Below are positions 1 to 64,000 of a stretch of 64,000 nucleotides of DNA, piece by piece (positions within the stretch are counted from its first letter, which is position 1; each line of letters opens with the position of its first letter). The stretch comes from Trissonchulus latispiculum (taxonomy: Eukaryota; Nematoda; Enoplea; Enoplida; Ironidae). The stretch covers positions 1-64,000 of the forward strand of contig JASAND010030309.1 in NCBI GenBank assembly GCA_030248195.1, given 5' to 3'. The position numbers and the translations under genes were made by a program. The notes below the pieces were generated by a model. It had not been told where the DNA came from. It worked only from the letters and a program-made list of their open reading frames with translations, and did not search any database.

Positions 1-142
1 GTATTGCTGTGTATATACTTGGATGTAGCGGTGGAGAAGAAAACATTTACGTACAGCTTTGCAAAATTAATGTTAATGCGTCGTTATTCATGCAAGCCAT
101 TTCAGTGTTGGATTAAAAGTAAGCAAAAGCTAAATGAGCGTC

Positions 143-322
143 AATATGAGCCCAAGAGAAACGTAGCGGCTCATATTAGCCGTTTACATCTTGTCCTCTA
201 CTTATTTAGATGTTGGCTCATATTAAACATTTTAAATCTTGTCCTTGACACATTTAAATGTTGACCATCATAGCTCATATTAACTTTTTCATGCGACTGC
301 AAGGAGCATTTTTCATACTTGT
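143..322. mobile_element. Right end of an ACAAGT-family foldback element
   Basis: This stretch carries three CTCATATTA-type units about 50 bp apart. It ends in the inverse of ACAAGTAnnAAAAATGCTCC, the terminus of the complete element at 3107-4030. The rest of the element lies beyond the left window edge. No target duplication can be judged. Confidence 0.6.
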
Positions 323-823
323 TATAAAAAATGATACCAAAAATTAAAAGCGGAAGAAAGATGGCAAAAATGTATATACTTACGTCGATAATACTGCTTC
401 AGAGACGATGACATCTGTAATGCCGACACCCGCTTGTCAGAAGCAGATTCTACATACGAACTTGATCTGCAAGCTAAGTTGATATCAAAATGTTCACCAA
501 ATTCCTACAAAAAAATCTAATTTGATGAATACTTGGTATATACAATATAATAAACATAGGTGTATAATCATGCCTACCCGAGCACGTCCAAATAACGCGT
601 TCCTCCGCGGCAGCGCCTAAGCTTACCGAGAGCGTGTTAGGCTTAGCACAGAGCGTGCTTTTACACGTCTAAGCCTAAGCCATTTTTTTAGCATAAGCTC
701 ATGCTAATTAGGAGTTTAAAAAATTTTTTACATTGCATAGGCATCGAGGATATCTCGGATAGGCAGTCTCACGTGCATACGCAATGTTGAACATATATCT
801 TGCATACAGTAAGCATAATGTAT
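323..823. other. Unassigned intergenic or repeat sequence
   Basis: No coding signal is visible. Positions 600-690 hold several copies of GCCTAAGC or its complement in both orientations, which is a small cluster of inverted short repeats. Confidence 0.4.
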
Positions 824-824
824 A

Positions 825-896
<72 letters not shown>
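824..896. repeat. (TA)n microsatellite
   Basis: An almost pure TA tract sits directly next to the hairpin at 898-923. The same pairing of tract and hairpin recurs at 4028-4111. Tyrosine/isoleucine ORFs across it are artefacts. Confidence 0.97.
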
Positions 897-897
<1 letters not shown>

Positions 898-898
<1 letters not shown>

Positions 899-923
899 TG
901 GGGTAGCTCGGAGAGCACCCCAT
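898..923. repeat. GC-rich hairpin, element terminus candidate
   Basis: Arms ATGGGGT(A)GCTC and AGCACCCCAT surround a GGAG loop, with ATAT on both sides. It belongs to the hairpin family at 4086, 6564, 8599, 19976, 22715 and 27076. It is followed by about 0.5 kb of body and then a ~145-bp array. Confidence 0.7.
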
Positions 924-1394
924 AATATGAGCTAAAACGGTCAAATGCAGCCTTTGAAAACGTTAATTAAGCAAAACTAATTAACGGTAAGGAGTTGAGA
1001 GCTAAAATTTGCATTTCTGAAATCTCCAGACCAAGAGCTTTCGAATGATACCAAACTTGCCCGGAAAAAATGAACTTTGAAAAAATCGACTTTTCTGACC
1101 ACTTTGTATATATGTGTGGTTTTTTTTTCTGTTGTGTTCGTCCTTTACGCTTTTGTACAATTTTGTGTCCAACGGATTTTTCACATGGCTTATGGTGGTA
1201 ACCTTTACCTATTATTATCTTGTTAGCATAACCATGAACCTGTTCACTATTGATTATTTTTGCCCGATTTTGCTCCTAGCGATTTTTACAGACTGTCAAA
1301 CATGGGGTTGCGAAGCGTTTGGACTTAGAAATTTTTCGAGGCCCCAACATAGAAAATTGTCAAAAAGTCGTCTAAAATAGCGTTTTTCGGCCAT
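924..1394 (+). repeat. Dispersed repeat body, copy 1
   Basis: This segment is clearly similar to 4112-4560. Both have the order GTTAATTA, AACTAATTAACGGTA, GGAGTTGAGAGCTAAA, then GAGCTTTCGAATGATACC. In both copies a (TA)n tract and hairpin precede it and 145-bp monomers follow it, so the whole composite is one dispersed element. No ORF is convincing. Confidence 0.6.
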
Positions 1395-2970
1395 TTGGTG
1401 GTGCGCATATATAGTAAATCGGTGGCGCTGAAAACGATGAGCATATCGCCGAAACGGACGGATGTGACCCTCGGGCTGCATGGCGCCCGTGGTTCCTCGC
1501 CCAGGGTCAAAGTTGGGAAAAGTCGCTAAAAACGGCTATTTTTGGCCTTTTTGTGAAGCCATATATAGTAAATTGGGGTCGCTGAACACGATAGGCATGT
1601 TTAATTCTCCGTGTGGTGCCGCTATTGCGCTGCACTGCGATGCGGCAGCCGCAGCGACGCTGCAGGTGGAGCATCGTGCAGCACGCCCTGTAACTTGAAA
1701 TGGACAAGTTGAAACTGCCTGACTGAAAGCTTGCCCTTATATAGTAAATCGGGGTCGCTGAACACGATGAGAGTATCCTTGTCACTGTGCGATGCTGCTA
1801 TCGTGCTGCGCTGCGGCGCTGCAGCCGCAGCACCGTGCAGCACGCCCTGTAACTTGCAATAGACAGGTTCTAACTGCCTGAAAGCTTGCCCTTATATAGT
1901 AAATCGGAGTCGCTGAACACGATGAGAGTATCCTCGTCGCTGTGCGGTGCTGCGCTGCGGCGCTGCAGCCGCAGTACCATGCAGCACGCCCTGTAGCTTG
2001 AAATGGACAAGTTTTAACTGCCTGAAAGCTTGCCCTTATATAGTAAATCGGGGTCGCTGAACACGATGAGAGTATCCTCGTCGCTGTGCGGTGCTGCGCT
2101 GCAGCCGCAGCACCGTGCAGCACGCCCTGTAACTTGAAATAGATAAGTTGAAACTGCCTGAAAGCTTGCCCTTATATAGTAAATCGTGGTCGCTGAACAC
2201 GATGAGAGTATCCTCGTCGCTGTGCGGTGCTGCGCTGCGGCGCTGCAGCCGCAGCACCGTGCAGCACGCCCTGTAACTTGTAATAGACAAGTTCTAACTG
2301 CCTGAAAGCTTGCCCTTATATAGTAAATCGGGGTCGCTGAACACTATGAGAGTATCCCCGTCGCTGTGCGGTGCTGCGCTGCGGCGCTGCAGCCGCAGCA
2401 CCCGCAGCACCGTGCAGCACGCCCTGTAACTTGAAATAGATAAGTTGAAACTGCCTGAAAGCTTGCCCTTATATAGTAAATCGTGGTCGCTGAACACGAT
2501 GAGAGTATCCTCGTCGCTGTGCGGTGCGGCGCTGCAGCCGCAGCACCGTGCAGCACGCCCTGTAACTTGTAATAGACAAGTTCTAACTGCCTGAAAGCTT
2601 GCCCTTATATAGTAAATCGGGGTCGCTGAATACTATGAGAGTATCCTCGTCGCTGTGCGCTGGCGCCCGTGGTTCCTCGCCCAGGGTCAAAGTTGGGAAA
2701 AGTCCCCAAAAACAGCTATTTTCGGCCATTTGGTGGTGTCCATATATAGGAAATCGGGGTCGCTGAAAACGATGAGCATACTGCCGATACCGTCCGAAGT
2801 GACCACTGGTCAGCATGGCTCCCGTGGTTCCTCGCCCGGGGTCAAAGTTGGGAAAACTCACTATAAACAGCGGTTTTCGGCGTTTTTGTCGGGGGCATAT
2901 ATAGTAAATCGACTACGCTCGTTTCAATGGGCATATTGCCGAAACCGACGGATGTGACCCTCGGGCTGCA
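1395..2970 (+). repeat. ~145-bp tandem array
   Basis: The phrase TTATATAGTAAATCG begins at 1737, 1892, 2036, 2172, 2316, 2469 and 2605, a mean spacing near 145 bp. Diverged monomers flank these at 1406, 1559, 2743 and 2898. Central monomers contain a GC-rich hairpin with arms GGTGCTGCG and CGCAGCACC. The overlapping Ala/Cys-rich ORFs on both strands are by-products of the repeat. Confidence 0.9.
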
Positions 2971-3106
2971 TGGCGCTCGTGGTTAGTCGGCCAGGGTCAA
3001 CGTTGGAAAAAGTCCGCAAAAACAGCGGTGGCTGGGTCCTGTGTGGGTCAGAATGAAATCGAATATGCTGCCACGTACTCTACAACAATACCAAAAATGG
3101 AAGAAG

Positions 3107-4027
3107 ACAAGTAGGAAAAATGCTCCTTGCAGTCGCATGTAAAATGCAATATGAGCTAAGGGCAGCATTTAAATACGTAAAAGACAAGAGTTAAAATACT
3201 TAATATGAGCCATCATCTAAATGGGTAGAAGACAAGATTCAAAATGCTTAATATGAGCCAGCATTTAAATGTCTAAAAGACAAGATTTAAATGCTTAATA
3301 TGAGCAGCTCGCTTTCTCGGGCTCATATTGACGATACATTTACAGCCACTTAAATGACTCCTTCAAGGCCCGTTATTTTCGCCAATGTGACATGCGTCAA
3401 ATTCCTATTTATTTGTCAAGTTGTCTAACCACAAGATAACTCTAAGCGATTTAATTAAAACAAACGCTTTTATTTCGAAAACGTATTATTTGTCAGCTTA
3501 TTTCTGTTTTTACAGTCCAGCTCATCTTTTTCAGAAGTCAGTGATAGCAAGCTGCCAGCTGAAATCGCACTAGTATGTAAGCTAAACTATATATATATAA
3601 CGTAATATAACAAGAGCTATAATATGCGGGGCTAGAGCTGTAACGTTATTACGATTACGTGCTGAATAAGGATCTGACAGTTCCTGCAGTTGTCTTTATA
3701 GCGACTAATAGAGGCGTTTAGGTCAGGAGATGTTTATATACATTTTAGTCGACATTTCTTGACCCTCACTGAGTACCTTGAGGTTTACTTACAAGCTTGA
3801 AGGCGTCAATATGAGCCCGAGAAAGCGAGCTGCTCATATTAAGCATTTAAATCTTGTCTTTTAGACATTTAAATGCTGGCTCATATTAAGCATTTTGAAT
3901 CTTGTCTTCTACCCATTTAGATGATGGCTCATATTAAGTATTTTAACTCTTGTCTTTTACGTATTTAAATGCTGCCCTTAGCTCATATTGCATTTTACAT
4001 GCGACTGCAAGGAGCATTTTTCCTACT

Positions 4028-4030
<3 letters not shown>
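3107..4030. mobile_element. Foldback element with 226-bp inverted repeats (ACAAGT family)
   Basis: Arms 3107-3332 and 3805-4030 are inverse copies with no mismatch that I could find by eye. Each arm holds about four ~47-bp subrepeats built on AATATGAGCC and GACAAGA. Termini read ACAAGTAGGAAAAATGCTCC. The right end runs straight into (TA)n. No target duplication is evident and the ~470-bp centre has no ORF, so the element is non-autonomous. Confidence 0.85.

Positions 4031-4080
<50 letters not shown>
4029..4080. repeat. (TA)n microsatellite
   Basis: A TA tract lies exactly between the end of the foldback element (4030) and the hairpin at 4086. Confidence 0.95.
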
Positions 4081-4083
<3 letters not shown>

Positions 4084-4085
4084 TC

Positions 4086-4111
4086 ATGAGGGTGCGCGGA
4101 GCGCCCCTCAT
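4086..4111. repeat. GC-rich hairpin
   Basis: Arms ATGAGGG(T)GCGC and GCGCCCCTCAT enclose a GGA loop, flanked by ATATC and AATATGA. This is the same position and context as the hairpin at 898-923. Confidence 0.7.
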
Positions 4112-4560
4112 AATATGAACTATAAAGGTACTTTGCGGATTGGGAAAACTGTTAATTAGCCGTAACTAATTAACGGTAGGGAGTTGAGAGCTAAAGTTTA
4201 TATACATTTTTGAAATCTCCAGGGCAAGAGCTTTCGAATGATACCAAACTTGTCCGGAAAAAATGAACTTTGAAAAAATCGACTTTTTGATACAAGTTTA
4301 AAAGTGGGGGGTTTTTTCTCTGTATTGACCACTTTTATAGGGCCATTTTTGCGCACACCGATTTTTCAAACGGCCCATAGGAAAAATTTTTCTATACTAA
4401 TTTTTGATTATCTAGGCGATGGTCCAGATTAAGTTTATGTTTGATTTCCGAATTTCGCTATGGGTCGATTTTTACAGATGGTCAAAAGTGGAAAAATCGA
4501 CGTTTGGACTTAGAAATTTTTCGAGGTCCCAACACAGAAAATTGTCAAAAAGTCGTCTAA
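4112..4560 (+). repeat. Dispersed repeat body, copy 2
   Basis: This is the second copy of the body at 924-1394. It shares AACTAATTAACGGTA, GGAGTTGAGAGCTAAA and GCTTTCGAATGATACC in the same order and spacing. Confidence 0.6.
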
Positions 4561-4870
4561 AATAGAGTTTTTTGGCCATTTGGTGGTGCGCATATATAGT
4601 AAATCGGGGTCGCTTAACACGATGAGCATACTGCCGAAACCGCCCGAAGTGACCACTGGTCAGCATGGCCCCGTGGCACCTCGCCCAGGGTCAAAGTTAG
4701 GGTCAAAGTTGGGAAAAGTCACTAAAACATCGTTTTTCGGGGTTTTGGTTGCCTTACCTTGCCTTACCTTACCTTACCTTACCTTGGTTGGGTGCATATA
4801 TAGTAAATCGACTACGCTCGTTTCAATGAGCATATTTTCAGGACCGACGGAAGTGACCACTGGTCACTAT
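4561..4870 (+). repeat. Two ~145-bp monomers with a (CCTTA)n insertion
   Basis: CATATATAGTAAATCG occurs near 4590 and 4796. Between them at about 4753-4785 lies a short (CCTTA)n microsatellite, which explains the longer spacing. The unit is the same as in the 1395-2970 array. Confidence 0.75.
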
Positions 4871-5400
4871 GGCCTATTGACTAGTGTTCGAATACAAAAC
4901 CTCAGCCCAGCAGCTCTTATGTGTAGGGCACCACAGTCCGTAGGCCCAGACCCTTCTTTTACACACTAACTTTCGACCCCTGGCCAGGTAGCCACAGAAG
5001 CCAGATCCGAAATTCATATGGCACACGTAAATTAGGCCCATGGGGCAATGCTCCACAGCAAACTTCAGACCCAATGGCCCAGCCAAGTTGCAGTTAACTG
5101 ATCCCAAAGGATTGACCATTTCTGAAAAAACTATCTCCGATAAAGTCGAAATCCTGCTATGTACACAGACCTATGGGGAGGTCCTACCTACACCATACTC
5201 ATTTCCCCAGAAATGGGGAAAAGCTGTTCAAAAAACCCCATACTGTACAGAAAAATTGAGACCTCCGACCCCTAGGGTGGGGGGAAAAACTGGAGAGAAA
5301 GTCGTGCACTGAAAAATTGAATGTCATATCTCAAAAACGGCTTGTCCGATTTTGCTCAAATTTGTAGAGCATGTACCCCTTGTGAAGGGGTTTCTACTGG
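4871..5400 (+). repeat. Dispersed modules shared with 22.1-22.7 kb
   Basis: Positions 4888-5000 match 22110-22215, for example CCTCAGCCCAGCAGCTCTTA and TTTTACACACTAACT. Positions 5320-5400 match 22540-22600, for example CATATCTCAA and GCATGTACCCCT. The matching element at 22.5 kb continues uninterrupted to its hairpin. Here it is split by the insertion at 5401-6476. Confidence 0.6.
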
Positions 5401-6476
5401 TATAGTCAAGCGGGAAAAACCCACTTTTCAGATTTTTGGCCAGAACTTTTTACTGGTTTGAGATATTGAAATACTGACTATACAGGCTGCTAGGCCTAGT
5501 CGTAAGCTTTCTTATGAGCTATAGAACACCTCTGTAGGGTGCGCCGTTAGTGAGAAAAAATGTCCCAAACTGGCGGGAAAAAACACAATGCGGGAAAAAA
5601 CCCATATGCGGGAAAAACCCACCCCGAAAATTTTTTGGCAAGTTGCCAGGAGCATTTCTAACCGTTCCAAATGAAAGAGCGGGTTGTTTTTAGTACAACT
5701 GCATCAAAATATATTAGTTTTTGTTGAAAAATTGAGGTCATAGTGACTTTTGAAAATTTGGTATGTTTAACACATAAACATAGGCAAATTTTGGAAATTT
5801 TTTAAAATTGTTTATTTTCGTCAGTTTAAGCATCCTATCGTGTAGAAAACGTGTTTTCCTGTATTTAGAGCCAAACTAGGCCCATTTTAGGCAAAAATAA
5901 GCGTTTTTGGCCAAATTTGAAATTTTGGCTTGAAATGGCACCATGTCCGATTTTGACCCCCTGGACCTCCCATAACAGATCGAACCCAGGTAAAACCTAT
6001 ACCAATTTAATCTATAGGCTCTATTAAACAAATGTATGTATTCGTTTGACCTTTCCTGCTAATGCTTAGAAAAATTTTCAGTTTTGAAAAGTGGGTTTTT
6101 CCCGCATGTGGGTTTTTCCCCGCCAACTCTAGGTCACCCCCAGGTCGCACCGGAGGGGTTAGAGCAGTGTGGCATATATCATCATGATGCGCAACAGATG
6201 CCCTACACATACATACAATCCGCTTTGGTCTAAGTCTTTAGTTCAGGGTGGCCATGCAAAGTTTGCCAAATTTCGGTACTTGGACGGACCAAAATTTTCG
6301 AAAATTTCAAAGTCCCAAAAAATTTGCTGGGAAGCAGTGGGAGCGACAATAATAAACCCTCCAGGGTTATTTTGGATGCTCTTCAAGATAGGCTATTAAA
6401 ATCCTAGATAGCTCATACCGGTGGGGGTGGGTTTTTCCCCGCATTGGCGAGTGGGTTTTTTTCCCGCCTGACTATA
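5401..6476. mobile_element. TIR element with GCGGGAAAAACCCAC termini
   Basis: The left end TATAGTCAAGCGGGAAAAAC and the inverse of the right end (TATAGTCAGGCGGG plus A-run and CCCAC) form TIRs of about 23 bp. The GGGAAAAACCC motif recurs several times just inside both ends, near 5575-5625 and 6095-6125. A TA duplication is possible. The interrupted host matches the uninterrupted paralogue at 22540-22742. No transposase ORF is present. Confidence 0.7.
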
Positions 6477-6563
6477 CAATATGAAGGTCCTAGCTCAACT
6501 CCTCCACCGGCAACAGGGAAAACTATGTTCCAACACTGCGCAATAGGCCTTTTTCCCTATTCT

Positions 6564-6589
6564 AGGTAGTGCGCTGACGCGCACTACCT
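6564..6589. repeat. Perfect 11-bp GC hairpin
   Basis: Arms AGGTAGTGCGC and GCGCACTACCT flank a TGAC loop. It is preceded by TTTTCCCTATTCT, exactly as at 22702-22715, where the stem sequence differs but still pairs. Confidence 0.8.
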
Positions 6590-7060
6590 GATTTCATAAA
6601 TTTTAAAACGGTAAGGAAAATAAATAATAAGCGAAAAGTAGTCGAGTTTGGTATCAAATTAAAGGTCTCGTTCAGAACACGAAAATGTATAAATTAAGTG
6701 GATTTGGGGCGGCACGTGGTTCCAGCGGGCCCATATCCCGAAAAATAAAAGTTGCTCCGATCGCTACAAGGGCTCATTTGAAAGCTCTTATCACGCTGAG
6801 TGAAAGTTATAATTGGGTCATCGCTCAAAAATGCTGTCTGCGAAAGTTATCCCTCTTTAATCACCAAAAATTGGTAGTTTTAACAATTTTCGAGGGTTTA
6901 ATCCAGGCTTGCGAAAGCTGTGAGCTGAATCAAGTCAAGCCAGTGCGCTACATTTTGCGTCTCATCATTACAAGTAACAAAAATGCTCCGCACAAAAGGG
7001 GATAATATGTGTGTTGGGCCTATATCATCTATCCTTTAAATTCCGGTTGAGAAAGGCATA
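6590..7060 (+). repeat. Body between hairpin and array
   Basis: About 470 bp separates the hairpin from the next tandem array. It begins with AAAACGGTAAGGAAAATAA, which resembles AACGGTAAGGAG in the body at 924-1394. No supported ORF is present. Confidence 0.35.
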
Positions 7061-7570
7061 AATCCGACACCGCAAAAGTTGCTCAGCTCACTTAGGGCTT
7101 TCATTTGATACCAAATTTTACCACTTTTGAAAAATTTTATTTTTGACCCAAAATCGCCTAAGTCCCCACCCCACCACAGCACTCTACAGCCACTCTGGCT
7201 ATGCAGTGCTATGACAAAAGTTGCTCATCTCACTCAGGGCTTTCATTTGATACCAAATTTGACCACTTTTGAAAAATTTTATTTTTGACCCAAAATCGCC
7301 CAAGTCCCCACCACAGCACTCTACAGCCACTTTAGGTATGGAGTTCTATGACAAAAATTGCTCAGCTCACTTAGGGCTTTCATTTGATACCAAATTATAC
7401 CACTTTTGAAAAATTTTATTTTTGACCCAAAATCGCCTAAGTCCCCACGCCACCCCACCACAGCACTCTACAGTCACTTTGGGTATGCAGTTCTATGACA
7501 AAAGTTGCTCAGCTCACTTAGGGCTTTCATTTGATACCAAATTTGACCACTTTTGAGAAACTTTATTTTC
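7061..7570 (+). repeat. ~142-bp tandem array
   Basis: The phrase GCTCAGCTCACTTAGGGCTT (or a close variant) starts at 7081, 7223, 7360 and 7507. Each unit contains GCTTTCATTTGATACCAAA and a CAGCACTCTACAG segment. A reversed remnant of the same unit lies near 39735-39800, and a related module opens the 149-bp array at 21.0 kb. Confidence 0.85.
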
Positions 7571-8060
7571 GACCATTTGACCCTCCCACCCGACTGACCC
7601 TTCAAATGGCAAAGTAGAACCAGCCCAGCAAAATAGGTACGTCGGACGGCAAAAAGAATACCGGGAATGAGCTGGACACACCAGAAAACCAGTATAGACA
7701 AAGTTTTGAGAGGCCAGGTAGAGCCTACTATGGACCTCCAGGAAGCGGTTTCCGACTTGACCCTCCCGACGGCAAAGTAGAACCAGCCCAGCAATATAAA
7801 CACGTCGGCCGGCAAAACGGCCGGCAAAACGGATACCGGGAATGAGCTGGGCACACCAGGAAACCCCTATGGACAAAGTTTTGAGAGGCCAGGTAGAGCC
7901 TACTATGGACCTCCAGGAAGCTGTTTCCGACTCGACCCTCCCGATGGCAAAGTGGAACCAGCCCAGCAAGATGGGTGGGTCTGACGGTAAAACTGACTGC
8001 GGGAATCGTTTCTCCGTGCCAGAAAACCATTGTATGGAACATTTGAGCTTTCAAAGTTAA
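7571..8060 (+). repeat. ~165-175-bp tandem repeat, 2.5 copies
   Basis: GGCAAAGTRGAACCAGCCCA recurs near 7608, 7771 and 7946. The last two copies are close. Units include GAGAGGCCAGGTAGAGCCTA and GACCCTCCCGA. The long minus-strand ORFs follow the repeat phase and are not genes. Confidence 0.8.
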
Positions 8061-8598
8061 ATAGATAGCGAGAAATTTCGATTTTTCATTTTTCGAATTT
8101 TCGCCATCTTTGACGGGCCACTGTGGTCGCTAGGGAAGTGATAGAGAAACGCAACCTGGACCGTTAGTTAGTTCAATATATGTAATTTCTGAATATAAAA
8201 AGAAATCAGCTCCAGCTCGTAACGTTCGACCTGACCGACGACCACAAAAATGGTCACTTTTCGCTATATGAGCCGACTTTGCGGCGCCACTGCGGCGCTG
8301 TGGCGCAGCTGCGGCGCAAAAAAAGTTGTGATTCTTAAATTCTTTAGAGGGTACTACTAGACCCCATAGCCCTTTAGGTTGGCCCACCGCTGCAGATCAC
8401 GTGAAAGCGGCGAACATTATGTACAATACAACCATCAAATAGGAGAAACCGAAAAAAAACATCGCCGCCATAACCGGTCCGGGGCGCAACTTTTTAACGG
8501 TAAGTGATACGGGGCTGAAACTTCACAGACATACTAAACTCGATGTGCTCTACAATTTGCGCATGAAATCTGCTCTCCAGCCACTTTTCACACATATT
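8061..8598. other. Unassigned sequence before a GC hairpin
   Basis: A GC-rich tract at 8277-8322 contains four to five GCGGCGC/GGCGCAG motifs. TTTTTAACGGTAAGTGAT at 8489-8506 resembles the AACGGTAAGG found beside other hairpins of this family. No coding signal. Confidence 0.35.
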
Positions 8599-8624
8599 AT
8601 AGGGGTCGCTGCCGCGACCCCTAT
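8599..8624. repeat. Perfect 11-bp GC hairpin
   Basis: Arms ATAGGGGTCGC and GCGACCCCTAT flank a TGCC loop, preceded by CATATT and followed by GATAC. It belongs to the hairpin family. Confidence 0.8.
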
Positions 8625-9162
8625 GATACACAACTACGTAAAAATTGCAGCTTTGGATCTTCATGCATGCGTAAGATAAGCTAATTTAAACATACTTTAA
8701 AGGAACCGACACGGCGGCTTCTAGGATGTAAAACATGTGTAGAAAGAAATATATAAAGAAAAATTTCAACACTGGTGGCCGCCGCCCCCCCCCCCCCCTA
8801 TCAGAACACTCTGGGTGCGCCACTGATGTATAGTCAGATTATATACCAAAAAAAGATCAGTCGACAGTTTTTTGCTCCAAACGTTCGCAGGGTGATGTGC
8901 GATAGCCTGACCAGGGTGCATATACGTATATGCATAGGGTTCGGTCCGACACATAAGCCCACATATTGCCCCTAGCTTGCCTCTTAGGCAATCCTGAGTA
9001 ATTAAAAAATTTTGGTGATCTTTTTTGAGAACGATTCCCAAAAGAAAAACTAGTGTTCCCAAATAAAAAACCACCCTCTTACTGGCAGCGCAAATCTAAC
9101 ATTACCTGTATATAATCAACCAATATATACTACATGGTACTTGATGGAGCCCAAGGCTGTAG
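8625..9162. other. Unassigned, with remnant of a G-tract MITE
   Basis: A C-run at 8785-8799 is followed by CTGGGTGCGCCACTG ending at about 8825. That is the terminus of the GGCGCACCC hAT-like family seen complete at 28521-29198. The other end is not recognisable here. The rest is AT-rich and without coding signal. Confidence 0.4.
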
Positions 9163-9900
9163 TCCCTTGAAGTGGTAGATAGATTCGTCTATCTTGGTAG
9201 CGAACTTACCCCTTCTGGTGAAGCAGCAACTGAAATAAGAAGTCGCTTAGCAAAAGCCAACGGCGTTTTTCAGTCCTTATCCACGTGTTTATGGAGCCGT
9301 AAGGATATCTCTAACCGGACTAAAGCCCACATTTATGACGCCTCCGTCAAAAGTGTGCTTCTGTATGCTGGCGAAACATGGCCTGTTAAGGCTCATGACA
9401 TAGCTGCCATTGTGTTTGAGAGGAGATGCTGGCAGAAGGCTTTGAACATTTCATATCTCGCACCGTTTACCAACAGGGACATTGAAATCCTGTTCGGGCA
9501 CACAATTCCGCTGGAGGCTGTTATCCAGGAGAGGCGTATGAGGTGGCTTGGTCATGTCCTTCGAATGAGCCCTAGTCACCCCCCGCTACAGACATTGCTA
9601 GCAGGCCCACTGCACGGCTGGAAACGGCCGCGCGGAGGGGTCAGGAAAACGTGGAAGCGACGTATTGCTGAAGACACGGAGATCATTTTAAAGCCTTACA
9701 ACCTGCTGCATAAGAAATGGCTTGCTGTATGGTCACTAACATGCTCTGAAGTTGCTCAGGACAGGGAACAATGGAATGCTGCAGTCAGAGACGCTATCAG
9801 AGCCACCATTGGGCGCTTGCGCCCGTAAGGTTCTGGATGATGATGATGTAGCCTGGGCACGGCAGCCAACCTAGAGTATCTTGGACTACCATTACGTGGT
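9163..9900 (+). mobile_element. 5'-truncated RTE-type LINE, 3' end
   Basis: The insertion consists of the last ~220 codons of an RTE-like LINE polyprotein, its stop codon, and a short 3' region beginning with a GAT-rich stretch (GGATGATGATGATG at 9835-9848). Such short trinucleotide tails are typical of RTE 3' ends. An in-frame stop at 9160-9162 and loss of homology upstream mark the 5' truncation. Confidence 0.8.
9172..9828 (+). CDS. RTE-like LINE reverse transcriptase, C-terminal fragment
   Basis: This 218-codon frame is the region downstream of the reverse transcriptase catalytic core in RTE-like LINEs. It opens with the YLGS motif (about residues 7-10), continues with a LLYAGETW stretch (about residue 63), and has RRMRWLGHVLRM (about 121-132). 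It ends with a basic GxxRKTWKR segment and a final DREQWNAAV stretch. Endonuclease, palm and FADD motifs are absent because the copy is 5'-truncated. GTG at 9172 is only where the open frame begins. The frame has no stop or frameshift, so the insertion may be fairly young. It is not functional on its own. The family call rests on recognised motifs, not on a search. Confidence 0.8.
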   Translation: MVDRFVYLGSELTPSGEAATEIRSRLAKANGVFQSLSTCLWSRKDISNRTKAHIYDASVKSVLLYAGETWPVKAHDIAAIVFERRCWQKALNISYLAPFTNRDIEILFGHTIPLEAVIQERRMRWLGHVLRMSPSHPPLQTLLAGPLHGWKRPRGGVRKTWKRRIAEDTEIILKPYNLLHKKWLAVWSLTCSEVAQDREQWNAAVRDAIRATIGRLRP

Positions 9901-10113
9901 GTGTCTGGAGGTGTAAGTTCCTTTCTTTTCTTTTCTTTGAGCGGCAAACGCCTCAAGCTGACGTTCACAGCAGATTCAGCACCCTTTAACGTCAATTTTC
10001 TTTAAGTTTGCTGGAAAATTTCTGCGGGTTTACTTGTGACCTCAGGTGGACAAGGGGGGGGGAAAGGGGGGGGGGGAATTTCCCCCCCTCTCGGCGAAGT
10101 CGTCCACAAGGGG
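9901..10113. other. LINE 3' flank and G/C-run sequence
   Basis: A TTTTCTTTTC tract near 9922 precedes an AT-balanced stretch and then G-runs at 10053-10076 with a C-run at 10081-10088. ACAAGGGG at 10106-10113 is the left copy of the target duplication of the next element. Confidence 0.5.
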
Positions 10114-10506
10114 CAGGGTTGGGAGTCTCGGCCTCGGTCTCGGTCTCGCCCAAAAGCCGAGACTTGGCCAGTCTCGGTCTCGGTCTCGCTCACCCAACAG
10201 TCTCGGTCTCGGACCGAGACCGGAAATTTTTTGAAAATATCTAATTTTGGCGAAAATTTTAAATCAATGTTATGAAAATTAACTAACGAGGTGCGGAAAC
10301 CATACGTTTATGTGTTAAAGCCTCTAATACTAGATCTAAGCATCAAAAAATGGTTGAAACTAATTTTAAGCTAAAAATTGCTAGTCTCGGTCTCGGTCTC
10401 GGTCTCGCCCAAAAGCCGAGACTTGGCCAGTCTCGGTCTCGGTCTCGGTACCTTGGTCTCGGTCTCGTTCTCGGTCTCGGTAAAATCTCGGTCTCGCCCA
10501 ACCCTG
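10114..10506. mobile_element. hAT-type MITE with TCTCGG hexamer arrays
   Basis: TIRs CAGGGTTGGG and CCCAACCCTG are exact inverses. They are flanked by a perfect 8-bp duplication ACAAGGGG (10106-10113 and 10507-10514), which is the hAT target-site size. Inside both ends are arrays of TCTCGG (10126-10216 and 10384-10497). A ~50-bp block with GCCCAAAAGCCGAGACTTGG is repeated directly. The Ser/Arg-rich ORFs follow the hexamer. No transposase is present. Confidence 0.88.
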
Positions 10507-10745
10507 ACAAGGGGTGGCAAAATTGCTCCCACAAGGGGTAAAAAAATTGGCCACAAGGGGTAAGAAAATTGCCCAAAAAAATTTTTTTGCGAGAAAACGT
10601 CAGAAAATCGCTTTTTTGCTAAAAAATAGCTGTTTTTTGTTAAAAAATGGCAAAAATCGCTTAAAACTCGCCTTCAAAAGTACCCCTATGAAAAATCGCT
10701 CTCACAAGGGGTACCCAAATTTGCTTCCACAAGGGTCAGTGAAAT
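10503..10745 (+). repeat. CACAAGGGG minisatellite
   Basis: CACAAGGGG followed by an AAAATTG-like spacer recurs about every 23 bp between 10507 and 10575. Further copies lie at 10703 and 10728. The hAT element inserted into one of these units. Confidence 0.7.
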
Positions 10746-11380
10746 TTGGCCTCCCGTTCAGGTATGCTTGTGACCCAAGTCCATATCATCAACATGGACC
10801 CTCGGAGAGCTGGGCCAACTTGGGGATTATCCCCAAACCTCTACCAAAACTGAAATTTTGCGTAGAACCGTTTCATAGCCCGGAAAATGCGTTTCTAGTA
10901 TTATTTGCACTAAAAATATATATTAGTGTTTGACCAAGTCCAGTATCAAGAGACTAACTTGGGCCAGAACAAGGCTACAGCAGTTTGAGCCTGAGAGATC
11001 ACCTAGAAGAGCCTAAATATAAGTTATTGTAGTGTTTTTTGGGGTTAAACGTTCTAAAACAGCGTTAATATGACCAGTAAAACAATCACAGTGGCTGTCA
11101 TGACCTAGTTTTTCAAAGTCCGAACTGGTTCGTTTTTGGGGAATTAGTTCCCAAAAAAAGATCGGGTGGCCCAGTCATGTCATGTCGAAACTTGTCCGAG
11201 GGTGGTTTCGGGGTAGTTGTCTTTTGGCTGGCGCCCAAGCTTCATCAGATAAGGTATATATATAACCCAAACCGACATATTATACGTATATATATTACTA
11301 AGATCTGGCACTGGTTTCTCTTTTGGGAACTTTGCCACTTATCTTTTTTGGGAACCTGACAATATATATAATATATGTGT
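10746..11380. other. Unassigned repeat-derived sequence
   Basis: Positions 10770-10930 resemble the dispersed modules near 18.5-19.3 kb in style (accounts of TTGGGGATTATCCC-like text). I could not assign a family. No coding signal. A TA-rich tract begins at about 11360. Confidence 0.3.
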
Positions 11381-11623
11381 ATATATATTAGGGATCGACC
11401 GGATATCTGGATCCGGATCCTGCCGGATATTGCAGATCCGGATCCGGCAGAAAAACCATCCGGATCCGGATCTTTTTTGCAGTTAACAAACCAAAGGAAA
11501 TTTATTACTGAAACTGAAATATAAATGCCTGGAGTGCTCTAAATTAATTTCTAGAAGCGATTTTTCGTGCTAAGAGCGTGGCTTTTATTCTTTTATCTTA
11601 ATATTCAACTGAACTAGAATAAG

Positions 11624-12687
11624 TATATATGTCACGGACTAAGAGCTAGCGCAGACAGGCCACTAGTCTGTCCGCACAATGCACTAGCTATGTCATTGTC
11701 CCGACTATGAGCTAGCCACAGCAGGATATCTTACTACACGAAATTTCATATGATAGTTACGCCTGTGTGCAAAGGCTACGAATTATATACTAGTGTTGAC
11801 CATAACAGATGGACAAGGTCAAAAGGTCAGTCACTGGAAAACTGTTACATTAATTGCACTTCACAGATTATAACAATTCTATTTCACAACAGCTGTCTTC
11901 TACTTCTATTCGTTTATATTTCTATTCTATTTCTAGAACACGCTGAACCTTTTTATCATTGTACCAACTTCAGAAAATGTATCCTTCGTCAGTAGAGCCG
12001 CTTAAACGTGTTTTCATAGGGCGGCGTTTTCCTTTGATCCCCAGATTGACTGCTGTACCGGACGAAGGATACTTTTCAGAAGTTGGTGCAATGATAAACA
12101 AACATCTATTCTTTCCAACAAAATGAAAAAACTTTAATTCTAGAAAATTTTTAAAAATTCAAAAATTTTGAAAATTTTTAAGATTTTTTATTCAGGAAGC
12201 ATCCAGCACTCTACCCTTCATACATATTTCAACAAAATCGGTTGAGCTGTTAACTATTTGTTTGATGGGAGTTATTGCAGAAAAGATCCATAACAAATTC
12301 ATGTCTTAAATAAATTATTGTTAACAAAAACATCTTACTTATTCAAGCAAGTATTAGAACCACTTAGTTCCACATTTCACAAATAGAATTTTCATTTACA
12401 AATAGAATTTAAATTACTACTAAATGACGTTTCGGCATTGAAGTGTAATAGTCTGTTAAATTCATTTCATGTAACCCTTTTCCAGTGTCTGACCTTTTGA
12501 CCTTGCTACGGTCAACACTAGTATATAATTCGTAGCCTTTGCACACAGGCGTAACTATCATATGAAATATCGTGTAGTAAAATATCCTGCTGTGGCTAGC
12601 TCATAGTCGGGACAATGACATAGCTAGTGCATTGTCCGGACAGACTAGTGCCCTGTCTGCGCTAGCTCTTAGTCCGTGACATATATA
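11624..12687. mobile_element. Nested foldback element, ~200-bp arms (GTCACGGACTAAG family)
   Basis: Arms of about 200-220 bp, at 11624-11845 and 12483-12687, are near-perfect inverses. They begin TATATATGTCACGGACTAAG and contain GAGCTAGC, CACTAGTCTGTCCG and GACAATGACATAGCTAG-like subrepeats. It lies wholly inside the hAT-type element at 11389-13526, so it is a later insertion. No ORF is convincing. Confidence 0.75.
11952..12098. mobile_element. 147-bp MITE nested in the foldback
   Basis: Arms 11952-11990 and 12061-12098 are imperfect inverses. They share TTTATCATTG, ACCAACTTC and ATCCTTCGTC with their complements. It is a third level of nesting. Confidence 0.6.
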
Positions 12688-13787
12688 TAGACTTTGATAT
12701 TTTGTTAACTAATTTTTTACGTAAGTCATGCCAAATGAATTTCTATATGCATATTTTCCATAATTATGTAATTTTTTATAAATCAGTGTTAAATAGGTCT
12801 CTTAAATTAAATAGTGAGTAGTTATTTTAAGACATCTATAGACAAAAATTTAACAAAGTTTGCAATTATATATCAGGCTCCTTGACGTGTTGGGTGTTCC
12901 CAATTTTAACTTGTGCTTTTCTGAATTTTTAAGCGATGCTTTTAATAAAATGGTTTCTCAGTAGTAGCAAAACTCTAGGCCTACTTACAGCGTTTAACTA
13001 TTTTTTATGTATTGCAAAATTATTAGACAAGTAAGCCTAACCGACTTGTAAACTCAAAAAATTTAACTTCAGTGAAATTTTTAAGATGTTCAAGTATTGG
13101 TTTTATGTTTTTCTAGGCTCCATGTAAGAAGTTAATGGTAAGGTGATGTTAATCTACTGATTTTGTTGAAAAACTGTGATTGTAAACTGTCCCATATCTG
13201 CGGCTGCGGCCCACACATTTCAAAAATTCTTTAGGTAGTTAGTGAAAATTGTTTATTTCAGGCTAAATGTTTCTTAACTCATTTGCAGTATCAAACACCG
13301 CGAAATTGCTGAAAATTATTAAATAAATTCACTACCTGCATTGAAGCATTACCAAAACCATAAAAAACCCATAAGCATTAACAAAATCAAAGAACAAAAT
13401 TTTAAAAATTTACATGTATTTTGATGACTAGATCCGGATCCGGATCCAAACTGGATCTGGCCGGATCCAAACTGGATCCGGATCCGGGTCCGGATCCGGC
13501 AAAATTTTGGATCCGGTCGATCCCTAATATATATATATATACAATGCTGTCTGTATAAATGCATAAAATGCACAGTATATAAGCTTAGACTTTCTCGAAG
13601 GACGAGGGATATATAGCAGGGTTCACAAACAAAAGGACAAAAATCAGTTTTTTGTTGAAAACTTTCAAGTTTCAGCCCCGATTGGAATATTGTTTGTGCA
13701 TACATGTGCGCCGGGACTCGCTTTATATTCACACAAAAAAATCGCGGCCCTCGGCCTACGGATGAGAAAATAATAGCAAAATTTCGT

Positions 13788-13822
13788 GTCCTTTTTTTGT
13801 GAACGAATTCACAAAAAAGGAC
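13788..13822. repeat. Hairpin, GTCC-poly-T-GTGAA type
   Basis: The left arm is GTCC, seven T, GTGAA. The right arm is TTCAC, six A, GGAC. A related hairpin at 18760-18800 has GTGAT...GCGAA paired with TTCGC...ATCAC, so both arms change together. Confidence 0.75.
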
Positions 13823-14488
13823 AAAAGTTCACAAAATAAAGGACAGTCCAAATTTTCTAATTACTGCTACTATGTGCACAAGTGAACTGTAAAAACAATC
13901 AGTAAACTTGTTTTACTTCATTTTAACTACATTTGAGGCACAGTTTTTCAGTGTACCCTTCGTAAGACCAAAACTCGTCAGATCATCAGGTCCCAATCAT
14001 CCGACCGTAATGGCAAACTTGGATCTCAAAATTCAGCCATAAGAACTCAAAAACAGTTGGTAAATATTAATTCCACGCTGTAACAAACTGCTAACGTCAA
14101 CTTTAAAGAAGTCTTTGATATCATAATTGGTTCTAGTAGGGTAAGGTAAGGTGTGACCAGGGTCACGTGACCATGGGTCACATGGGGTAATAGTGCTGAG
14201 TACAAGCTTTCACTACCAAAATGGTTGGAAATTATTTATAATAACGCGTAAACACGGTTAAACGTTGTTTTCTCTTACGAAATGCAATTTTTAGTCCACC
14301 AGCCCCCGTTTAAGTCACCACTTGGACCCACCGGTGACCATACTAATTTTTAGATGATCTACGCGCCAGTAGCAAAGTTAAGAGCAGTAATTTGCGGTTT
14401 AAATACGTTTTCTAGTGCGCTAGAATCTAAACAGCTAATAAACATTAGCTAAGTGCTTCCTGGGATCTGATCTGCCGATTAAAAGTTT

Positions 14489-14525
14489 GTCCTTTTATTT
14501 GTGAACTTGTTCACAAAAAACAGGA
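14489..14525. repeat. Hairpin, GTCC-poly-T-GTGAAC type
   Basis: Arms GTCCTTTTATTTGTGAAC and GTTCACAAAAAACAGGAC flank a two-base TT loop. It is a second member of the family at 13788-13822. Confidence 0.75.
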
Positions 14526-14709
14526 CATTCGGCCCAAGCCAAGCCAGAGGTTGCAGGAAAATGAAAACTGTGCGGATGGAAAGGCAAAAGGGTGGGCATG
14601 TCTGATGCACAGTTTGGGATTATTGGGATCTGCCATGGTAGAGTAGCAACAAAAACACTAACTTTGGCTCAAAACGTTTTTTAGTCCAATTTTGGGTACT
14701 TCCACTTAA

Positions 14710-15724
14710 GGTGGTGGTATCCTTTTGTGCAGTGCTTTTGGGATGATTTTTTTGAAACGCTATAACTTTCGCAATTTTTGGAGTTTGAAAGAGCTTTATA
14801 CATCGTTTTAAAGCTTATTTTCTGTACATTCACATGAGCTTACGAAACTAGCAAAGTTAGCACAAAACTAGCAAAAATTTTCAGACATACTGACATCTGA
14901 CAGGCTGAATATAGACCAAAAATTTTTGAACATCGATTTCTCAAAACTGTGGAATCGGCCAAAATTTTTTCTTGTGCCATAATATGAAGGACATATATAT
15001 GCGCCGACGGACATTTTTGGATTTGGTTCAACAAGCCCCAATACGCCAGAAAATGCGGCTAATGTACGGTGACACGAAATTTCGCAACCTTGTATCCAGT
15101 TTTCTCGCAACTGGAGGTGTTTTAGCTCAAACCAAGAAAAATGTCCCTCCGCAATAGTGCGAATTTTCATTCAGCCGAAAATCACGCGAATCCGTTGGGC
15201 AGTTTTTGAGAAATCGATGTTTAAAGCAAAATAATCGCAGTTTTGCGAAAATCGTTTTTCGGCCGAATCTCTAGCTTAAAGCAACGAATCTTAGCGAATA
15301 TGCAATGATAAAATGGGCAATTAGACGGCGTATCGATTGAGTATAAATAAACGAAAATTGTCCGTACGATTTGGCAGTATATAATCTTGAAAAAACTGAT
15401 TTCCTCGAAAATGGCCGTTTTTTGGCTCCAAAAATCGTTTTTGGCTTATACTGACTTAACCATTGCAGATAGCTCAAAGGTTGTGAAAGCAAAAATGTTC
15501 GTTTTTGTACCCTCTTTCCATCCATAACAGCCAATCTGACGTATCGACTATCGACTGAGAGTATAGTGCCAAAAACCGAAAATTTTTCATCTTTTCACCT
15601 AAAAATGTGGGACTGGTCCCAGAATGTTAAAGAGCACCAAAACAGAATATTTGGAAAGTTTCATCTACTTTCATAAAGAATTGAAGCCTATAGGGTCGAA
15701 TTTACACAAAAGGAAACCACCACC
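14710..15724. mobile_element. TTAA-flanked TIR element, copy A
   Basis: The element starts GGTGGTGGTATCCTTTTGTG and ends with the near-inverse (CACAAAAGGAAACCACCACC). TTAA flanks both sides at 14706-14709 and 15725-15728. TTAA is the target of piggyBac-type elements, but the TIR is not one I can assign to that superfamily. Copy B at 47268-48276 is colinear along its whole length. Short ORFs differ between copies and are not conserved, so it is non-autonomous. Confidence 0.85.
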
Positions 15725-15728
15725 TTAA

Positions 15729-17467
15729 ATAAGTATTCTGTACGAACGGGTTTAGCCCAAAACTTGCTACTAACGTATGTTAAGCTAGGGATATGTGGCT
15801 ATTAATAGGCACAGGTTTGAATCCTTAAGTTGCAGTTTCACAGGAAAAAACTGATGTCCCGTTTTTTTGTAAATTTTTGGCTTGTCCTTTTCTGGGTTTT
15901 TTGCGCCACAAACTGCGAAATTACGCAATTTTTTTCTGAAATGCGCAAAAAATTTTGGGTCTTTGCGCCACAGTACGCAATAATTTTTGAGCCAAAATAT
16001 GCTTAAAAAATGCGATTTGGAGTCGAAAATTTTAAAATTCTCCTAATTTTCGCTGGGGGCTGCCGCCCCCAGACCCCCGCATTGTGTGTACATTTGCTTA
16101 TTTGAGTTTACTCCGAAACTTTAAGGTTGTTTGTTGTTGATTGATCTTGATGCTTAAGCGTTGTATTGTATATATCAGCTATGTTTTGTTTTCCACTATA
16201 TAATTCAAAACTGCCTTTGCAAAATTGTTTGGGGCATCAAAGCATTTTATACAACACATCAAGTGCAGGAACCGTACGTGGATTAAAAAATGAAAATTGT
16301 AGGTGTATATAATCTGTTCAACTCTACGAAACTTACCCCTCGCACGTGGCCGCACAATTTTCTTGGAACACACGAAAATGGACGGTTCCTGAATCAACTA
16401 TTTATTAATTTCTTGAAAACTGAAAAGTTTTGAACTTGCAAAAGACATTCTTGAAAATTTTTTCCGCCTTCGGCGCATCTACGTGATTGTTCCTATTTCG
16501 TTCCCAAGCTATAACATTAGCGTTCTTTCTTTAGCGTATTCGTCTCTGATCTTTCTTTAATGTCGTCAAAACGACACAATGTTAAATACGTATGTAATCA
16601 TAATACCGGTCGGTACCGGGGCCTGACAACCGGGGCCTGACTACCGGGGCCGGGGCCGGAGCCGGGGCCTGGCCCCGGTGCATCCCTATATATATTCTAT
16701 TCACCCACTTTCGCGCTAAGAATTGCGTAAAATTTTAGAAGGCTCCTTTCTGGCGCGGCGAAACGATAAATTAAGCATTAAAAATGCTGTAAAACGTTAA
16801 ATAAAGTATATACAAAATAACACTAAAATCGGTTTTTTGAGCGAAAACAGGCGTGGCGCAATTTTTTTCCAAATTACGCAAAAAATTTTGGGGCACTGCG
16901 CCACGGACCGCAAACAGTTCGGACGAAAAAAACACAGGTCCTTTTTTTGTGAACCTGGCTATATGTATGTACATACCTGCTGGGAGTGGGAGCTGTGAAT
17001 ATGATCAAACGTATCACAGGCATTACGGCAGGGCGGAATATTTAAGGTAGGTTCATCAAAGCAGTCGTTCACGGATTCATTATCCGATTCCGACATAAAG
17101 AAGTATATATATAATTGTCTAAAAGGCAACCAACCATATCAAACCAATATATTTTCTATACAATTTGCGTCGGCCAATGATATAAGGGACCGGTTAAAAA
17201 ACTGGGGGCACATCGACTCATCTACGGGAGCTCCACTGTCCACTCCATACCATAGGTGTACCGGAGATTTGGGGTGGAGGGCCAAGTGTCCCTTCTGGAG
17301 ACTCCCCCAAACTCTCCCCGAAATCGCTTTTTATTTTTAATCCAAAAATAGCAATTTCGAAATTTCAGTGTCAACATTTCACTGACATTAATGTTGAGTT
17401 CGCAAATATCTATATATACATTATATACGTATATAGAGATAGATTTATATAGATTTATATAGATTAT
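15729..17467. other. Unassigned stretch with element remnants
   Basis: No coding signal. Positions 15890-15985 and 16835-16915 share the theme TTACGCAA, AAAATTTTGGG, TGCGCCAC, which also appears at the ends of the hAT-type element at 60630-61753. GTCCTTTTTTTGTGAAC at 16939 is a single arm of the poly-T hairpin family. A G-tract MITE terminus TAGGTGTACCGGAGATTT starts at 17253. Confidence 0.4.
16606..16688. mobile_element. Terminus of a hAT-like element with CCGGGGCC repeats
   Basis: The end GGCCCCGGTGCATCCCTA is the inverse of a TAGGGATG-type hAT terminus. It is preceded by a run of CCGGGGCC and GGGGCCTGA repeats. The other end was not found, so this is a fragment. Confidence 0.5.
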
Positions 17468-18639
17468 ACAAGTAATAAAAATGCTCCTCCGGAGCATGAA
17501 AAAGTAATATGGGTGGTGGTGAGGTTGTAAAATCAACAGAGGACTAGTCTTAAAAATGCTTAATATGGGGGCTAGGTTCGAAAAAAGAAGAGGACTAGGT
17601 TGTGGGCGAATTAATATGGGCACAGCTTCGCCGAGCAACCCATATTCGCGGACTGAAAAAGTTATATATATACATACGTATTACATATGTATATATATAT
17701 ATACCAGTGTTCATTTTCAGTTACGGTGCGTAAATAATATATATACAACTATGATAAACGAGTTTTAGTGGAAGCAAACATTTCTTTCGATAAACTCTTA
17801 ATATTTACTGTGCATTTTAACCATTGATAAGAAAGTCTACATTTCAACAATAATTTCAGGATTCTCTCCGACGATCTTCTATTTCTATTGAACCCTAAGC
17901 GTTACAATCATAGCCTTGGTTCTTTCTAGTTGCTTGCCGTAGTCCAGCACAACCAAATTACTTATATAGTTTACGTATATATATTGCGTTTTATATAGGT
18001 CTCCTTTAACGCCACCGGATGTCGATGAGTTGTTTTTATCTCATTGTCAAAATAATATGGGTTTAAATAATATGATAACTAGGGGGGAAAATGCCCTCGA
18101 CGGGCAACCAACTTGGTAGAATAGGGAAAGACTTGAATGTTAAATACACGGTGCATGGTTACAACTGAGATTCTGCTGAAGCGGAAAAATGCCGTTTCTC
18201 AGCGACTAAAATGACAGAAACCAGCTTTGTGCGCCGAATAGGGAATCTACTCGGCGACTAAAATGAAAGAAACCAGCTTTGTGCGCCGAATAGGGAATCT
18301 ACTCAGCGACTAAAATGAAAGAAACCAGCTTTGTCGCCGAATAGGGAATTCCCTCCTTCCGCCCTATTCGCGCGAACTTCTCTTTTTTTGGAGGAAATAT
18401 AGCAAGGTTAACAAAAAAAATCACCCCGAAAATTCGCAAAAAAAATCACCCCCCTACAGGATTAGTAACAAGCCGCAGCTGGAAAATTTTTTGCATGGTA
18501 ATAGCCAGAGGTCCCAACCTTAACATATGTAAGTTTGACCGCCGAGGCCCAACTCCTTCGACCAGGGTACCCAAAATAGTCGACCCACCCCAAAACCGAC
18601 CTTCGGACAACTCCGGACCAAAATTGAAAATTTTGCTAT

Positions 18640-18970
18640 TACTCACTATGGACTTTGCTTAGCTAACCCATATTATGCATGTAACATGTCCACACTCTGC
18701 ACTATCTAGCCATATATTGGATATCTTGCCATGACCTCTGGGCTGGCCCACGGTGGGTGATTTTTTTTGCGAACTTTTTCGCAAAAAAAAATCACCCACA
18801 ACTTTTGTAAAAAGGTGCGGGATGGCTGCTACAGCAAAACTAACACCAAATTCGAGCTCTACGAAAATTCCCCGAAAACCTATATAGCACATGTTTTTAG
18901 GTGCCTCAGACCCGTCTGACCCACTGACTGGCTGTTAGGCATGACCCCGACCCTCCGGACCCCTGGGGAG
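18640..18970 (-). repeat. Dispersed repeat, empty-site paralogue of 27.2-28.4 kb
   Basis: Read on the minus strand, this stretch matches 27290-27325, 27702-27750 and 28313-28400 in order. Shared phrases include GGGTCCGGAGGGTCGGGGTC, CAGTGGGTC, ACCTAAAA, GAGCTCGAATTTGG and the poly-T hairpin. Both insertions at 27.3 and 27.75 kb are absent here. This copy therefore defines the pre-insertion state. Confidence 0.7.
18760..18802. repeat. Hairpin, GTGAT-poly-T-GCGAA type
   Basis: The left arm GGTGA-T(8)-GCGAA pairs with the right arm TTCGC-A(9)-TCACC around a CTTTT loop. Relatives lie at 19450-19490 and 28379-28423. Compared with the GTCC hairpins at 13788 and 14489, substitutions are matched on both arms. 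Confidence 0.75.
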
Positions 18971-19975
18971 GTCTGGATCACACATGTGGGCTAAAGCTAC
19001 ATAAAAACAGATGCCAAATTTGAATTCTACGCCCCGAAAAACCTATATAGGCGAGTTTTTAGGCTTCCTGGACCTTGAAATAAAATTTTTGACCAGTCAC
19101 GTGACCCTGACAAAGGTCACGTGACCCTGGGCCAAGTCACCCTGGCCCAGTCCAGATGCGAAATTACTACGCCAAATTGTTTGCGCTGTGCTTACTATAG
19201 GAATAGAACACCAAACAAGTGGATTCCTAGCTTCCTGGAGTCAATAAACAGTGTCAAGAAAATTGGTCATGGTAGCCACTTTGGACCGGGGCCGAGCATC
19301 GAAATTCGAAGTTAAGCCTTCCAAAAGAAACTTCGGGGTCCAAATTTTTTTACATAATAACTCTATGGACTATGCTCTATTCATACATGAAAAGAAATTT
19401 TTCCTAGCTGTATCCTGAGATTAGATCCATGGGTGATCTTTTTTTGCGAACCCGTGATTTTTTTTGTGAATTCGTTAACAAAAAAAATCACAAAAATTTT
19501 TTTATTACTCTCGCTACACAAGAGCTATCGGCATGAAATTTGCACCATATATAGAGGGGATCATTACCAGTTGATACATACCAAAATTATTTCGATCGGA
19601 CTTTATTTGCGAAAATGGCAGCAAAAATTCGATTTTTGATTTTTTTTATTAACCTTGCTATTGTAGGCAATTATTCTGTTGGGAACTGGTAACGTAAGCA
19701 TTGCGCTCAATATGACATTTCACGTGCCGGTTGCGTGGTGACTAGGGGTGACGCTAGATTAATTTCTTTTTGAGCTACCTGATCCGTAACTATTTTACGC
19801 ATACAACCGCTAGCAGGATCAACAGAAAGCAACACTAAGTATATATGCAGTTTAAACAATTTGTGGTCGACAGTCCTTGTGCTAAAACATATACAATCAA
19901 TCGCATTTCATTTTATATATATAATGTTTGATTGTATCAATTCTCGGCAAGATCAGCACAGAGCACACCTATCAC

Positions 19976-19997
19976 AGGGGTCGCGGCAGCGACCCCT
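19976..19997. repeat. Perfect 9-bp GC hairpin
   Basis: Arms AGGGGTCGC and GCGACCCCT flank a GGCA loop, with ATCAC to the left and ATGAT to the right. It matches the hairpin at 8599-8624 except in the loop. Confidence 0.75.
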
Positions 19998-20473
19998 ATG
20001 ATATGTGTTATATATGCTCTCAATGTTTCTGATAGCACATCGAAGACATCGTATTTATGTCTGTGAAAACCTTGACTTACGTAAGTGCTTGATAAAACTG
20101 TTGATTTCTGAAGTAATTCTGCCATTCTGAAGCTCTCTCATTATTCAGCAAAGCAACACATAACAGGCTTCAAAGTTCGCGCGAATAGGGCGGAAGGAGG
20201 GAATTCCCTATTCGGCGACAAAGCTGGTTTCTTTCATTTTAGTCGCCGAGTAGATTCCCTATTCGGCGCACAAAGCTGGTTTCTTTCATTTTAGTCGCCG
20301 AGTAGATTCCCTATTCGGCGCACAAAGCTGGTTTCTGTCATTTTAGTCGCTGAGAAACGGCATTTTTCCGCTTCAGCAGAATCTCAGTTGTAACCATGCA
20401 CCGTGTATTTAACATTCAAGTCTTTCCCTATTCTACCAAGTTGGTTGCCCGTCGAGGGCATTTTCCCCCCTAG

Positions 20474-21000
20474 TTTCGCTTATTTTTCCGCTGCAGAGAA
20501 AATCATGTCAGAGAAGTTGCATACATATATACATACACAATGTAAGCAAAGCTAGCTACCGCAAACAGGCTGGATGAAAACGTTCTAGTTCAACTGAATG
20601 TATTTGCTGAAGCGGAAAAATGCCTGTTAATAGCCTTTTCAGAACTTTATACACGGTGCGTCATCTTAGGCAGGAAGGCCACTGTTCATGGCCTTTTCAG
20701 AACTTTTTACACGGTGCGTTATCTTAGGTAGGAAGGCCACTGTTCATGGCCTTTTCAGAACTTTTTACACGGTGCGTTATCTTAGGCAGGAAGGCCACTG
20801 TTCATGGCTTTTTCAGAACTTTTTACACGGTGCGTTATCTTAGGTAGGAAGGCCACTGTTCATGGCCTTTTCAGAACTTTTTACACGGTGCGTTATCTTA
20901 GGTAGCAAGGCCACTGTTCATGGCCTTTTCATAACTTTTTACACGGTGCGTTATCTTAGGCAGGAAGGCTATTTTAAAAGCCATTCAGCACCGTAACCTT
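20474..21000 (+). repeat. 58-bp tandem array, six copies
   Basis: ACACGGTGCG starts at 20651, 20709, 20767, 20825, 20883 and 20941, an exact 58-bp period. The unit includes GGCCTTTTCAGAACTTTT and GGAAGGCCACTGTTCATGG. The preceding 20474-20640 shares GCTGAAGCGGAAAAATGCC with the arms of the 18079-20473 element. Confidence 0.92.
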
Positions 21001-21034
21001 GGATATGCAGTTATATACATGACGAACGTTGCTC

Positions 21035-21880
21035 TGCTCATTTAGGGCTTTCACTTAAAACCAAATTTGACAACTTTTGGAAATTTTGTTTTTGACCAAT
21101 TAGGACCCCTTGCCAGGCCGCCACAGGTCGGTAGGGTATACTTTGGAGGGGTCCTTCAATGACAAAAAACGTTCGCCTTACCAAGGGCTTTCATTTGATA
21201 CCAAAATTGGCCACCTTTGGAAAAATCGATTTTTGTCCATTTTGGACCGGTCCGGACCCTGGTCAGAGCGCCACAGGCCGCTGGGTCCACTTTGGAGGGG
21301 TCCTTCGATGACAAAAACGTTCGCCTTACCAAGGGCTTTCATTTGATACCAAAATTGGCCACTTTTGGAAAAATCGGTTTTTGACCATTTTGGACCGGTC
21401 CGGACCCTGGTCAGGGCGCCACAGGCCGCTGGGTCCACTTTGGAGGGGTCCTCCAATGACAAAAAATGTTCGCCTCTCCAAGGGCTTTCATTTGATACCA
21501 AACTTGGCCACTTTTGGAAAAATCGATTTTTGACCATTTTGGACCGGTCCGGACCCTGGTCAGGGCGCCACAGGCCCCTGGGTCCACTTTGGAGGGGTCC
21601 TCCAATGACAAAAAATGTTCGCCTCACCAAGGGCTTTCATTTGATACCAAACTTGGCCACTTTTGGAAAAATCGACTTTTGACCATTTTGGACCGGTCCG
21701 GACCCTGGTCAGGGCGCCACAGGCCGCTGGGTCCACTTTGGAGGGGTCCTCCAATGACAAAAAATGTTCGCCTCACCAAGGGCTTTCAGTTGATACCAAA
21801 CTTGGCCACTTTTGAAAAAATCGATTTTTGGCCATTTTGGGCCCGGTCCACGGTCAGGACCCCTGGCCAGGGCGCCACAA
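21035..21880 (+). repeat. ~149-bp tandem array
   Basis: GGGCTTTCATTTGATACC begins at 21185, 21333, 21482, 21631 and 21780, spaced 148 or 149 bp. Units contain GGACCGGTCCGGACCCTGGT, GGCGCCACAGGCC and CCACTTTGGAGGGGTCC. Long ORFs on both strands arise because 149 is not a multiple of 3 and stops are rare in the unit. They are not genes. Confidence 0.93.
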
Positions 21881-22714
21881 GGGTCCGGCCGGTATATACT
21901 ATAGCCTATGTTGCAGTGGTCCCCTAGCCCACCCCACACGCCAAATATGAAAGCTCTACCTGCAGCGGATCTTTCTACACTAGAGGCTAAAGTCGGACTT
22001 GCGACACAGTTGGGGCCCACCTCCATCAGGGTGCCCCCAGCCATATGGACAGGTCCTAGAGCAAAACTAATGGGCCATTTAGATTCACCATATAGGGGTT
22101 CCTATTCGAATACGAAACCTCAGCCCAGCAGCTCTTATGTATAGGGCTGCCTACTCCGTAGGCCCAGACCCCCCCTTTTACACACTAACTAGTGACCCCT
22201 GGCCAGGGCGCCACAGGAGACCTGCCGACATCTCATATAGCCTATGCAGTAGTCCACCCTTGGGCCATGCCACAACCCCAATATGAGAGCCCAGCTTCGC
22301 TCGCTGCGATCTATTTCGAAGTGCAATTATTTAGTTTTTTCCGGGGGTCACTTGGGGGGTCCCCACCGGGGGGGTGGGGCCATCTGGGAGGGTCCGGGAA
22401 CCGCGGAAAGAAATTTCCCCGGAATTGCGGGACTTTTTGTACAAAAAAAACTTAAAATAGTAGGGCTCTGAAGGGTCTTCCGACCTGCACCCCTGGGGGA
22501 AAAAGAAAAAAAAGAGGAGAAACGCGACCTGCTCGGGGGGCCAATTTTCATATCTCAAGATCCACCCGGCCGATCCGGCTCAAATTTTCACAGCATGTAC
22601 CCCTGCCCACAGGCTCTTCACACATCAAGTTTCAGCCCGATCGGTCCAATCCTCCGCTGGCCCCAGGCCAAACAATGTCCAGATTATACACATTGCGTCA
22701 AATTTTCCCTATTC
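21881..22714 (+). repeat. Dispersed modules leading to a hairpin
   Basis: Positions 22110-22215 match 4888-5000. Positions 22540-22714 match 5320-5400 joined to 6477-6563. G/C-runs near 22340-22390 suggest a G-tract MITE remnant. No coding signal. Confidence 0.55.
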
Positions 22715-22742
22715 TAGGGGGAGCGCTAACGCGCTCCCCCTA
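22715..22742. repeat. Perfect 12-bp GC hairpin
   Basis: Arms TAGGGGGAGCGC and GCGCTCCCCCTA flank a TAAC loop. It is preceded by TTTTCCCTATTC, as at 6564. LINE coding homology starts at the very end of the right arm. Confidence 0.85.
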
Positions 22743-22760
22743 ATTGTTGGAGATTTTAAT

Positions 22761-23948
22761 TTGCCGAATTTGTTTTCAAGGGACAATACTCAAATATCTG
22801 TAATCGAGACACAGTACGACGAATGTTTTAGTGAACTTGGACTTTTTCAGCTGGTTAATGAGCCTACAAGAATTAATAATGTACTTGATTTGGTTTTGAC
22901 ATCCGACCTGCAATTAATTTCAAATGTTCTAGTAGAAGAGCCGTTCAGTTCAAGTGATCATAATTCTATTACTTTTGACATTAACTGTCCCCAAAATGTC
23001 CAGGATATAAGGAAGAAGCGTTATAAAGATTTTTATAAATGTGATTATGTATCGTTAAATTGTTTTTTAGAAACTATCGATTGGGATAACATTTTTAATC
23101 AAAATTCTGATGTAGATGAAAACTGGAACATTTTCTCAAATGTTTTAGATTATGCTGTCGAACTTTTTGTACCAATCAAACCCGAATTATCAAAATCCAG
23201 ATGGTCCCAAAAAACAAGGACTCTTTTCAACAGAAAACGTAGGCTGTGGAGAGAATATAAATTGTCTCGGACAGCTTTAGATTTGTCCAATTATAAAAAA
23301 GCTACAAAGCAAGCTAGAATGGCAGCAGAGGCTGATGTTTTCCGAATTGAAAGTGAAATCCTTCGAAGTAATTCCGTGAAAAGGTTTTATAATTTTGTAA
23401 AATCAAAGTTGACTTCAAAGGATAATATTCCTATATTAGAAACGGCAAATCAAATGGCAAAGACAAATATGGAAAAAGCTGAGATGCTCAATAACCAATT
23501 TGCAAGTGTCTTCACGGTAGACAATGGAGAGTTGCCTTCTTTAGCAAATAGGTGTAACAATATTTTGGATAACCTGACAATAAACCCAGAAATTGTTGAA
23601 GAATATCTCCGAAAGCTCCCTAATAAATTGTCTGCGGGTCCTGATGGCTTTCCACCATTGTTTCTTAAAAAAATTAGGAAGTCTATTTGCTATCCGCTTA
23701 GTAAAATTTTTGTAACAAGCCTGGAAACAGGAGTAATTCCTAATATGTGGCGTGCGGCAAAGGTTATACCTATTTACAAAAGAAAAGGCAACAACTCAGA
23801 ACCAGTAAATTACCGCCCGGTGAGTTTAACAGTGGTTTGTTGTAAGGTAATGGAAAGTATAGTTAGGGATAAAATTTTGCAATTCTTTGATTTAAATAAA
23901 CTTTTTACAGTTAACCAACACGGTTTCTTGAAAAAAGATCTGTTGTAA
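22761..23948 (+). CDS. CR1-like LINE pol, endonuclease C-terminus to RT fingers (frameshifted)
   Basis: The open frame has 395 codons, and in-frame homology starts a few codons earlier at the IVGDFN motif. Residues ~45-70 hold the last endonuclease motifs, including SSDHN. Residues 120-280 are the variable linker. RT begins with LPNKLSAGPDGFPP (about 285-298) and NYRPVSLT (about 350-357). The frame leaves homology in its last residues because a six-A run near 23930 is out of phase with the continuation. TTG at 22761 is only an open-frame boundary; no native start survives the 5' truncation. The product would be inactive. Whether the lesion is real or a homopolymer sequencing error cannot be told from the sequence. 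Confidence 0.82.
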   Translation: MPNLFSRDNTQISVIETQYDECFSELGLFQLVNEPTRINNVLDLVLTSDLQLISNVLVEEPFSSSDHNSITFDINCPQNVQDIRKKRYKDFYKCDYVSLNCFLETIDWDNIFNQNSDVDENWNIFSNVLDYAVELFVPIKPELSKSRWSQKTRTLFNRKRRLWREYKLSRTALDLSNYKKATKQARMAAEADVFRIESEILRSNSVKRFYNFVKSKLTSKDNIPILETANQMAKTNMEKAEMLNNQFASVFTVDNGELPSLANRCNNILDNLTINPEIVEEYLRKLPNKLSAGPDGFPPLFLKKIRKSICYPLSKIFVTSLETGVIPNMWRAAKVIPIYKRKGNNSEPVNYRPVSLTVVCCKVMESIVRDKILQFFDLNKLFTVNQHGFLKKDLL

Positions 23949-25114
23949 CGAATGTTAAGAAATCTTTAGTTGACTGGTCTCGAGTTATAAGTGATGGCGA
24001 ATGCATTCATTGTTGTTATCTAGATTTCGCAAAGGCTTTTGACACAGTATCTCATGAAAAGCTTTTGTATAAGTTGTGGAAATATGGGATTAGAGGGAGC
24101 CTAATAAAATGGATCAAAGCATTTCTTCAAAACAGAACTCAATATGTCGAAGTTGATGGGGCAAAGTCGAAGCCAGTCGATGTGCAAAGCGGAGTCCCTC
24201 AGGGCACAGTACTCGGCCCGGTTTTATTCTTAATTTTTATAAATGACATAGTGGATTGTATCAAATTTTCAAAAGTTTTAATATATGCGGACGACGTAAA
24301 ATTATATCTGAAAACTGGTAAAAATGAAATGACAAATATGCAACTCCAGGAAGATCTAAATAGGCTGTACGAATGGTCCATTAAATGGCAACTTAAACTA
24401 GCCATTTCAAAGTGTTCTGTTTGTGTTTTCGGGTCAGCCGTACAGCCTGTAAATTATAAAATCGCAGGAGAAAATCTGCCTTATGTATCTAGCATGAGGG
24501 ATCTGGGATTTATCCTAAGCTCAAACCTAAAGTTTTCTGAACATTGCTCAGATTTATTTAAGAAAGCTATGTATATTCAAGCTTCTATATTTAGAACTTT
24601 TAAGTCCCGAGAACGAAATTTTCTGACAAATCTATTTAAAACTTATGTTAGACCTATAGTCGAATCTGGCACGAGCGTATGGTCTCCTTCCTTGTTGAAA
24701 GACATCGAGCTAATTGAAAAAGTACAACGCAGATTTACTAAACGTATACCTGGTATGGCTCACGTAACTTATAAAGACAGACTTCACCAATTGGGCTTAG
24801 AGTCGCTAGAATATCGTAGACTTCTTGACGATATGAAAATGGTGTACAAGATTGTAAATAACCTCATCGAGATTGAATTTGAACAATTGTTTAGATATGC
24901 TCCCACCAGCTGTACTCGAACTCATAATCTCCGCATTATGCTTCCACCGAAAATGCGTACAAACCCACTTGAAAATATATTTCATTGTAGAACTGTTAGA
25001 ATATGGAACTCTCTCCCACAAGCGGTAGTGTCTGCGCAATCATTAGAACAGTTTGTTAGGCTTCTTAGAAATGTTGACCTAGGCCACTTTCTGCGGGGGC
25101 AAGGGGTTAGGTGA
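23949..25114 (+). CDS. CR1-like LINE pol, RT palm, thumb and C-terminus
   Basis: This is the downstream frame of the same LINE, fully open from 24065 and in homology from the frameshift onward. Motif A is YLDFAKAFD (about 24016-24042), followed by SGVPQGTVLGPVLF (about 24188-24229). The catalytic YADD box is near 24283-24294. The C-terminal section has WQLKLAISKCSV, FKTYVRPI, SVWSP and RRFTKRIPG motifs typical of CR1/jockey-group LINEs. Both catalytic aspartates are present. There are no internal stops over 349 codons, which points to a recent insertion. The frame uses TTG as its first open codon and has no start of its own. Confidence 0.85.
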
Positions 25115-25448
25115 TCACTGTCTGATCCTCTCTTGTCCTACTTCACTATCTTTGTGTTAATATAAGCAAGCGACTTGCAGCGATTGTTTAACTGCTGGAA
25201 TTGTTATTATTGACTGACAATAATGGCATTGTATATGACAATAACCATGGCGAAGCGTGAAAGCCCGCGAATATGGGTTGCTCGGCGAAACTGTGCCCAT
25301 ATTAATTCGCCCACAACCTAGTCCTCTTCTTTTTTCGAACCTAGCCCCCATATTAAGCATTTTTAAGACTAGTCCTCTGTTGATTTTACAACCTCACCAC
25401 CACCCATATTACTTTTTCATGCTCCGGAGGAGCATTTTTATTACTTGT

Positions 25449-26480
25449 CCTTCTGTCATTTTAAAGGATCCCTTTCCAGCAATGCGGCAATGGATACAAG
25501 GAGCTTGAACAGTGCCGTAGGTAGAGCAGAAAAGTGATTGTATAAATATAAGTGCCAATGAATTCTCACCTCCGCCCCAAGCTTCGACCGCTGCAACCTC
25601 TGTTTGTGGGTGGTATATATAAGGAGAAAACCTTTTCGCCTCGCCAAAGACTTCGACAGTATGCCCATCGTGTTCAGCGACACGGATTTTCTACATATAT
25701 GGGTACCGCCAGAGGGCCGAAAAACGCTGTTTTAGGGGGTTTGACCAGTGGTCACTGAGCCCCATAGGCCACAGTGACCACTGGTCACTTCCCTCGATTT
25801 CGGCAATATGCCCATTGAAACGAGCGTAGTCGATTTACTATAAGTGCCCCCAACCAAACCGCCGAAAAGCGCTGTTTTAAGGGGTTTGACCACTGGTCAA
25901 TAGGCCCCATAGACCGTAGTGACCACTGGTCACTTCCCTCGATTTCGGCAATATGCCCATTGAAACGAGCGTAGTCAATTTACTATAAATGCCCCCAACC
26001 AAAACGCCGAAAAGCGCTGTTTCAACGGGTTCGACCACTGGTCAATAGGCCCCATAGACCGTAGTGACCACTGGTCACTTCCCTCGATTTCGGCAATATG
26101 CCCAATGAAACGAGCGTAGTCGATTTACTATATATGCCCCCAACCAAAACGCCGAAAAACGCTGTTTAAAGGGGTTTGACCACTGGTCAATAGGCCTCAT
26201 AGACCGTAGTGACCACTGGTCACTTCCCTCGATTTCGGCAGTATGTCCATTGAAACGAGCGTAGTCGATTTACTATATGTGCCCCCAACTAAAACCCAGA
26301 AAAATGCTGTTTATAGTGAGTTTTCCCTACTTTGACCCTGGGCGAGGAACCATGGGAGCCATGCTGACCAGTGGTCACTTCGGGCGGTATCGGCAGTATG
26401 CTCATCGTTTTCAGCGACCCCGATTTACTATATATGGGTACCACCCCAAGGCCGAAAAACGCCATTTTTAGTGACTTTTA
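25449..26480 (-). repeat. 145-bp tandem array, inverted relative to 1.4-3.0 kb
   Basis: GTGACCACTGGTCAC starts at 25774, 25919, 26064 and 26209, exactly 145 bp apart. Read on the minus strand the units carry TATATAGTAAATCG and CGCTGAAAACGATGAGCAT, the same family as 1395-2970. Flanking monomers at 25630-25770 and 26290-26470 are diverged. Confidence 0.92.
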
Positions 26481-27075
26481 GACCATTTCAAGTAAAAGTG
26501 GGACTTAGAAACTTTTCGTCAAAACAGGTGAAAAAATGCAAAGTTTGGGCCCATCTCCTGAAAGCTACAGAGCGAAATTAAAAAATCCCCCTCGTTACTT
26601 TGTGCGCATAGTCCGAAATATTCAAATAAAATAAACCAAACCGATCTAGCTGCTAGCCTGTGAAAAAAAGTTGATTTCAACCGAAGTGCCAAAATACCGA
26701 AAGTCCGACTTTGGGGCCTTGGCACAGAGCCAAAGTTGGCCGAGTGCCAAAATGACCTTCGTTTGGTAGGATGGGGGGATACTGTCTACCAACATATCAT
26801 AGTAGCATTGGACCAAAATGCCCACATCGTTCCAACACTTCGCTAGAAAATGCACTTCCAATAAGCGTTATTAACCGAGAAAAAAAACAACCGCACGGTA
26901 ACTCTCGCCTAGTGCAAAATTTCGAAGTTTCGAATTTTAACCAAAAGTATGGTGGTACTTGTAGTACTACTCGAGTACTTTACGATGGTAACATTTTTAT
27001 CCCTCCCGGGCCTCTAATTAGCTGGCACCAGGCCAACACTGTCTCCAGAGGGCCGCGCAGACGCCTTTATACCCA
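26481..27075. other. Body between array and hairpin
   Basis: About 600 bp separates the array from the hairpin at 27076. This mirrors the 0.5-kb body between hairpin and array at 924-1394 and 4112-4560. No supported ORF. Confidence 0.35.
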
Positions 27076-27111
27076 TATTATGTAGGGGCGCTACCGCGCC
27101 CCTACATAATA
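27076..27111. repeat. Perfect 16-bp hairpin
   Basis: Arms TATTATGTAGGGGCGC and GCGCCCCTACATAATA flank a TACC loop. It is the longest stem of the family and includes the TATTAT/ATAATA flanks. Confidence 0.88.
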
Positions 27112-27324
27112 TAGATTTCATCAATTTTTCTAAAAACATTCACTGATAAATCCATTTAAATTTAAATTTAGGCAGGGGGTTACAAAATTTTTAGGGGAGA
27201 GGGTCGGTCGAAGGCCAACTTTGGGGGAAAGGTAGCCATTGCACCAGGCCACAGTTTGCCCCCTGTGGCTGTGAGATCCTGACATCCCCTTGGGTCCGGA
27301 GGGTCGGGGTCATGACTAAGGGCA

Positions 27325-27702
27325 CCAGGGTATTTTTTACAGGGGGGGGGCGGCGGGCGTGCCCCCCCGAAATTGACCTTCCCCCACCGAAAATGCCTTC
27401 CCCCCCCTAAATCACCCCCCCCCGGGATTTTGGTCTTCCCCCTTAATGAGGTCTACATTTTTTCCAAAAATGGTCAAATTTTCAAAAATTTTCCGGCTTC
27501 GCCGGAGATTTTTACCTAAAAATAGCTATTTTTGGCTTAAATCCTGGTATTTTTGAGAACTTTTTGCGCTTCTACGTGAAAAATACGCCAAAAAATAGCA
27601 ATTTTTGGCTCATTTTTACCAAAAAATCTACACCCCCCCCCCGGAAATTTCTTCCCCCCCGGGAAGCCCCCCCCGAAAAAAAATCCCTAAAAAATACCCT
27701 GG
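27325..27702. mobile_element. MITE with CCAGGGTATTTTTTA inverted ends
   Basis: CCAGGGTATTTTTTA at 27325-27339 and its exact inverse at 27688-27702 bound a 378-bp insert full of G- and C-runs. GCA lies at both flanks. The uninterrupted site is seen at 18640-18970. Confidence 0.78.
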
Positions 27703-27749
27703 GCAGTCACTGGGTCGGACGGATCTTAGATACCTAAAACACAGGAAGA

Positions 27750-28313
27750 ACTTTTATGGGTAAATCGTTGTAAATTGCTGCGCAAGGTACAACGATTTTA
27801 TCATGAGTTTACCACGGAACTTTAATGAAATTTTAATATTTTTTAATGGATTTATATACAATGTTAATATCCGTTTTTACCATGAGATTATATATATAAC
27901 GCATTTACAACGGTTTTAATGATTTTAAAAAGAATTTACAACGTGATAAATATGCAGTAAAGTTGTTAAAACTTACGCTGAAGCATTGTAAAAACGTTAT
28001 AAACAGTTACCATGATTTTACAACAAATGTACGTATATACCATGTGGTAAACTCGTTGTAAAAACGTTGTAATTTCGTTGTAAAAATTGTAAATTGGTCC
28101 AATTTAATTTACAACGATTTTACAACGGATTAACCACAATTTTACAACGTAGTAAAAATATTGTATATAAATACGTATAAAAACCGAGGAAAAACCGTTG
28201 TAAATTCGTTAAAATCTCATGGTAAAAACGGATATATATAAACATTGTAAATCCATTCAAAAATATTAAAATTTCATTAAAATTCCGTGGTAAAATCAAG
28301 GTAAAATCGTTGT
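27750..28313. mobile_element. AT-rich foldback element with GTTGTAAA repeats
   Basis: Arms around 27795-27895 and 28215-28310 are imperfect inverses sharing TCATGGTAAAAACGGATA, CATTGTA and CCGTGGTAAA. The centre is a cluster of CGTTGTAAA and TTTACAACG words in both orientations (27990-28170). It is absent from the paralogue at 18640-18970. Exact ends are uncertain by about 15 bp. Confidence 0.7.
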
Positions 28314-28520
28314 AGGTTTTCGAGCTCGAATTTGGCGTTAGTTGTAGCAGTCACTCAGCACATTTTTACAAAATGTTGTGGGTGATTTTTTTGCGAAAAA
28401 ACTTCGCAAGAAAATCACCTCACCCGCCGTGCGTGGGCCAGCTCAGTGGCAAGGTATCCAATATATATATGGGGGTAAATCTTGGAAGGTTGGTGGTAGA
28501 CTCAAGAAATGTGATGGGGG

Positions 28521-29198
28521 CATGGGCGCACCCGGGGGGGGGTTGGGGGTTCCGACCCCCCTTTGTGTCCGACCCCCCCGGGAATTTTCGGGGAGAAAGC
28601 AAAAATTGAGCTATTTTTAGTGCATAAAATTAAAAATTATGAAAATTTTTCGGACCAGCGGCGCTTTTCTAACTGAATTTAAAAATTTTTCTCGCCTGCT
28701 GCGCTATTATGTATTAACGTTTACAACGTTTTGGAACCTGCGGCGCTTTTTTACCTCCATTTTACTGATTTCCGCGGCTGCGGTACTTTTCTATTTCGAT
28801 TTCAAAAAAGTATATAGATGTCTGCTTTTCTACGTCAAGTTTTTTTTAATTTGTCGCGCCTGCGGCACTATTCTATATCGATTTTAACAATTTAAAATTT
28901 TAACAATGCGCCTCGCAGAGCTTTTTATTCAAATCTTTTCAAGCTTTCCAATACAAATTTTGCCATTATGTCAAACAATTTCTCAACTTTTATGGAAATG
29001 TTTTTAAAGATTTCCATTACGGCTTTTTTCAAAATTTCAAAAGTTTTCTCAACTTCTGGGGGCTCCGTCCCCCAGCCACCGAACTCTTTGTTGAAAACTT
29101 CGCCACCGCCACCCCCCCCCAGCGTAAACGTGTCAGGAGAAGGCAAAAAATTCTTTCCAGCTCGACCCCCCCTTTTCAAAATCCTGGGTGCGCCCCTG
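28521..29198. mobile_element. hAT-type MITE with CAGGGGCGCACCC termini
   Basis: The left end CATGGGCGCACCCGGGG and the inverse right end CAGGGGCGCACCCAGGAT pair with few mismatches. A perfect 8-bp duplication GATGGGGG lies at 28513-28520 and 29199-29206. The interior holds repeated GCGGCGCTTTT/CGCCTGCGGC words, also found inverted at 63110-63310. Termini of the same family occur near 8825, 53444, 59290, 62693 and 63816. Confidence 0.82.
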
Positions 29199-29206
29199 GA
29201 TGGGGG

Positions 29207-29915
29207 GTATAATCCCCCAACCGCCCCCCAGAATTCGGAAATCAGAAATTTCAAAAAATGGCCAAAAATGCAAACTTTTCGGTAATTTAGCCCTTTTTCC
29301 TTCTAAATAAGGTCTGTTTTTAGCGTTTTAGACATTTTTGCACCGTTTAAAAGCGATTTTAAGTCAAAATTTTAGAAAAATTGACCACGTTTAGGCCAAA
29401 TTTATCTAACTTTTTGGGTCCAAAAATCGCTGGGGGGGTAGCCGAAAGTTGGGGGGAGGGTATGTCAAAAATTCTGGGGGGTAGGTCAAAAATTTGGGGG
29501 GACGAACCCCCACCCCAACCCCCCCAAGGAAACTATATGCATAGTTTCCTTTGGGGGAGTTGGGGCCTGGGGGCCCCCAAATTTTTGACCAATTTTACCC
29601 CTCCCAGAATTTGTGACATACCCTCCCCAACTTTTGGCTACCCCCCCCCCCCCCGAACCTCCCCCAACGATTTATGGACCCAAAAAGTTAGCTACAATTT
29701 TGTTGTAAATTTGGTCGAAAAATGGTCATTTTTTGAAAAATTTTTCTAAAATTTTGACCTAAAATCGCTTTAAAAAGGTGCAAAAAAGCCTAAAACGTTA
29801 AGAACAAGCCTTATTTTGATGAAAAAAGTTGATAAATTACAGAAAATTTTGCATTTTTTGGCCATTTTTCGAAATTTCTGAGGTCCGAATTCTGGGGAGG
29901 GGTTGGGGGGGGGTA
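29207..29915. mobile_element. Large G/C-tract palindrome
   Basis: Arms 29212-29415 and about 29690-29915 are inverse copies. Shared words are GAATTC near the ends, AAATTTC, GGCC, AAAAGGGCT and TTTTTGGGTCC. The centre at 29523-29560 is itself a palindrome around CTATATGCATAG. Single-arm copies lie at 32248-32449 and 49140-49360. Pro/Gly-rich ORFs are artefacts of the G/C runs. Confidence 0.65.
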
Positions 29916-30030
29916 CCCCATCACATTTTGGAGGTCGGCCAAGATTTACCCCCCCCAGACCCAAAGTTCCAGGGAAACTATGCACTCCCCCAACTTTCGG
30001 CTACACCCCTCCCCCATGAACCCCCCCCCC

Positions 30031-32247
30031 ACCTAGGTGCACTTAGCACCCACCTCTGCACCCACCAACTGAAACTCAGTAGTGCTGAAGCTGAAGTTAG
30101 GTGAAGTGTTAGTGCTAAAATAGTGCTGCTTAGTGCTATTAGTGCTAGCCACGAAACATAACTAAGCAAAAGATTTTGTCGAAAACAATTTCACAAAGGG
30201 GTGGCAAATTGGCTTATTTAGAATAAACAGTGATTCGTGGCATTGTTATTCAATATGTCAACACTACATTAAAACCTACCTTTGGTGCTAAAATACAAAA
30301 CACTCTAGCTGCAGGAAAATTTCAAGAAATAATCTAAACTGTTTTCACATGCCTCAGTACGCTCAGTCTCTTTGGCAACATAGCTAAAACAGGGCTTAAA
30401 AACAGACTGTTGGTTGGGGCTAGCCAGGCTAGCATTAGGGACTAGGTGGGGTCCGCATAGATGGGGTGGACGGACACCCCCACTAAAAAGGCAAATTTTG
30501 GCGCCCCCGCCCCCCAGATGTCCGGAGTTTGCCCGCCACCCCCCCCCCCCACATTTTTGGCAAAACAGTGGCCAGCAATGCCAACAACTCGTCTTTGTTT
30601 CACTGGAAATTTTGGTTGGGGGGCAACCATAGTGCCAATTTACCCCCCCCCCAAGATTTTTAATTACCCTCCCCCAACCACCGGTAACCCCCCCCAGCGA
30701 ATTTTGGACCAAAAAACATTTCACAAAAATGGTAAGTTTTTCCACGGAAGGAGGGGGAGTACTTTTCAGGGGGGGGAGATTTTTTTGCAAAATAGCCAAA
30801 AATGATAATTTACAAAAATTTCCACAAGCACTTGCCCCCCAATGAATTTTGGACTATAAGCAAACCAGACTGTTGCATAGGAACAAAATACATTGTACGT
30901 GTATATACAATACATATGTTTTTGTCTTTTTCAGGTTATACGTATATATACTAGTTGTTATAATAGCATGTCACCTGACTGAAGACACCTCAACATCTCA
31001 ACATTGTTTGTGCTGTGCTTTCTGGAACAGGCCTCCGCTGATTTATACAGTGTTGGAGGACTTTGCCAGTAGGTTTAGCGCAGCATTTATTGCCGATGAA
31101 TATGCCAATAATCACAAACATTTAATTGTGTGTATATGTACCTGCTTTACGTATTACTCCTCTTCAGTCTTCACTCATTTAAACCACATTAGATGAATTC
31201 CTGTATCATGTACAACAGAGTTGGTAAGTTGCTTTCGGTATATAATCGTTACATGCATTTTTTTAAACACTCCCCTTAAGTACTGCATTTCTTCTGTCGT
31301 ATTCGCTGTCTCATGCCTGTAACAGGGTAGTTTTTTCTGATAGTGTAAACCGTATTATTTCTTCTTCTTTCTCATTTACAGTGACGTATCCAGAGTTTTG
31401 AATAGGGGCTGTCCCCACGCAAAAGGGTGGTCCAGACCTAAGTTTTTCCAAACAAATGGACGAATTTGCACTGAAAATGCTAAAAATTTTAATTTTTACG
31501 GATTTAATTTTTATTTATTTTTAATTTAATTTATGGAGGAGAGAGGAGGATTTAATACGCCCCTGACAATTATCAGAAAAAGTGTCCCTTCGTCTGCCTC
31601 TGCGCTATGCCTGCACTTGCATCTGCTGAGCGCGACAGACGGTTGAAGCTTTTGGCGGATAATCAAAATTTCCAGTGAAACAAATACGAGTTTTTGGCAT
31701 TTCTGGCCACTGTTTTGCCAAAAATTTGGGGGGGGGGGGGTGGCTGGCAAAATCCGGAAATATGGGGGGAGGGGCGCCAAAATTTGCCTTTTTAGTGGGG
31801 GTGTCCGTCCACCCCATCTATGCGGACCCCACCTAGTCCCTAATGCTAGCCTGGCTAGCCCCAACCAACAGTCTGTTTTTAAGCCCTGTTTTAGCTATGT
31901 TGCCAAAGAGAATGAGGGTGGTGAGGGCATGTGAAAATAGTTTAGATTATTTCCTGAAACTATCCTGCAGATAGAGTGTTTCATATTTTAGCACCAGAGC
32001 TAGTTTTTAGTGTAGTATTCACATATTTAATATAATGTCATGAATCACTGTTTTTTCATAATAAGCCAATTTGGCACCCCTTTGAGAAAATGTTTTCGAC
32101 AAAATCTTTTGCTCAGTTATGTTTCGCGGCTAGCACTAATAGCACTAACCAGCACTATTATAGCACTAACACTTCACCCAACTTCAGCTTCAGCACTACT
32201 GAGTTTCAGTTGGTGGGTGCAGAAGTGGGTGCTAAGTGCACCTAGGT
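30031..32247. mobile_element. 2.2-kb element with ~0.6-kb inverted arms (CACCTAGGTG ends)
   Basis: Arms from 30031 inward to about 30645 and from about 31680 to 32247 are roughly 93-95% alike by eye. They start ACCTAGGTGCACTTAGCACC. Subterminal zones contain many copies of TAGTGCTA (30085-30150 and 32135-32190). It splits a G/C-tract element whose halves lie at 29890-30030 and 32248-32449. The centre (30840-31380) is AT-rich, and a 115-codon ORF at 30849-31196 has no recognisable domain. CAGTGACGTATCC at 31380 and ATACGCCCCTG at 31568 look like ends of a further nested MITE. Confidence 0.72.
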
Positions 32248-32449
32248 CCCCCCCCAGCGATTTGTTGACCAAAAAGTTAGCTTAATTTGGCCAAAAATGG
32301 TCATTTTTTGAAAAATTTTTCTAAAATTTTGACTAAAATCACTTTTAAACGATACAAAAACGCAGGCCTTATTTTGAAGAAAAAAGGGCTCTAAATTACC
32401 GAAAATTTTGCGTTATTTGGCAATTTTTCGAAATTTCGGAGGTCCGAAT
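32248..32449. mobile_element. Right half of a split G/C-tract element
   Basis: Starting in a C-run, this matches 29690-29905 and 49150-49350 nearly word for word: AAAAGTTAGC, TTTTTCTAAAATTTTGAC, CGAAATTTC and GAGGTCCGAATT. It is cut on the right by the TAGTGATGGGC terminus. Confidence 0.65.
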
Positions 32450-32532
32450 TAGTGATGGGCACTGGATATCCCGATATCCGGATAATTTTTCTATCCGGAT
32501 ATATCCGATTTGAGGAAAATATCCGGATATCC
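32450..32532. mobile_element. Left end of a hAT-like element with GGATATCC repeats
   Basis: TAGTGATGGGC is a hAT-like terminus. It is followed by GGATATCC/ATCCGGAT repeats, the same design as the elements at 10114, 11389 and 55114. The copia element sits inside the repeats (they resume at 36133). The far end was not found. Confidence 0.55.
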
Positions 32533-32691
32533 TGTTAGCTAAAAAGTAACCACTTATGTCATGAATATAGTTTTGTGCTATTACTTTGAGTCTTGTGATG
32601 AGTAGTCGTGTGATATAGTTAGTGCTGTTGAGTCGCACGATAAGTGGTCCTTTGTCTCAATCTACAAGTTCTAAACTGCGCCGGTCCTACA
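32533..32691 (+). repeat. 5' LTR of copia element
   Basis: 159 bp, beginning TGTTAGCTAAAAAG and ending GGTCCTACA. Identical to the 3' LTR except A versus G in CAATCT(A/G)CAAG. Confidence 0.95.
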
Positions 32692-32709
32692 GGTTATGGG
32701 CCCCCAGTG
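32692..32709 (+). promoter_or_regulatory. Primer-binding site, initiator tRNA-Met anticodon region
   Basis: GGTTATGGGCCC immediately follows the LTR. It is complementary to the anticodon stem-loop segment GGGCCCATAACC of animal initiator tRNA-Met, the half-tRNA priming known for copia elements. Two extra C follow before AG, compared with the usual complement. Confidence 0.8.
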
Positions 32710-32803
32710 GGTGACCCCAAGACTGCTTAATATTTGGACATTTTTGGCTTGTTTTCCTGACATTCCTGGTAGCTTTGCCTACAGCAACACTTCCGGTGTG
32801 GAT

Positions 32804-34609
32804 ATGGCAGAGAAATCGAAGTCCTTAACTGTCGACAAATTTGACGGTAGTAACTATCCGATATGGAAATATAAAATGCGGATGTTACTTATCGAGAAAG
32901 ATTTATGGGGACACATTGATGGTTCCGAAGTTCTTGCAGAAGGGGCAAACGGGAATCAGGTGAGGGACTTTCAAAGAAGGGCCAACAAGGCCTTGGCGAC
33001 TTTGGTTCTGAGCCTGGAAGACAACCAAATTTTCTTGGTGAAGTCTGCAACTACTGCCAGGCAAGCCTGGGAAAATCTACAGGGACATTACGAGCGGCGG
33101 ACCTTGGTAAATAAACTTTATTTACGTCGAAAGCTGTTTCGTCTGATGATGAAAGATGACGATGACATGCTTTCTCACATAAATCAGGTGAAAGACCTTG
33201 CCGACCAGCTGTCGGCAATCGATGCTCCAGTGGGAGAAGAAGATTTGGTCACGATTCTGCTGGCTAGTCTTCCTGAATCGTACGAAACCTTAATCACCGC
33301 GCTCGATTCCCGTGGTGATAATCTTACCCTGACCTTTGTCGAAAGTCGTCTGCTCCAAGAGGCGGAAAAGAGGAAAGAAAACAAGCAAGGCTCCGATAAA
33401 TCACCAGAAAGCGCTTTGTCCGCTGAGCGTCAAACGCATTATAAGCCCAGAACAGGTAACTGCTTTAAATGTAACAAACCCGGACATTATTCATATGAAT
33501 GCAGGTCCCGTCCCGGTCGCTCTGATCCCAACCGTCCTAAGTTCCCAAATTTTCGGAACAGTCGAAAAGCGACTGCTACCCACAACTCAAATGCTGCTAC
33601 AGATTCGTCCGACGAGTCTTCGAATAATGCATTTGTGGTTTCAAGCGGGCGTCAGAATGTTCTTGTATCCACAAGCAGCAACCGTGATGCGTCTACGGAG
33701 TGGTACATTGATTCAGGCGCATCGCAGCACATGAGCTACAAGAAAGAATGGCTGCTGGACTACAAAGAATTGGAGAAACCAGAGGACGTCACTTTGGGCG
33801 ATGGTAGAGCAGTTCAAGCGATTGGCAAAGGGAATGTAGCTATGGTCATGTATCTTCCTAAAGGTGAAAGAAAAGTACTGTTTAAAAGTGTTTTCTACGT
33901 TCCCAAGCTGACTTTGAACTTGCTGTCTGTTCGCGCTATAACAAAGAAAAGGAAAAGAGTGGAGTTTACAAAGAATCTTTGCTCAATTTTCGGGAAAGAT
34001 CAACTCCTTGGCCAGGCAGAACTGGTTGGTAAACTGTATAAACTGAAATGTAGCTGGGACTGTCACCTTGCAAATGTTGCTGGCAAAGATAACTTAGACC
34101 TTTGGCATCAACGTCTAGGTCATGAAAGTATTGACAGTTTAAAAAGGTTGTCGTCTGAAAATGCAGTTAATGGTATTCCTGATTTCAGAGGCAAAACTCT
34201 AAGCTTCTGCAGAAGCTGCGTTGAAGGAAAACAGCACAGACAAAGTTTTCCAAAAGTTAGCGAAACCGGTACATCAGAGTTACTAGAACTGGTACACTCT
34301 GATGTTTGCGGCCCAATGAAAAATACTTCGATCGGGGGTTCCCGGTATTTTTTGACATTCATGGACAATAAATCTCGTTTGGTCTATGTCTATTTCCTGA
34401 GACATAAAAGTCGGGTTTTGGCTAAATTTCAAGAATTTGAAGCAGAAATTACCAACTTTACCGGAAAAAGAATAAAAACTTTGCGCACTGATAATGGAAC
34501 TGAGTATACTAGTGCAGAATTTGAAAAATTCTGCAAGGAAAGAGGAATCGTTCATCAGTACTCAGTCCCGTATACCCCAGCGAACAAAATGGAACAGCCG
34601 AAAGATTAA
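32804..34609 (+). CDS. Copia Gag-protease-integrase (frameshifted at 3' end)
   Basis: I place the start at ATG 32804, not the upstream ATG 32696, which overlaps the primer site. The frame then gives about 601 codons. Order: a Gag domain opening with FDGSNYPIWKYKM; a CX2CX4HX4C zinc knuckle at residues 220-233 (33461-33502); the aspartic protease active site DSG with Asp at residue 303 (33710); and an integrase zinc-binding HHCC segment from residue 435 (34106). The integrase core aspartates are at about residue 500 (34301) and 563 (34490), 63 residues apart as usual. The frame then slips near 34575, apparently by one base in a C run, before the catalytic glutamate. Downstream coding continues from 34618 in another frame. 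The polyprotein is therefore not made intact. Confidence 0.9.
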   Translation: MAEKSKSLTVDKFDGSNYPIWKYKMRMLLIEKDLWGHIDGSEVLAEGANGNQVRDFQRRANKALATLVLSLEDNQIFLVKSATTARQAWENLQGHYERRTLVNKLYLRRKLFRLMMKDDDDMLSHINQVKDLADQLSAIDAPVGEEDLVTILLASLPESYETLITALDSRGDNLTLTFVESRLLQEAEKRKENKQGSDKSPESALSAERQTHYKPRTGNCFKCNKPGHYSYECRSRPGRSDPNRPKFPNFRNSRKATATHNSNAATDSSDESSNNAFVVSSGRQNVLVSTSSNRDASTEWYIDSGASQHMSYKKEWLLDYKELEKPEDVTLGDGRAVQAIGKGNVAMVMYLPKGERKVLFKSVFYVPKLTLNLLSVRAITKKRKRVEFTKNLCSIFGKDQLLGQAELVGKLYKLKCSWDCHLANVAGKDNLDLWHQRLGHESIDSLKRLSSENAVNGIPDFRGKTLSFCRSCVEGKQHRQSFPKVSETGTSELLELVHSDVCGPMKNTSIGGSRYFLTFMDNKSRLVYVYFLRHKSRVLAKFQEFEAEITNFTGKRIKTLRTDNGTEYTSAEFEKFCKERGIVHQYSVPYTPANKMEQPKD

Positions 34610-34617
34610 ACCGCACT

Positions 34618-34917
34618 TTGGTTGAAACAGCCAGGTCAATGCTACAACATGCAAACCTTCCTAACACATTTTGGGCGGAGGCGATCTCCACAGCGGTATA
34701 TCTTAAAAGCAGGTCGCTAACCAAAGCAGTCAAAAGAATCACTCCTTTTGAAGCAGTGTTTGGTAAAAGACCCAGCCTAGCACATGCCAAATGTTTCGGT
34801 TGTTTGGCATTTGCTCATATTCCGAAGGCTAGTAGAAGCAAATTTGATTCCAAATCTGTAGAGTGCAGGTTTGTTGGCTGCAGCACGAGAACCAAAGGTT
34901 ATCGTTTATACGACGTA
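34618..34917 (+). pseudogene. Copia integrase C-terminal part, after the frameshift
   Basis: In a new frame, this continues the integrase with VETARSML, FWAEAISTAVYL and the small beta-barrel region typical of copia integrase (KCFGCLAFAHIP, then CRFVGCSTRTKGYRLYDV). Homology stops at 34917, the edge of the SINE. The remaining codons to 35139 are read through SINE sequence and are not copia. The coding resumes at 35305. Confidence 0.85.
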
Positions 34918-35293
34918 AAAAAAGGTAAAGGTAAAGTGACCCCTGGAGAGAACTCCAACCTACAGAAGGTTATAGGGTGCCGGTGCTTATCTCCGGATTC
35001 ACAGCCCGAAGCCAGGAGCGACAACTCTAATGTTGACTACATCTGTGGAAGGGGGGCCAGCCCTTCATCAGGCATTACGCCAGAACACAGACTCCTGTTA
35101 CCTTCCCACCGCAGTGGTACCCATTTACCGACCAGTTAAGGATAGACAGCTGGGTTGGCTGGAGCCCACGGCGAACCGATATGTGCTTAGTCCTTGCTCA
35201 AGGGGATTTGTGATAGCCTTGTGGCAGCGGGGGTTCGAACCTAGGACCGTCAGATCTTCAGTCGAACACCTTACCACTCGGCCATTACGGCAC
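34918..35293 (-). mobile_element. tRNA-derived SINE inserted in copia
   Basis: The 376-bp insert is flanked by the perfect 11-bp duplication TATACGACGTA (34907-34917 and 35294-35304). Read on the minus strand, the head (35293 to about 35225) is tRNA-like. It has an A box TGGCCGAGTGG and B box GGTTCGAACCC, resembling class II tRNA-Ser/Leu. A ~250-bp body includes CCTTGAGCAAGGACTAAG, which recalls conserved central domains of animal SINE superfamilies (inference). The 3' tail is ACTTTACCTTTACC plus a short T run. Confidence 0.92.
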
Positions 35294-35304
35294 TATACGA
35301 CGTA

Positions 35305-35870
35305 GCCAGAAAGAAAGTGATTGTGGCCAGGGATGTGGTGTTTGACGAGGGAAGTTTCGTTTCTAGAAGTGGAAAAGAAAAGAAAACCGTAGAAGCCGGA
35401 TCTGATACAGATTCCGGAACAGATTCTGAAAAATTGGAAGAGCCGGAACGCCAGGAGCAAGAACGTCATGAGCCTAATGCTGGTGAAGAACCTGTTGAAG
35501 AACTTCGACGATCAAAAAGATTGAAACGTCCACCGACGAAGTACGAAGAAATGGGAAACAGATTGAAGGAGGCTGCTAGATCGCGATCTGTGCATTTTGC
35601 TTGCTTTGGTACCCAAATTCATGAATCCAGTTCGATTCCAATGGAGCCACGTCTTAAACTGAACAAAGAACTTCCTGAACAGGAATGCTTGGACGAGAGT
35701 CAGAAAAGTTTGTATCAAACAGTGGTTGGTAGCCTACTTAATACGCCACCACTGCCACCCGTCCTGATCTGGCCGCTTCAGTGGGAGTGGTGTGCCAGTT
35801 TACCTCGGGGCCAGGTCGGGCTCACTGGCAAGCTGTGAACACTGACTGACAACTGACATGCAAGCTGATG
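35305..35870 (+). pseudogene. Copia pol remnant: RT-RNase H junctions after large deletion
   Basis: After the SINE the frame resumes with VIVARDVVFDE and an acidic linker with RRSKRLKRPP, the usual stretch before reverse transcriptase. All RT catalytic motifs are missing. Sequence jumps at about 35630 to the PMEP and YQTVVGSLL motifs that precede RNase H. A frameshift near 35735 then puts the start of RNase H in another frame (TRPDLAASVGVV-like), ending at a stop near 35850. A final ADVLTKPL motif at 35860-35885 marks the normal C-terminus after a second deletion. Confidence 0.82.
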
Positions 35871-35973
35871 TTCTTACGAAGCCACTACTTAAATCTGAAG
35901 CCACTACATAAATCTAAATTTCAAATTTTTCGTGTTTTTGTTGGTGTTCATGAAATAAGTGGTTAAGTGGGAG

Positions 35974-36132
35974 TGTTAGCTAAAAAGTAACCACTTATGT
36001 CATGAATATAGTTTTGTGCTATTACTTTGAGTCTTGTGATGAGTAGTCGTGTGATATAGTTAGTGCTGTTGAGTCGCACGATAAGTGGTCCTTTGTCTCA
36101 ATCTGCAAGTTCTAAACTGCGCCGGTCCTACA
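35974..36132 (+). repeat. 3' LTR of copia element
   Basis: 159 bp, preceded by the polypurine-like AAGTGGGAG and followed by the target duplication TATCC. Confidence 0.95.
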
Positions 36133-36212
36133 TATCCGAATATCCGTGTACATTTCAGTCAAAACAATGAAAAATTAGCAAATTTTTGACAAAAATGCTG
36201 CTGCTGCCAGGG

Positions 36213-36365
36213 TAATAACCGGGTGTGTACGGAGCACTCCGACGGACGCCTTGGTCGCTGAAGCACATCTGCTGCCTCTCCAAGAACGACGCAATATTCT
36301 AGCCAGAGCCAAAGGAAGACCTACTCGCCTGTCCTACAGGAAGCTGCCCGCCAGGACTGTTCTGG
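36213..36365 (+). pseudogene. LINE pol fragment upstream of an RNase H domain
   Basis: The frame from 36216 reads TGCVRSTPTDALVAEAHLLPL and continues basic to a stop at about 36373. This segment is typical of the region before RNase H in I/R1/jockey-group LINEs. Its continuation is probably the RNase H piece at 37440-38425, with RTE sequence inserted between. Strongly decayed flanks. Confidence 0.55.
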
Positions 36366-36389
36366 CAGACTGAAGTCCCTTGGATCCTG

Positions 36390-37430
36390 GCGATCAGTTG
36401 ACTCACTCAGTCAATGGTTGGGGTCGTCTAGCTGGTCTTCGCCTCAATGCTAACAAGTCTAAGATCATCCCGCCGGATAATGAAGTCATAATGGTCCTAG
36501 TCAGATCATCATAGGCGGTGTTGCAGTCGAAAAGGTTAGGGCGTTCCCTTACCTTGGCAGTATATTCATTAGTGACTGTTGTGAAGATAGCACTCACAAG
36601 AAACATACAAATTTATTCGAGTTAAACAAAGTTTGACAAACGCTCAGTATTTTTCCAAGTCCTGTCTAAATCCATCAGTCAATTAGCCAATCTCAGAAAT
36701 TAGTTCAATGTTGAACAAGTCAGTTGGTTGGGAATCGTTGTAGAGTGTGGTCGGGGATTTTGGCAGAGCAACTTTTTGGCGGTTTTTGGGAGTTTGGGGT
36801 ATTTTGGGTTTTTCTACCGCGTCCGGCGCTTGTCACGTTCCGGACTGTTTGAGTCTTGCTTGCCGCATTTTGTGATTTCGACAGTAAATTGTGTTATTTT
36901 GAAATATTTCCTTCAGTTGGTTAGGGTCAACATTTTCCGACATCGCACACCACGTAGTTACCTGTGATCTTCTACTAATAGTCTCGTCCTAAATTCTGGG
37001 CAGTTAACTCGTTTTATTAAATAATGCATACAATTTACTAACATTCGTAGAGTCAAACTTCACACTGTGATCTATCATTAGAGATCAATGCTAGAATCAG
37101 CAAGGCTAGAGCTGTGCTCGGACAGCTATAAAAGTGCCTTTGGTGTCGGCGTGCGATATCGATCAGAACTAAGCTTCGCGTCCTGGACTCAATGGTAATG
37201 CCGATTCTACTGTATGCTATTCTACGGCATGCTAGGTTCCCTTGGGAGAAGTTGATCCAGGACTTGGCAAGCAACGGGATCAATGGAGAAGGGTTATAGA
37301 AAATGCTGGATTGGAAGCGGAGCCCTTCATGTTGCAGATTCTGCAATGACGAAGGCCCAAGTACAAGTACTAGTACAAGAACCGCAGGCAAGTCCTGGTC
37401 TCGGAAGGTGGGCCTAAATGAATTTGCCAA
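36390..37430 (+). pseudogene. Decayed RTE-type LINE fragment
   Basis: Scattered frames give RLAGLRLNANKSKI (about 36428), IGGVAVEKV and FPYLGSIF (about 36510-36570), then INARISKARAVLGQL and RTKLRVLDSMVMPILLYA (about 37080-37220). A tail resembling the RTE C-terminus lies near 37240-37290. These are in order for an RTE pol C-terminal half. About 450 bp at 36600-37060 has no homology and may be a further insertion. Multiple stops and frameshifts. Confidence 0.6.
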
Positions 37431-37439
37431 AGAAGAAAG

Positions 37440-38425
37440 CGTCAGTCTATCACCGATAGAGCCGTGGCATTTGGAGCTGTAACTGGAAATATACAATGCA
37501 GACTAACCCTACTGGCGGATATCACCAAAGAAGACCCAGACTATTTGAAGAAGTCTGCAACCATGGAAACCATCACCGCTCTTCCTGAACATGACCTTGA
37601 AATTTGGACTGATGGCTCCGTCGGCGAAGGCAACGCAAATGGCGCAAGTGGAGTCTTGATTCGTGGCAGAGCAATCACAAACAACGTATTTATCCTGCAG
37701 CTCCCACCTGTTCCAGCTACAGAGCTGAAATGGTTGAGATCAAGGAAGGACTACAATGGCTAAAAGAATACGCAAACCTTCTAAACTGGACACATAACAA
37801 GGTGGTGATCCTAACTGACTCCAGAAGCGCCGTGGAGATTATCTCATCTGGTCCGCCACCGAGGGGCACCTAACTAGTAACTGACCTCTGGAAACTGCTG
37901 GCCCGGCTGGCGGAAGCTGGCTGTTAGGTGATGCTTCAGTGGGTCCTTTGTCACTGCGGAGTGGAAGGATGCTGACAGACTAGCAAAAGAAGGTTCATCA
38001 TTGCCTCAAACTGATGTCCCAGTGGATCTGGACACCGCTAAGGCTGGGATCAAACTGAGGACGGAAAAACTTTGGCTTGAAACAAGAATACAGGTCCAAC
38101 ATATCAATATCTTCACAGATCGTTGGACTGATAGCCCTAGCAAACCGGCCTAACCACGATGGAGGGGTGCAGATTGCCCAGCTGCGAACTGGACATTCGC
38201 TCCTCTCAAGACAGTATTTATTCCAAATTGGGGCCGCAGACAGTCCTGATTGCCTGTTCTGCAATGAAGAGGAGGAGTCTGTTCAGTACTTACTGGCAGG
38301 GTGTCCATCCACAGCTACGCTCCGAAATTACCTTTTTGGTGACGGGTTATCCGCCACTGAAATGCTACGATTTCCGAAGAAGGTTCTGGATCTCCTGAGG
38401 AGGGCCGTCCGCATTTGACTGGCCG
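37440..38425 (+). pseudogene. Decayed LINE RNase H domain and C-terminus
   Basis: The frame at 37464-37730 has the RNase H start motif EIWTDGSVGEGNANGASGV (near 37597). After frame changes, LTDSRSAVEII appears near 37808 and CHCGVEG...ADRLAKEGS near 37950-37995. The open frame at 38077-38418 is the zinc-like C-terminal part with LRTGHSLLSRQYLFQIG and CLFCNEEEESVQYLLAGC. In-frame stops at 37872 and 37925 and shifts show it is dead. RNase H is carried by I/R1-type LINEs, not by RTE or most CR1. Confidence 0.7.
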
Positions 38426-38462
38426 GATCTGTGGCATACAAATCGCTGCATCAGAAGAAGAA

Positions 38463-38985
38463 GAAGATCGGTATGGAAACGCCTGAGTTCCAGCAACTTA
38501 ATTCCAAGTAGACGCATACGTTCCGGGTATGTAAGGTTTTCAAAGCCAGGAATACGTTTTGTAAATTTTCTCTGAAATATATATTTCAATTAAAACAATA
38601 TCTTTTGGGGTGACCAAATTGAGGTGCCCCTTTCTGCAATAGGACGAACGAAAGTGGTAAACATTTTCATCAAGAAAATTATGTCTCTGGATTTAAAAGA
38701 CTTAAAGATCAAAGCCTGGATAACCACAGCTTTTTTATATGCTGACATACAATGATTACTAAAATTGTAAATTTTTATTTATTATAAGTCCAAAATCTTT
38801 AATTTCACCTGTAGGTGGTAAGTTTTCGCCGTTAAATTTATAACAAGGTTGTTGTATGGATTGTCCAAAATTTGAAACTGAACATTTTTGAATAGCCAAA
38901 CTTAATTGCCATTCAAAACTGATCATTACATACAACCGATTTAAATCATCTTGGACATACATGGGCAAGGTCAAATAGGTTAGCC
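38463..38985 (-). pseudogene. CR1-like LINE fragment
   Basis: Minus-strand reading gives QDDLNRLY, WQLSLAIQKCSV (about 38935-38860), KKAVVIQALIFKSFKSRD and RGTSIWSP (about 38740-38610), then RKFTKRIPGFENLTY and LLGIKLLELRRF (about 38565-38490). The order matches 24350-24830 of the CR1-like LINE on the plus strand, but the copy is more diverged. It ends at a (CTT)n tract near 38460. Stops and shifts are present. Confidence 0.78.
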
Positions 38986-39805
38986 TACACCATATTTTTT
39001 GTCGTGCCTGGGTCCTTTAATGTTTAGTGAGGGGGGCTTTCAGTGGGAATTTGCTCTTTGCCCCTCTTTTATATGGGTACACGCACGCACGCAGAATTTG
39101 TTATTTATTTATTTATTGTTTAATTACAGACAGAAGAATTAATTCAAATACAGGAGAAGCAAATTCAATTTGATGAACAAATACATTACGCTTTCGGAAG
39201 GCAAAAATCTTTAAAGTTCAAATCATATCCATCTGCTAAGAACGAAGGACCAAGTATTTTTTGACTACGCACATGATGTATATTCATGCAAAAAATGAAG
39301 CCGATCCAAGAAAGTTTGGGCAGAAGTTTAGTCGCCCCCTCCCTTAAGGGGGGGGGTCCATTCTTAAGCCATTTTTTCGATTTTCGCCAATCTCGCTGAT
39401 TTTTATATACTTCATTGTCCAAACGGTATATTTCAACGAGTGTTTAAAATTAAAGTCCTAGGTGTTTCGGTTGTCGAGTAATTTCACATCAAAGTTGAAG
39501 ATTCGTGTGTGATTCATAGGCAGTGAAAAAATTGCCATTTTATCAAGTGCGCCAAAAAAATCTTCCTTCAAACACTGATGAATCTAGACAAATCTTACAT
39601 TAGAATAACGCTGAAATGTTAAACTGCGGTAACTTGGAATTAGAATTTTAATTTAGGTCTTTGAAATTTTTAAATGTGCATATTTCTCCTGTACGTGGTT
39701 TCTATCAAAAGTTACAGATGTTTATGTACTGTCAGAAAGCCCTAAGTGGGCTAAGCAACGTTTGTCATAGAATTGCATATCCAAGGTGACTGTAGAGTGC
39801 TGGTT
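38986..39805. other. Unassigned, with a reversed ~142-bp monomer remnant
   Basis: A (TTTA)n tract lies at 39101-39118. Positions 39735-39800 are the reverse complement of the 7.06-7.57 kb unit (GGGCTAAGCAACGTTTGTCA, TGACTGTAGAGTGCTGG). No coding signal. Confidence 0.4.
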
Positions 39806-40063
39806 AGCAGAAACCAGCTTCGTGCGCCGAATAGGGAATCTACTCTGCGACAAAAATGACAGAAACCAGCTTTGTACGCTGAATAAGGAATCTACTCAGC
39901 GACAAAAATGACAGAAACCTGCTATGTGCGCGAATAGGGAATCTTACTCGGCGACTAAAATGACAGAAACAAGCTTTGTATGCCTAATAGGGAATCTACT
40001 CGGAGACTAAAATGAAAGAAACCAGAATAGGGAACGCTCCTTCCGCCCTATTCGCGCGAACTT
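39806..40063 (+). repeat. ~57-bp tandem array, left boundary
   Basis: Five diverged units, each AGAAACCAGCTTYGT then GAATAGGGAATCTACTC. Homologous to the arms at 18200-18377. Confidence 0.85.
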
Positions 40064-42400
40064 TGAAGCCTATTTTGTGGTGATAACATATGATAGAAAG
40101 CTTAAGATGATTTGATAGGCAAACGTTTTCTCAAAGACTGGAGCAGCAGTTTTAACAAACACAGAATAAGCTGTCTTCGATGTGTTATCACGCTCATTGT
40201 GCATATTCGGATTTGGATATTTGTAATGTTACGGGTGAAGTAAAAGCCAAAAAGTTAAGAAAGCTCATAAAAACCATGAATTGCGATTGGAACTTGATTT
40301 ATTATTGTATGTTGCTTTTGGAATCAGCTATTCAGAACCTAGAATGTAGTGTGTGAACGTCCAAGCAATCTTTGTAATTGTCTGTTGATCTTGTGAATAC
40401 CAGAGTTGCCAGCCGGTTCAAATAACTCAAATCACTAATAATCTTACCAAACGGGACATAGGTTCCAGCGTGGTTAAGAAACCAGGTTTATAATGGTGTT
40501 AGAACACGAATGAACAGCGCAAGAAGAGAATAGGAACTCAGTAGAATCTAGGAGCAAGGAATAAGGTTAAAATATAGCGTTATAATCTGCATCGGTAGTG
40601 CCAGAATAGGATAGGAACCTAACGTAATATGAGCTAATAAGGATCGATCAGGGCTAACAATTAACGGAGAGGTCGTTACCACTCCAGGGTCAGTAATAGG
40701 CCCCAACTATAGCCTTTGATCAACTAACGGAGGAGTCGTTACTCTTCCCCAGGCCTTAACGGGCCTCCTATTATTTGAAAATGGTTCAAAATTTCATTTA
40801 AAGTAAACTTATACTAGTGAAGAGGAAAGTTTATCAAAGGTATCACTCAAAAAGAAGTGAACTATTACAGAAATTGCAGTTAAAAATAACATATACGGTC
40901 GTACGTTGGAAGATGGGTCATTTGAACTTAATTATTTGTAGCTAGGCGTATGAAATATGGTTTTGGAGCACTAATATGCTAGTTAGGCCTAATTAGTGTT
41001 AATTAGGCAATAATTAATGAATTTTTACGATTTTGAGTGAAAATATAACTTAGGCTCATCTGAAAGGCAATTTCTTCCTGGTTCTAAAAAGCCAAACCCG
41101 GTCTTTTAACTCCCAATATTGCGAAAGATATAGGTTAAAATAGTTTTGTAACTTTAAAATTTAATTCTTTAATTTTAACCTTACGTAAACTCCTTAAGTG
41201 GGCGTAACAAGCACTTGTTGTTACGCCCATTCATTCTTTCATTCATTTCCCTATCCATTCTTGGGCTTCTGTTGGCCCTCTCCCAGCGAAGACTTGCCTC
41301 GCAGAGGAAGACTTAGTGTGTACTTCATAGGTAACAATAGGTTCGGAGGGGGCGTAACCCTCTCCCAAATTGTTTGAATAAAAAGAAAATAAGTAACCTT
41401 AGGTAGTTACATACGTAGATTATTAATATGCAATTTTTATTAGCTAGAAAAATACGTAACTCTTTGTATGCACAACTTTTGCGTAACAATTGCCCTCCCG
41501 TTCCTTACGGTAGGGAGTTCCAGCTCTAGTGAGGGAGAGCAATTGTCGCTGGGATTAACAAGGCGGCCTCCCTTGTTCCTGGCCGAAAATTCATGACTAA
41601 AAGGAAGAGAAAGGGGCCAGTGAATAAGGGAGCGCCTGAAAAATGTAAAATACGAATTTTACAAAAGTTCACAACAACCACAGTACTTAATATTTGTTTT
41701 TTCATATTGGGCCCCGGGAGGCCTTTAGTGTCCACTATTTCATTTTTCATTTCATGAGAATTCATTTTTTTATCAGAAACTTTTTTCCCCTTTGGTTACC
41801 TTTATGTGTTAACCAAAAAGTCTGGAAAGTTTGTGGAGATTCAGCTCTGGAAATTTGTCACACAAAGGGGCCATAATTCTAGACCCCCATAAATCTCTAT
41901 TCCGGTGGGCCAGGCGTGCAAACAGCCCACGTCGGGTCTGCACCCACAAAGGGGATTTCCAGAAGAGTCTGGAAATCCCGTCCACCTCAAAGAAACCGCC
42001 AACAGGCGTGAGGTAGACCGACTGGAAATTCAAAATTTCCAGTCAGTCTTTGCTTCAGCTCCGGCCGAGAGCGGCCGTGTATCCCCCCTTCTAGTGCGTC
42101 TCCTGGTGTGCCAGCGTTTTGGCCGGAGAATCCCCAACGCACTTTTCACCCCCCCATAGGACCACGAGTTAGGACCTCCTCTGGCCCACACAGGTCAGAG
42201 GAGAAGATCTGAGTCTACACGAAGCAAAGACACACACAACCTAGGGCCATTTGAGCGCATTATGCTCGGCCAGATTCACACAGAAAACGCAACTTTCTAG
42301 GTTTTAGAAGGCCCTTTTCGGCCTATTTTTACCTTTGTTTTTCGGCCTTCGGGCCTTTAATTTTTAATCAAAATGTAGCCCTTTTTGGCTCATTAGTAAT
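40064..42400. other. ORF-poor block with hairpins, part 1
   Basis: No credible coding region. Hairpins include 40666-40685 and 40729-40748 (both with a CGTT loop), a nested pair at 41487-41547 (CAATTGC...GCAATTG outside), and 41952-41979 (12 bp perfect, GGGATTTCCAGA). Another is 42020-42044 (11 bp perfect, GACTGGAAATT), and 42344-42355 has a TTCG tetraloop. CTGGAAA recurs six times at 41820-42040. Composition lacks the (TA)n and G/C runs of neighbouring DNA. Confidence 0.6.
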
Positions 42401-42590
42401 TCAAAATTAGCGAGCCCTCGTGGCCAGTTTTTTCACTTTCAATCAGCGAGCCCTCGTGGCCAGTTTTTCATTCTATTCAGCGAGCCCTCGTGGCCAGTTT
42501 TTTACATTTTTCAACTAGCGAGCCCTCGTGGCCAGTTTTTACGTTTTTCAACCAGCGAGCCCTCGTGTCCAGTCGTTTTTGCTTTTTTCA
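42401..42590 (+). repeat. Five-copy AGCGAGCCCTCGTGGCCAG array
   Basis: The 19-bp word starts at 42409, 42444, 42479, 42517 and 42553 (last copy TGTCC instead of TGGCC). It is separated by T-rich spacers of 16-19 bp. Each unit contains CGAG-CC-CTCG dyad symmetry plus TGGCCA. Confidence 0.92.
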
Positions 42591-45500
42591 CGTTTTTTGG
42601 GGTTATTTGGTAATGAAGGGATTCTGAGTGGGGACCCACCCTCGAGTTGAGTTAGGAGGTCCCTTGGTCACGACCTCGTGTTCTGAACTGGGTTAAGTCT
42701 AGGGAATAATTCTCCCCACAGCCGGCAATTAGGAATTGCCGGCCATATTCATGAAGTTAGGCACTACTGAAGTTAAAACTACTGTCTGTAATTGTGTTGT
42801 GTTATTTGTGTAGGTCGGCTACCCAAAACTAGCAGGAATTAAAACCCAGAAAACTGTTTTTAATCATTAATTATCCAGCCTTTTTGAGGGGAATGGCCGG
42901 CTTCCCCAAAGTTAATTTAATCAAGCTGTCCTTAGCGGAAATGATTGTGTTGTTTAGTAATAATTGCCGAGCAATTATTACTCGTTTTGCTTTCCAACAA
43001 ATTTTCAAAGTTTCAAAATTCCAGTCTCGGTTAAAGTTCAAACCTACAAAATCTGGGCTCCAGACGGAGACCCGTTGATGCCAAAAAATACAACAAAATG
43101 TGCATACAAAGAATAGGTAAAATAGGTAGATTTAGGTAGGAAAGTGTTAGGATTTGTATTATGTTATTCTGCTGATTATGTAACTGTTGGTGTGATTGTG
43201 CTCGTAATTGTGTGAATGTGAACCCCAAATTTACGTACTTGGCTTCTTGGGTAAATTCCTTATGGATTATGAGGTTCCAAGCTTAGCCCCTTTTTAAGTG
43301 TGAGTTCTGAACCAAAATTGCGTAACTGTGGGTGTGATTGAGGGCAGACCATGTAAACTACCTTTGTTTGATAAGGATCTTGGAAATGCCAGAATGAATG
43401 TGTTATTACTCTGATATTAGGCAGGAACTGGGCCAAATTGAGTAGCGATTTGGCCCTTAATTATAAATAATCAGGGATCTGTTTCGGTTAAAGCTTAGAC
43501 GCGTATTTGACGTAAAATTGCCCGTTTCTGAGTGAATGCAATGTAAAGTTTGTCTACTTATTGTTCTGTTGACGGTTAGGGCAGACTCTGCAGCCTAGGG
43601 TCACGGGGACCCCCTATTAGGTCTGCAGGTCTGTCGGATTTCCGGTCATCCGTGTAGGTCGCCCTGCAATTAGGGGACGGATGAGCCGCAACTATGAAAC
43701 CCAGCACTAACCGGTTTAGACAGGTAGATATTGAATGAAATAGGTAGAAATCTGTCACTAGTAAAAGTCTCACAACAAATGTCCGATTAGCGGATTGGTA
43801 GTTAGTTAGCTCTAGATAAAGCCTTATAATAAATGTCCGGTTAGCGGACTGGCAGTTTAAATTAGTCCTAGGTAGGAAAATAGTTGCAGTCCTGTTATAT
43901 TAATTAGCTGGCATTCTTAATAATTGGGGAAATAGTTAAGTCTAGTTGGAATAGGGATATTAATAGTCTTGGCCTAAAACTTATCATGGGCTCACGGTCG
44001 TTACCGTAATCACTCAACTTCCCATGTTAAAGGCCAAAAGACAGACCAAACTAAAAGAAAAAGAAGTAGACCCGTACTGAGATTCGAACTCAGGTTCTCT
44101 GGATTAATAGGTCCAGTGCTTTTCCATTGAGCTAACGGGTTACAATTAGAACGAGTTCAAGCTAGCCTATATAAGAAAGCAATGTAGCAAATTAGCACGT
44201 GTGCAGTTCAATTAGTACATTATATGTGTTAATTATGCATATGTGGAACCAAACTTTAACTGTGTTTTTCTCACTAATTACTTAACATTTTTTGGTGCTG
44301 TAAGCACAAAAAATGCTCAGTTTTCTAAGCTCTACAAGAATATATAACCTTTACTTAAATCCGTGTTCATCGAAATTTTGTTAATTTATATGCCAGCTTT
44401 GCACGAATGCAATTATGTGCTCGTGTGAAAGGGTGGTAGTACGCGCGACTGTCACTCGGCTGGCTGCTGGGGTTGCCAGCACCGGATCGAATAGCGGTTC
44501 GGCACGTCCCCTGTTAGGGCACTAGGATAAGGGGTAGGTAGATTTAGAAGTAGACGTAGTTCGTAAGTAGGGACTGCGTAAAATGGCTGCTGAGACAGTG
44601 AGTGAGTGAGTTTTTGCATTTTTGGTAAGAAAACAGTTAATACTAATTATGTGCAAAAACTCACCCACAAAGCAGCCTATTAATTTATTTTAACAATATA
44701 GGTAGGAAAACTGATTAGCCATAGAACGTTTAATCAAATGAACAGCAGTATTTATTCTTAAGTTAACATTACGTAGGTTTTGGTAGTTTAATATACATAG
44801 GTAAGTAGGCAGTAGCTAGGGTAATTGTAGTAAACAATAAATACCTGACCATCTTCCAACATTAGAAATTCATTTAGAAAACATCAAGTTTTGTATACGT
44901 TCAAGATTAGCAGCAGGCCACGGGAAACAAGCCTGTTTCCCGTGGCAAATCAACGAAATTGGGCCAGAACTAGGCCAAAAAATACAAGTTATGTTCGGTC
45001 ATTAAATCTGTTCAAGTGAACCTGTGAGTTTCTGTCAGGATCTGTTTGTATTAACCTAGGACGGGCCAGGCGGCCCGGTCTGTGCAAGAAAAAGACAGAA
45101 ACTAGTAAGGTTTTCAAATAAGGTACGAATAGCGAAGTTTATACGTTAGTAAGAATTGTTTCGTCTAATTGCAAGTCAGTAAGACCTAATTTGGGTCCAG
45201 ACGTGAGAACATTATGAATCGTTTTGTCTACGCGAAGAATTACTTCAAGTTTAATCAAAACCAACAAGTTGTAATCTAAACTGGCCAAGAAGGCCTGTTT
45301 TGTGACAAGAAATTACTATGAACAGTTAGTTTCGTCAAAAAAGCCATAACCAATGGTTTGGTGTCATTTCGTCAATTCACAAGTTCAAATAGGGCCCAAA
45401 AGGCACATTTTGGGCCAGGAAAGCGAAAGAACGAGTAATGGTTGCTGGGTTCGATTCCCGCACCGTGACCTTGTATTAATGGGTTTTAACCCATTTGATT

Positions 45501-46480
45501 CAGGTGCGCGGATCGTCTCTAGTTCGGAATCAGAGCCAGTGAGCTAGTCAGACTTGGATCTGTCAGTGGAAGTCTTTGGATTATCAGAAGCAGTAGTCGA
45601 TTATTTATTGGATCCGGAAGCGATCCCTGAAATTGAAGTTGGACCTATCAGACAGACAGTTGCGGAGCCTAATCACTGTAGGCACCTTGTGGACTTAGAG
45701 CATAACTAAGGTCGAGATCAGAGACGAATCCAGCCGGCACTTGATATCACTTGGGCAAACTATACCGTGGACTTTGACATTCAAAATCAGTCTTTACTTC
45801 TTTGCTAGAAATGTATAACCTTATCCAGTTCAACCTTTTCGCCTCCGGGGCTCAGTTCCCCCTGTCTCTGGCTTGAGCTTAGGTAGCAGCCAGAAGTTCA
45901 GTGTATCTTGAGAGCGGAAGAAACCGAAGAAGCACCAATTCTTGAACATTGTATAATTGTAGTTAATTTCCTATTAATTAGAGATAAGTAAGGAAGGACA
46001 TCCAAAACCCCCCACTGTTTCGCGTTCCTCAAATTCTATCCCACATAGCATCCCTGAACTGAGTGTCGGAGCGAAAACTTTCAGGGGCTCACCCAAAGAC
46101 CGACCCAAAGACCGGTTTTAACAATTAGTAGCTTAGTTTGTTGTGATATTAGTTTGACAGTCCTATTGTAAGGGGACGTATAAAGAGTAACAGCACAAGC
46201 ATATAGGGCAATACACAGCATATAGGGAAATTGAGTTAGCAAGAATTAGTCGAGTGAAAGGGTGTAAAAGGCGTTAAGAGTATCGACCTAGTCCCAATAA
46301 CTTAACCAAAGTTTGTAATATTATTCCAGATTGGAATAATATTAATAATAACCTAGGAAGGGAAATTATCTGGCAACTCTGGTACAGTAATCGTGTACTG
46401 TATCTGATTATATTGTAACCTACTCGTTGGTATTGTAGTAATTGTCAGTTTGAACGCACAGAATTGTAAGAATCGTAATT
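42591..46480. other. ORF-poor block with hairpins, part 2
   Basis: Perfect hairpins: 42721-42743 (10 bp), 42956-42982 (12 bp), 43430-43456 (9 bp), 43646-43684 (8 bp enclosing 4 bp), 43994-44007 (5 bp, CGTT loop), 44917-44946 (13 bp), 45062-45077 (6 bp), 45393-45416 (9 bp) and 46316-46344 (13 bp). GTCCG-NTTAG-CGGAY occurs at 43783 and 43836. AGGTAGGAAA recurs at 43136, 43871 and 44701. A tRNA-like sequence lies at 44069-44141. No convincing ORF. Confidence 0.65.
44069..44141 (-). tRNA. tRNA-like sequence, possibly pseudogene or organelle-derived
   Basis: On the minus strand a cloverleaf can be drawn. The 7-bp acceptor AACCCGT/ACGGGTC has one end mismatch. The D arm is GCTC...AAGC, the anticodon stem CTGGA/TCCAG, and the T arm CTGAG-TTCGAAT-CTCAG. 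The A-box-like TAGCTCAATGG and B-box-like GTTCGAATC are present. The anticodon loop CCTATTAA has 8 bases instead of 7, so identity is uncertain (Asn-like ATT, Ile-like TAT or a one-base-inserted Lys type). No CCA is encoded. Confidence 0.55.
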
Positions 46481-46483
46481 GTA

Positions 46484-46860
46484 GTGTTTTCATTAAATTG
46501 TCCGTTTGTTAGTTACCGAGTCTTAGGCGCGTTAGCCTTCACATACGGTGCATTTACCGTGCAACTACTAGCCCCAAGAAAGAACCGAAGATCCAGTGAG
46601 GAAGAACTCAGCCAAATCCAGTGCTCATCAAGAAAGCAAGTGCTGACCCCGCTTGCTATACAATTGGAGAGATCATCAAGGAAGCAAGTGCTGACCCCTC
46701 TTGCTGTCCGACTGGAGAATCAACTCAGGAGCCTCAAACGAACTCACAGACAAAGACCCCTACCAAGGTTGGCCGCAGAGAATCTCTGATTCTGGAACAC
46801 CACCTTTCAGAGATCTGGTGCTTAAGTCTGCTTCATTGCGAACAGACGTGCTGACCTTCC
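46484..46860 (+). other. Possible low-complexity ORF with a 48-bp duplication
   Basis: Two overlapping open frames cross a direct repeat of ATCAAGRAAGCAAGTGCTGA (46627 and 46675). One frame yields a repeated KEASADPSC-like peptide. No domain is recognised and neither start is favoured, so I do not call a gene. Confidence 0.25.
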
Positions 46861-46992
46861 GTGTAAAGAAGAGGAGTTTAGAGTGTTTAGAGTTTGGAAC
46901 AGATCAGAGTTTTGATCTTGCTCACTTCATTACATATCCTTGCAGATGTGTGTGCTTCGTTCCGGTCTCGTCGAGAAATGATAAAATCATGC

Positions 46993-47108
<116 letters not shown>

Positions 47109-47267
47109 TACATTTGATTGCACATATTTTACATATTTAAGGACTGTCGGCCACGAATTGTTGCTCCTGCTTGCTATTGCTTATGTGTATAACATTTTAC
47201 AGATGGGGTAGGTCAAAATGTGAACAGCTTAGGGCCACCAGTAGTCGCCATGCAATATGCACGTTAA

Positions 47268-48276
47268 GGTGGTGGTGTCCTTTTGTGCAGTGCTTTTGTC
47301 GTGATTCTTTTGAAACGCTATAACTTTTGCAATTTTGAGAGTTGGAAAGAGCTTTATACATCGTTTTAAAGCTTAGAATCTGCAGATTCGCATCAGCTTA
47401 TGAAACCAGCAAAATCAGCACAAAACTAGCAAAAATGTTCTGACATGCTGACATCTGACAGGCTAAATATAGACGAAAAATTTTTGAACATGGATTGCTC
47501 AAAACTGTAGAATCGGCCAAAATTTTTTCTTGTGCCATGGTATGAAGGACATATGGGTCGAGGGACATTTTTTGGATTTGGCTGAACAAGCCTCAATACT
47601 CCAGAAAATCCGGGAAATGTGCGGTGACACGAAATTTCGCAACTTTGTATTCAGTTTTCTCGCAACTGGAGACGTTTTAACTCAAACCCAGAAAAAAGTC
47701 CCTCCGCAATAGTACGAATTTTCATTTTGGCAAAGATCACGCGAATCCATTGGGTAGTGTTTGAGAAATTGCTGTTTAAAACAAAATAATCGCAGTTTTT
47801 GCCAAAATGGTTTTTCGGCCAAATCTCTAGCTTAAAGCAACGAATCCCAGCTAATAGGCACTGATAAATGGGCAATTTGACCGCGTATTGATAGAGTATA
47901 AATAACCGAAAATTGTTCGTAGGTTTTAGCAGTTATTTTGAAAAAACTGATTTTTTTCGAAAATGGCCGTTTTTTGACCCCAAAAATCGTTTTTGGCTTA
48001 TACTGACTTAACCCTGAGAGATAGCTCAAAGGTTGTAAAAGCAAAAATGTTCGTTTTTGTACCCTCTTTCCATCCATAATAACCAATCTGATGTATCGAT
48101 TACCTACTGAGAGTATTATGCCAAAAATCGAAAATTTCTCATCTTTTCACCTAAAAATGCGGGACTGGTCCGAGAATGTTAAAGAGCACCAAAATAGCAC
48201 ATTTGGAAAGTTTCATCTACTTTCATAAAGAATTTAAGCCTGTAGGGTCAAATTTACACAAAAGGAAACCACCACC
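47268..48276. mobile_element. TTAA-flanked TIR element, copy B
   Basis: Full-length relative of 14710-15724 in the same orientation, with termini GGTGGTGGTGTCCTTTTGTG and CACAAAAGGAAACCACCACC. TTAA lies at 47264-47267 and 48277-48280. It sits inside the 39806-48546 segment, so it arrived after that segment formed. Confidence 0.85.
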
Positions 48277-48362
48277 TTAAATGTGATAGTGACATTAATC
48301 CTTACGTTAGTGGATGTGAGCAGAATATGCATATCATTACCTATTTTCTCCCGAAAGATGAA

Positions 48363-48546
48363 AAGTTCGCGCGAATAGGGCGGAAGGAGGGTTCCCTATT
48401 CGGCGACAAAGCTGGTTTCTTTCATTTTAGTCGCCGAGTAGATTCCCTATTAGGCATACAAAGCTGGTTTCTGTCATTTTAGCCGCCGAGTAGATTCCCT
48501 ATTCTACCAAGTTGGTTGCCCGTCGAGTGCATTTTCCCCACAAGTT
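48363..48546 (-). repeat. ~57-bp array, right boundary
   Basis: Inverse of the left array, ending in TGCCCGTCGAGTGCATTTTCCCC, the terminus type of the 18079-20473 element. Confidence 0.82.
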
Positions 48547-49011
48547 TTTATATAAATACAGTGGTCGAAGGTTTTTACCTAGGGATTAGCAATCACCTAG
48601 ATAACTAGATGGAATAAATTTTTGTACAATTTTTTGGAAAATTGGCCAAAAATTGGGCATGTTATTATTATTATTATTATTAAAAATTAGGGTAAATTTC
48701 CAAAATTTTTCAAAAAAAGTGCAAATTTTTTGGGTTAACGTGTTTATTATCGCGAGAAATACACGTTTATAACGGTTTTATGGACTTATGGACCTATAGA
48801 CTGATAGACCTTATTCTGGACTCTGAAACATGTTGCCAATCAAGATTTCGAATTTAAAAACACTTTCTAATGTTAAAATTTCTCAATGATTTCATGTTTT
48901 TCATTAGCAATGGCTGAAAATGCGATTCTTGGCTTAAAAATTGAAAAATTTTGGGGGGGGGAGGCTGGGGGAGGTCGTGGGGGCGGTTTGGGCATTGGGG
49001 GCATAGTTCCT

Positions 49012-49048
<37 letters not shown>

Positions 49049-50746
49049 ATCCCAAAATTTTTGACCAAATTTACCCCCCCCCCAGATTTTTTGACTTACC
49101 CTCCCCCAACTTTTGGTTACCCCCCGAACCACCCCCCCCCCACGAGGTTTGGACCCAAAAAGTTAGCTAAATTTGGTCAAAAAATGGTGATTTTTTGAAA
49201 AATTTTTCTAAAATTTTGACCAAAAATCGCTTTAAAACGATTCAAAAACACCTAAAACGTTAAGAACAAGCCTTATTTTGATGAAAAAAGGGCTAAATTA
49301 CAGAAAATTTTGCATTTTTTTGGCCATTTTTCGAAATTTCTGAGGTCCGAATTCTGGGGGGGGGGGCTGGGGGGGGGGTACCCCCCCTCACATTTCGGAG
49401 GTCGGCCAAGATTTACCCCCCCCCCGAGACCCAAAGTTCCAGGGAAACTATGATTGGGGGCATATGTAGGTGTAACGGAGATTTGAGGGTGGGGACTCCC
49501 CTCAACTTTTGGGGTGGCCCCCTCTGGAGACCCCCCAGCCCCCCCGCCCCAGGACTCCCCCCCCCACCCTCCCCCAAAAAATTTTGCTATTTTTATGCCA
49601 AAAATCGCATTTTCAGCCGTTTTCAAATTCCAATGCCAATGAACATTCAACTATGAAGTAATTTTGACATTAGACATTGTTTTAAACTCGAAAACTTGAT
49701 TGTCAACATATTTCCAAGTCCAACATAAGGTCAATAATGAGTCATAAAGCCCACAATACAGTTAAAAACGTGTATTTCTCGCAAAGATAAACACTTTAAG
49801 CAAAAAATTTGGACATTTTTGAAAAATTTTGCCTTGAAATACCCAATTTTCAGCCGTTTTCGTGCCTTTAGGCGCGACTACCCCCCCCCCTAGTTGGGGG
49901 GTGACGTCTCCCCCAAAAATTTTTCTGGGGGGGGGTTTGAGAAAATGGCTGGGGGGCGGCGGCCTAGCCTACCCCCCCAATCCATAGGTGTACCTTGAGA
50001 AAACGTTGGGGGAGGGGGAGGGGGTAGCAGAAATTAGGGTGGGTGGGGTGGGGGTCAGCCGTTTTGAGGTGGGGTGGGGTCCGAAAAAATCGAATTTGGG
50101 GGGGTAAAAGATTTGTAAAAAGTAAAAATTCGCAAATTTGCTAAAAAAGCGTTATTTCCATCTAAATATCAACATTATTTCTTGATTTTTGCTCATTTGT
50201 TCAAAAAAACGTTGACTTTTTGCAAAATTTCGAATTTTTACTAATTTTGAGGCAAAATTTTCAAAATTTTGAGGGTTCTGGCAAATTTGGGTGGGTAGGG
50301 TCTGGGATTTGGCCATTTGGGTGTGGGGTCTGCCTCCAAAATTTCGAGGGTGGGGTCGGCAGTTTTCCATTTGGGGGGAGGGGTTCCCCCCATAGGTGTA
50401 GCGGGGATTAGGGTTGGGGGAGGCCCCTCCCCCCAAATTTTGGGGGCGGGCCCCCTTTTTAGACCTCTCCCAAACCCCCCCCCCAGACCCCCCCAAACCT
50501 CCCCCAAAAATTTTTTCAAGTTTTATTCCAAAAATCGCATTTTCAGCCATTGCTAATGCCAAAAAACATCCAACCATTAACTAATTTTAACATTAGACAG
50601 GGCCTTTAAACCCGAAAACTTGATTGCCAGCCATAGGTGTGGCTGGGCAAAATATCTGGGGGGGGGTTCCGACGGAAGGTGGGGGACCCCCCTAAATTTT
50701 CGATTTTATGCCATTTTTGGCCACTTTTTGGCCAAAAATCTGGGGG
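48547..50746. mobile_element. Nested G/C-tract MITEs
   Basis: Several overlapping elements carry TAGGTGTA-type termini (49457, 49988, 50393, 50634) and runs of G or C, including 34 G at 49014-49047. Recurrent AT-rich bodies include CAAAAATCGCATTTTCAGCC at 49601 and 50532 and its inverse near 48915. Positions 49140-49360 repeat 29690-29905. Gly- and Pro-rich ORFs are artefacts. A (TTA)n tract is at 48662-48680. Confidence 0.65.
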
Positions 50747-50762
50747 ACTTGACTTACTTGAC

Positions 50763-51430
50763 TTAATGGCCCAGACGAGGACGTCCATGAATGCCGCCGC
50801 GTTCTGCCAACCATCTTTTCCAGCTGGATCTGTCCTGAGCCAAATCATACCAGTTCTGGACTCCCCGTAGAGCCGGGAGGACACAGTCCCGCCAGCGTAG
50901 GTGAGGGCGCCCGGGAGGTCTCCGCTCATTAGGGACTCGACCAAACAGGGCCAGTTTTGGGATCCGGTTGTCGGGTAGGCGGGCGATATGCCCCAGCCAT
51001 CGCAATCTGGCCTGCTCAACTCTGCTGCTAGCATAGAAAGAGTTAGCAAGCTCATGAAGGATAGAGTTATTGACACGCTGCCGTCTCGATATGCCCAGCG
51101 TATACCGCAAGAAGTTGTTGTGCGCTACATCGATGCGATGCAGATCAGCCAACCTGGTGTTCCAGGTTTCACAGCTGTATAGCATGGCAGGGACAACTGT
51201 AGCGTGATACAGTTTCAGCTTCACAGCCGGATGGAGGTGAGAGTCCTTCCAGACAGAGCGTAGACGTTTGAAGACCATGCCGGCGGTTTGGAGTCTGCGC
51301 GTTATTTCAGGGTAAATCGCTCCATGGTGAGAAATAGTGCTTCCAAGGTAGTTAAAGTCAGTTACCTGTTTGGAGTACAGTTCCGCGAAGGGAAACATAA
51401 GCCTGCTCGTCACCAAAACACATGATTTTG
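50763..51430 (-). CDS. RTE LINE C-terminal region
   Basis: This frame continues the RT C-terminus after the shift. It has FNYLGSTI, EITRRLQTAGMVFKRL, LYHATVVPAMLYSCETW, RRQRVNNSILHE, ARLRWLGHIARLP and a terminal WRDCVLPAL/DRSSWKRWL section before the stop. The same motif series, at low identity, is seen at 9172-9828, so these are different RTE lineages. The frame is open upstream to 51614, but that part overlaps the RT frame and is a shadow. Confidence 0.82.
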
Positions 51431-52629
51431 GTTTTGGTAAGGCTAACTTCAAGCCCGAAGTCCGTAGCAACTGAATCAAATGCCGTGACTGCGGTTTGTA
51501 GGTCCGTTGCTGTTTCTGCCAACAAACAAGCATCGTCAGCAAATAGGAGCGCGTTGAGTTCGAGTGGGTTGGTACCATGACGATAATACCTATCCCAATG
51601 AAGGATACGCCCATCGATCCTATATTCCAGAGTTACGTTGACGTTAGCGAGTTGAACGGCCCTGCGAACAACACTGTCAATTATGATATTGAACAGAGCA
51701 GGGGCCAGGACACAGCCCTGCCGGACTCCGGTACTAACTGGGAAATAGTCTGTGCAGCTCCGCTCAACCTTCACAGAGCAATTTGACCCTGTGTGCAGGC
51801 AAGATATTAGTCGGACCAGCTTCGCAGGAACGCCGTACATAGCAAGACCTTTCCACAAGGTCTCCCGATCAACGCTATCAAATGCTTTTTTCAGATCGAT
51901 AAATGCAGCAAACAGTGGTTTTTTTACCTCCAGGAAACGCTCACTCACTTGGCGGAGGGTGAAGATTTGATCCTGACAGCTCCTGTTTGAGCGAAAACCA
52001 CATTGAACTTCACTAAGGCCGGATTCCAAAAGGTCACGAATACGACCAAGCAGTAGAGAGGCATATACCTTCCCAGGAATGGAAAGCAGAGCAATTCCTC
52101 GGTAGTTATCACAGAGAGACTGATCTCCCTTTTTGTGGAGTACGCTGATCAGGGAGTCCTTCCACTCTTGAGGGCACTGTTCAGATCTCCAGCACGAGAT
52201 TATCACCAAATGCAACCATTTGACGGCCACCTGGCCGCCAGCCTGCAGTAACTCAGCAGTTATTTTGCATGGACCGGGGGCTTTATTTCTTTTCAGCTTC
52301 GAGACGATTTTTTGTACTTCCTCAATCGTCGGTTCAGGAATCAGCTGATCAGCAGATTGTACCGGCTCGGCTCCGAAGCAGTTAGGGTGGTTTACCGCGC
52401 GTTGGATATTCAGAAGTTCATTGAAGTGTTCCCTCGAACGGGCTAACCTACCCTGCTTCGTAGGCAGGGCGTTTCCATGCCTGTCCTTGATCGCAGCCGG
52501 ACCAGATCGATTGGAATTCCAAAATAGTTTCAGTTTGTGGTAGAAGTCATGCCAGCGATTAGCTTGATAGTCATTGCTCAGTTCGATTGCAAGGGCATTG
52601 AAATAGTGGTTTTTGGCTCGGCGCACCAT
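51358..52629 (-). CDS. RTE LINE reverse transcriptase domain
   Basis: This 423-codon open frame starts in the linker and covers RT. Motifs in order: NKAPGPCKITAELL (about residues 115-128), WKDSLISVLHKKGD, NYRGIALLS, FAAFIDLKKAFDSVD (palm motif A), STGVRQGCVLAPALFN (near 51750-51700) and LFADDACLL (catalytic FADD near 51543-51530). Both catalytic aspartate sites are intact. Near 51400 the frame departs from homology just after the TKTKIM motif, and the C-terminal region continues in another frame. ATG at 52629 is an internal methionine, not the native start. Sequence identity to the plus-strand CR1-like LINE is limited to universal RT motifs. Confidence 0.87.
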   Translation of the reverse strand: MVRRAKNHYFNALAIELSNDYQANRWHDFYHKLKLFWNSNRSGPAAIKDRHGNALPTKQGRLARSREHFNELLNIQRAVNHPNCFGAEPVQSADQLIPEPTIEEVQKIVSKLKRNKAPGPCKITAELLQAGGQVAVKWLHLVIISCWRSEQCPQEWKDSLISVLHKKGDQSLCDNYRGIALLSIPGKVYASLLLGRIRDLLESGLSEVQCGFRSNRSCQDQIFTLRQVSERFLEVKKPLFAAFIDLKKAFDSVDRETLWKGLAMYGVPAKLVRLISCLHTGSNCSVKVERSCTDYFPVSTGVRQGCVLAPALFNIIIDSVVRRAVQLANVNVTLEYRIDGRILHWDRYYRHGTNPLELNALLFADDACLLAETATDLQTAVTAFDSVATDFGLEVSLTKTKIMCFGDEQAYVSLRGTVLQTGN

Positions 52630-52853
52630 TCGCTTGCAACGTTGTTGATGGGTACGGAACTCGCGGAGGGGCCCTGGGGCACCCGCTGTGACTGGACAGT
52701 AAAATAGCTCTGGCTTTGCGCTTTTCTTCGACCGCTCGACGGAGTTGAGGGGTCAGCCAGTTTGGATTCCTAGCGTAGTTGGTGGACGGACAGTGCGTGG
52801 AGGCTGCATCAATGATAGCTTCCTTGAAATGTACCCAATCAGCAGTTGGGTCT

Positions 52854-53335
52854 TCAGTGACGGATGGGAGTAGCTGAGCGAATCTGTTTGATAGGGTGAG
52901 TTGAAATTTGCTGCCGAATTTGGGGCTCCATTAGACGTAGGTGGTCAAAGGGTCGATTGGACGCATTGCCCCTGCTGGTTGCCGAAAGGCGGAGCTTGAG
53001 TCGGCAGACGACCAATCTGTGGTCAGTCCCACGCGAGAGGTCAGCAGATCCAGGAAGGGAGGCTCCATTTCTAACCCTTACATCCAGCATAGAACTACGC
53101 AATCTTTCTGATACACAAATAAAGTCAATGGCCTTTTTGCAGGATCCAGTATTTGAGTACCAGGTATAACGGTGAGAAGGTTTGTGCCTGAAGAATGTAT
53201 TACCGATTGAGATTTTGGTGGCTGCACAGAAGCTGAGAAAACGTAGGCCATTGTCGTTAGTGGTGCCGCAGCCTTGGGCACCGGCAGTGCCCACCCAAGT
53301 GCGGGCATCAGGGCCGACTTCGGCAGTAAGGTCAT
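52854..53335 (-). pseudogene. RTE LINE endonuclease, C-terminal half
   Basis: In this frame TTNDNGLRFLSFC, GNTFFRHKPSHRYTWYS and a final DHRLVV motif (the catalytic SDH-type histidine region) are in the order seen in RTE endonucleases. The frame is then lost near 52900. The next frame continues into the linker (PSVTEDPTADWVHFKEA-like). The open frame extends to 53423 only because upstream MITE sequence is open. Confidence 0.8.
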
Positions 53336-55105
53336 TGGGGGGGAGCAAAAATCTGAAAATCTGGGGCGTTCGCCAAAATTTGTCATTTTGGTGGGGGGTC
53401 CCCCCCCCTCCCCCCCCCCCCAACCCACCTAGGTTGCCACCTACAGTGGCGCACCCAGGATCATGAAAGGGGGGGGCCCGCTGAAAAATTTTTCGGGGGG
53501 GGGGGTAACCAAATTTTTCCTGAGGGGGGGGATAAAAATTTGCTTTTTGCAGGAAAAGATTTTTACAAGAAAATTAATATTGTTTATGAAAAGGTTAGTT
53601 CACTTGATTGGAAAACAACTATATATATATATATATATATCCCGTGAGTGAAGCAAAGCATGGAGAATTTACACAACAAGCACACGGGGGGTCTGGGGGG
53701 CGGAGTCCCCCAGAAGTTGAAGAATTTTTTGTATTTAGAAAAAATCCGTCATGCAAACTTTTGAAAAGATTGAATAAATAAAGTGGAGATGTACATATAT
53801 ATATATATATATATATAGTAACTTACGAAGTGAAAACATGCAGTAAAATAGTACGTATATACAAGAAATGGTGGCAATAAAGAGGACAAGTTACAAGGGC
53901 AACAAAGATAATGTGCAAAACCCCCCCAGAAGTTGAACAATTTTTTGAAATCGTGGAAAATTCAGCAATTCAAATGTTTAAAAAGATTAGTTAAGATGAG
54001 ATGAGTTATATATTGAGTTGTATACGTATATTATATATAATCAATCAGTAGAAAACCAAAACGGGAATTGGATGCTTTTCAGAATTTTTCACTTCCACGA
54101 TTTATTCTAGAGCACTTTTAGAGCTGCCAATTATCAGTCTTGCATTGCCCATTTATAGATATATATAAATATATACGTTATGAAAGCAAAATAAAATTTG
54201 TAAATGCCCGTATACATATAAGCCGGTATATATACAGTCATAAAATAAACTGAAGGCGTTGAGTACAATTACTGACAAAACAGGAAAGGAAACAAAATAG
54301 AAGACACCTGAAGAGACAGAAGTTCTGTCACAGAACTTGTACGTAATAAAGCAGCACAGAAGTATAAGTGCGCCGCAGGCGAAATGTTTTAAAAATTTGT
54401 GAAATTTATTAAAATTATATATGCTTAATTTTCACTCAAAAGATGCATGTGAACAGCTGAAAAAAATTTCTAGGGGGTCCCGGAATGTCAAAGGAGGGGG
54501 CCCAAATCGCAAAGGGGGTCCCTGGATCCGCCACTGGCCAGCATGTTTCTAACTCCAAAATATGGTCAATATTGAGTTAGAATGTCCATAAAACTTTTGA
54601 AAACGTGTATTTCACGCAATAAGCATTTCACGCACTTTAAGCCAAAAATTTGGACATTTTTGAAAAATTTTGCATAGTTTACTCTGAAATTATATACCCG
54701 ATTTTTGGCCAATTTTTCGCTCCTACGGCGCGACTACCCCCCCCCCCCCCCCCCGGGGGGGGGGGGGGGCGCCCCCAAAAATTTTTGGGGGTGGTTTTTA
54801 AAATTGGGTGGGGGGGGGGGGTTTACATACCCCCCAAACCTTCCCCCAATTATACGTATGGTTCCCATACCCCCCCCCCCCAGGTACACCTATGCCCCAA
54901 TCCCCCCCCCGCCTTACACCTATGCATTTTGAGGCATAGGTCAGGTGTAATATAGAGGGGGGGGGTAACCAACCCCCCAACCATTTTTACCCCCCCCCCC
55001 CAACTTTGGTACTTATAAAGTTGGGGGGGACAAATTTTTGTCTCCGATTTGGATGTCTCTCGTGGGGGGTCTAAAAAGGGCCCCCCCAAATTGCGGGGGA
55101 GGGGG
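53336..55105. mobile_element. G/C-tract MITE cluster with TA tracts
   Basis: CAGTGGCGCACCCAGGATC at 53444 and GGATCCGCCACTG ending at about 54537 may be the two ends of one 1.1-kb element. An 8-bp duplication is not clear (GCCACCTA versus GCCAGCAT). TA tracts lie at 53621-53640 and 53794-53816. C/G runs, TACACCTATG termini and foldback G/C stretches fill 54640-55100. No coding signal. Confidence 0.5.
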
Positions 55106-55113
55106 GCCTCCAC

Positions 55114-55865
55114 TAGGGATCGGCCGGAGCAAGGATTTTCGCTCCGGCCGGAGCCGGAGCCGGATTTTTTCATTGTCAATCTTTAGGCTGACAGTCTCCA
55201 ACGACCAATATTTTTAGGCCATTACAAAAATTGGTTATCAAAATATTGTTAATATTTAAGGGTTAAGTGCTGTTGTATGTATGCGTTGTTAAGATGGCTT
55301 TGTTTATTTGCTATATAAAAAATCCCTGTATATTAATCACTTTTAATACATAGGAGAGGAGACCTCACTCTTCTAATCGACAGTAAAAATGACTAAAACA
55401 TTCCATGTATAATATAAATTATTGTAATGCAGTTAGCAAGGACCTCTGAATGAATTCAAATGTTATATATACATTATACAATGATATTAAAAATAGAAAA
55501 GAAAGCATGAATTCACGACATTCTTATAATAGGTAGGATACGTATAAATAAATAATAACTTGCTAAAGTATAAATAAATGCATAATTAAACGCAAATTGG
55601 GTGTCTAACTTACTTTCGCAGTCAGAAATAAAATCAGAATTACAAAAACCTGCGCCCATGGCGGGAATTTTTTGAAAAATTGCCATGTTTATTTTACACG
55701 GAGTAAAATTTGACGATGTAGTTCAATATAAATTAAATACGAACAACAGTGTTAGGTGCTGGGCAGAAACTCCGGCTCCGGCACCTCTGCCTCCGGCTCC
55801 GGTTAACCGGAGCCGGAAGTCGTAATTCCGGCCGGTGCCGGAGCCGGAGCCGGATCCGATCCCTA
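55114..55865. mobile_element. hAT-type MITE with CCGGAG hexamer termini
   Basis: The left end TAGGGATCGGCCGGAG and the inverse of the right end TAGGGATCGGATCCGG pair closely. They are flanked by a perfect 8-bp duplication GCCTCCAC (55106-55113 and 55866-55873). Subterminal zones are CCGGAG/CGGAGC repeats (55125-55165 and 55772-55856). The AT-rich 0.6-kb interior lacks a transposase. It interrupts a G-tract MITE with a TACACCTATG end. Confidence 0.88.
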
Positions 55866-55873
55866 GCCTCCAC

Positions 55874-56680
55874 CCCAAATCCCCGTTACACCTATGGGTA
55901 GGGGGGTCTGAGCTCGCCTTGGGAAGGGTAGTCAATGTCGGGTATGGGGGAAAAAGGGGGTCTGCTGGCTTATCCCTAGTGGGGGGGGGGGGAGTGAGAG
56001 GGGCCGTCCCGCATTAAAAGCCACCCCCCTCATAAATAATTCCGACTCAATAATCCCCCCAATAACCCCAAAAATTTTCCAAATTCTACCTTTTTTACCC
56101 TAAATTTTCTAAACTTTTTCCGGCTTCGCCGGATTTTTTACTTAAGTTTTCACTATAGCTAAAGAACACCTAAAATTAGTAATTTATTAGCGATTTTTAG
56201 CAGTTTATACACAAAAAAACCACAATTCGGAAAAATTTTTAAAAATCTGCCCCCCATCATCAATGGGGGGCCCATGAAGCCCCCCCCCCATAAAAAATTG
56301 CCATGGAATAAGCCAGTGGGGGTCTCACTAGGGGCCAAACTGTAGCATGGTACGTATATATACCCTAAGTTACATCCCTTGCGCAAGTATGATTTTTTGT
56401 TGTATATAAAATAAATAATTGCATGTTTAGCAAAGTTACTGTCCTTTCGGAAATTTTGGACGAAAAGTTTTTACCCTGAATTTGATTTTTCCGGAACCTC
56501 ACATATATACCCTAATTTTGGGTACCCCCACCCCCAACTTTTTTCAAGGTACATCTATGTATGGGGGTCACCAGATTGAAAAAATTGTGTATAAAATTGG
56601 GAAATTACGATAAAAAATGCGGAAATAAGGGTCTGTAATGAGATTTTAGAAATCACCCCTCCCCCCCTGTCGAAAACATC
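55874..56680. other. G/C-tract MITE remnants
   Basis: Runs of G and C, a TTACACCTATGG terminus at 55882-55895 and CATCTATGTATGGGGG near 56550. No coding signal. Confidence 0.4.
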
Positions 56681-57890
56681 CTAGTGCCGCAAGCCGCCTG
56701 CTTCCGCAAGCATTTACGAATATGGGCATTTGAAGTGGCCCGGACACGGGCAAATCACGATAATGGCTTCCGGCTCCTTAGCTTCGCTTCCTTCAACAGC
56801 ATGGTAGTAGGCAACACCATTTTTCAGCATCGAGAGTCCCACCGAATAACATGGACATCTAACACCGGCCAGTGCAGAAGAATGTTGGATTATGGATCTG
56901 GATATGGCTACTTGTCGATCTAGTAATTCTGCTTCGGACAGTCTTAGCATGTACGATTTCGAAACAACGGTCTCGTTGATGGTAACACATTGTTTCTTAC
57001 CACCTATCTTTGCTTTGTTTTGTATGGTGTTAGTCTCCTGGGCTTATTCTAGGGAATTTTTCTTGGGGGGGGGCTCTTTGGGGAGGGGCCCCTCGGGGGG
57101 GCGAGTCATTCTTGGGGGGCGAAAATTTTTCAAAATTTTCTACAAACATGCTAAAAATAGCGCTGTTTATATAGTAATCCCCAAAAAAAGTTCATTTTCA
57201 GTGCAAAAAATAGAGCTTAAATGGGCAAAAATCGACTAAAAATCTCCGGAAAATTTTTGAAAATTTGGCCTTCTGAGCGATTTTTCAGGGCAAAAGTTGG
57301 TACCAAAATGGGCGCCCTTTTTTTGGGGGGGCGATTTTTGGAGGGGAAGGGCGTTTATGGGGCCCCCCACTAGAATAAGCCCAGGTCTCCCGCCACTTCA
57401 GGTCATCACTGGAAGACGTCGAGGTCAACGCATCAGCATCGGTTGGATCAGATAATAGTTTGGTAGGAGCCAATGTTCGCCTTCACCTAAAAGCCCCGAA
57501 GCTCCCTTCGCCAGTCACGATGTATGGTACATCGTAACTTAAGGAAGAATCTGTCCGTGCTAACTTCGATATTGCTTATCTGGCTAGCTAATTGCCGCCT
57601 TGGAAGATGTGACTGATAGGGTGGATATTACATCTGGGAAGCTATCAAAGACTGTGTTGGTCGGTCTGCCCCCGTAAAAGAAGAGGGCAGGTACCGTGGA
57701 ATGTGGATTTCTGCTGCTACTCTTCAGCTTGTGGAGCGGCGAAGACTGGAAGACAGTGACAATCGACTAAGAAACAGACTAAATCGGAAGATATAGGCTA
57801 GTCTGCTTCTGGATGAGGATGCCTGATGACTTCAGCAATGCGAATGAGTGGACCAGGCTGCAAGAGGTGACGATCAAAGGACTCTCTTCC
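56681..57890 (+). pseudogene. RTE LINE endonuclease-linker relic, split by a MITE
   Basis: The frame at 56740-56895 has DNGFRLLSFASF, VVGNTIFQHRESHRITWTSNTGQCRRMLDY, standard RTE endonuclease text. After the insertion at 57038-57384, the reading DVEVNASASVGSDNSLVGANVRLHLK (57410-57490) supplies the end of the domain, with SDN where SDH is usual. Linker-like EGRYRGMWISAATLQLVERRRL follows near 57690. Stops and shifts throughout. Confidence 0.7.
57038..57384. mobile_element. 347-bp MITE with CTGGGCTTATTCTAG ends
   Basis: CTGGGCTTATTCTAG at 57038-57052 and its exact inverse at 57370-57384, flanked by GTCTC on both sides (57033-57037 and 57385-57389). The interior has G-runs next to both ends. 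It lies inside an RTE relic, which confirms it is an insertion. Confidence 0.85.
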
Positions 57891-57904
57891 GTTCAATCGC
57901 TGTC

Positions 57905-58850
57905 TTGACGGGTCCCTCAGCACGCCCGATGCCTGGCACGGCTCTGAAGGATTGGTGGAAGGATTGATTGGAAGCGTTGGTGTGAGGCTCTTAGACGAAG
58001 CTTGACTCTAGCCAGCACCAGCTCATGGTCGCTGGGCAGGCTGGTTCCGCGGTGGACTTGCACATTTTGGGCAGAGGATGACCATCGTTGGCGCACAAGA
58101 ATATAGTCAATCATCTTGGTTGAGCTTCCAGCATTGCTATACCATGTGAGCCTATGGCACGGCTTGTGCTGGAAAAACGTGTTCATGAGTTTCAGTTGGT
58201 ATATAATTAGCAGCGAAGCTGGCTAGTCGCAGTCCGTTGTCGTTCATGACTTCACTTCCGAAGCATCCCATTGTCCGTTCCTATCCTGATCTGTCAGTGC
58301 CGACCTAAGCGTTGAAGTCAGCGAGGACAAGCATTATATACATCAGATTTAGGACAGTCTTGGATCACGCTACTCAGACAAAGGTAGAAATTGTTCTTCT
58401 CTTGGAAGTCGGCTACTTGGGTTGGAGCATAGCAGGCGACTACAGATACATTCTGAAATTGTCCACGGAATCGGGCAATCATTGTCCTTTCGCTGATCGA
58501 TTCCCCGCTAAGAAGCGCCTTGCTGGCCTTGTTCGATATCACTATTGCTACACCTTCAGTTCTGTTGATGTCATGCCCGCTGTGATGGATTGTCTAGGTT
58601 TCGCTGTCAGCCTCAGCTGTATCGAGCCAACGTTTGGAATTCTTGCTTCCGTTGTGCAAGCAATGTCGACTCGGAGCGTCTCTAGATCACACACAAGTTA
58701 GATTCTGGCGGTCTAGAGAGGAGATGGTGTTCACTTTCCAGGTAGCTATTCTCAGTTCATAGTCGGTTGACGGCACGTTTGGTTCTTCAGTGTCCATAAG
58801 GTTGATCAGTCGTCTAGTCAGTATTTGATCTTCTTCGGTAAAACCATCGA
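57905..58850 (-). pseudogene. RTE LINE endonuclease relic
   Basis: Reading from 58790 down on the minus strand gives RIATWKVNTISSLDRQNL (N-terminal endonuclease motif), CDLETLRVDIACTTEARIP, then QFQNVSVVACYAPT (near 58450). Next come ADFNA and NDNGLRLASF (near 58300-58220) and FFQHKPCHRLTWYSN with DYILVRQRW and SDHELVLARVKLRL (58170-57990). All endonuclease blocks are present but separated by frameshifts and stops. It abuts the plus-strand relic tail to tail. Confidence 0.78.
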
Positions 58851-59567
58851 AATTAGTAGAAGTAGAAAGGTTTTAGGTATCCATATAGCATAAAGCCTCA
58901 GCGGAAAATAAGGGACCACCAGGCGGAGCCCTGGAGCGCCATGGCTACCCTATACGCACTCCGCTTAGAACTGAACTAACCTCGCCAGCCATTCATCCTC
59001 TAGGCGCGGGGACCCAGGATTGAGGGAATCACAGATTCAGTTCGCTAAGAAATCATTAAAGAAAGTAAACGACTAAAACCGGAACAAATTGGGGTAAGCA
59101 GAATACGTAGGGTGACGAGGGAGGCAACTCCGCTCCAGAAGAAGCCAGATCCAAAACGACGGATCATTGCTTCTAGAAATTAATTGAGAGCATTCTTGAA
59201 ACTTTTACTAAATGTCTTACTGCTCATTTTGGTGCGTATTCTGATTCCTGACAGGAGGGTCGGCCGACCCCCCCCCCCTTGTGTGCGCCCCTGGGCCGGT
59301 ATCATGCAAACAGTAGCGGGGGAAAACCCCAATGGGGGAAACCTAAATGGGGGGAAAATAAACCCACCCCTCACGGGTCTTAAAGAATTCGATTCGCGAT
59401 TCTGACACTTCCTGTGTAAAATTCAACTCTTTTTTAGTTAGTATAAGTCAAACCAGTCCAGGTAGCTTTTTTGAAGTCTCCTGTGGCGTTGAAAATGCAG
59501 CATCAAATGGTCAGGATTCATAACGTTTAACACATAAACATAGGACAATTTTTGAAAAACGCTAAAA
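58851..59567. other. Unassigned; probable LINE 5' flank and MITE remnant
   Basis: Positions 58851-59170 lie upstream of the minus-strand endonuclease and may be LINE 5' untranslated region. Positions 59262-59295 carry a C-run followed by GTGCGCCCCTG, the end of a GGCGCACCC-type MITE. No coding signal. Confidence 0.35.
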
Positions 59568-59575
59568 ACGATGTA

Positions 59576-60238
59576 GGATCAAGTAAACAATCTCCCCCCA
59601 AATTCTCAAGTGAACTATCTCCCCCCAAGCTATAAATCTTTCAGAACTTAACCAAATTAGCTCAAATTTTGTGTGGATGCATTCCAACACATGTCTGAGT
59701 GATTGGTAATAAAATTTTAAAAAATTTAAAATTTTAAGTGTTTTAAGGGGGACCAAGGGGAATCAAAAATATTTTTGTCGTCAATTTTGCTGAAAATTTG
59801 AAATTGAATTTTGCTTTGCTTTTGTAGGGGTTCTCGGGTTCGTAGAACACGAATCTGAAGTCGATATTTCGATTCAGCTTTTCGTTGGCTCAGTATAAGC
59901 TAAAGTAGTAAGCTTAAGATGTAAGCTTGTACTGAACTAACGAAAAGCTGAATCGAAAAACCGACTTTAGATTCCTGTTCTACGACCCGAAAACCCCTAT
60001 ACACAATGTTTTAGCAAAATTGACGACGAAAAATGTTTTGATTTTCCTTGGTCCCCCCTTAAAAAACTTAAAAATTTAAATTTTTTTAAATTTAAAATTT
60101 TATTACCAATCAATCAGACATGTGTTGGAATGCATCCACACAAAATTTGAGCTAAATTGGTTAAGTTTTGCTAAAGTTAACATCAAGTAAACTATCTCTT
60201 CCCCAATTGAGGCTGGGGGGAGATTGTTTACTTGATCC
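59576..60238. mobile_element. Foldback hAT-type MITE, 8-bp duplication ACGATGTA
   Basis: GGATCAAGTAAACAATCTCC at the left and its inverse at the right bound a 663-bp element. Its halves (about 320 bp) are inverse copies throughout, including GTCGTCAATTTTGC and GAAAAGCTGAATCGAAA. ACGATGTA flanks it at 59568-59575 and 60239-60246. No ORF. Confidence 0.88.
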
Positions 60239-60246
60239 ACGATGTA

Positions 60247-60621
60247 ATTTGATAAAACTTATTAGTTATATTAGTATAAAACTCCGCGAGCCTGCGTGCG
60301 TAGTCCTCCGAGACGACAAATTGTGGCCTCCCGCGTGCGTAGTTTACTGGGAAGTCGTGGCGTGCGTAATCATTCATTTTGCTTTGCGTAGTGCGTGGGT
60401 AGTCATTCATTTTGCTTTGCGTAGTGCGTGGGTCCAGCCTACAACGTTGTAGGCAAATTTTAGGCTGTGCCGACGTTTATGTCTTTTTAACGGTATATAG
60501 TCAGGGGGGGGGGGTAAAAACCATCACCGGCAAAGCGGGGGAAAACAATGACTCACCCTGCTAGACTGGTACATGGTAGAGATACAAAATCTTAGTGCAA
60601 ATGAAAGTTCGAGTCTTGTAC
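60247..60621. repeat. GTGCGTAGT short repeats
   Basis: GTGCGTAGT-like words recur between 60294 and 60430. The 32-bp phrase starting TAGTCATTCATTTTGC is duplicated directly (60365 and 60400). A G-run is at 60506-60515. No gene. Confidence 0.55.
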
Positions 60622-60629
60622 TTTAAGAT

Positions 60630-61753
60630 CAGTGTTTTTTTTGCTCGGACACTTTTGCGCTCTTCTGCGCACTGCCCCAAATTTTTTTGCGCAATTTGCT
60701 AGAAAAGTGCGCATAGCAGGAAAAATGCTAAAATTTAGCATAAAATTTCTGTTTTGCATTTAATAGTAATTGCACAAAATTTCTGCAATGTTGAGAGCTT
60801 TTGATTATAAGATTCCAGAACTTAATGGCTGAATAAATTTGCAAACTCACATACCTTTGCAACGACGGGTCTGGGGCGCAGAAGCAAGACTTTACAAAAT
60901 AGAAACCATTTAACTGTACGTATGATAATCTTCAAGTTTTATTGAAGTAAAAGTAAATTTAGCAAAATGAGGAATCCCTTAGGCAATTTTTAAGCGTTAC
61001 GCAGAAGACGCGGGTTCGAACCCCGCCAGGTGCCCGAATTTTTCGGGTGCCTGGTGGTGTACAACTTTCATTTCTTTAATTTAGGCAATTTTTAAGTTGT
61101 TTGCAAGCTAAGAATCCTCTCTGCTTTTTATAAAAACAAAAATACATGCTAGTTTGAAATGTCATCGAAAATTACGCAGTTTTCGGAAAATGATTCCGAC
61201 ATCTGACTCAGTAATTTTCAGGGCTAAGCCCTGAGCATCTCTATTTTTAAATGCTTTTTGAACTGTCGGTGGGTAGAGAAAACACGGATAATAACATACG
61301 TAAACCTATGTAGCTGTCACGGAATCTCTTGTTAAGGTTTTGTAAACTTCTCCAAAAACTGCCAAACTAAAATTGTAAATTTAGCAGTTATTTCATAACT
61401 TAAATATGCAATGAGAGTTGCATAAGCTAGAAAATCACACGTACGTTAGGCCATGGGTGCTTGTATATTAATGCTAGCATGTTTACTGAAAGTTAGGTCG
61501 CAATTTAGCGATAAACCAGTAGTAGGGAAGTAAGGATGGGGGTCTGGGGGCGGGGCCCCCAGGAAAAATTGGAGATTTTTGTGAAATTGAGAGCCAGGAG
61601 CAATTTTTCTGAGCACTTTGGGCAACTAATTTTTAGTAATTTTCCCTGCGTGTCGCTAGAAAAGGTGCGCACGCGTGCGCACAAGCCCAAAATTTTTTGC
61701 TAATTTCAGAAAAAAAGTGTCATTGCGCACTTTTTTGAGCAAAAAAAACACTG
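60630..61753. mobile_element. hAT-type MITE with CAGTGTTTTTTTTGCTC ends
   Basis: CAGTGTTTTTTTTGCTC at the left and its exact inverse at the right, flanked by a perfect 8-bp duplication TTTAAGAT (60622-60629 and 61754-61761). Subterminal zones are rich in TGCGCAC words. The 1.1-kb interior includes a tRNA 3'-half-like segment and has no transposase ORF. Confidence 0.9.
61002..61035 (+). other. tRNA 3'-half-like fragment
   Basis: TTACGCAGAAGACGCGGG followed by TTCGAACCCCGC forms a perfect T arm (GCGGG-TTCGAAC-CCCGC). It resembles a tRNA-Val-like anticodon arm 3' side. No 5' half precedes it. A CCAGG...CCTGG stem (61028-61056) follows. It is probably a SINE or tRNA remnant, not a working gene. 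Confidence 0.4.
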
Positions 61754-61761
61754 TTTAAGAT

Positions 61762-62640
61762 CATAATACAAATTACCGTTCCTATATATTGAGCGTTCGT
61801 GTGGCATGGGTCCGAAGTTGACACCCAAAAATTGCACAAAAACCTAAGGATTTTTCAAATTGGTAATAGTTACAGGAGTTTTCCTGGTGCATGAAGGGGT
61901 TTATGGATGTGCTCTATAACATAGGCTCAGTCGGATTTTCGCTAGGGCACACGGTTGAGAAATAGTGACCATCTTTTCCCCCCACACTTTTACCACCAGA
62001 GGGGGGAAAATAACGATGTGCTTTTTCCCCGCAGTTGCATTTTTTTGATATAAGCAAAAATAACGAGTAATTGTGTGCTCATTTGAACTGTTATACCCCC
62101 AATAGACCTTCCGCTGCCGAAAAACGCCATATGACCTGCGCCTGTGGAGGAATGCTGGCAAATATTCCCAGGGGGCAAATCATGCGGATAACAAGAAAAT
62201 GAGGGCCCATAAACAACATTTTCGTGATATTATGAACTGTGGGCAATGGGCACTCCAGAGAGTTTCACAAGTGTGGATCTGCAAAAGACTACGCCCGAAA
62301 TGGTTTTTTGCGATTTTGCCACCCATCAAAGATAAAACACTCAATTGCTGGCAAGTTAATATTGCAAAAGTTGTGTTTTATCATTGCAAGTAAAACACAG
62401 AAGACGATTGAATTATAAATTACAGGAGAAAATAAGATTTGGTAGACAAAAAATCTTAATTTCCTAGCAATGTTGGGCCATTAGTTTGGATTGCCTGATG
62501 GATAATATTGAGCTTGGCTGCTGATAACAAGTTTTTAGAAGTAGATATTGCGTTCATGCCTTTAAATGCCATTTCTGTGCTGTTATTGTGGTAAAGGAAC
62601 GAAATTTGGTACCATCTTTCCCACGCGTATTTTTTACCCC
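61762..62640. other. Unassigned sequence
   Basis: A mixed-composition stretch without recognised repeats or ORFs of interest. GGGGAAAA and TTTTCCCC words occur in both orientations at 61972-62030. Confidence 0.3.
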
Positions 62641-63389
62641 ACTTGCGGGGAAAAAGATGGTCTCTATTGAAGCCAGCCCGTGTGAAGTACAACCAGAGGC
62701 GCACCCAGGATTTGGGGGGGGGGGGGGGTCGAGCCGAAAAAAATTTTTTCCTTCCCCTGCCCCCTTTACGGGGGGGGTGGCGAAGTTTTCCACAAAGAGT
62801 TCGTTTTGGGAGCCCCAAAAATGACGAGATTTAGGAGTCGTCGCCACCCCCCGGGGATTTTTGGGGGCGGAGCCCCCCAGAACTTGAGAAAATTTTTGAC
62901 ATTTTCAAAAATAGGCCAATCTTTAAAATTTCAATAAAAGTTTCCGGCTTCGACATAATGGCAAGATTTTTTGGAAAAATAGCTATTTTTAGCTCTGCAA
63001 ATAGCGCATTTTTGAAAATTTTAAATTGTTAAAATCGATATAGCAAAGTACGCAGGGCAAAAAATTAAAAACCATTTTTTAGGCTCACTTTTGAAATCGA
63101 GATAGAAATCTACCGCAGCGGGAAATAGAAAAGGAGGAGCCCGAAAATTTTAACTTCCCTAGAAAAGCGCCGAAGGCGAGAAAAATTTTAAAACCCGGGC
63201 CCGCAGGCGAGAAAAACGGGATAGAAAAGCGCCCCCCGAAAAAAATTCTAAAAACGAAATAGCGCCGCAGGCGAGAAAATTTTTAAAAATCGAGACCCGC
63301 AGACGCCAAAAATTTTAAAATGTTTAAGCCCCACTTGCAGGAGCGAAAAGATGGTCTCTATTGAAGCCAGCCCGTATGAAGTACAACCA
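62641..63389. mobile_element. GGCGCACCC-family MITE between ~55-bp direct repeats
   Basis: AAAAGATGGTCTCTATTGAAG...AAGTACAACCA occurs at 62651-62693 and again at 63345-63389. Between them CAGAGGCGCACCCAGGATTT starts a G-tract MITE. Its right part (63110-63310) has AGCGCCGCAGGCGAGAAAA-type repeats, the inverse of those in 28521-29198. The right terminus is missing. Confidence 0.6.
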
Positions 63390-64000
63390 AATGCAGATTT
63401 TACTGGTGCGGTAGAGAGTACAGGTCAAGCCCTACGTGCTGGTATATAAATATAAACCGTCTGGCTAGCTACAGTCTGTAGCGAGTAATAACTTCATTTC
63501 GAAAAATCGTTTTTACCCCCCCCCCCCCTACTTTATAACTACTAGGGGGATGCAATTTTGCTTGTTTACTAAGCTCGACACGGACTTTCTTTTGCGCACA
63601 AAATCCACAACACATAATCAGCGTAGCGCCTCTGAAGGCTATCATTGGGGAGCGTTTTGACTCATATTATATGAGTCGCTACCGCAACCACCCTATTATA
63701 TTACTTATATGTGCTTACATTAGAGAGAGATGAATGTTGGAAGGCGGCCTTCAAGCTGAAAGGGAGGGGCCCAAATCGCAAAGGAGGGATCCCGGGGCTC
63801 TTTAGATGCGCCACTGCCAAAAAATACCAACTTGGCTCATTTTTGCAAAAGGGCTTCCCCCCGAAAAATCTCTGTCTCTCTACTCAAGCAAGTGGGCCCC
63901 TCACTCACTAAAGCAATAGATGTTATGTTTATATGTTTTGTAACTCATTGTTAATTATATTTATATACATTTTATGTTATTGCTAGTGCGTATTCTCATG
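63390..64000. other. Unassigned, with MITE terminus
   Basis: A C-run at 63516-63529. A degenerate hairpin near 63662-63705 (TATGAGTCGCTACCGC) resembles the GC hairpin family. GGGGCCCAAATCGCAAAGG at 63766 matches 54508 and leads to GATGCGCCACTG at 63804-63815, a MITE end. No gene to the window edge. Confidence 0.4.

Follow-up and report, generated by a model that had tools for sequence, protein, structure and literature searches.

A hairpin-rich solo LTR of a giant Ty3/Gypsy-type retroelement in the nematode Trissonchulus latispiculum

A dispersed LTR and its full-length relative

The window analyzed here, a stretch of 64,000 nt from Trissonchulus latispiculum (contig JASAND010030309.1), contains a solo LTR of 6,713 bp (positions 40222–46934, sense on the + strand), whose ends are common to copies on other contigs and whose sequence also flanks the interior of a retroelement on contig C20497. 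As in other LTRs, the termini are short and inverted (TG...CA, here TGTAATG...CATTACA): TGTAATG was found at 11 of 12 copy starts and CATTACA at 12 of 14 copy ends, as well as at 19 of 20 further ends, the exceptions being point variants. The genome-wide search for copies proposed in a preliminary description of this DNA retrieved 58 matches to the block, with identities of 73–100%, and the hairpin at 42721 alone occurs in 1,811 places of the 734-Mb genome (up to 2 mismatches), against none for the reversed-pattern control. Insertion generates a target-site duplication of 4 bp, within the 4–6 bp of LTR elements, which was perfect in 7 of the 11 fetched copies that could be read at both ends; in the window, the left (TATT, 40218–40221) and right (TATC, 46935–46938) duplications match in three of four bases. 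A leader sequence was common to 3 of the 32 right flanks of copies.

The solo LTR sits within an older inverted-repeat transposon, of the family represented by the element at 18077–20475, here designated E1. The left flank (40037–40206, + strand) corresponds to the interior of such an element, aligning with 20199–20012 (score 88 for 40065–40206, with a shuffle maximum of 49), and the right flank (46945–47295, + strand) to its continuation (scores of 46 for 46945–46990 and 121 for 47103–47295, with shuffle maxima of 28.5 and 54). E1 represents the empty site, with the joined LTR flanks aligning across the insertion point. Two other candidates for element ends, the 15-bp inverted pair TACCAGAGTTGCCAG (40398/46370) and a CATAT repeat, are not the termini seen in copies, and similarity between the ends of the block, direct or inverted, was at chance level. 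A prokaryotic origin was also discarded, with 40207–46944 lacking matches in phages or plasmids; likewise, viral contigs did not match either one tandem-repeat pattern from the block or one E1-hairpin pattern.

Contig C20497, the one contig where we found a direct LTR pair around a gag-pol interior, carries two same-strand LTRs enclosing 18 kb of retroelement, which together with both LTRs spans about 31.4 kb. The two LTRs are 95.5% identical over 948 bp and 96.5% over 318 bp, with no matching target duplication around this pair. The interior contains gag, a fusion-glycoprotein-like region ahead of pol, PR-RT-RNaseH-integrase and a NADAR domain. Pfam searches with separate pieces identified Retrotrans_gag (2.8e-7), zf-CCHC (2.9e-4), Fusion_gly (PF00523, 5.8e-9, above the cut-off), RNase H (2e-40), RT (7.5e-39), the integrase core (3.5e-10) and NADAR (8.9e-10). 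The fusion-like region is in the same frame as gag, which differs from that of pol, and its best PDB match by sequence was an F0, with an E of just 0.086. A single ORF of 1,334 aa displays PR-RT-RNaseH before an H2C2 integrase, which is the domain order of Ty3/Gypsy (Metaviridae) elements; the few named entries among the 120 listed of 771 relatives came from one fish, from frogs, from a bivalve and an ant, and from two bacterial MAGs. We infer that the window copy is what remained after recombination between the two LTRs of such a giant retroelement.

Hairpins and other features of the LTR

The preliminary description reported an ORF-free, hairpin-rich block at 40660–46350; the block is real, and its eight simple and two nested hairpins were all found at the positions given there, although the true unit is larger (40222–46934). 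The block as first described, 40660–46350, contains 11 perfect stems of at least 9 bp with loops of 3–12 nt, whereas 100 dinucleotide shuffles gave 0.054 per kb (around 0.3 per block) and a maximum of 3, which bears out the excess. Nevertheless, the parts of the window to the left and right of the block also contain around 8 times more perfect hairpins than their own shuffles, and the appropriate background is therefore this genome and not the chance of 4^-11 adopted previously. Against this background, 40207–46944 contains 11 perfect hairpins and the remaining 57 kb of the window 32, which makes the former 2.9 times denser (binomial p 0.004, for an interval picked after the fact), and the best other non-overlapping interval of equal size, at steps of 250, contains 7. 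Allowing loops of up to 60 nt and up to two mismatches, the excess is small (2.04 per kb in the block vs. 1.62–1.66). Runs of (TA)≥5 are absent from the block, with 17 outside, and G/C runs of at least 6 number 3 inside and 128 outside, in agreement with the composition described before. There are no ORFs of at least 100 aa between 38.4 kb and 46484, but two start at 46484 and 46701, and the ORF-free stretch thus ends slightly before the 46.9 kb limit previously proposed. Folding scans gave a mixed outcome: scores of the block appeared lower than those of the flanks with 150-nt windows, but the excess was not significant with 120-nt windows (p 0.58 and 0.10) and scores were not lower than in the flanks once the hairpins were cut out. 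Because the excess hinged on window choice, we did not use fold z-scores as evidence for RNA.

We modelled 22 hairpins, here taken without strand, and scored them in 16 aligned copies, window copy included. Those perfect in all 16 copies are at 42721–42743 (10 bp) and 45393–45416 (9 bp), and three more are perfect in 15 copies: 41952–41979 (12 bp), 42176–42203 (8 bp, two compensated pairs in 2 cells) and 44286–44315 (9 bp, the outer pair changing from C-G to T-A in 5 copies). Decreasing numbers of perfect copies were seen for 40987–41008 and 43430–43456 (both 9 bp, 13 copies), 41199–41229 and 42956–42982 (both 12 bp, 12 copies), and the 13-bp hairpins at 44917–44946 (10 copies) and 46316–46344 (6 copies). 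The hairpin at 42015–42049 is perfect over its whole length in 6 copies and over its 11-bp core (42020–42044) in 11. The nested hairpin at 41486–41546 is perfect in no copy, with 92.9% of cells paired, and the other nested one (43646–43686) folds in the window copy, with its modelled pairs kept in 46.5% of cells. For the analyses of variation we counted 14 hairpins, leaving out those that are poorly kept (43585, 43646, 41644 and 40748), those perfect never or once (41486 and 44602, respectively) and those overlapping counted hairpins (42015 and 44289).

The LTR also contains, in antisense orientation, a tRNA-like cloverleaf (44069–44140, - strand; Rfam 42.8 bits) with an 8-nt anticodon loop and a T-rich run downstream. 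It was called by ARAGORN in 11 of the 16 fetched loci and 20 of its 21 stem pairs are nearly invariant, while its sequence had weak matches only, phage tRNA genes among them; the remaining Rfam hits in the block at E ≤ 5 were two at chance level. Other features are a 37-bp tandem repeat (42409–42590, + strand), gappy between copies, and a segment differing between subfamilies (45508–45947), which is a gap between matches in many copies and lies in a zone of low conservation (45422–46022). A candidate TATA box (46179–46185) and a candidate polyadenylation signal, ATTAAA (46492–46497), both on the + strand, are each present in 14 of the 16 copies. Further TATA-like places occur at 44168 (15 copies) and 44341 (10 copies), and further candidate polyadenylation signals at 41377 (15 copies) and 44836 (9 copies). 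If the pair near 46.2–46.5 kb is a real promoter and poly(A) signal, nearly 6 kb of the LTR would be U3, which the genomic RNA would carry in its 3′ portion.

Stem conservation and covariation

Sequence variation among copies was not evenly distributed: the stem columns of the 14 hairpins showed 1.49% variation vs. 5.57–6.30% in the flanks, and every one of the 14 varied less than its own 30-nt flanks. The difference persisted when all 22 modelled hairpins were included, even the poor ones (2.06% vs. 5.88%), and when hairpins were picked in each of seven copies, with none of 500 random placements equally conserved; the overall variation rate was similar at A/T and G/C positions. Variants shared among copies were 5.5-fold fewer per column in stems than elsewhere (0.031 vs. 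0.171); the + strand pair was kept in four of the six shared stem variants and not in the other two, and 22 of the 33 singleton stem variants broke the pair. Many singletons should be neutral mutations arising after insertion; their being rarer in stems too (0.115 vs. 0.244 per column) means that selection acting on the source alone falls short as an explanation. Together, the hairpins are probably under purifying selection, which would keep stems in the lineages that spawned copies, and their being largely intact across copies suggests that the folded shape matters to the element.

Covariation was found in a multibranched domain of 381 bp (41880–42260, + strand), whose single-copy fold has a z of -6.9 on the + strand and -5.8 on the - strand. 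In a 28-row alignment, six pairs, totalling 15 cells, changed on both sides, a value not reached in any of 500 shuffles, although these double changes represent few events because the copies are related. Covariation includes a 10-pair closing stem (columns 169–179 with 362–373), whose arms are separated by around 165 nt in the copy of the window. The percentage of paired cells in the domain alignment (99.1) barely exceeds that in shuffles (98.6), since the majority of pairs are invariant. When the window and the C20497 pieces were searched with a covariance model of 188 positions, it retrieved the domain of the window and a single row with E 0.85.

Interpretation and comparison with known systems

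Our analyses strongly favor the view that a Ty3/Gypsy-type retroelement of around 31 kb left this block as a solo LTR and that its hairpins are working parts under purifying selection. Of the three origins contemplated initially, an undescribed element was the nearest to this, but what the block represents is an LTR, not the cargo, of a giant retroelement; a structured RNA locus is partly supported by the conserved and in part covarying stems, although helices folded on both strands showed no strand preference. An organelle-derived insertion, suggested by hairpin-rich non-coding DNA and one tRNA-like sequence, is refuted to the point of being negligible: a six-frame protein search with code 4 and an rRNA search found no organellar genes in the block, which has instead the anatomy of a dispersed LTR with target-site duplications. 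Scarcely more credible is captured filler inside an inverted-repeat element, following the gap-filling model described for Pack-TIRs (PMC8277862); the insert does interrupt an element of the E1 family, for which an empty site exists, but far from being non-element filler it is itself a dispersed LTR, whose copies elsewhere terminate identically and have target duplications of their own.

The same solo LTR could also carry functionless hairpins, created and re-perfected by short-range template switching as elsewhere in this genome. This process is known to produce perfect inverted repeats, as presented in PMC7954356, and can imitate compensatory changes; it would also agree with the hairpin excess over shuffles in the rest of the window and with the scarcity of singletons in stems. 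We consider it improbable, however, since template switching copies or erases changes and should not alone slow them to the level seen for shared stem variants, and the 14 hairpins recur at matching positions in the majority of aligned copies. A more serious contender, though still unlikely, is that the palindromes of this LTR act as DNA, either as sites for dimeric proteins or as extruded hairpins controlling transcription or integration. Several perfect stems have loops of just 3–4 nt, and there was no wobble bias either in the helices folded on both strands (8 G.T vs. 6 A.C cells) or between strands in windowed folding of the 16-copy alignment (GU 693 on + and 682 on -); the helices folded on both strands thus do not single out RNA over DNA. 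Conversely, the covarying closing stem, with its distant arms, fits a folded RNA better, and pairs of the + fold include 60 G.T vs. 11 A.C, albeit in a fold chosen on that strand, compared to 21 and 28 in the - fold.

Action of the hairpins in the sense RNA is, as we infer, most likely, and with U3 placed as above, stem-loops near the 3′ end of the genomic RNA could contribute to its packaging, export or stability. As a tentative proposal, to which we grant somewhat less than even confidence, the LTR might essentially be a large functional sense RNA, in which stem-loops under selection are strung together with one or more covarying multibranched domains, plus a conserved antisense tRNA-like gene with its own T-run terminator, together running packaging, export or silencing escape of the 31-kb genome. 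We know of no settled explanation for the retention of such long LTRs by giant retroelements, and the literature listings that we searched gave no account of hairpin conservation within a Gypsy LTR of several kilobases. Here, an LTR that is mostly devoid of long ORFs has stems around four times less variable than their flanks, which gives LTR length a testable content, namely structure. The abundance of a single hairpin in one genome would permit a fine measurement of selection and covariation, and solo LTRs of this sort become distinguishable from host non-coding RNA genes.

Among known systems, the C20497 element resembles Burro (GYPSM1) of planarians, a likeness drawn from its published description (PMC6431247). 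As described there, Burro is Gypsy-like, exceeds 30 kb and has a high copy number, as does the abundant element studied here, and both share the order of gag first, envelope-fusion homology between gag and pol, PR-RT-RNaseH-IN and accessory domains; tandem repeats are also marked in the Burro figure legend, and the LTR here has its 37-bp repeat. They differ in the interior (around 18 kb here, up to 25 kb in Burro; PMC6431247), in the separate frame here of pol with respect to gag and the F-like region, and in the presence here of NADAR. The Burro domains MATH, BCL2, BIR, ankyrin and dUTPase were not found here by Pfam, either at E ≤ 0.01 in seven pieces of ORFs from a single copy or, for three of the seven, at E ≤ 5, while the Burro study used the more sensitive HHpred. 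The same source gives very long LTRs, of 1.9–6.5 kb, for Ogre of dicot plants, compared to 6.7 kb in this nematode element. Sponge mtDNA, as characterized in PMC2800124, is likewise rich in non-coding hairpin-forming elements, but there a small number of hairpin types recur many times, whereas the hairpins here are mutually different and reside in a dispersed LTR. The TRIMs Helenus and Cassandra, according to PMC10886601, have tRNA- or 5S-derived LTR sequences, and animal Helenus makes 4-bp duplications, as does the LTR here; nevertheless, they are short and non-autonomous (the longest Helenus has 1,263 bp) and their tRNA-like part is a likely promoter, whereas here the LTR alone has 6.7 kb, the interior codes for gag-pol and the tRNA-like part is antisense. 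Lastly, stem-loops in long retroviral R regions, as treated in PMC3601003, favor that the two arms of a stem stay conserved in LTRs, a parallel to the stems described here, although in our case 14 well-kept hairpins extend over 6.7 kb and most would lie outside the R predicted from the signals at 46.2–46.5 kb.

Identity and insertion site of the hairpin-rich block

The abundance of perfect hairpins noticed in the preliminary description, in a block at 40660–46350, is a sound observation: the hairpins are present where they were placed, and in the block 11 stems of 9 bp or longer are perfect (loops of 3–12), whereas 100 dinucleotide shuffles yield 0.054 per kb. As the surrounding DNA is likewise rich in hairpins (32 in the other 57 kb, about eight times its own shuffles), the block exceeds the genomic background only about threefold and does not have the astronomical rarity implied by the initial chance estimate; with loops of up to 60 and two mismatches allowed, its excess is small. 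Several perfect hairpins, in differing contexts at 6564–6589, 8599–8624, 19976–19997, 22715–22742 and 27075–27112, have related tips (GCGCTNNCGCGC or CGCTGCCGCG) and may represent a small dispersed palindrome class of the genome.

A search of the 734-Mb assembly did retrieve copies of the block, with 58 matches including itself, several of which may belong to one copy. Sixteen copies were fetched with their flanks, and in the complete ones homology begins and ends at identical points; loci L011, L012, L019, L020, L021, L022 and L023 are each truncated, interrupted or divergent at some point. The copies start with TGTAATG (11/12 starts) and end with CATTACA (12/14 ends, plus 19/20 further ones), and the termini in the window are 40222 and 46934 (+ strand; computations used 40222–46932, 2 bases short at the right end). 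Both ends could be read in 11 copies, and a perfect 4-bp target duplication borders seven of these (GTTG, CATA, CACT, TATT, CATA, AATC and GATA) but not the other four (L010, L011, L017 and L022). L010 is followed at its right by a retroelement leader and L017 is preceded at its left by the 3′ end of the interior, which marks the two as LTRs belonging to longer elements. The window copy is flanked by TATT (left) and TATC (right). We identify the block as a solo LTR belonging to a giant retroelement that resembles the Burro elements of planarians.

Hairpin 42721–42743, allowing up to two mismatches, occurs at 1,811 genome places (877 + 934 by strand), and the reversed control pattern at none; for the LTR right end, a first look gave 2,320 candidates, and the 40 that were scored are 94–100% identical. 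Motif TAGGTAG occurs eight times on the + strand and never on the − strand of 40207–46928, and seven times and once, respectively, in the rest of the window. Elsewhere, C2195:34108–39453 (G000) contains two LTR pieces in inverted orientation, with a junction at 37174.

The flanks of the LTR align with contiguous sequence within E1, a related inverted-repeat element in the window (18077–20475): scores were 88 for 40065–40206, 46 for 46945–46990 and 121 for 47103–47295, against shuffle maxima of 49, 28.5 and 54, and the block's own edges scored at chance level against E1, which is therefore an empty site. This family (E1, 39808–40064 and 48362–48553) has 52-bp tandem repeats in its arms, which in E1 are 99.7% identical over 303 bp and outside the block 83–89% identical, in pieces. 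Two other inverted pairs, 3107–3333/3804–4030 (100% identical) and 17468–17654/25262–25448 (98.9%), have arms starting with ACAAGTA, one of which adjoins a TA-rich run in each pair. The window also holds a Copia element (32533–36132; 159-bp LTRs, 99.4% identical), in which a single 637-aa ORF spans gag to integrase and later parts are separate ORFs.

Conservation of the hairpin stems

We aligned the window LTR with 15 fetched copies (L023 left out; pairwise identity 84–94%) and modelled 22 hairpins. Among the best 14, picked with the alignment known, two are perfect in all 16 copies and the rest in 6 to 15; leaving out the window copy, their variation was 1.49% in stems (4,221 cells), 3.0% in loops and 5.6–6.3% in flanks, and in 14/14 it was lower in the stem than in its own 30-nt flanks. 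Values for all 22 hairpins, including those poorly kept, were 2.06% vs 5.88%. When hairpins of at least 9 bp were picked in one copy at a time, blind to the others, for seven copies, they varied by 1.4–1.9% vs 5.6–5.9%, and none of 500 random placements in any copy was as low.

Variants common to at least two copies, which mainly arose in source lineages, amount to 0.031 per stem column vs 0.171 elsewhere, and A/T and G/C positions have similar overall variation rates. Stems have fewer singletons too (0.115 vs 0.244), an outcome not expected from selection on the source alone. The six shared stem variants comprise three G.T, one pairing double change, one A.C and one other mismatch, and the 33 singletons eight G.T, three pairing, 12 A.C and 10 others. 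Neutral re-perfecting of palindromes could be invoked, but alone it should not cut the variation rate so far. The hairpin observation leads, then, to more than an odd insert: to an LTR of great length with hairpins that selection appears to maintain.

Covariation, strand and LTR layout

RNAalifold predicted 107 pairs for 41880–42260 from 28 rows (window, 16 fetched loci and 11 added partial copies). Because this structure derives from the tested alignment itself, the comparison is biased in its favour: 99.1% of its cells were paired vs 98.6% in shuffles, six pairs (15 cells) changed on both sides vs means of 2.1 and 2.5 (0/500 as high), and further pair types numbered 32 vs 29.7 (25/500 as high); slid controls gave 30–46% pairing and 0–3 pairs changed on both sides. 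In a stem with distant arms, columns 172/369 read A-U instead of U-A in four copies, and C-G in one; columns 221/270 change from G-C to A-U in five copies, and 187/198 show a double change in two. Several double changes come from one subfamily, so there are fewer events than cells.

Pairs of the + fold had 60 G.T vs 11 A.C cells, those of the − fold 21 vs 28, but those common to both 8 vs 6; windowed folding of the 16-copy alignment gave 693 wobble cells on the + strand and 682 on the −. LTRs in general are transcribed in sense. PMC3601003 names stem-loops in long R regions as a known cause of conservation. On these general grounds, the hairpins likely act as RNA.

The LTR also contains, in antisense, a tRNA-like cloverleaf with an 8-nt anticodon loop (44069–44140), detected by ARAGORN in 11/16 fetched loci. 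Across the 16 aligned copies, 20 of its 21 stem pairs hardly vary; the seventh pair of the acceptor stem survives in three (as G-C in two, as A-T in one) and is missing from the remaining 13, and variation is mildly low (3.2% overall vs 4.7% nearby). A TATA-like box (46179) and an ATTAAA (46492), each in 14/16 copies, would leave nearly 6 kb of U3; this is one candidate layout, since other TATA-like (44168, 15 copies; 44341, 10) and A[A/T]TAAA places (41377, 15; 44836, 9) exist.

The retroelement interior and its likeness to Burro

A leader was common to three of 32 right flanks (L010, L033 and L041), the 32 being from 20 further loci and 12 of the fetched set; L028 and L029 are near-identical places. 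On contig C20497 the leader has a putative primer-binding site 16 nt past the LTR; by eye, the 3′ end of the tRNA-like sequence does not resemble the complement of this site. Two LTR ends lie there on one strand, 24.6 kb apart (5′ LTR start 151013; 3′ LTR start about 126219), in an element of about 31.4 kb with an 18-kb interior. Searched with Pfam as separate pieces, this interior begins with Retrotrans_gag and zinc knuckle matches, followed in the gag frame by a fusion glycoprotein (PF00523, 5.8e-9); this frame is broken by stops, kept as found. Next, in another frame, a 1,334-aa ORF has protease, RT, RNase H and integrase. Past pol there are SH3 and OTU matches, both below cut-off, and a NADAR domain (8.9e-10, above cut-off) among the accessory ORFs after integrase; an ORF without match, tandem repeats and the 3′ LTR close the element. 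A pol protein filed under a Nitrospirales MAG (P0189; 74% identity over 44% of the query) is probably eukaryotic contamination.

The accessory domains of Burro were not found by the Pfam search of the C20497 interior, and the element is likened to Burro by description rather than by sequence comparison; it is therefore best termed Burro-like, not Burro. According to PMC6431247, the hallmark of planarian Burro is an in-frame envelope homology between gag and pol; similarly, the C20497 element has an envelope-type match in the gag frame, ahead of pol.
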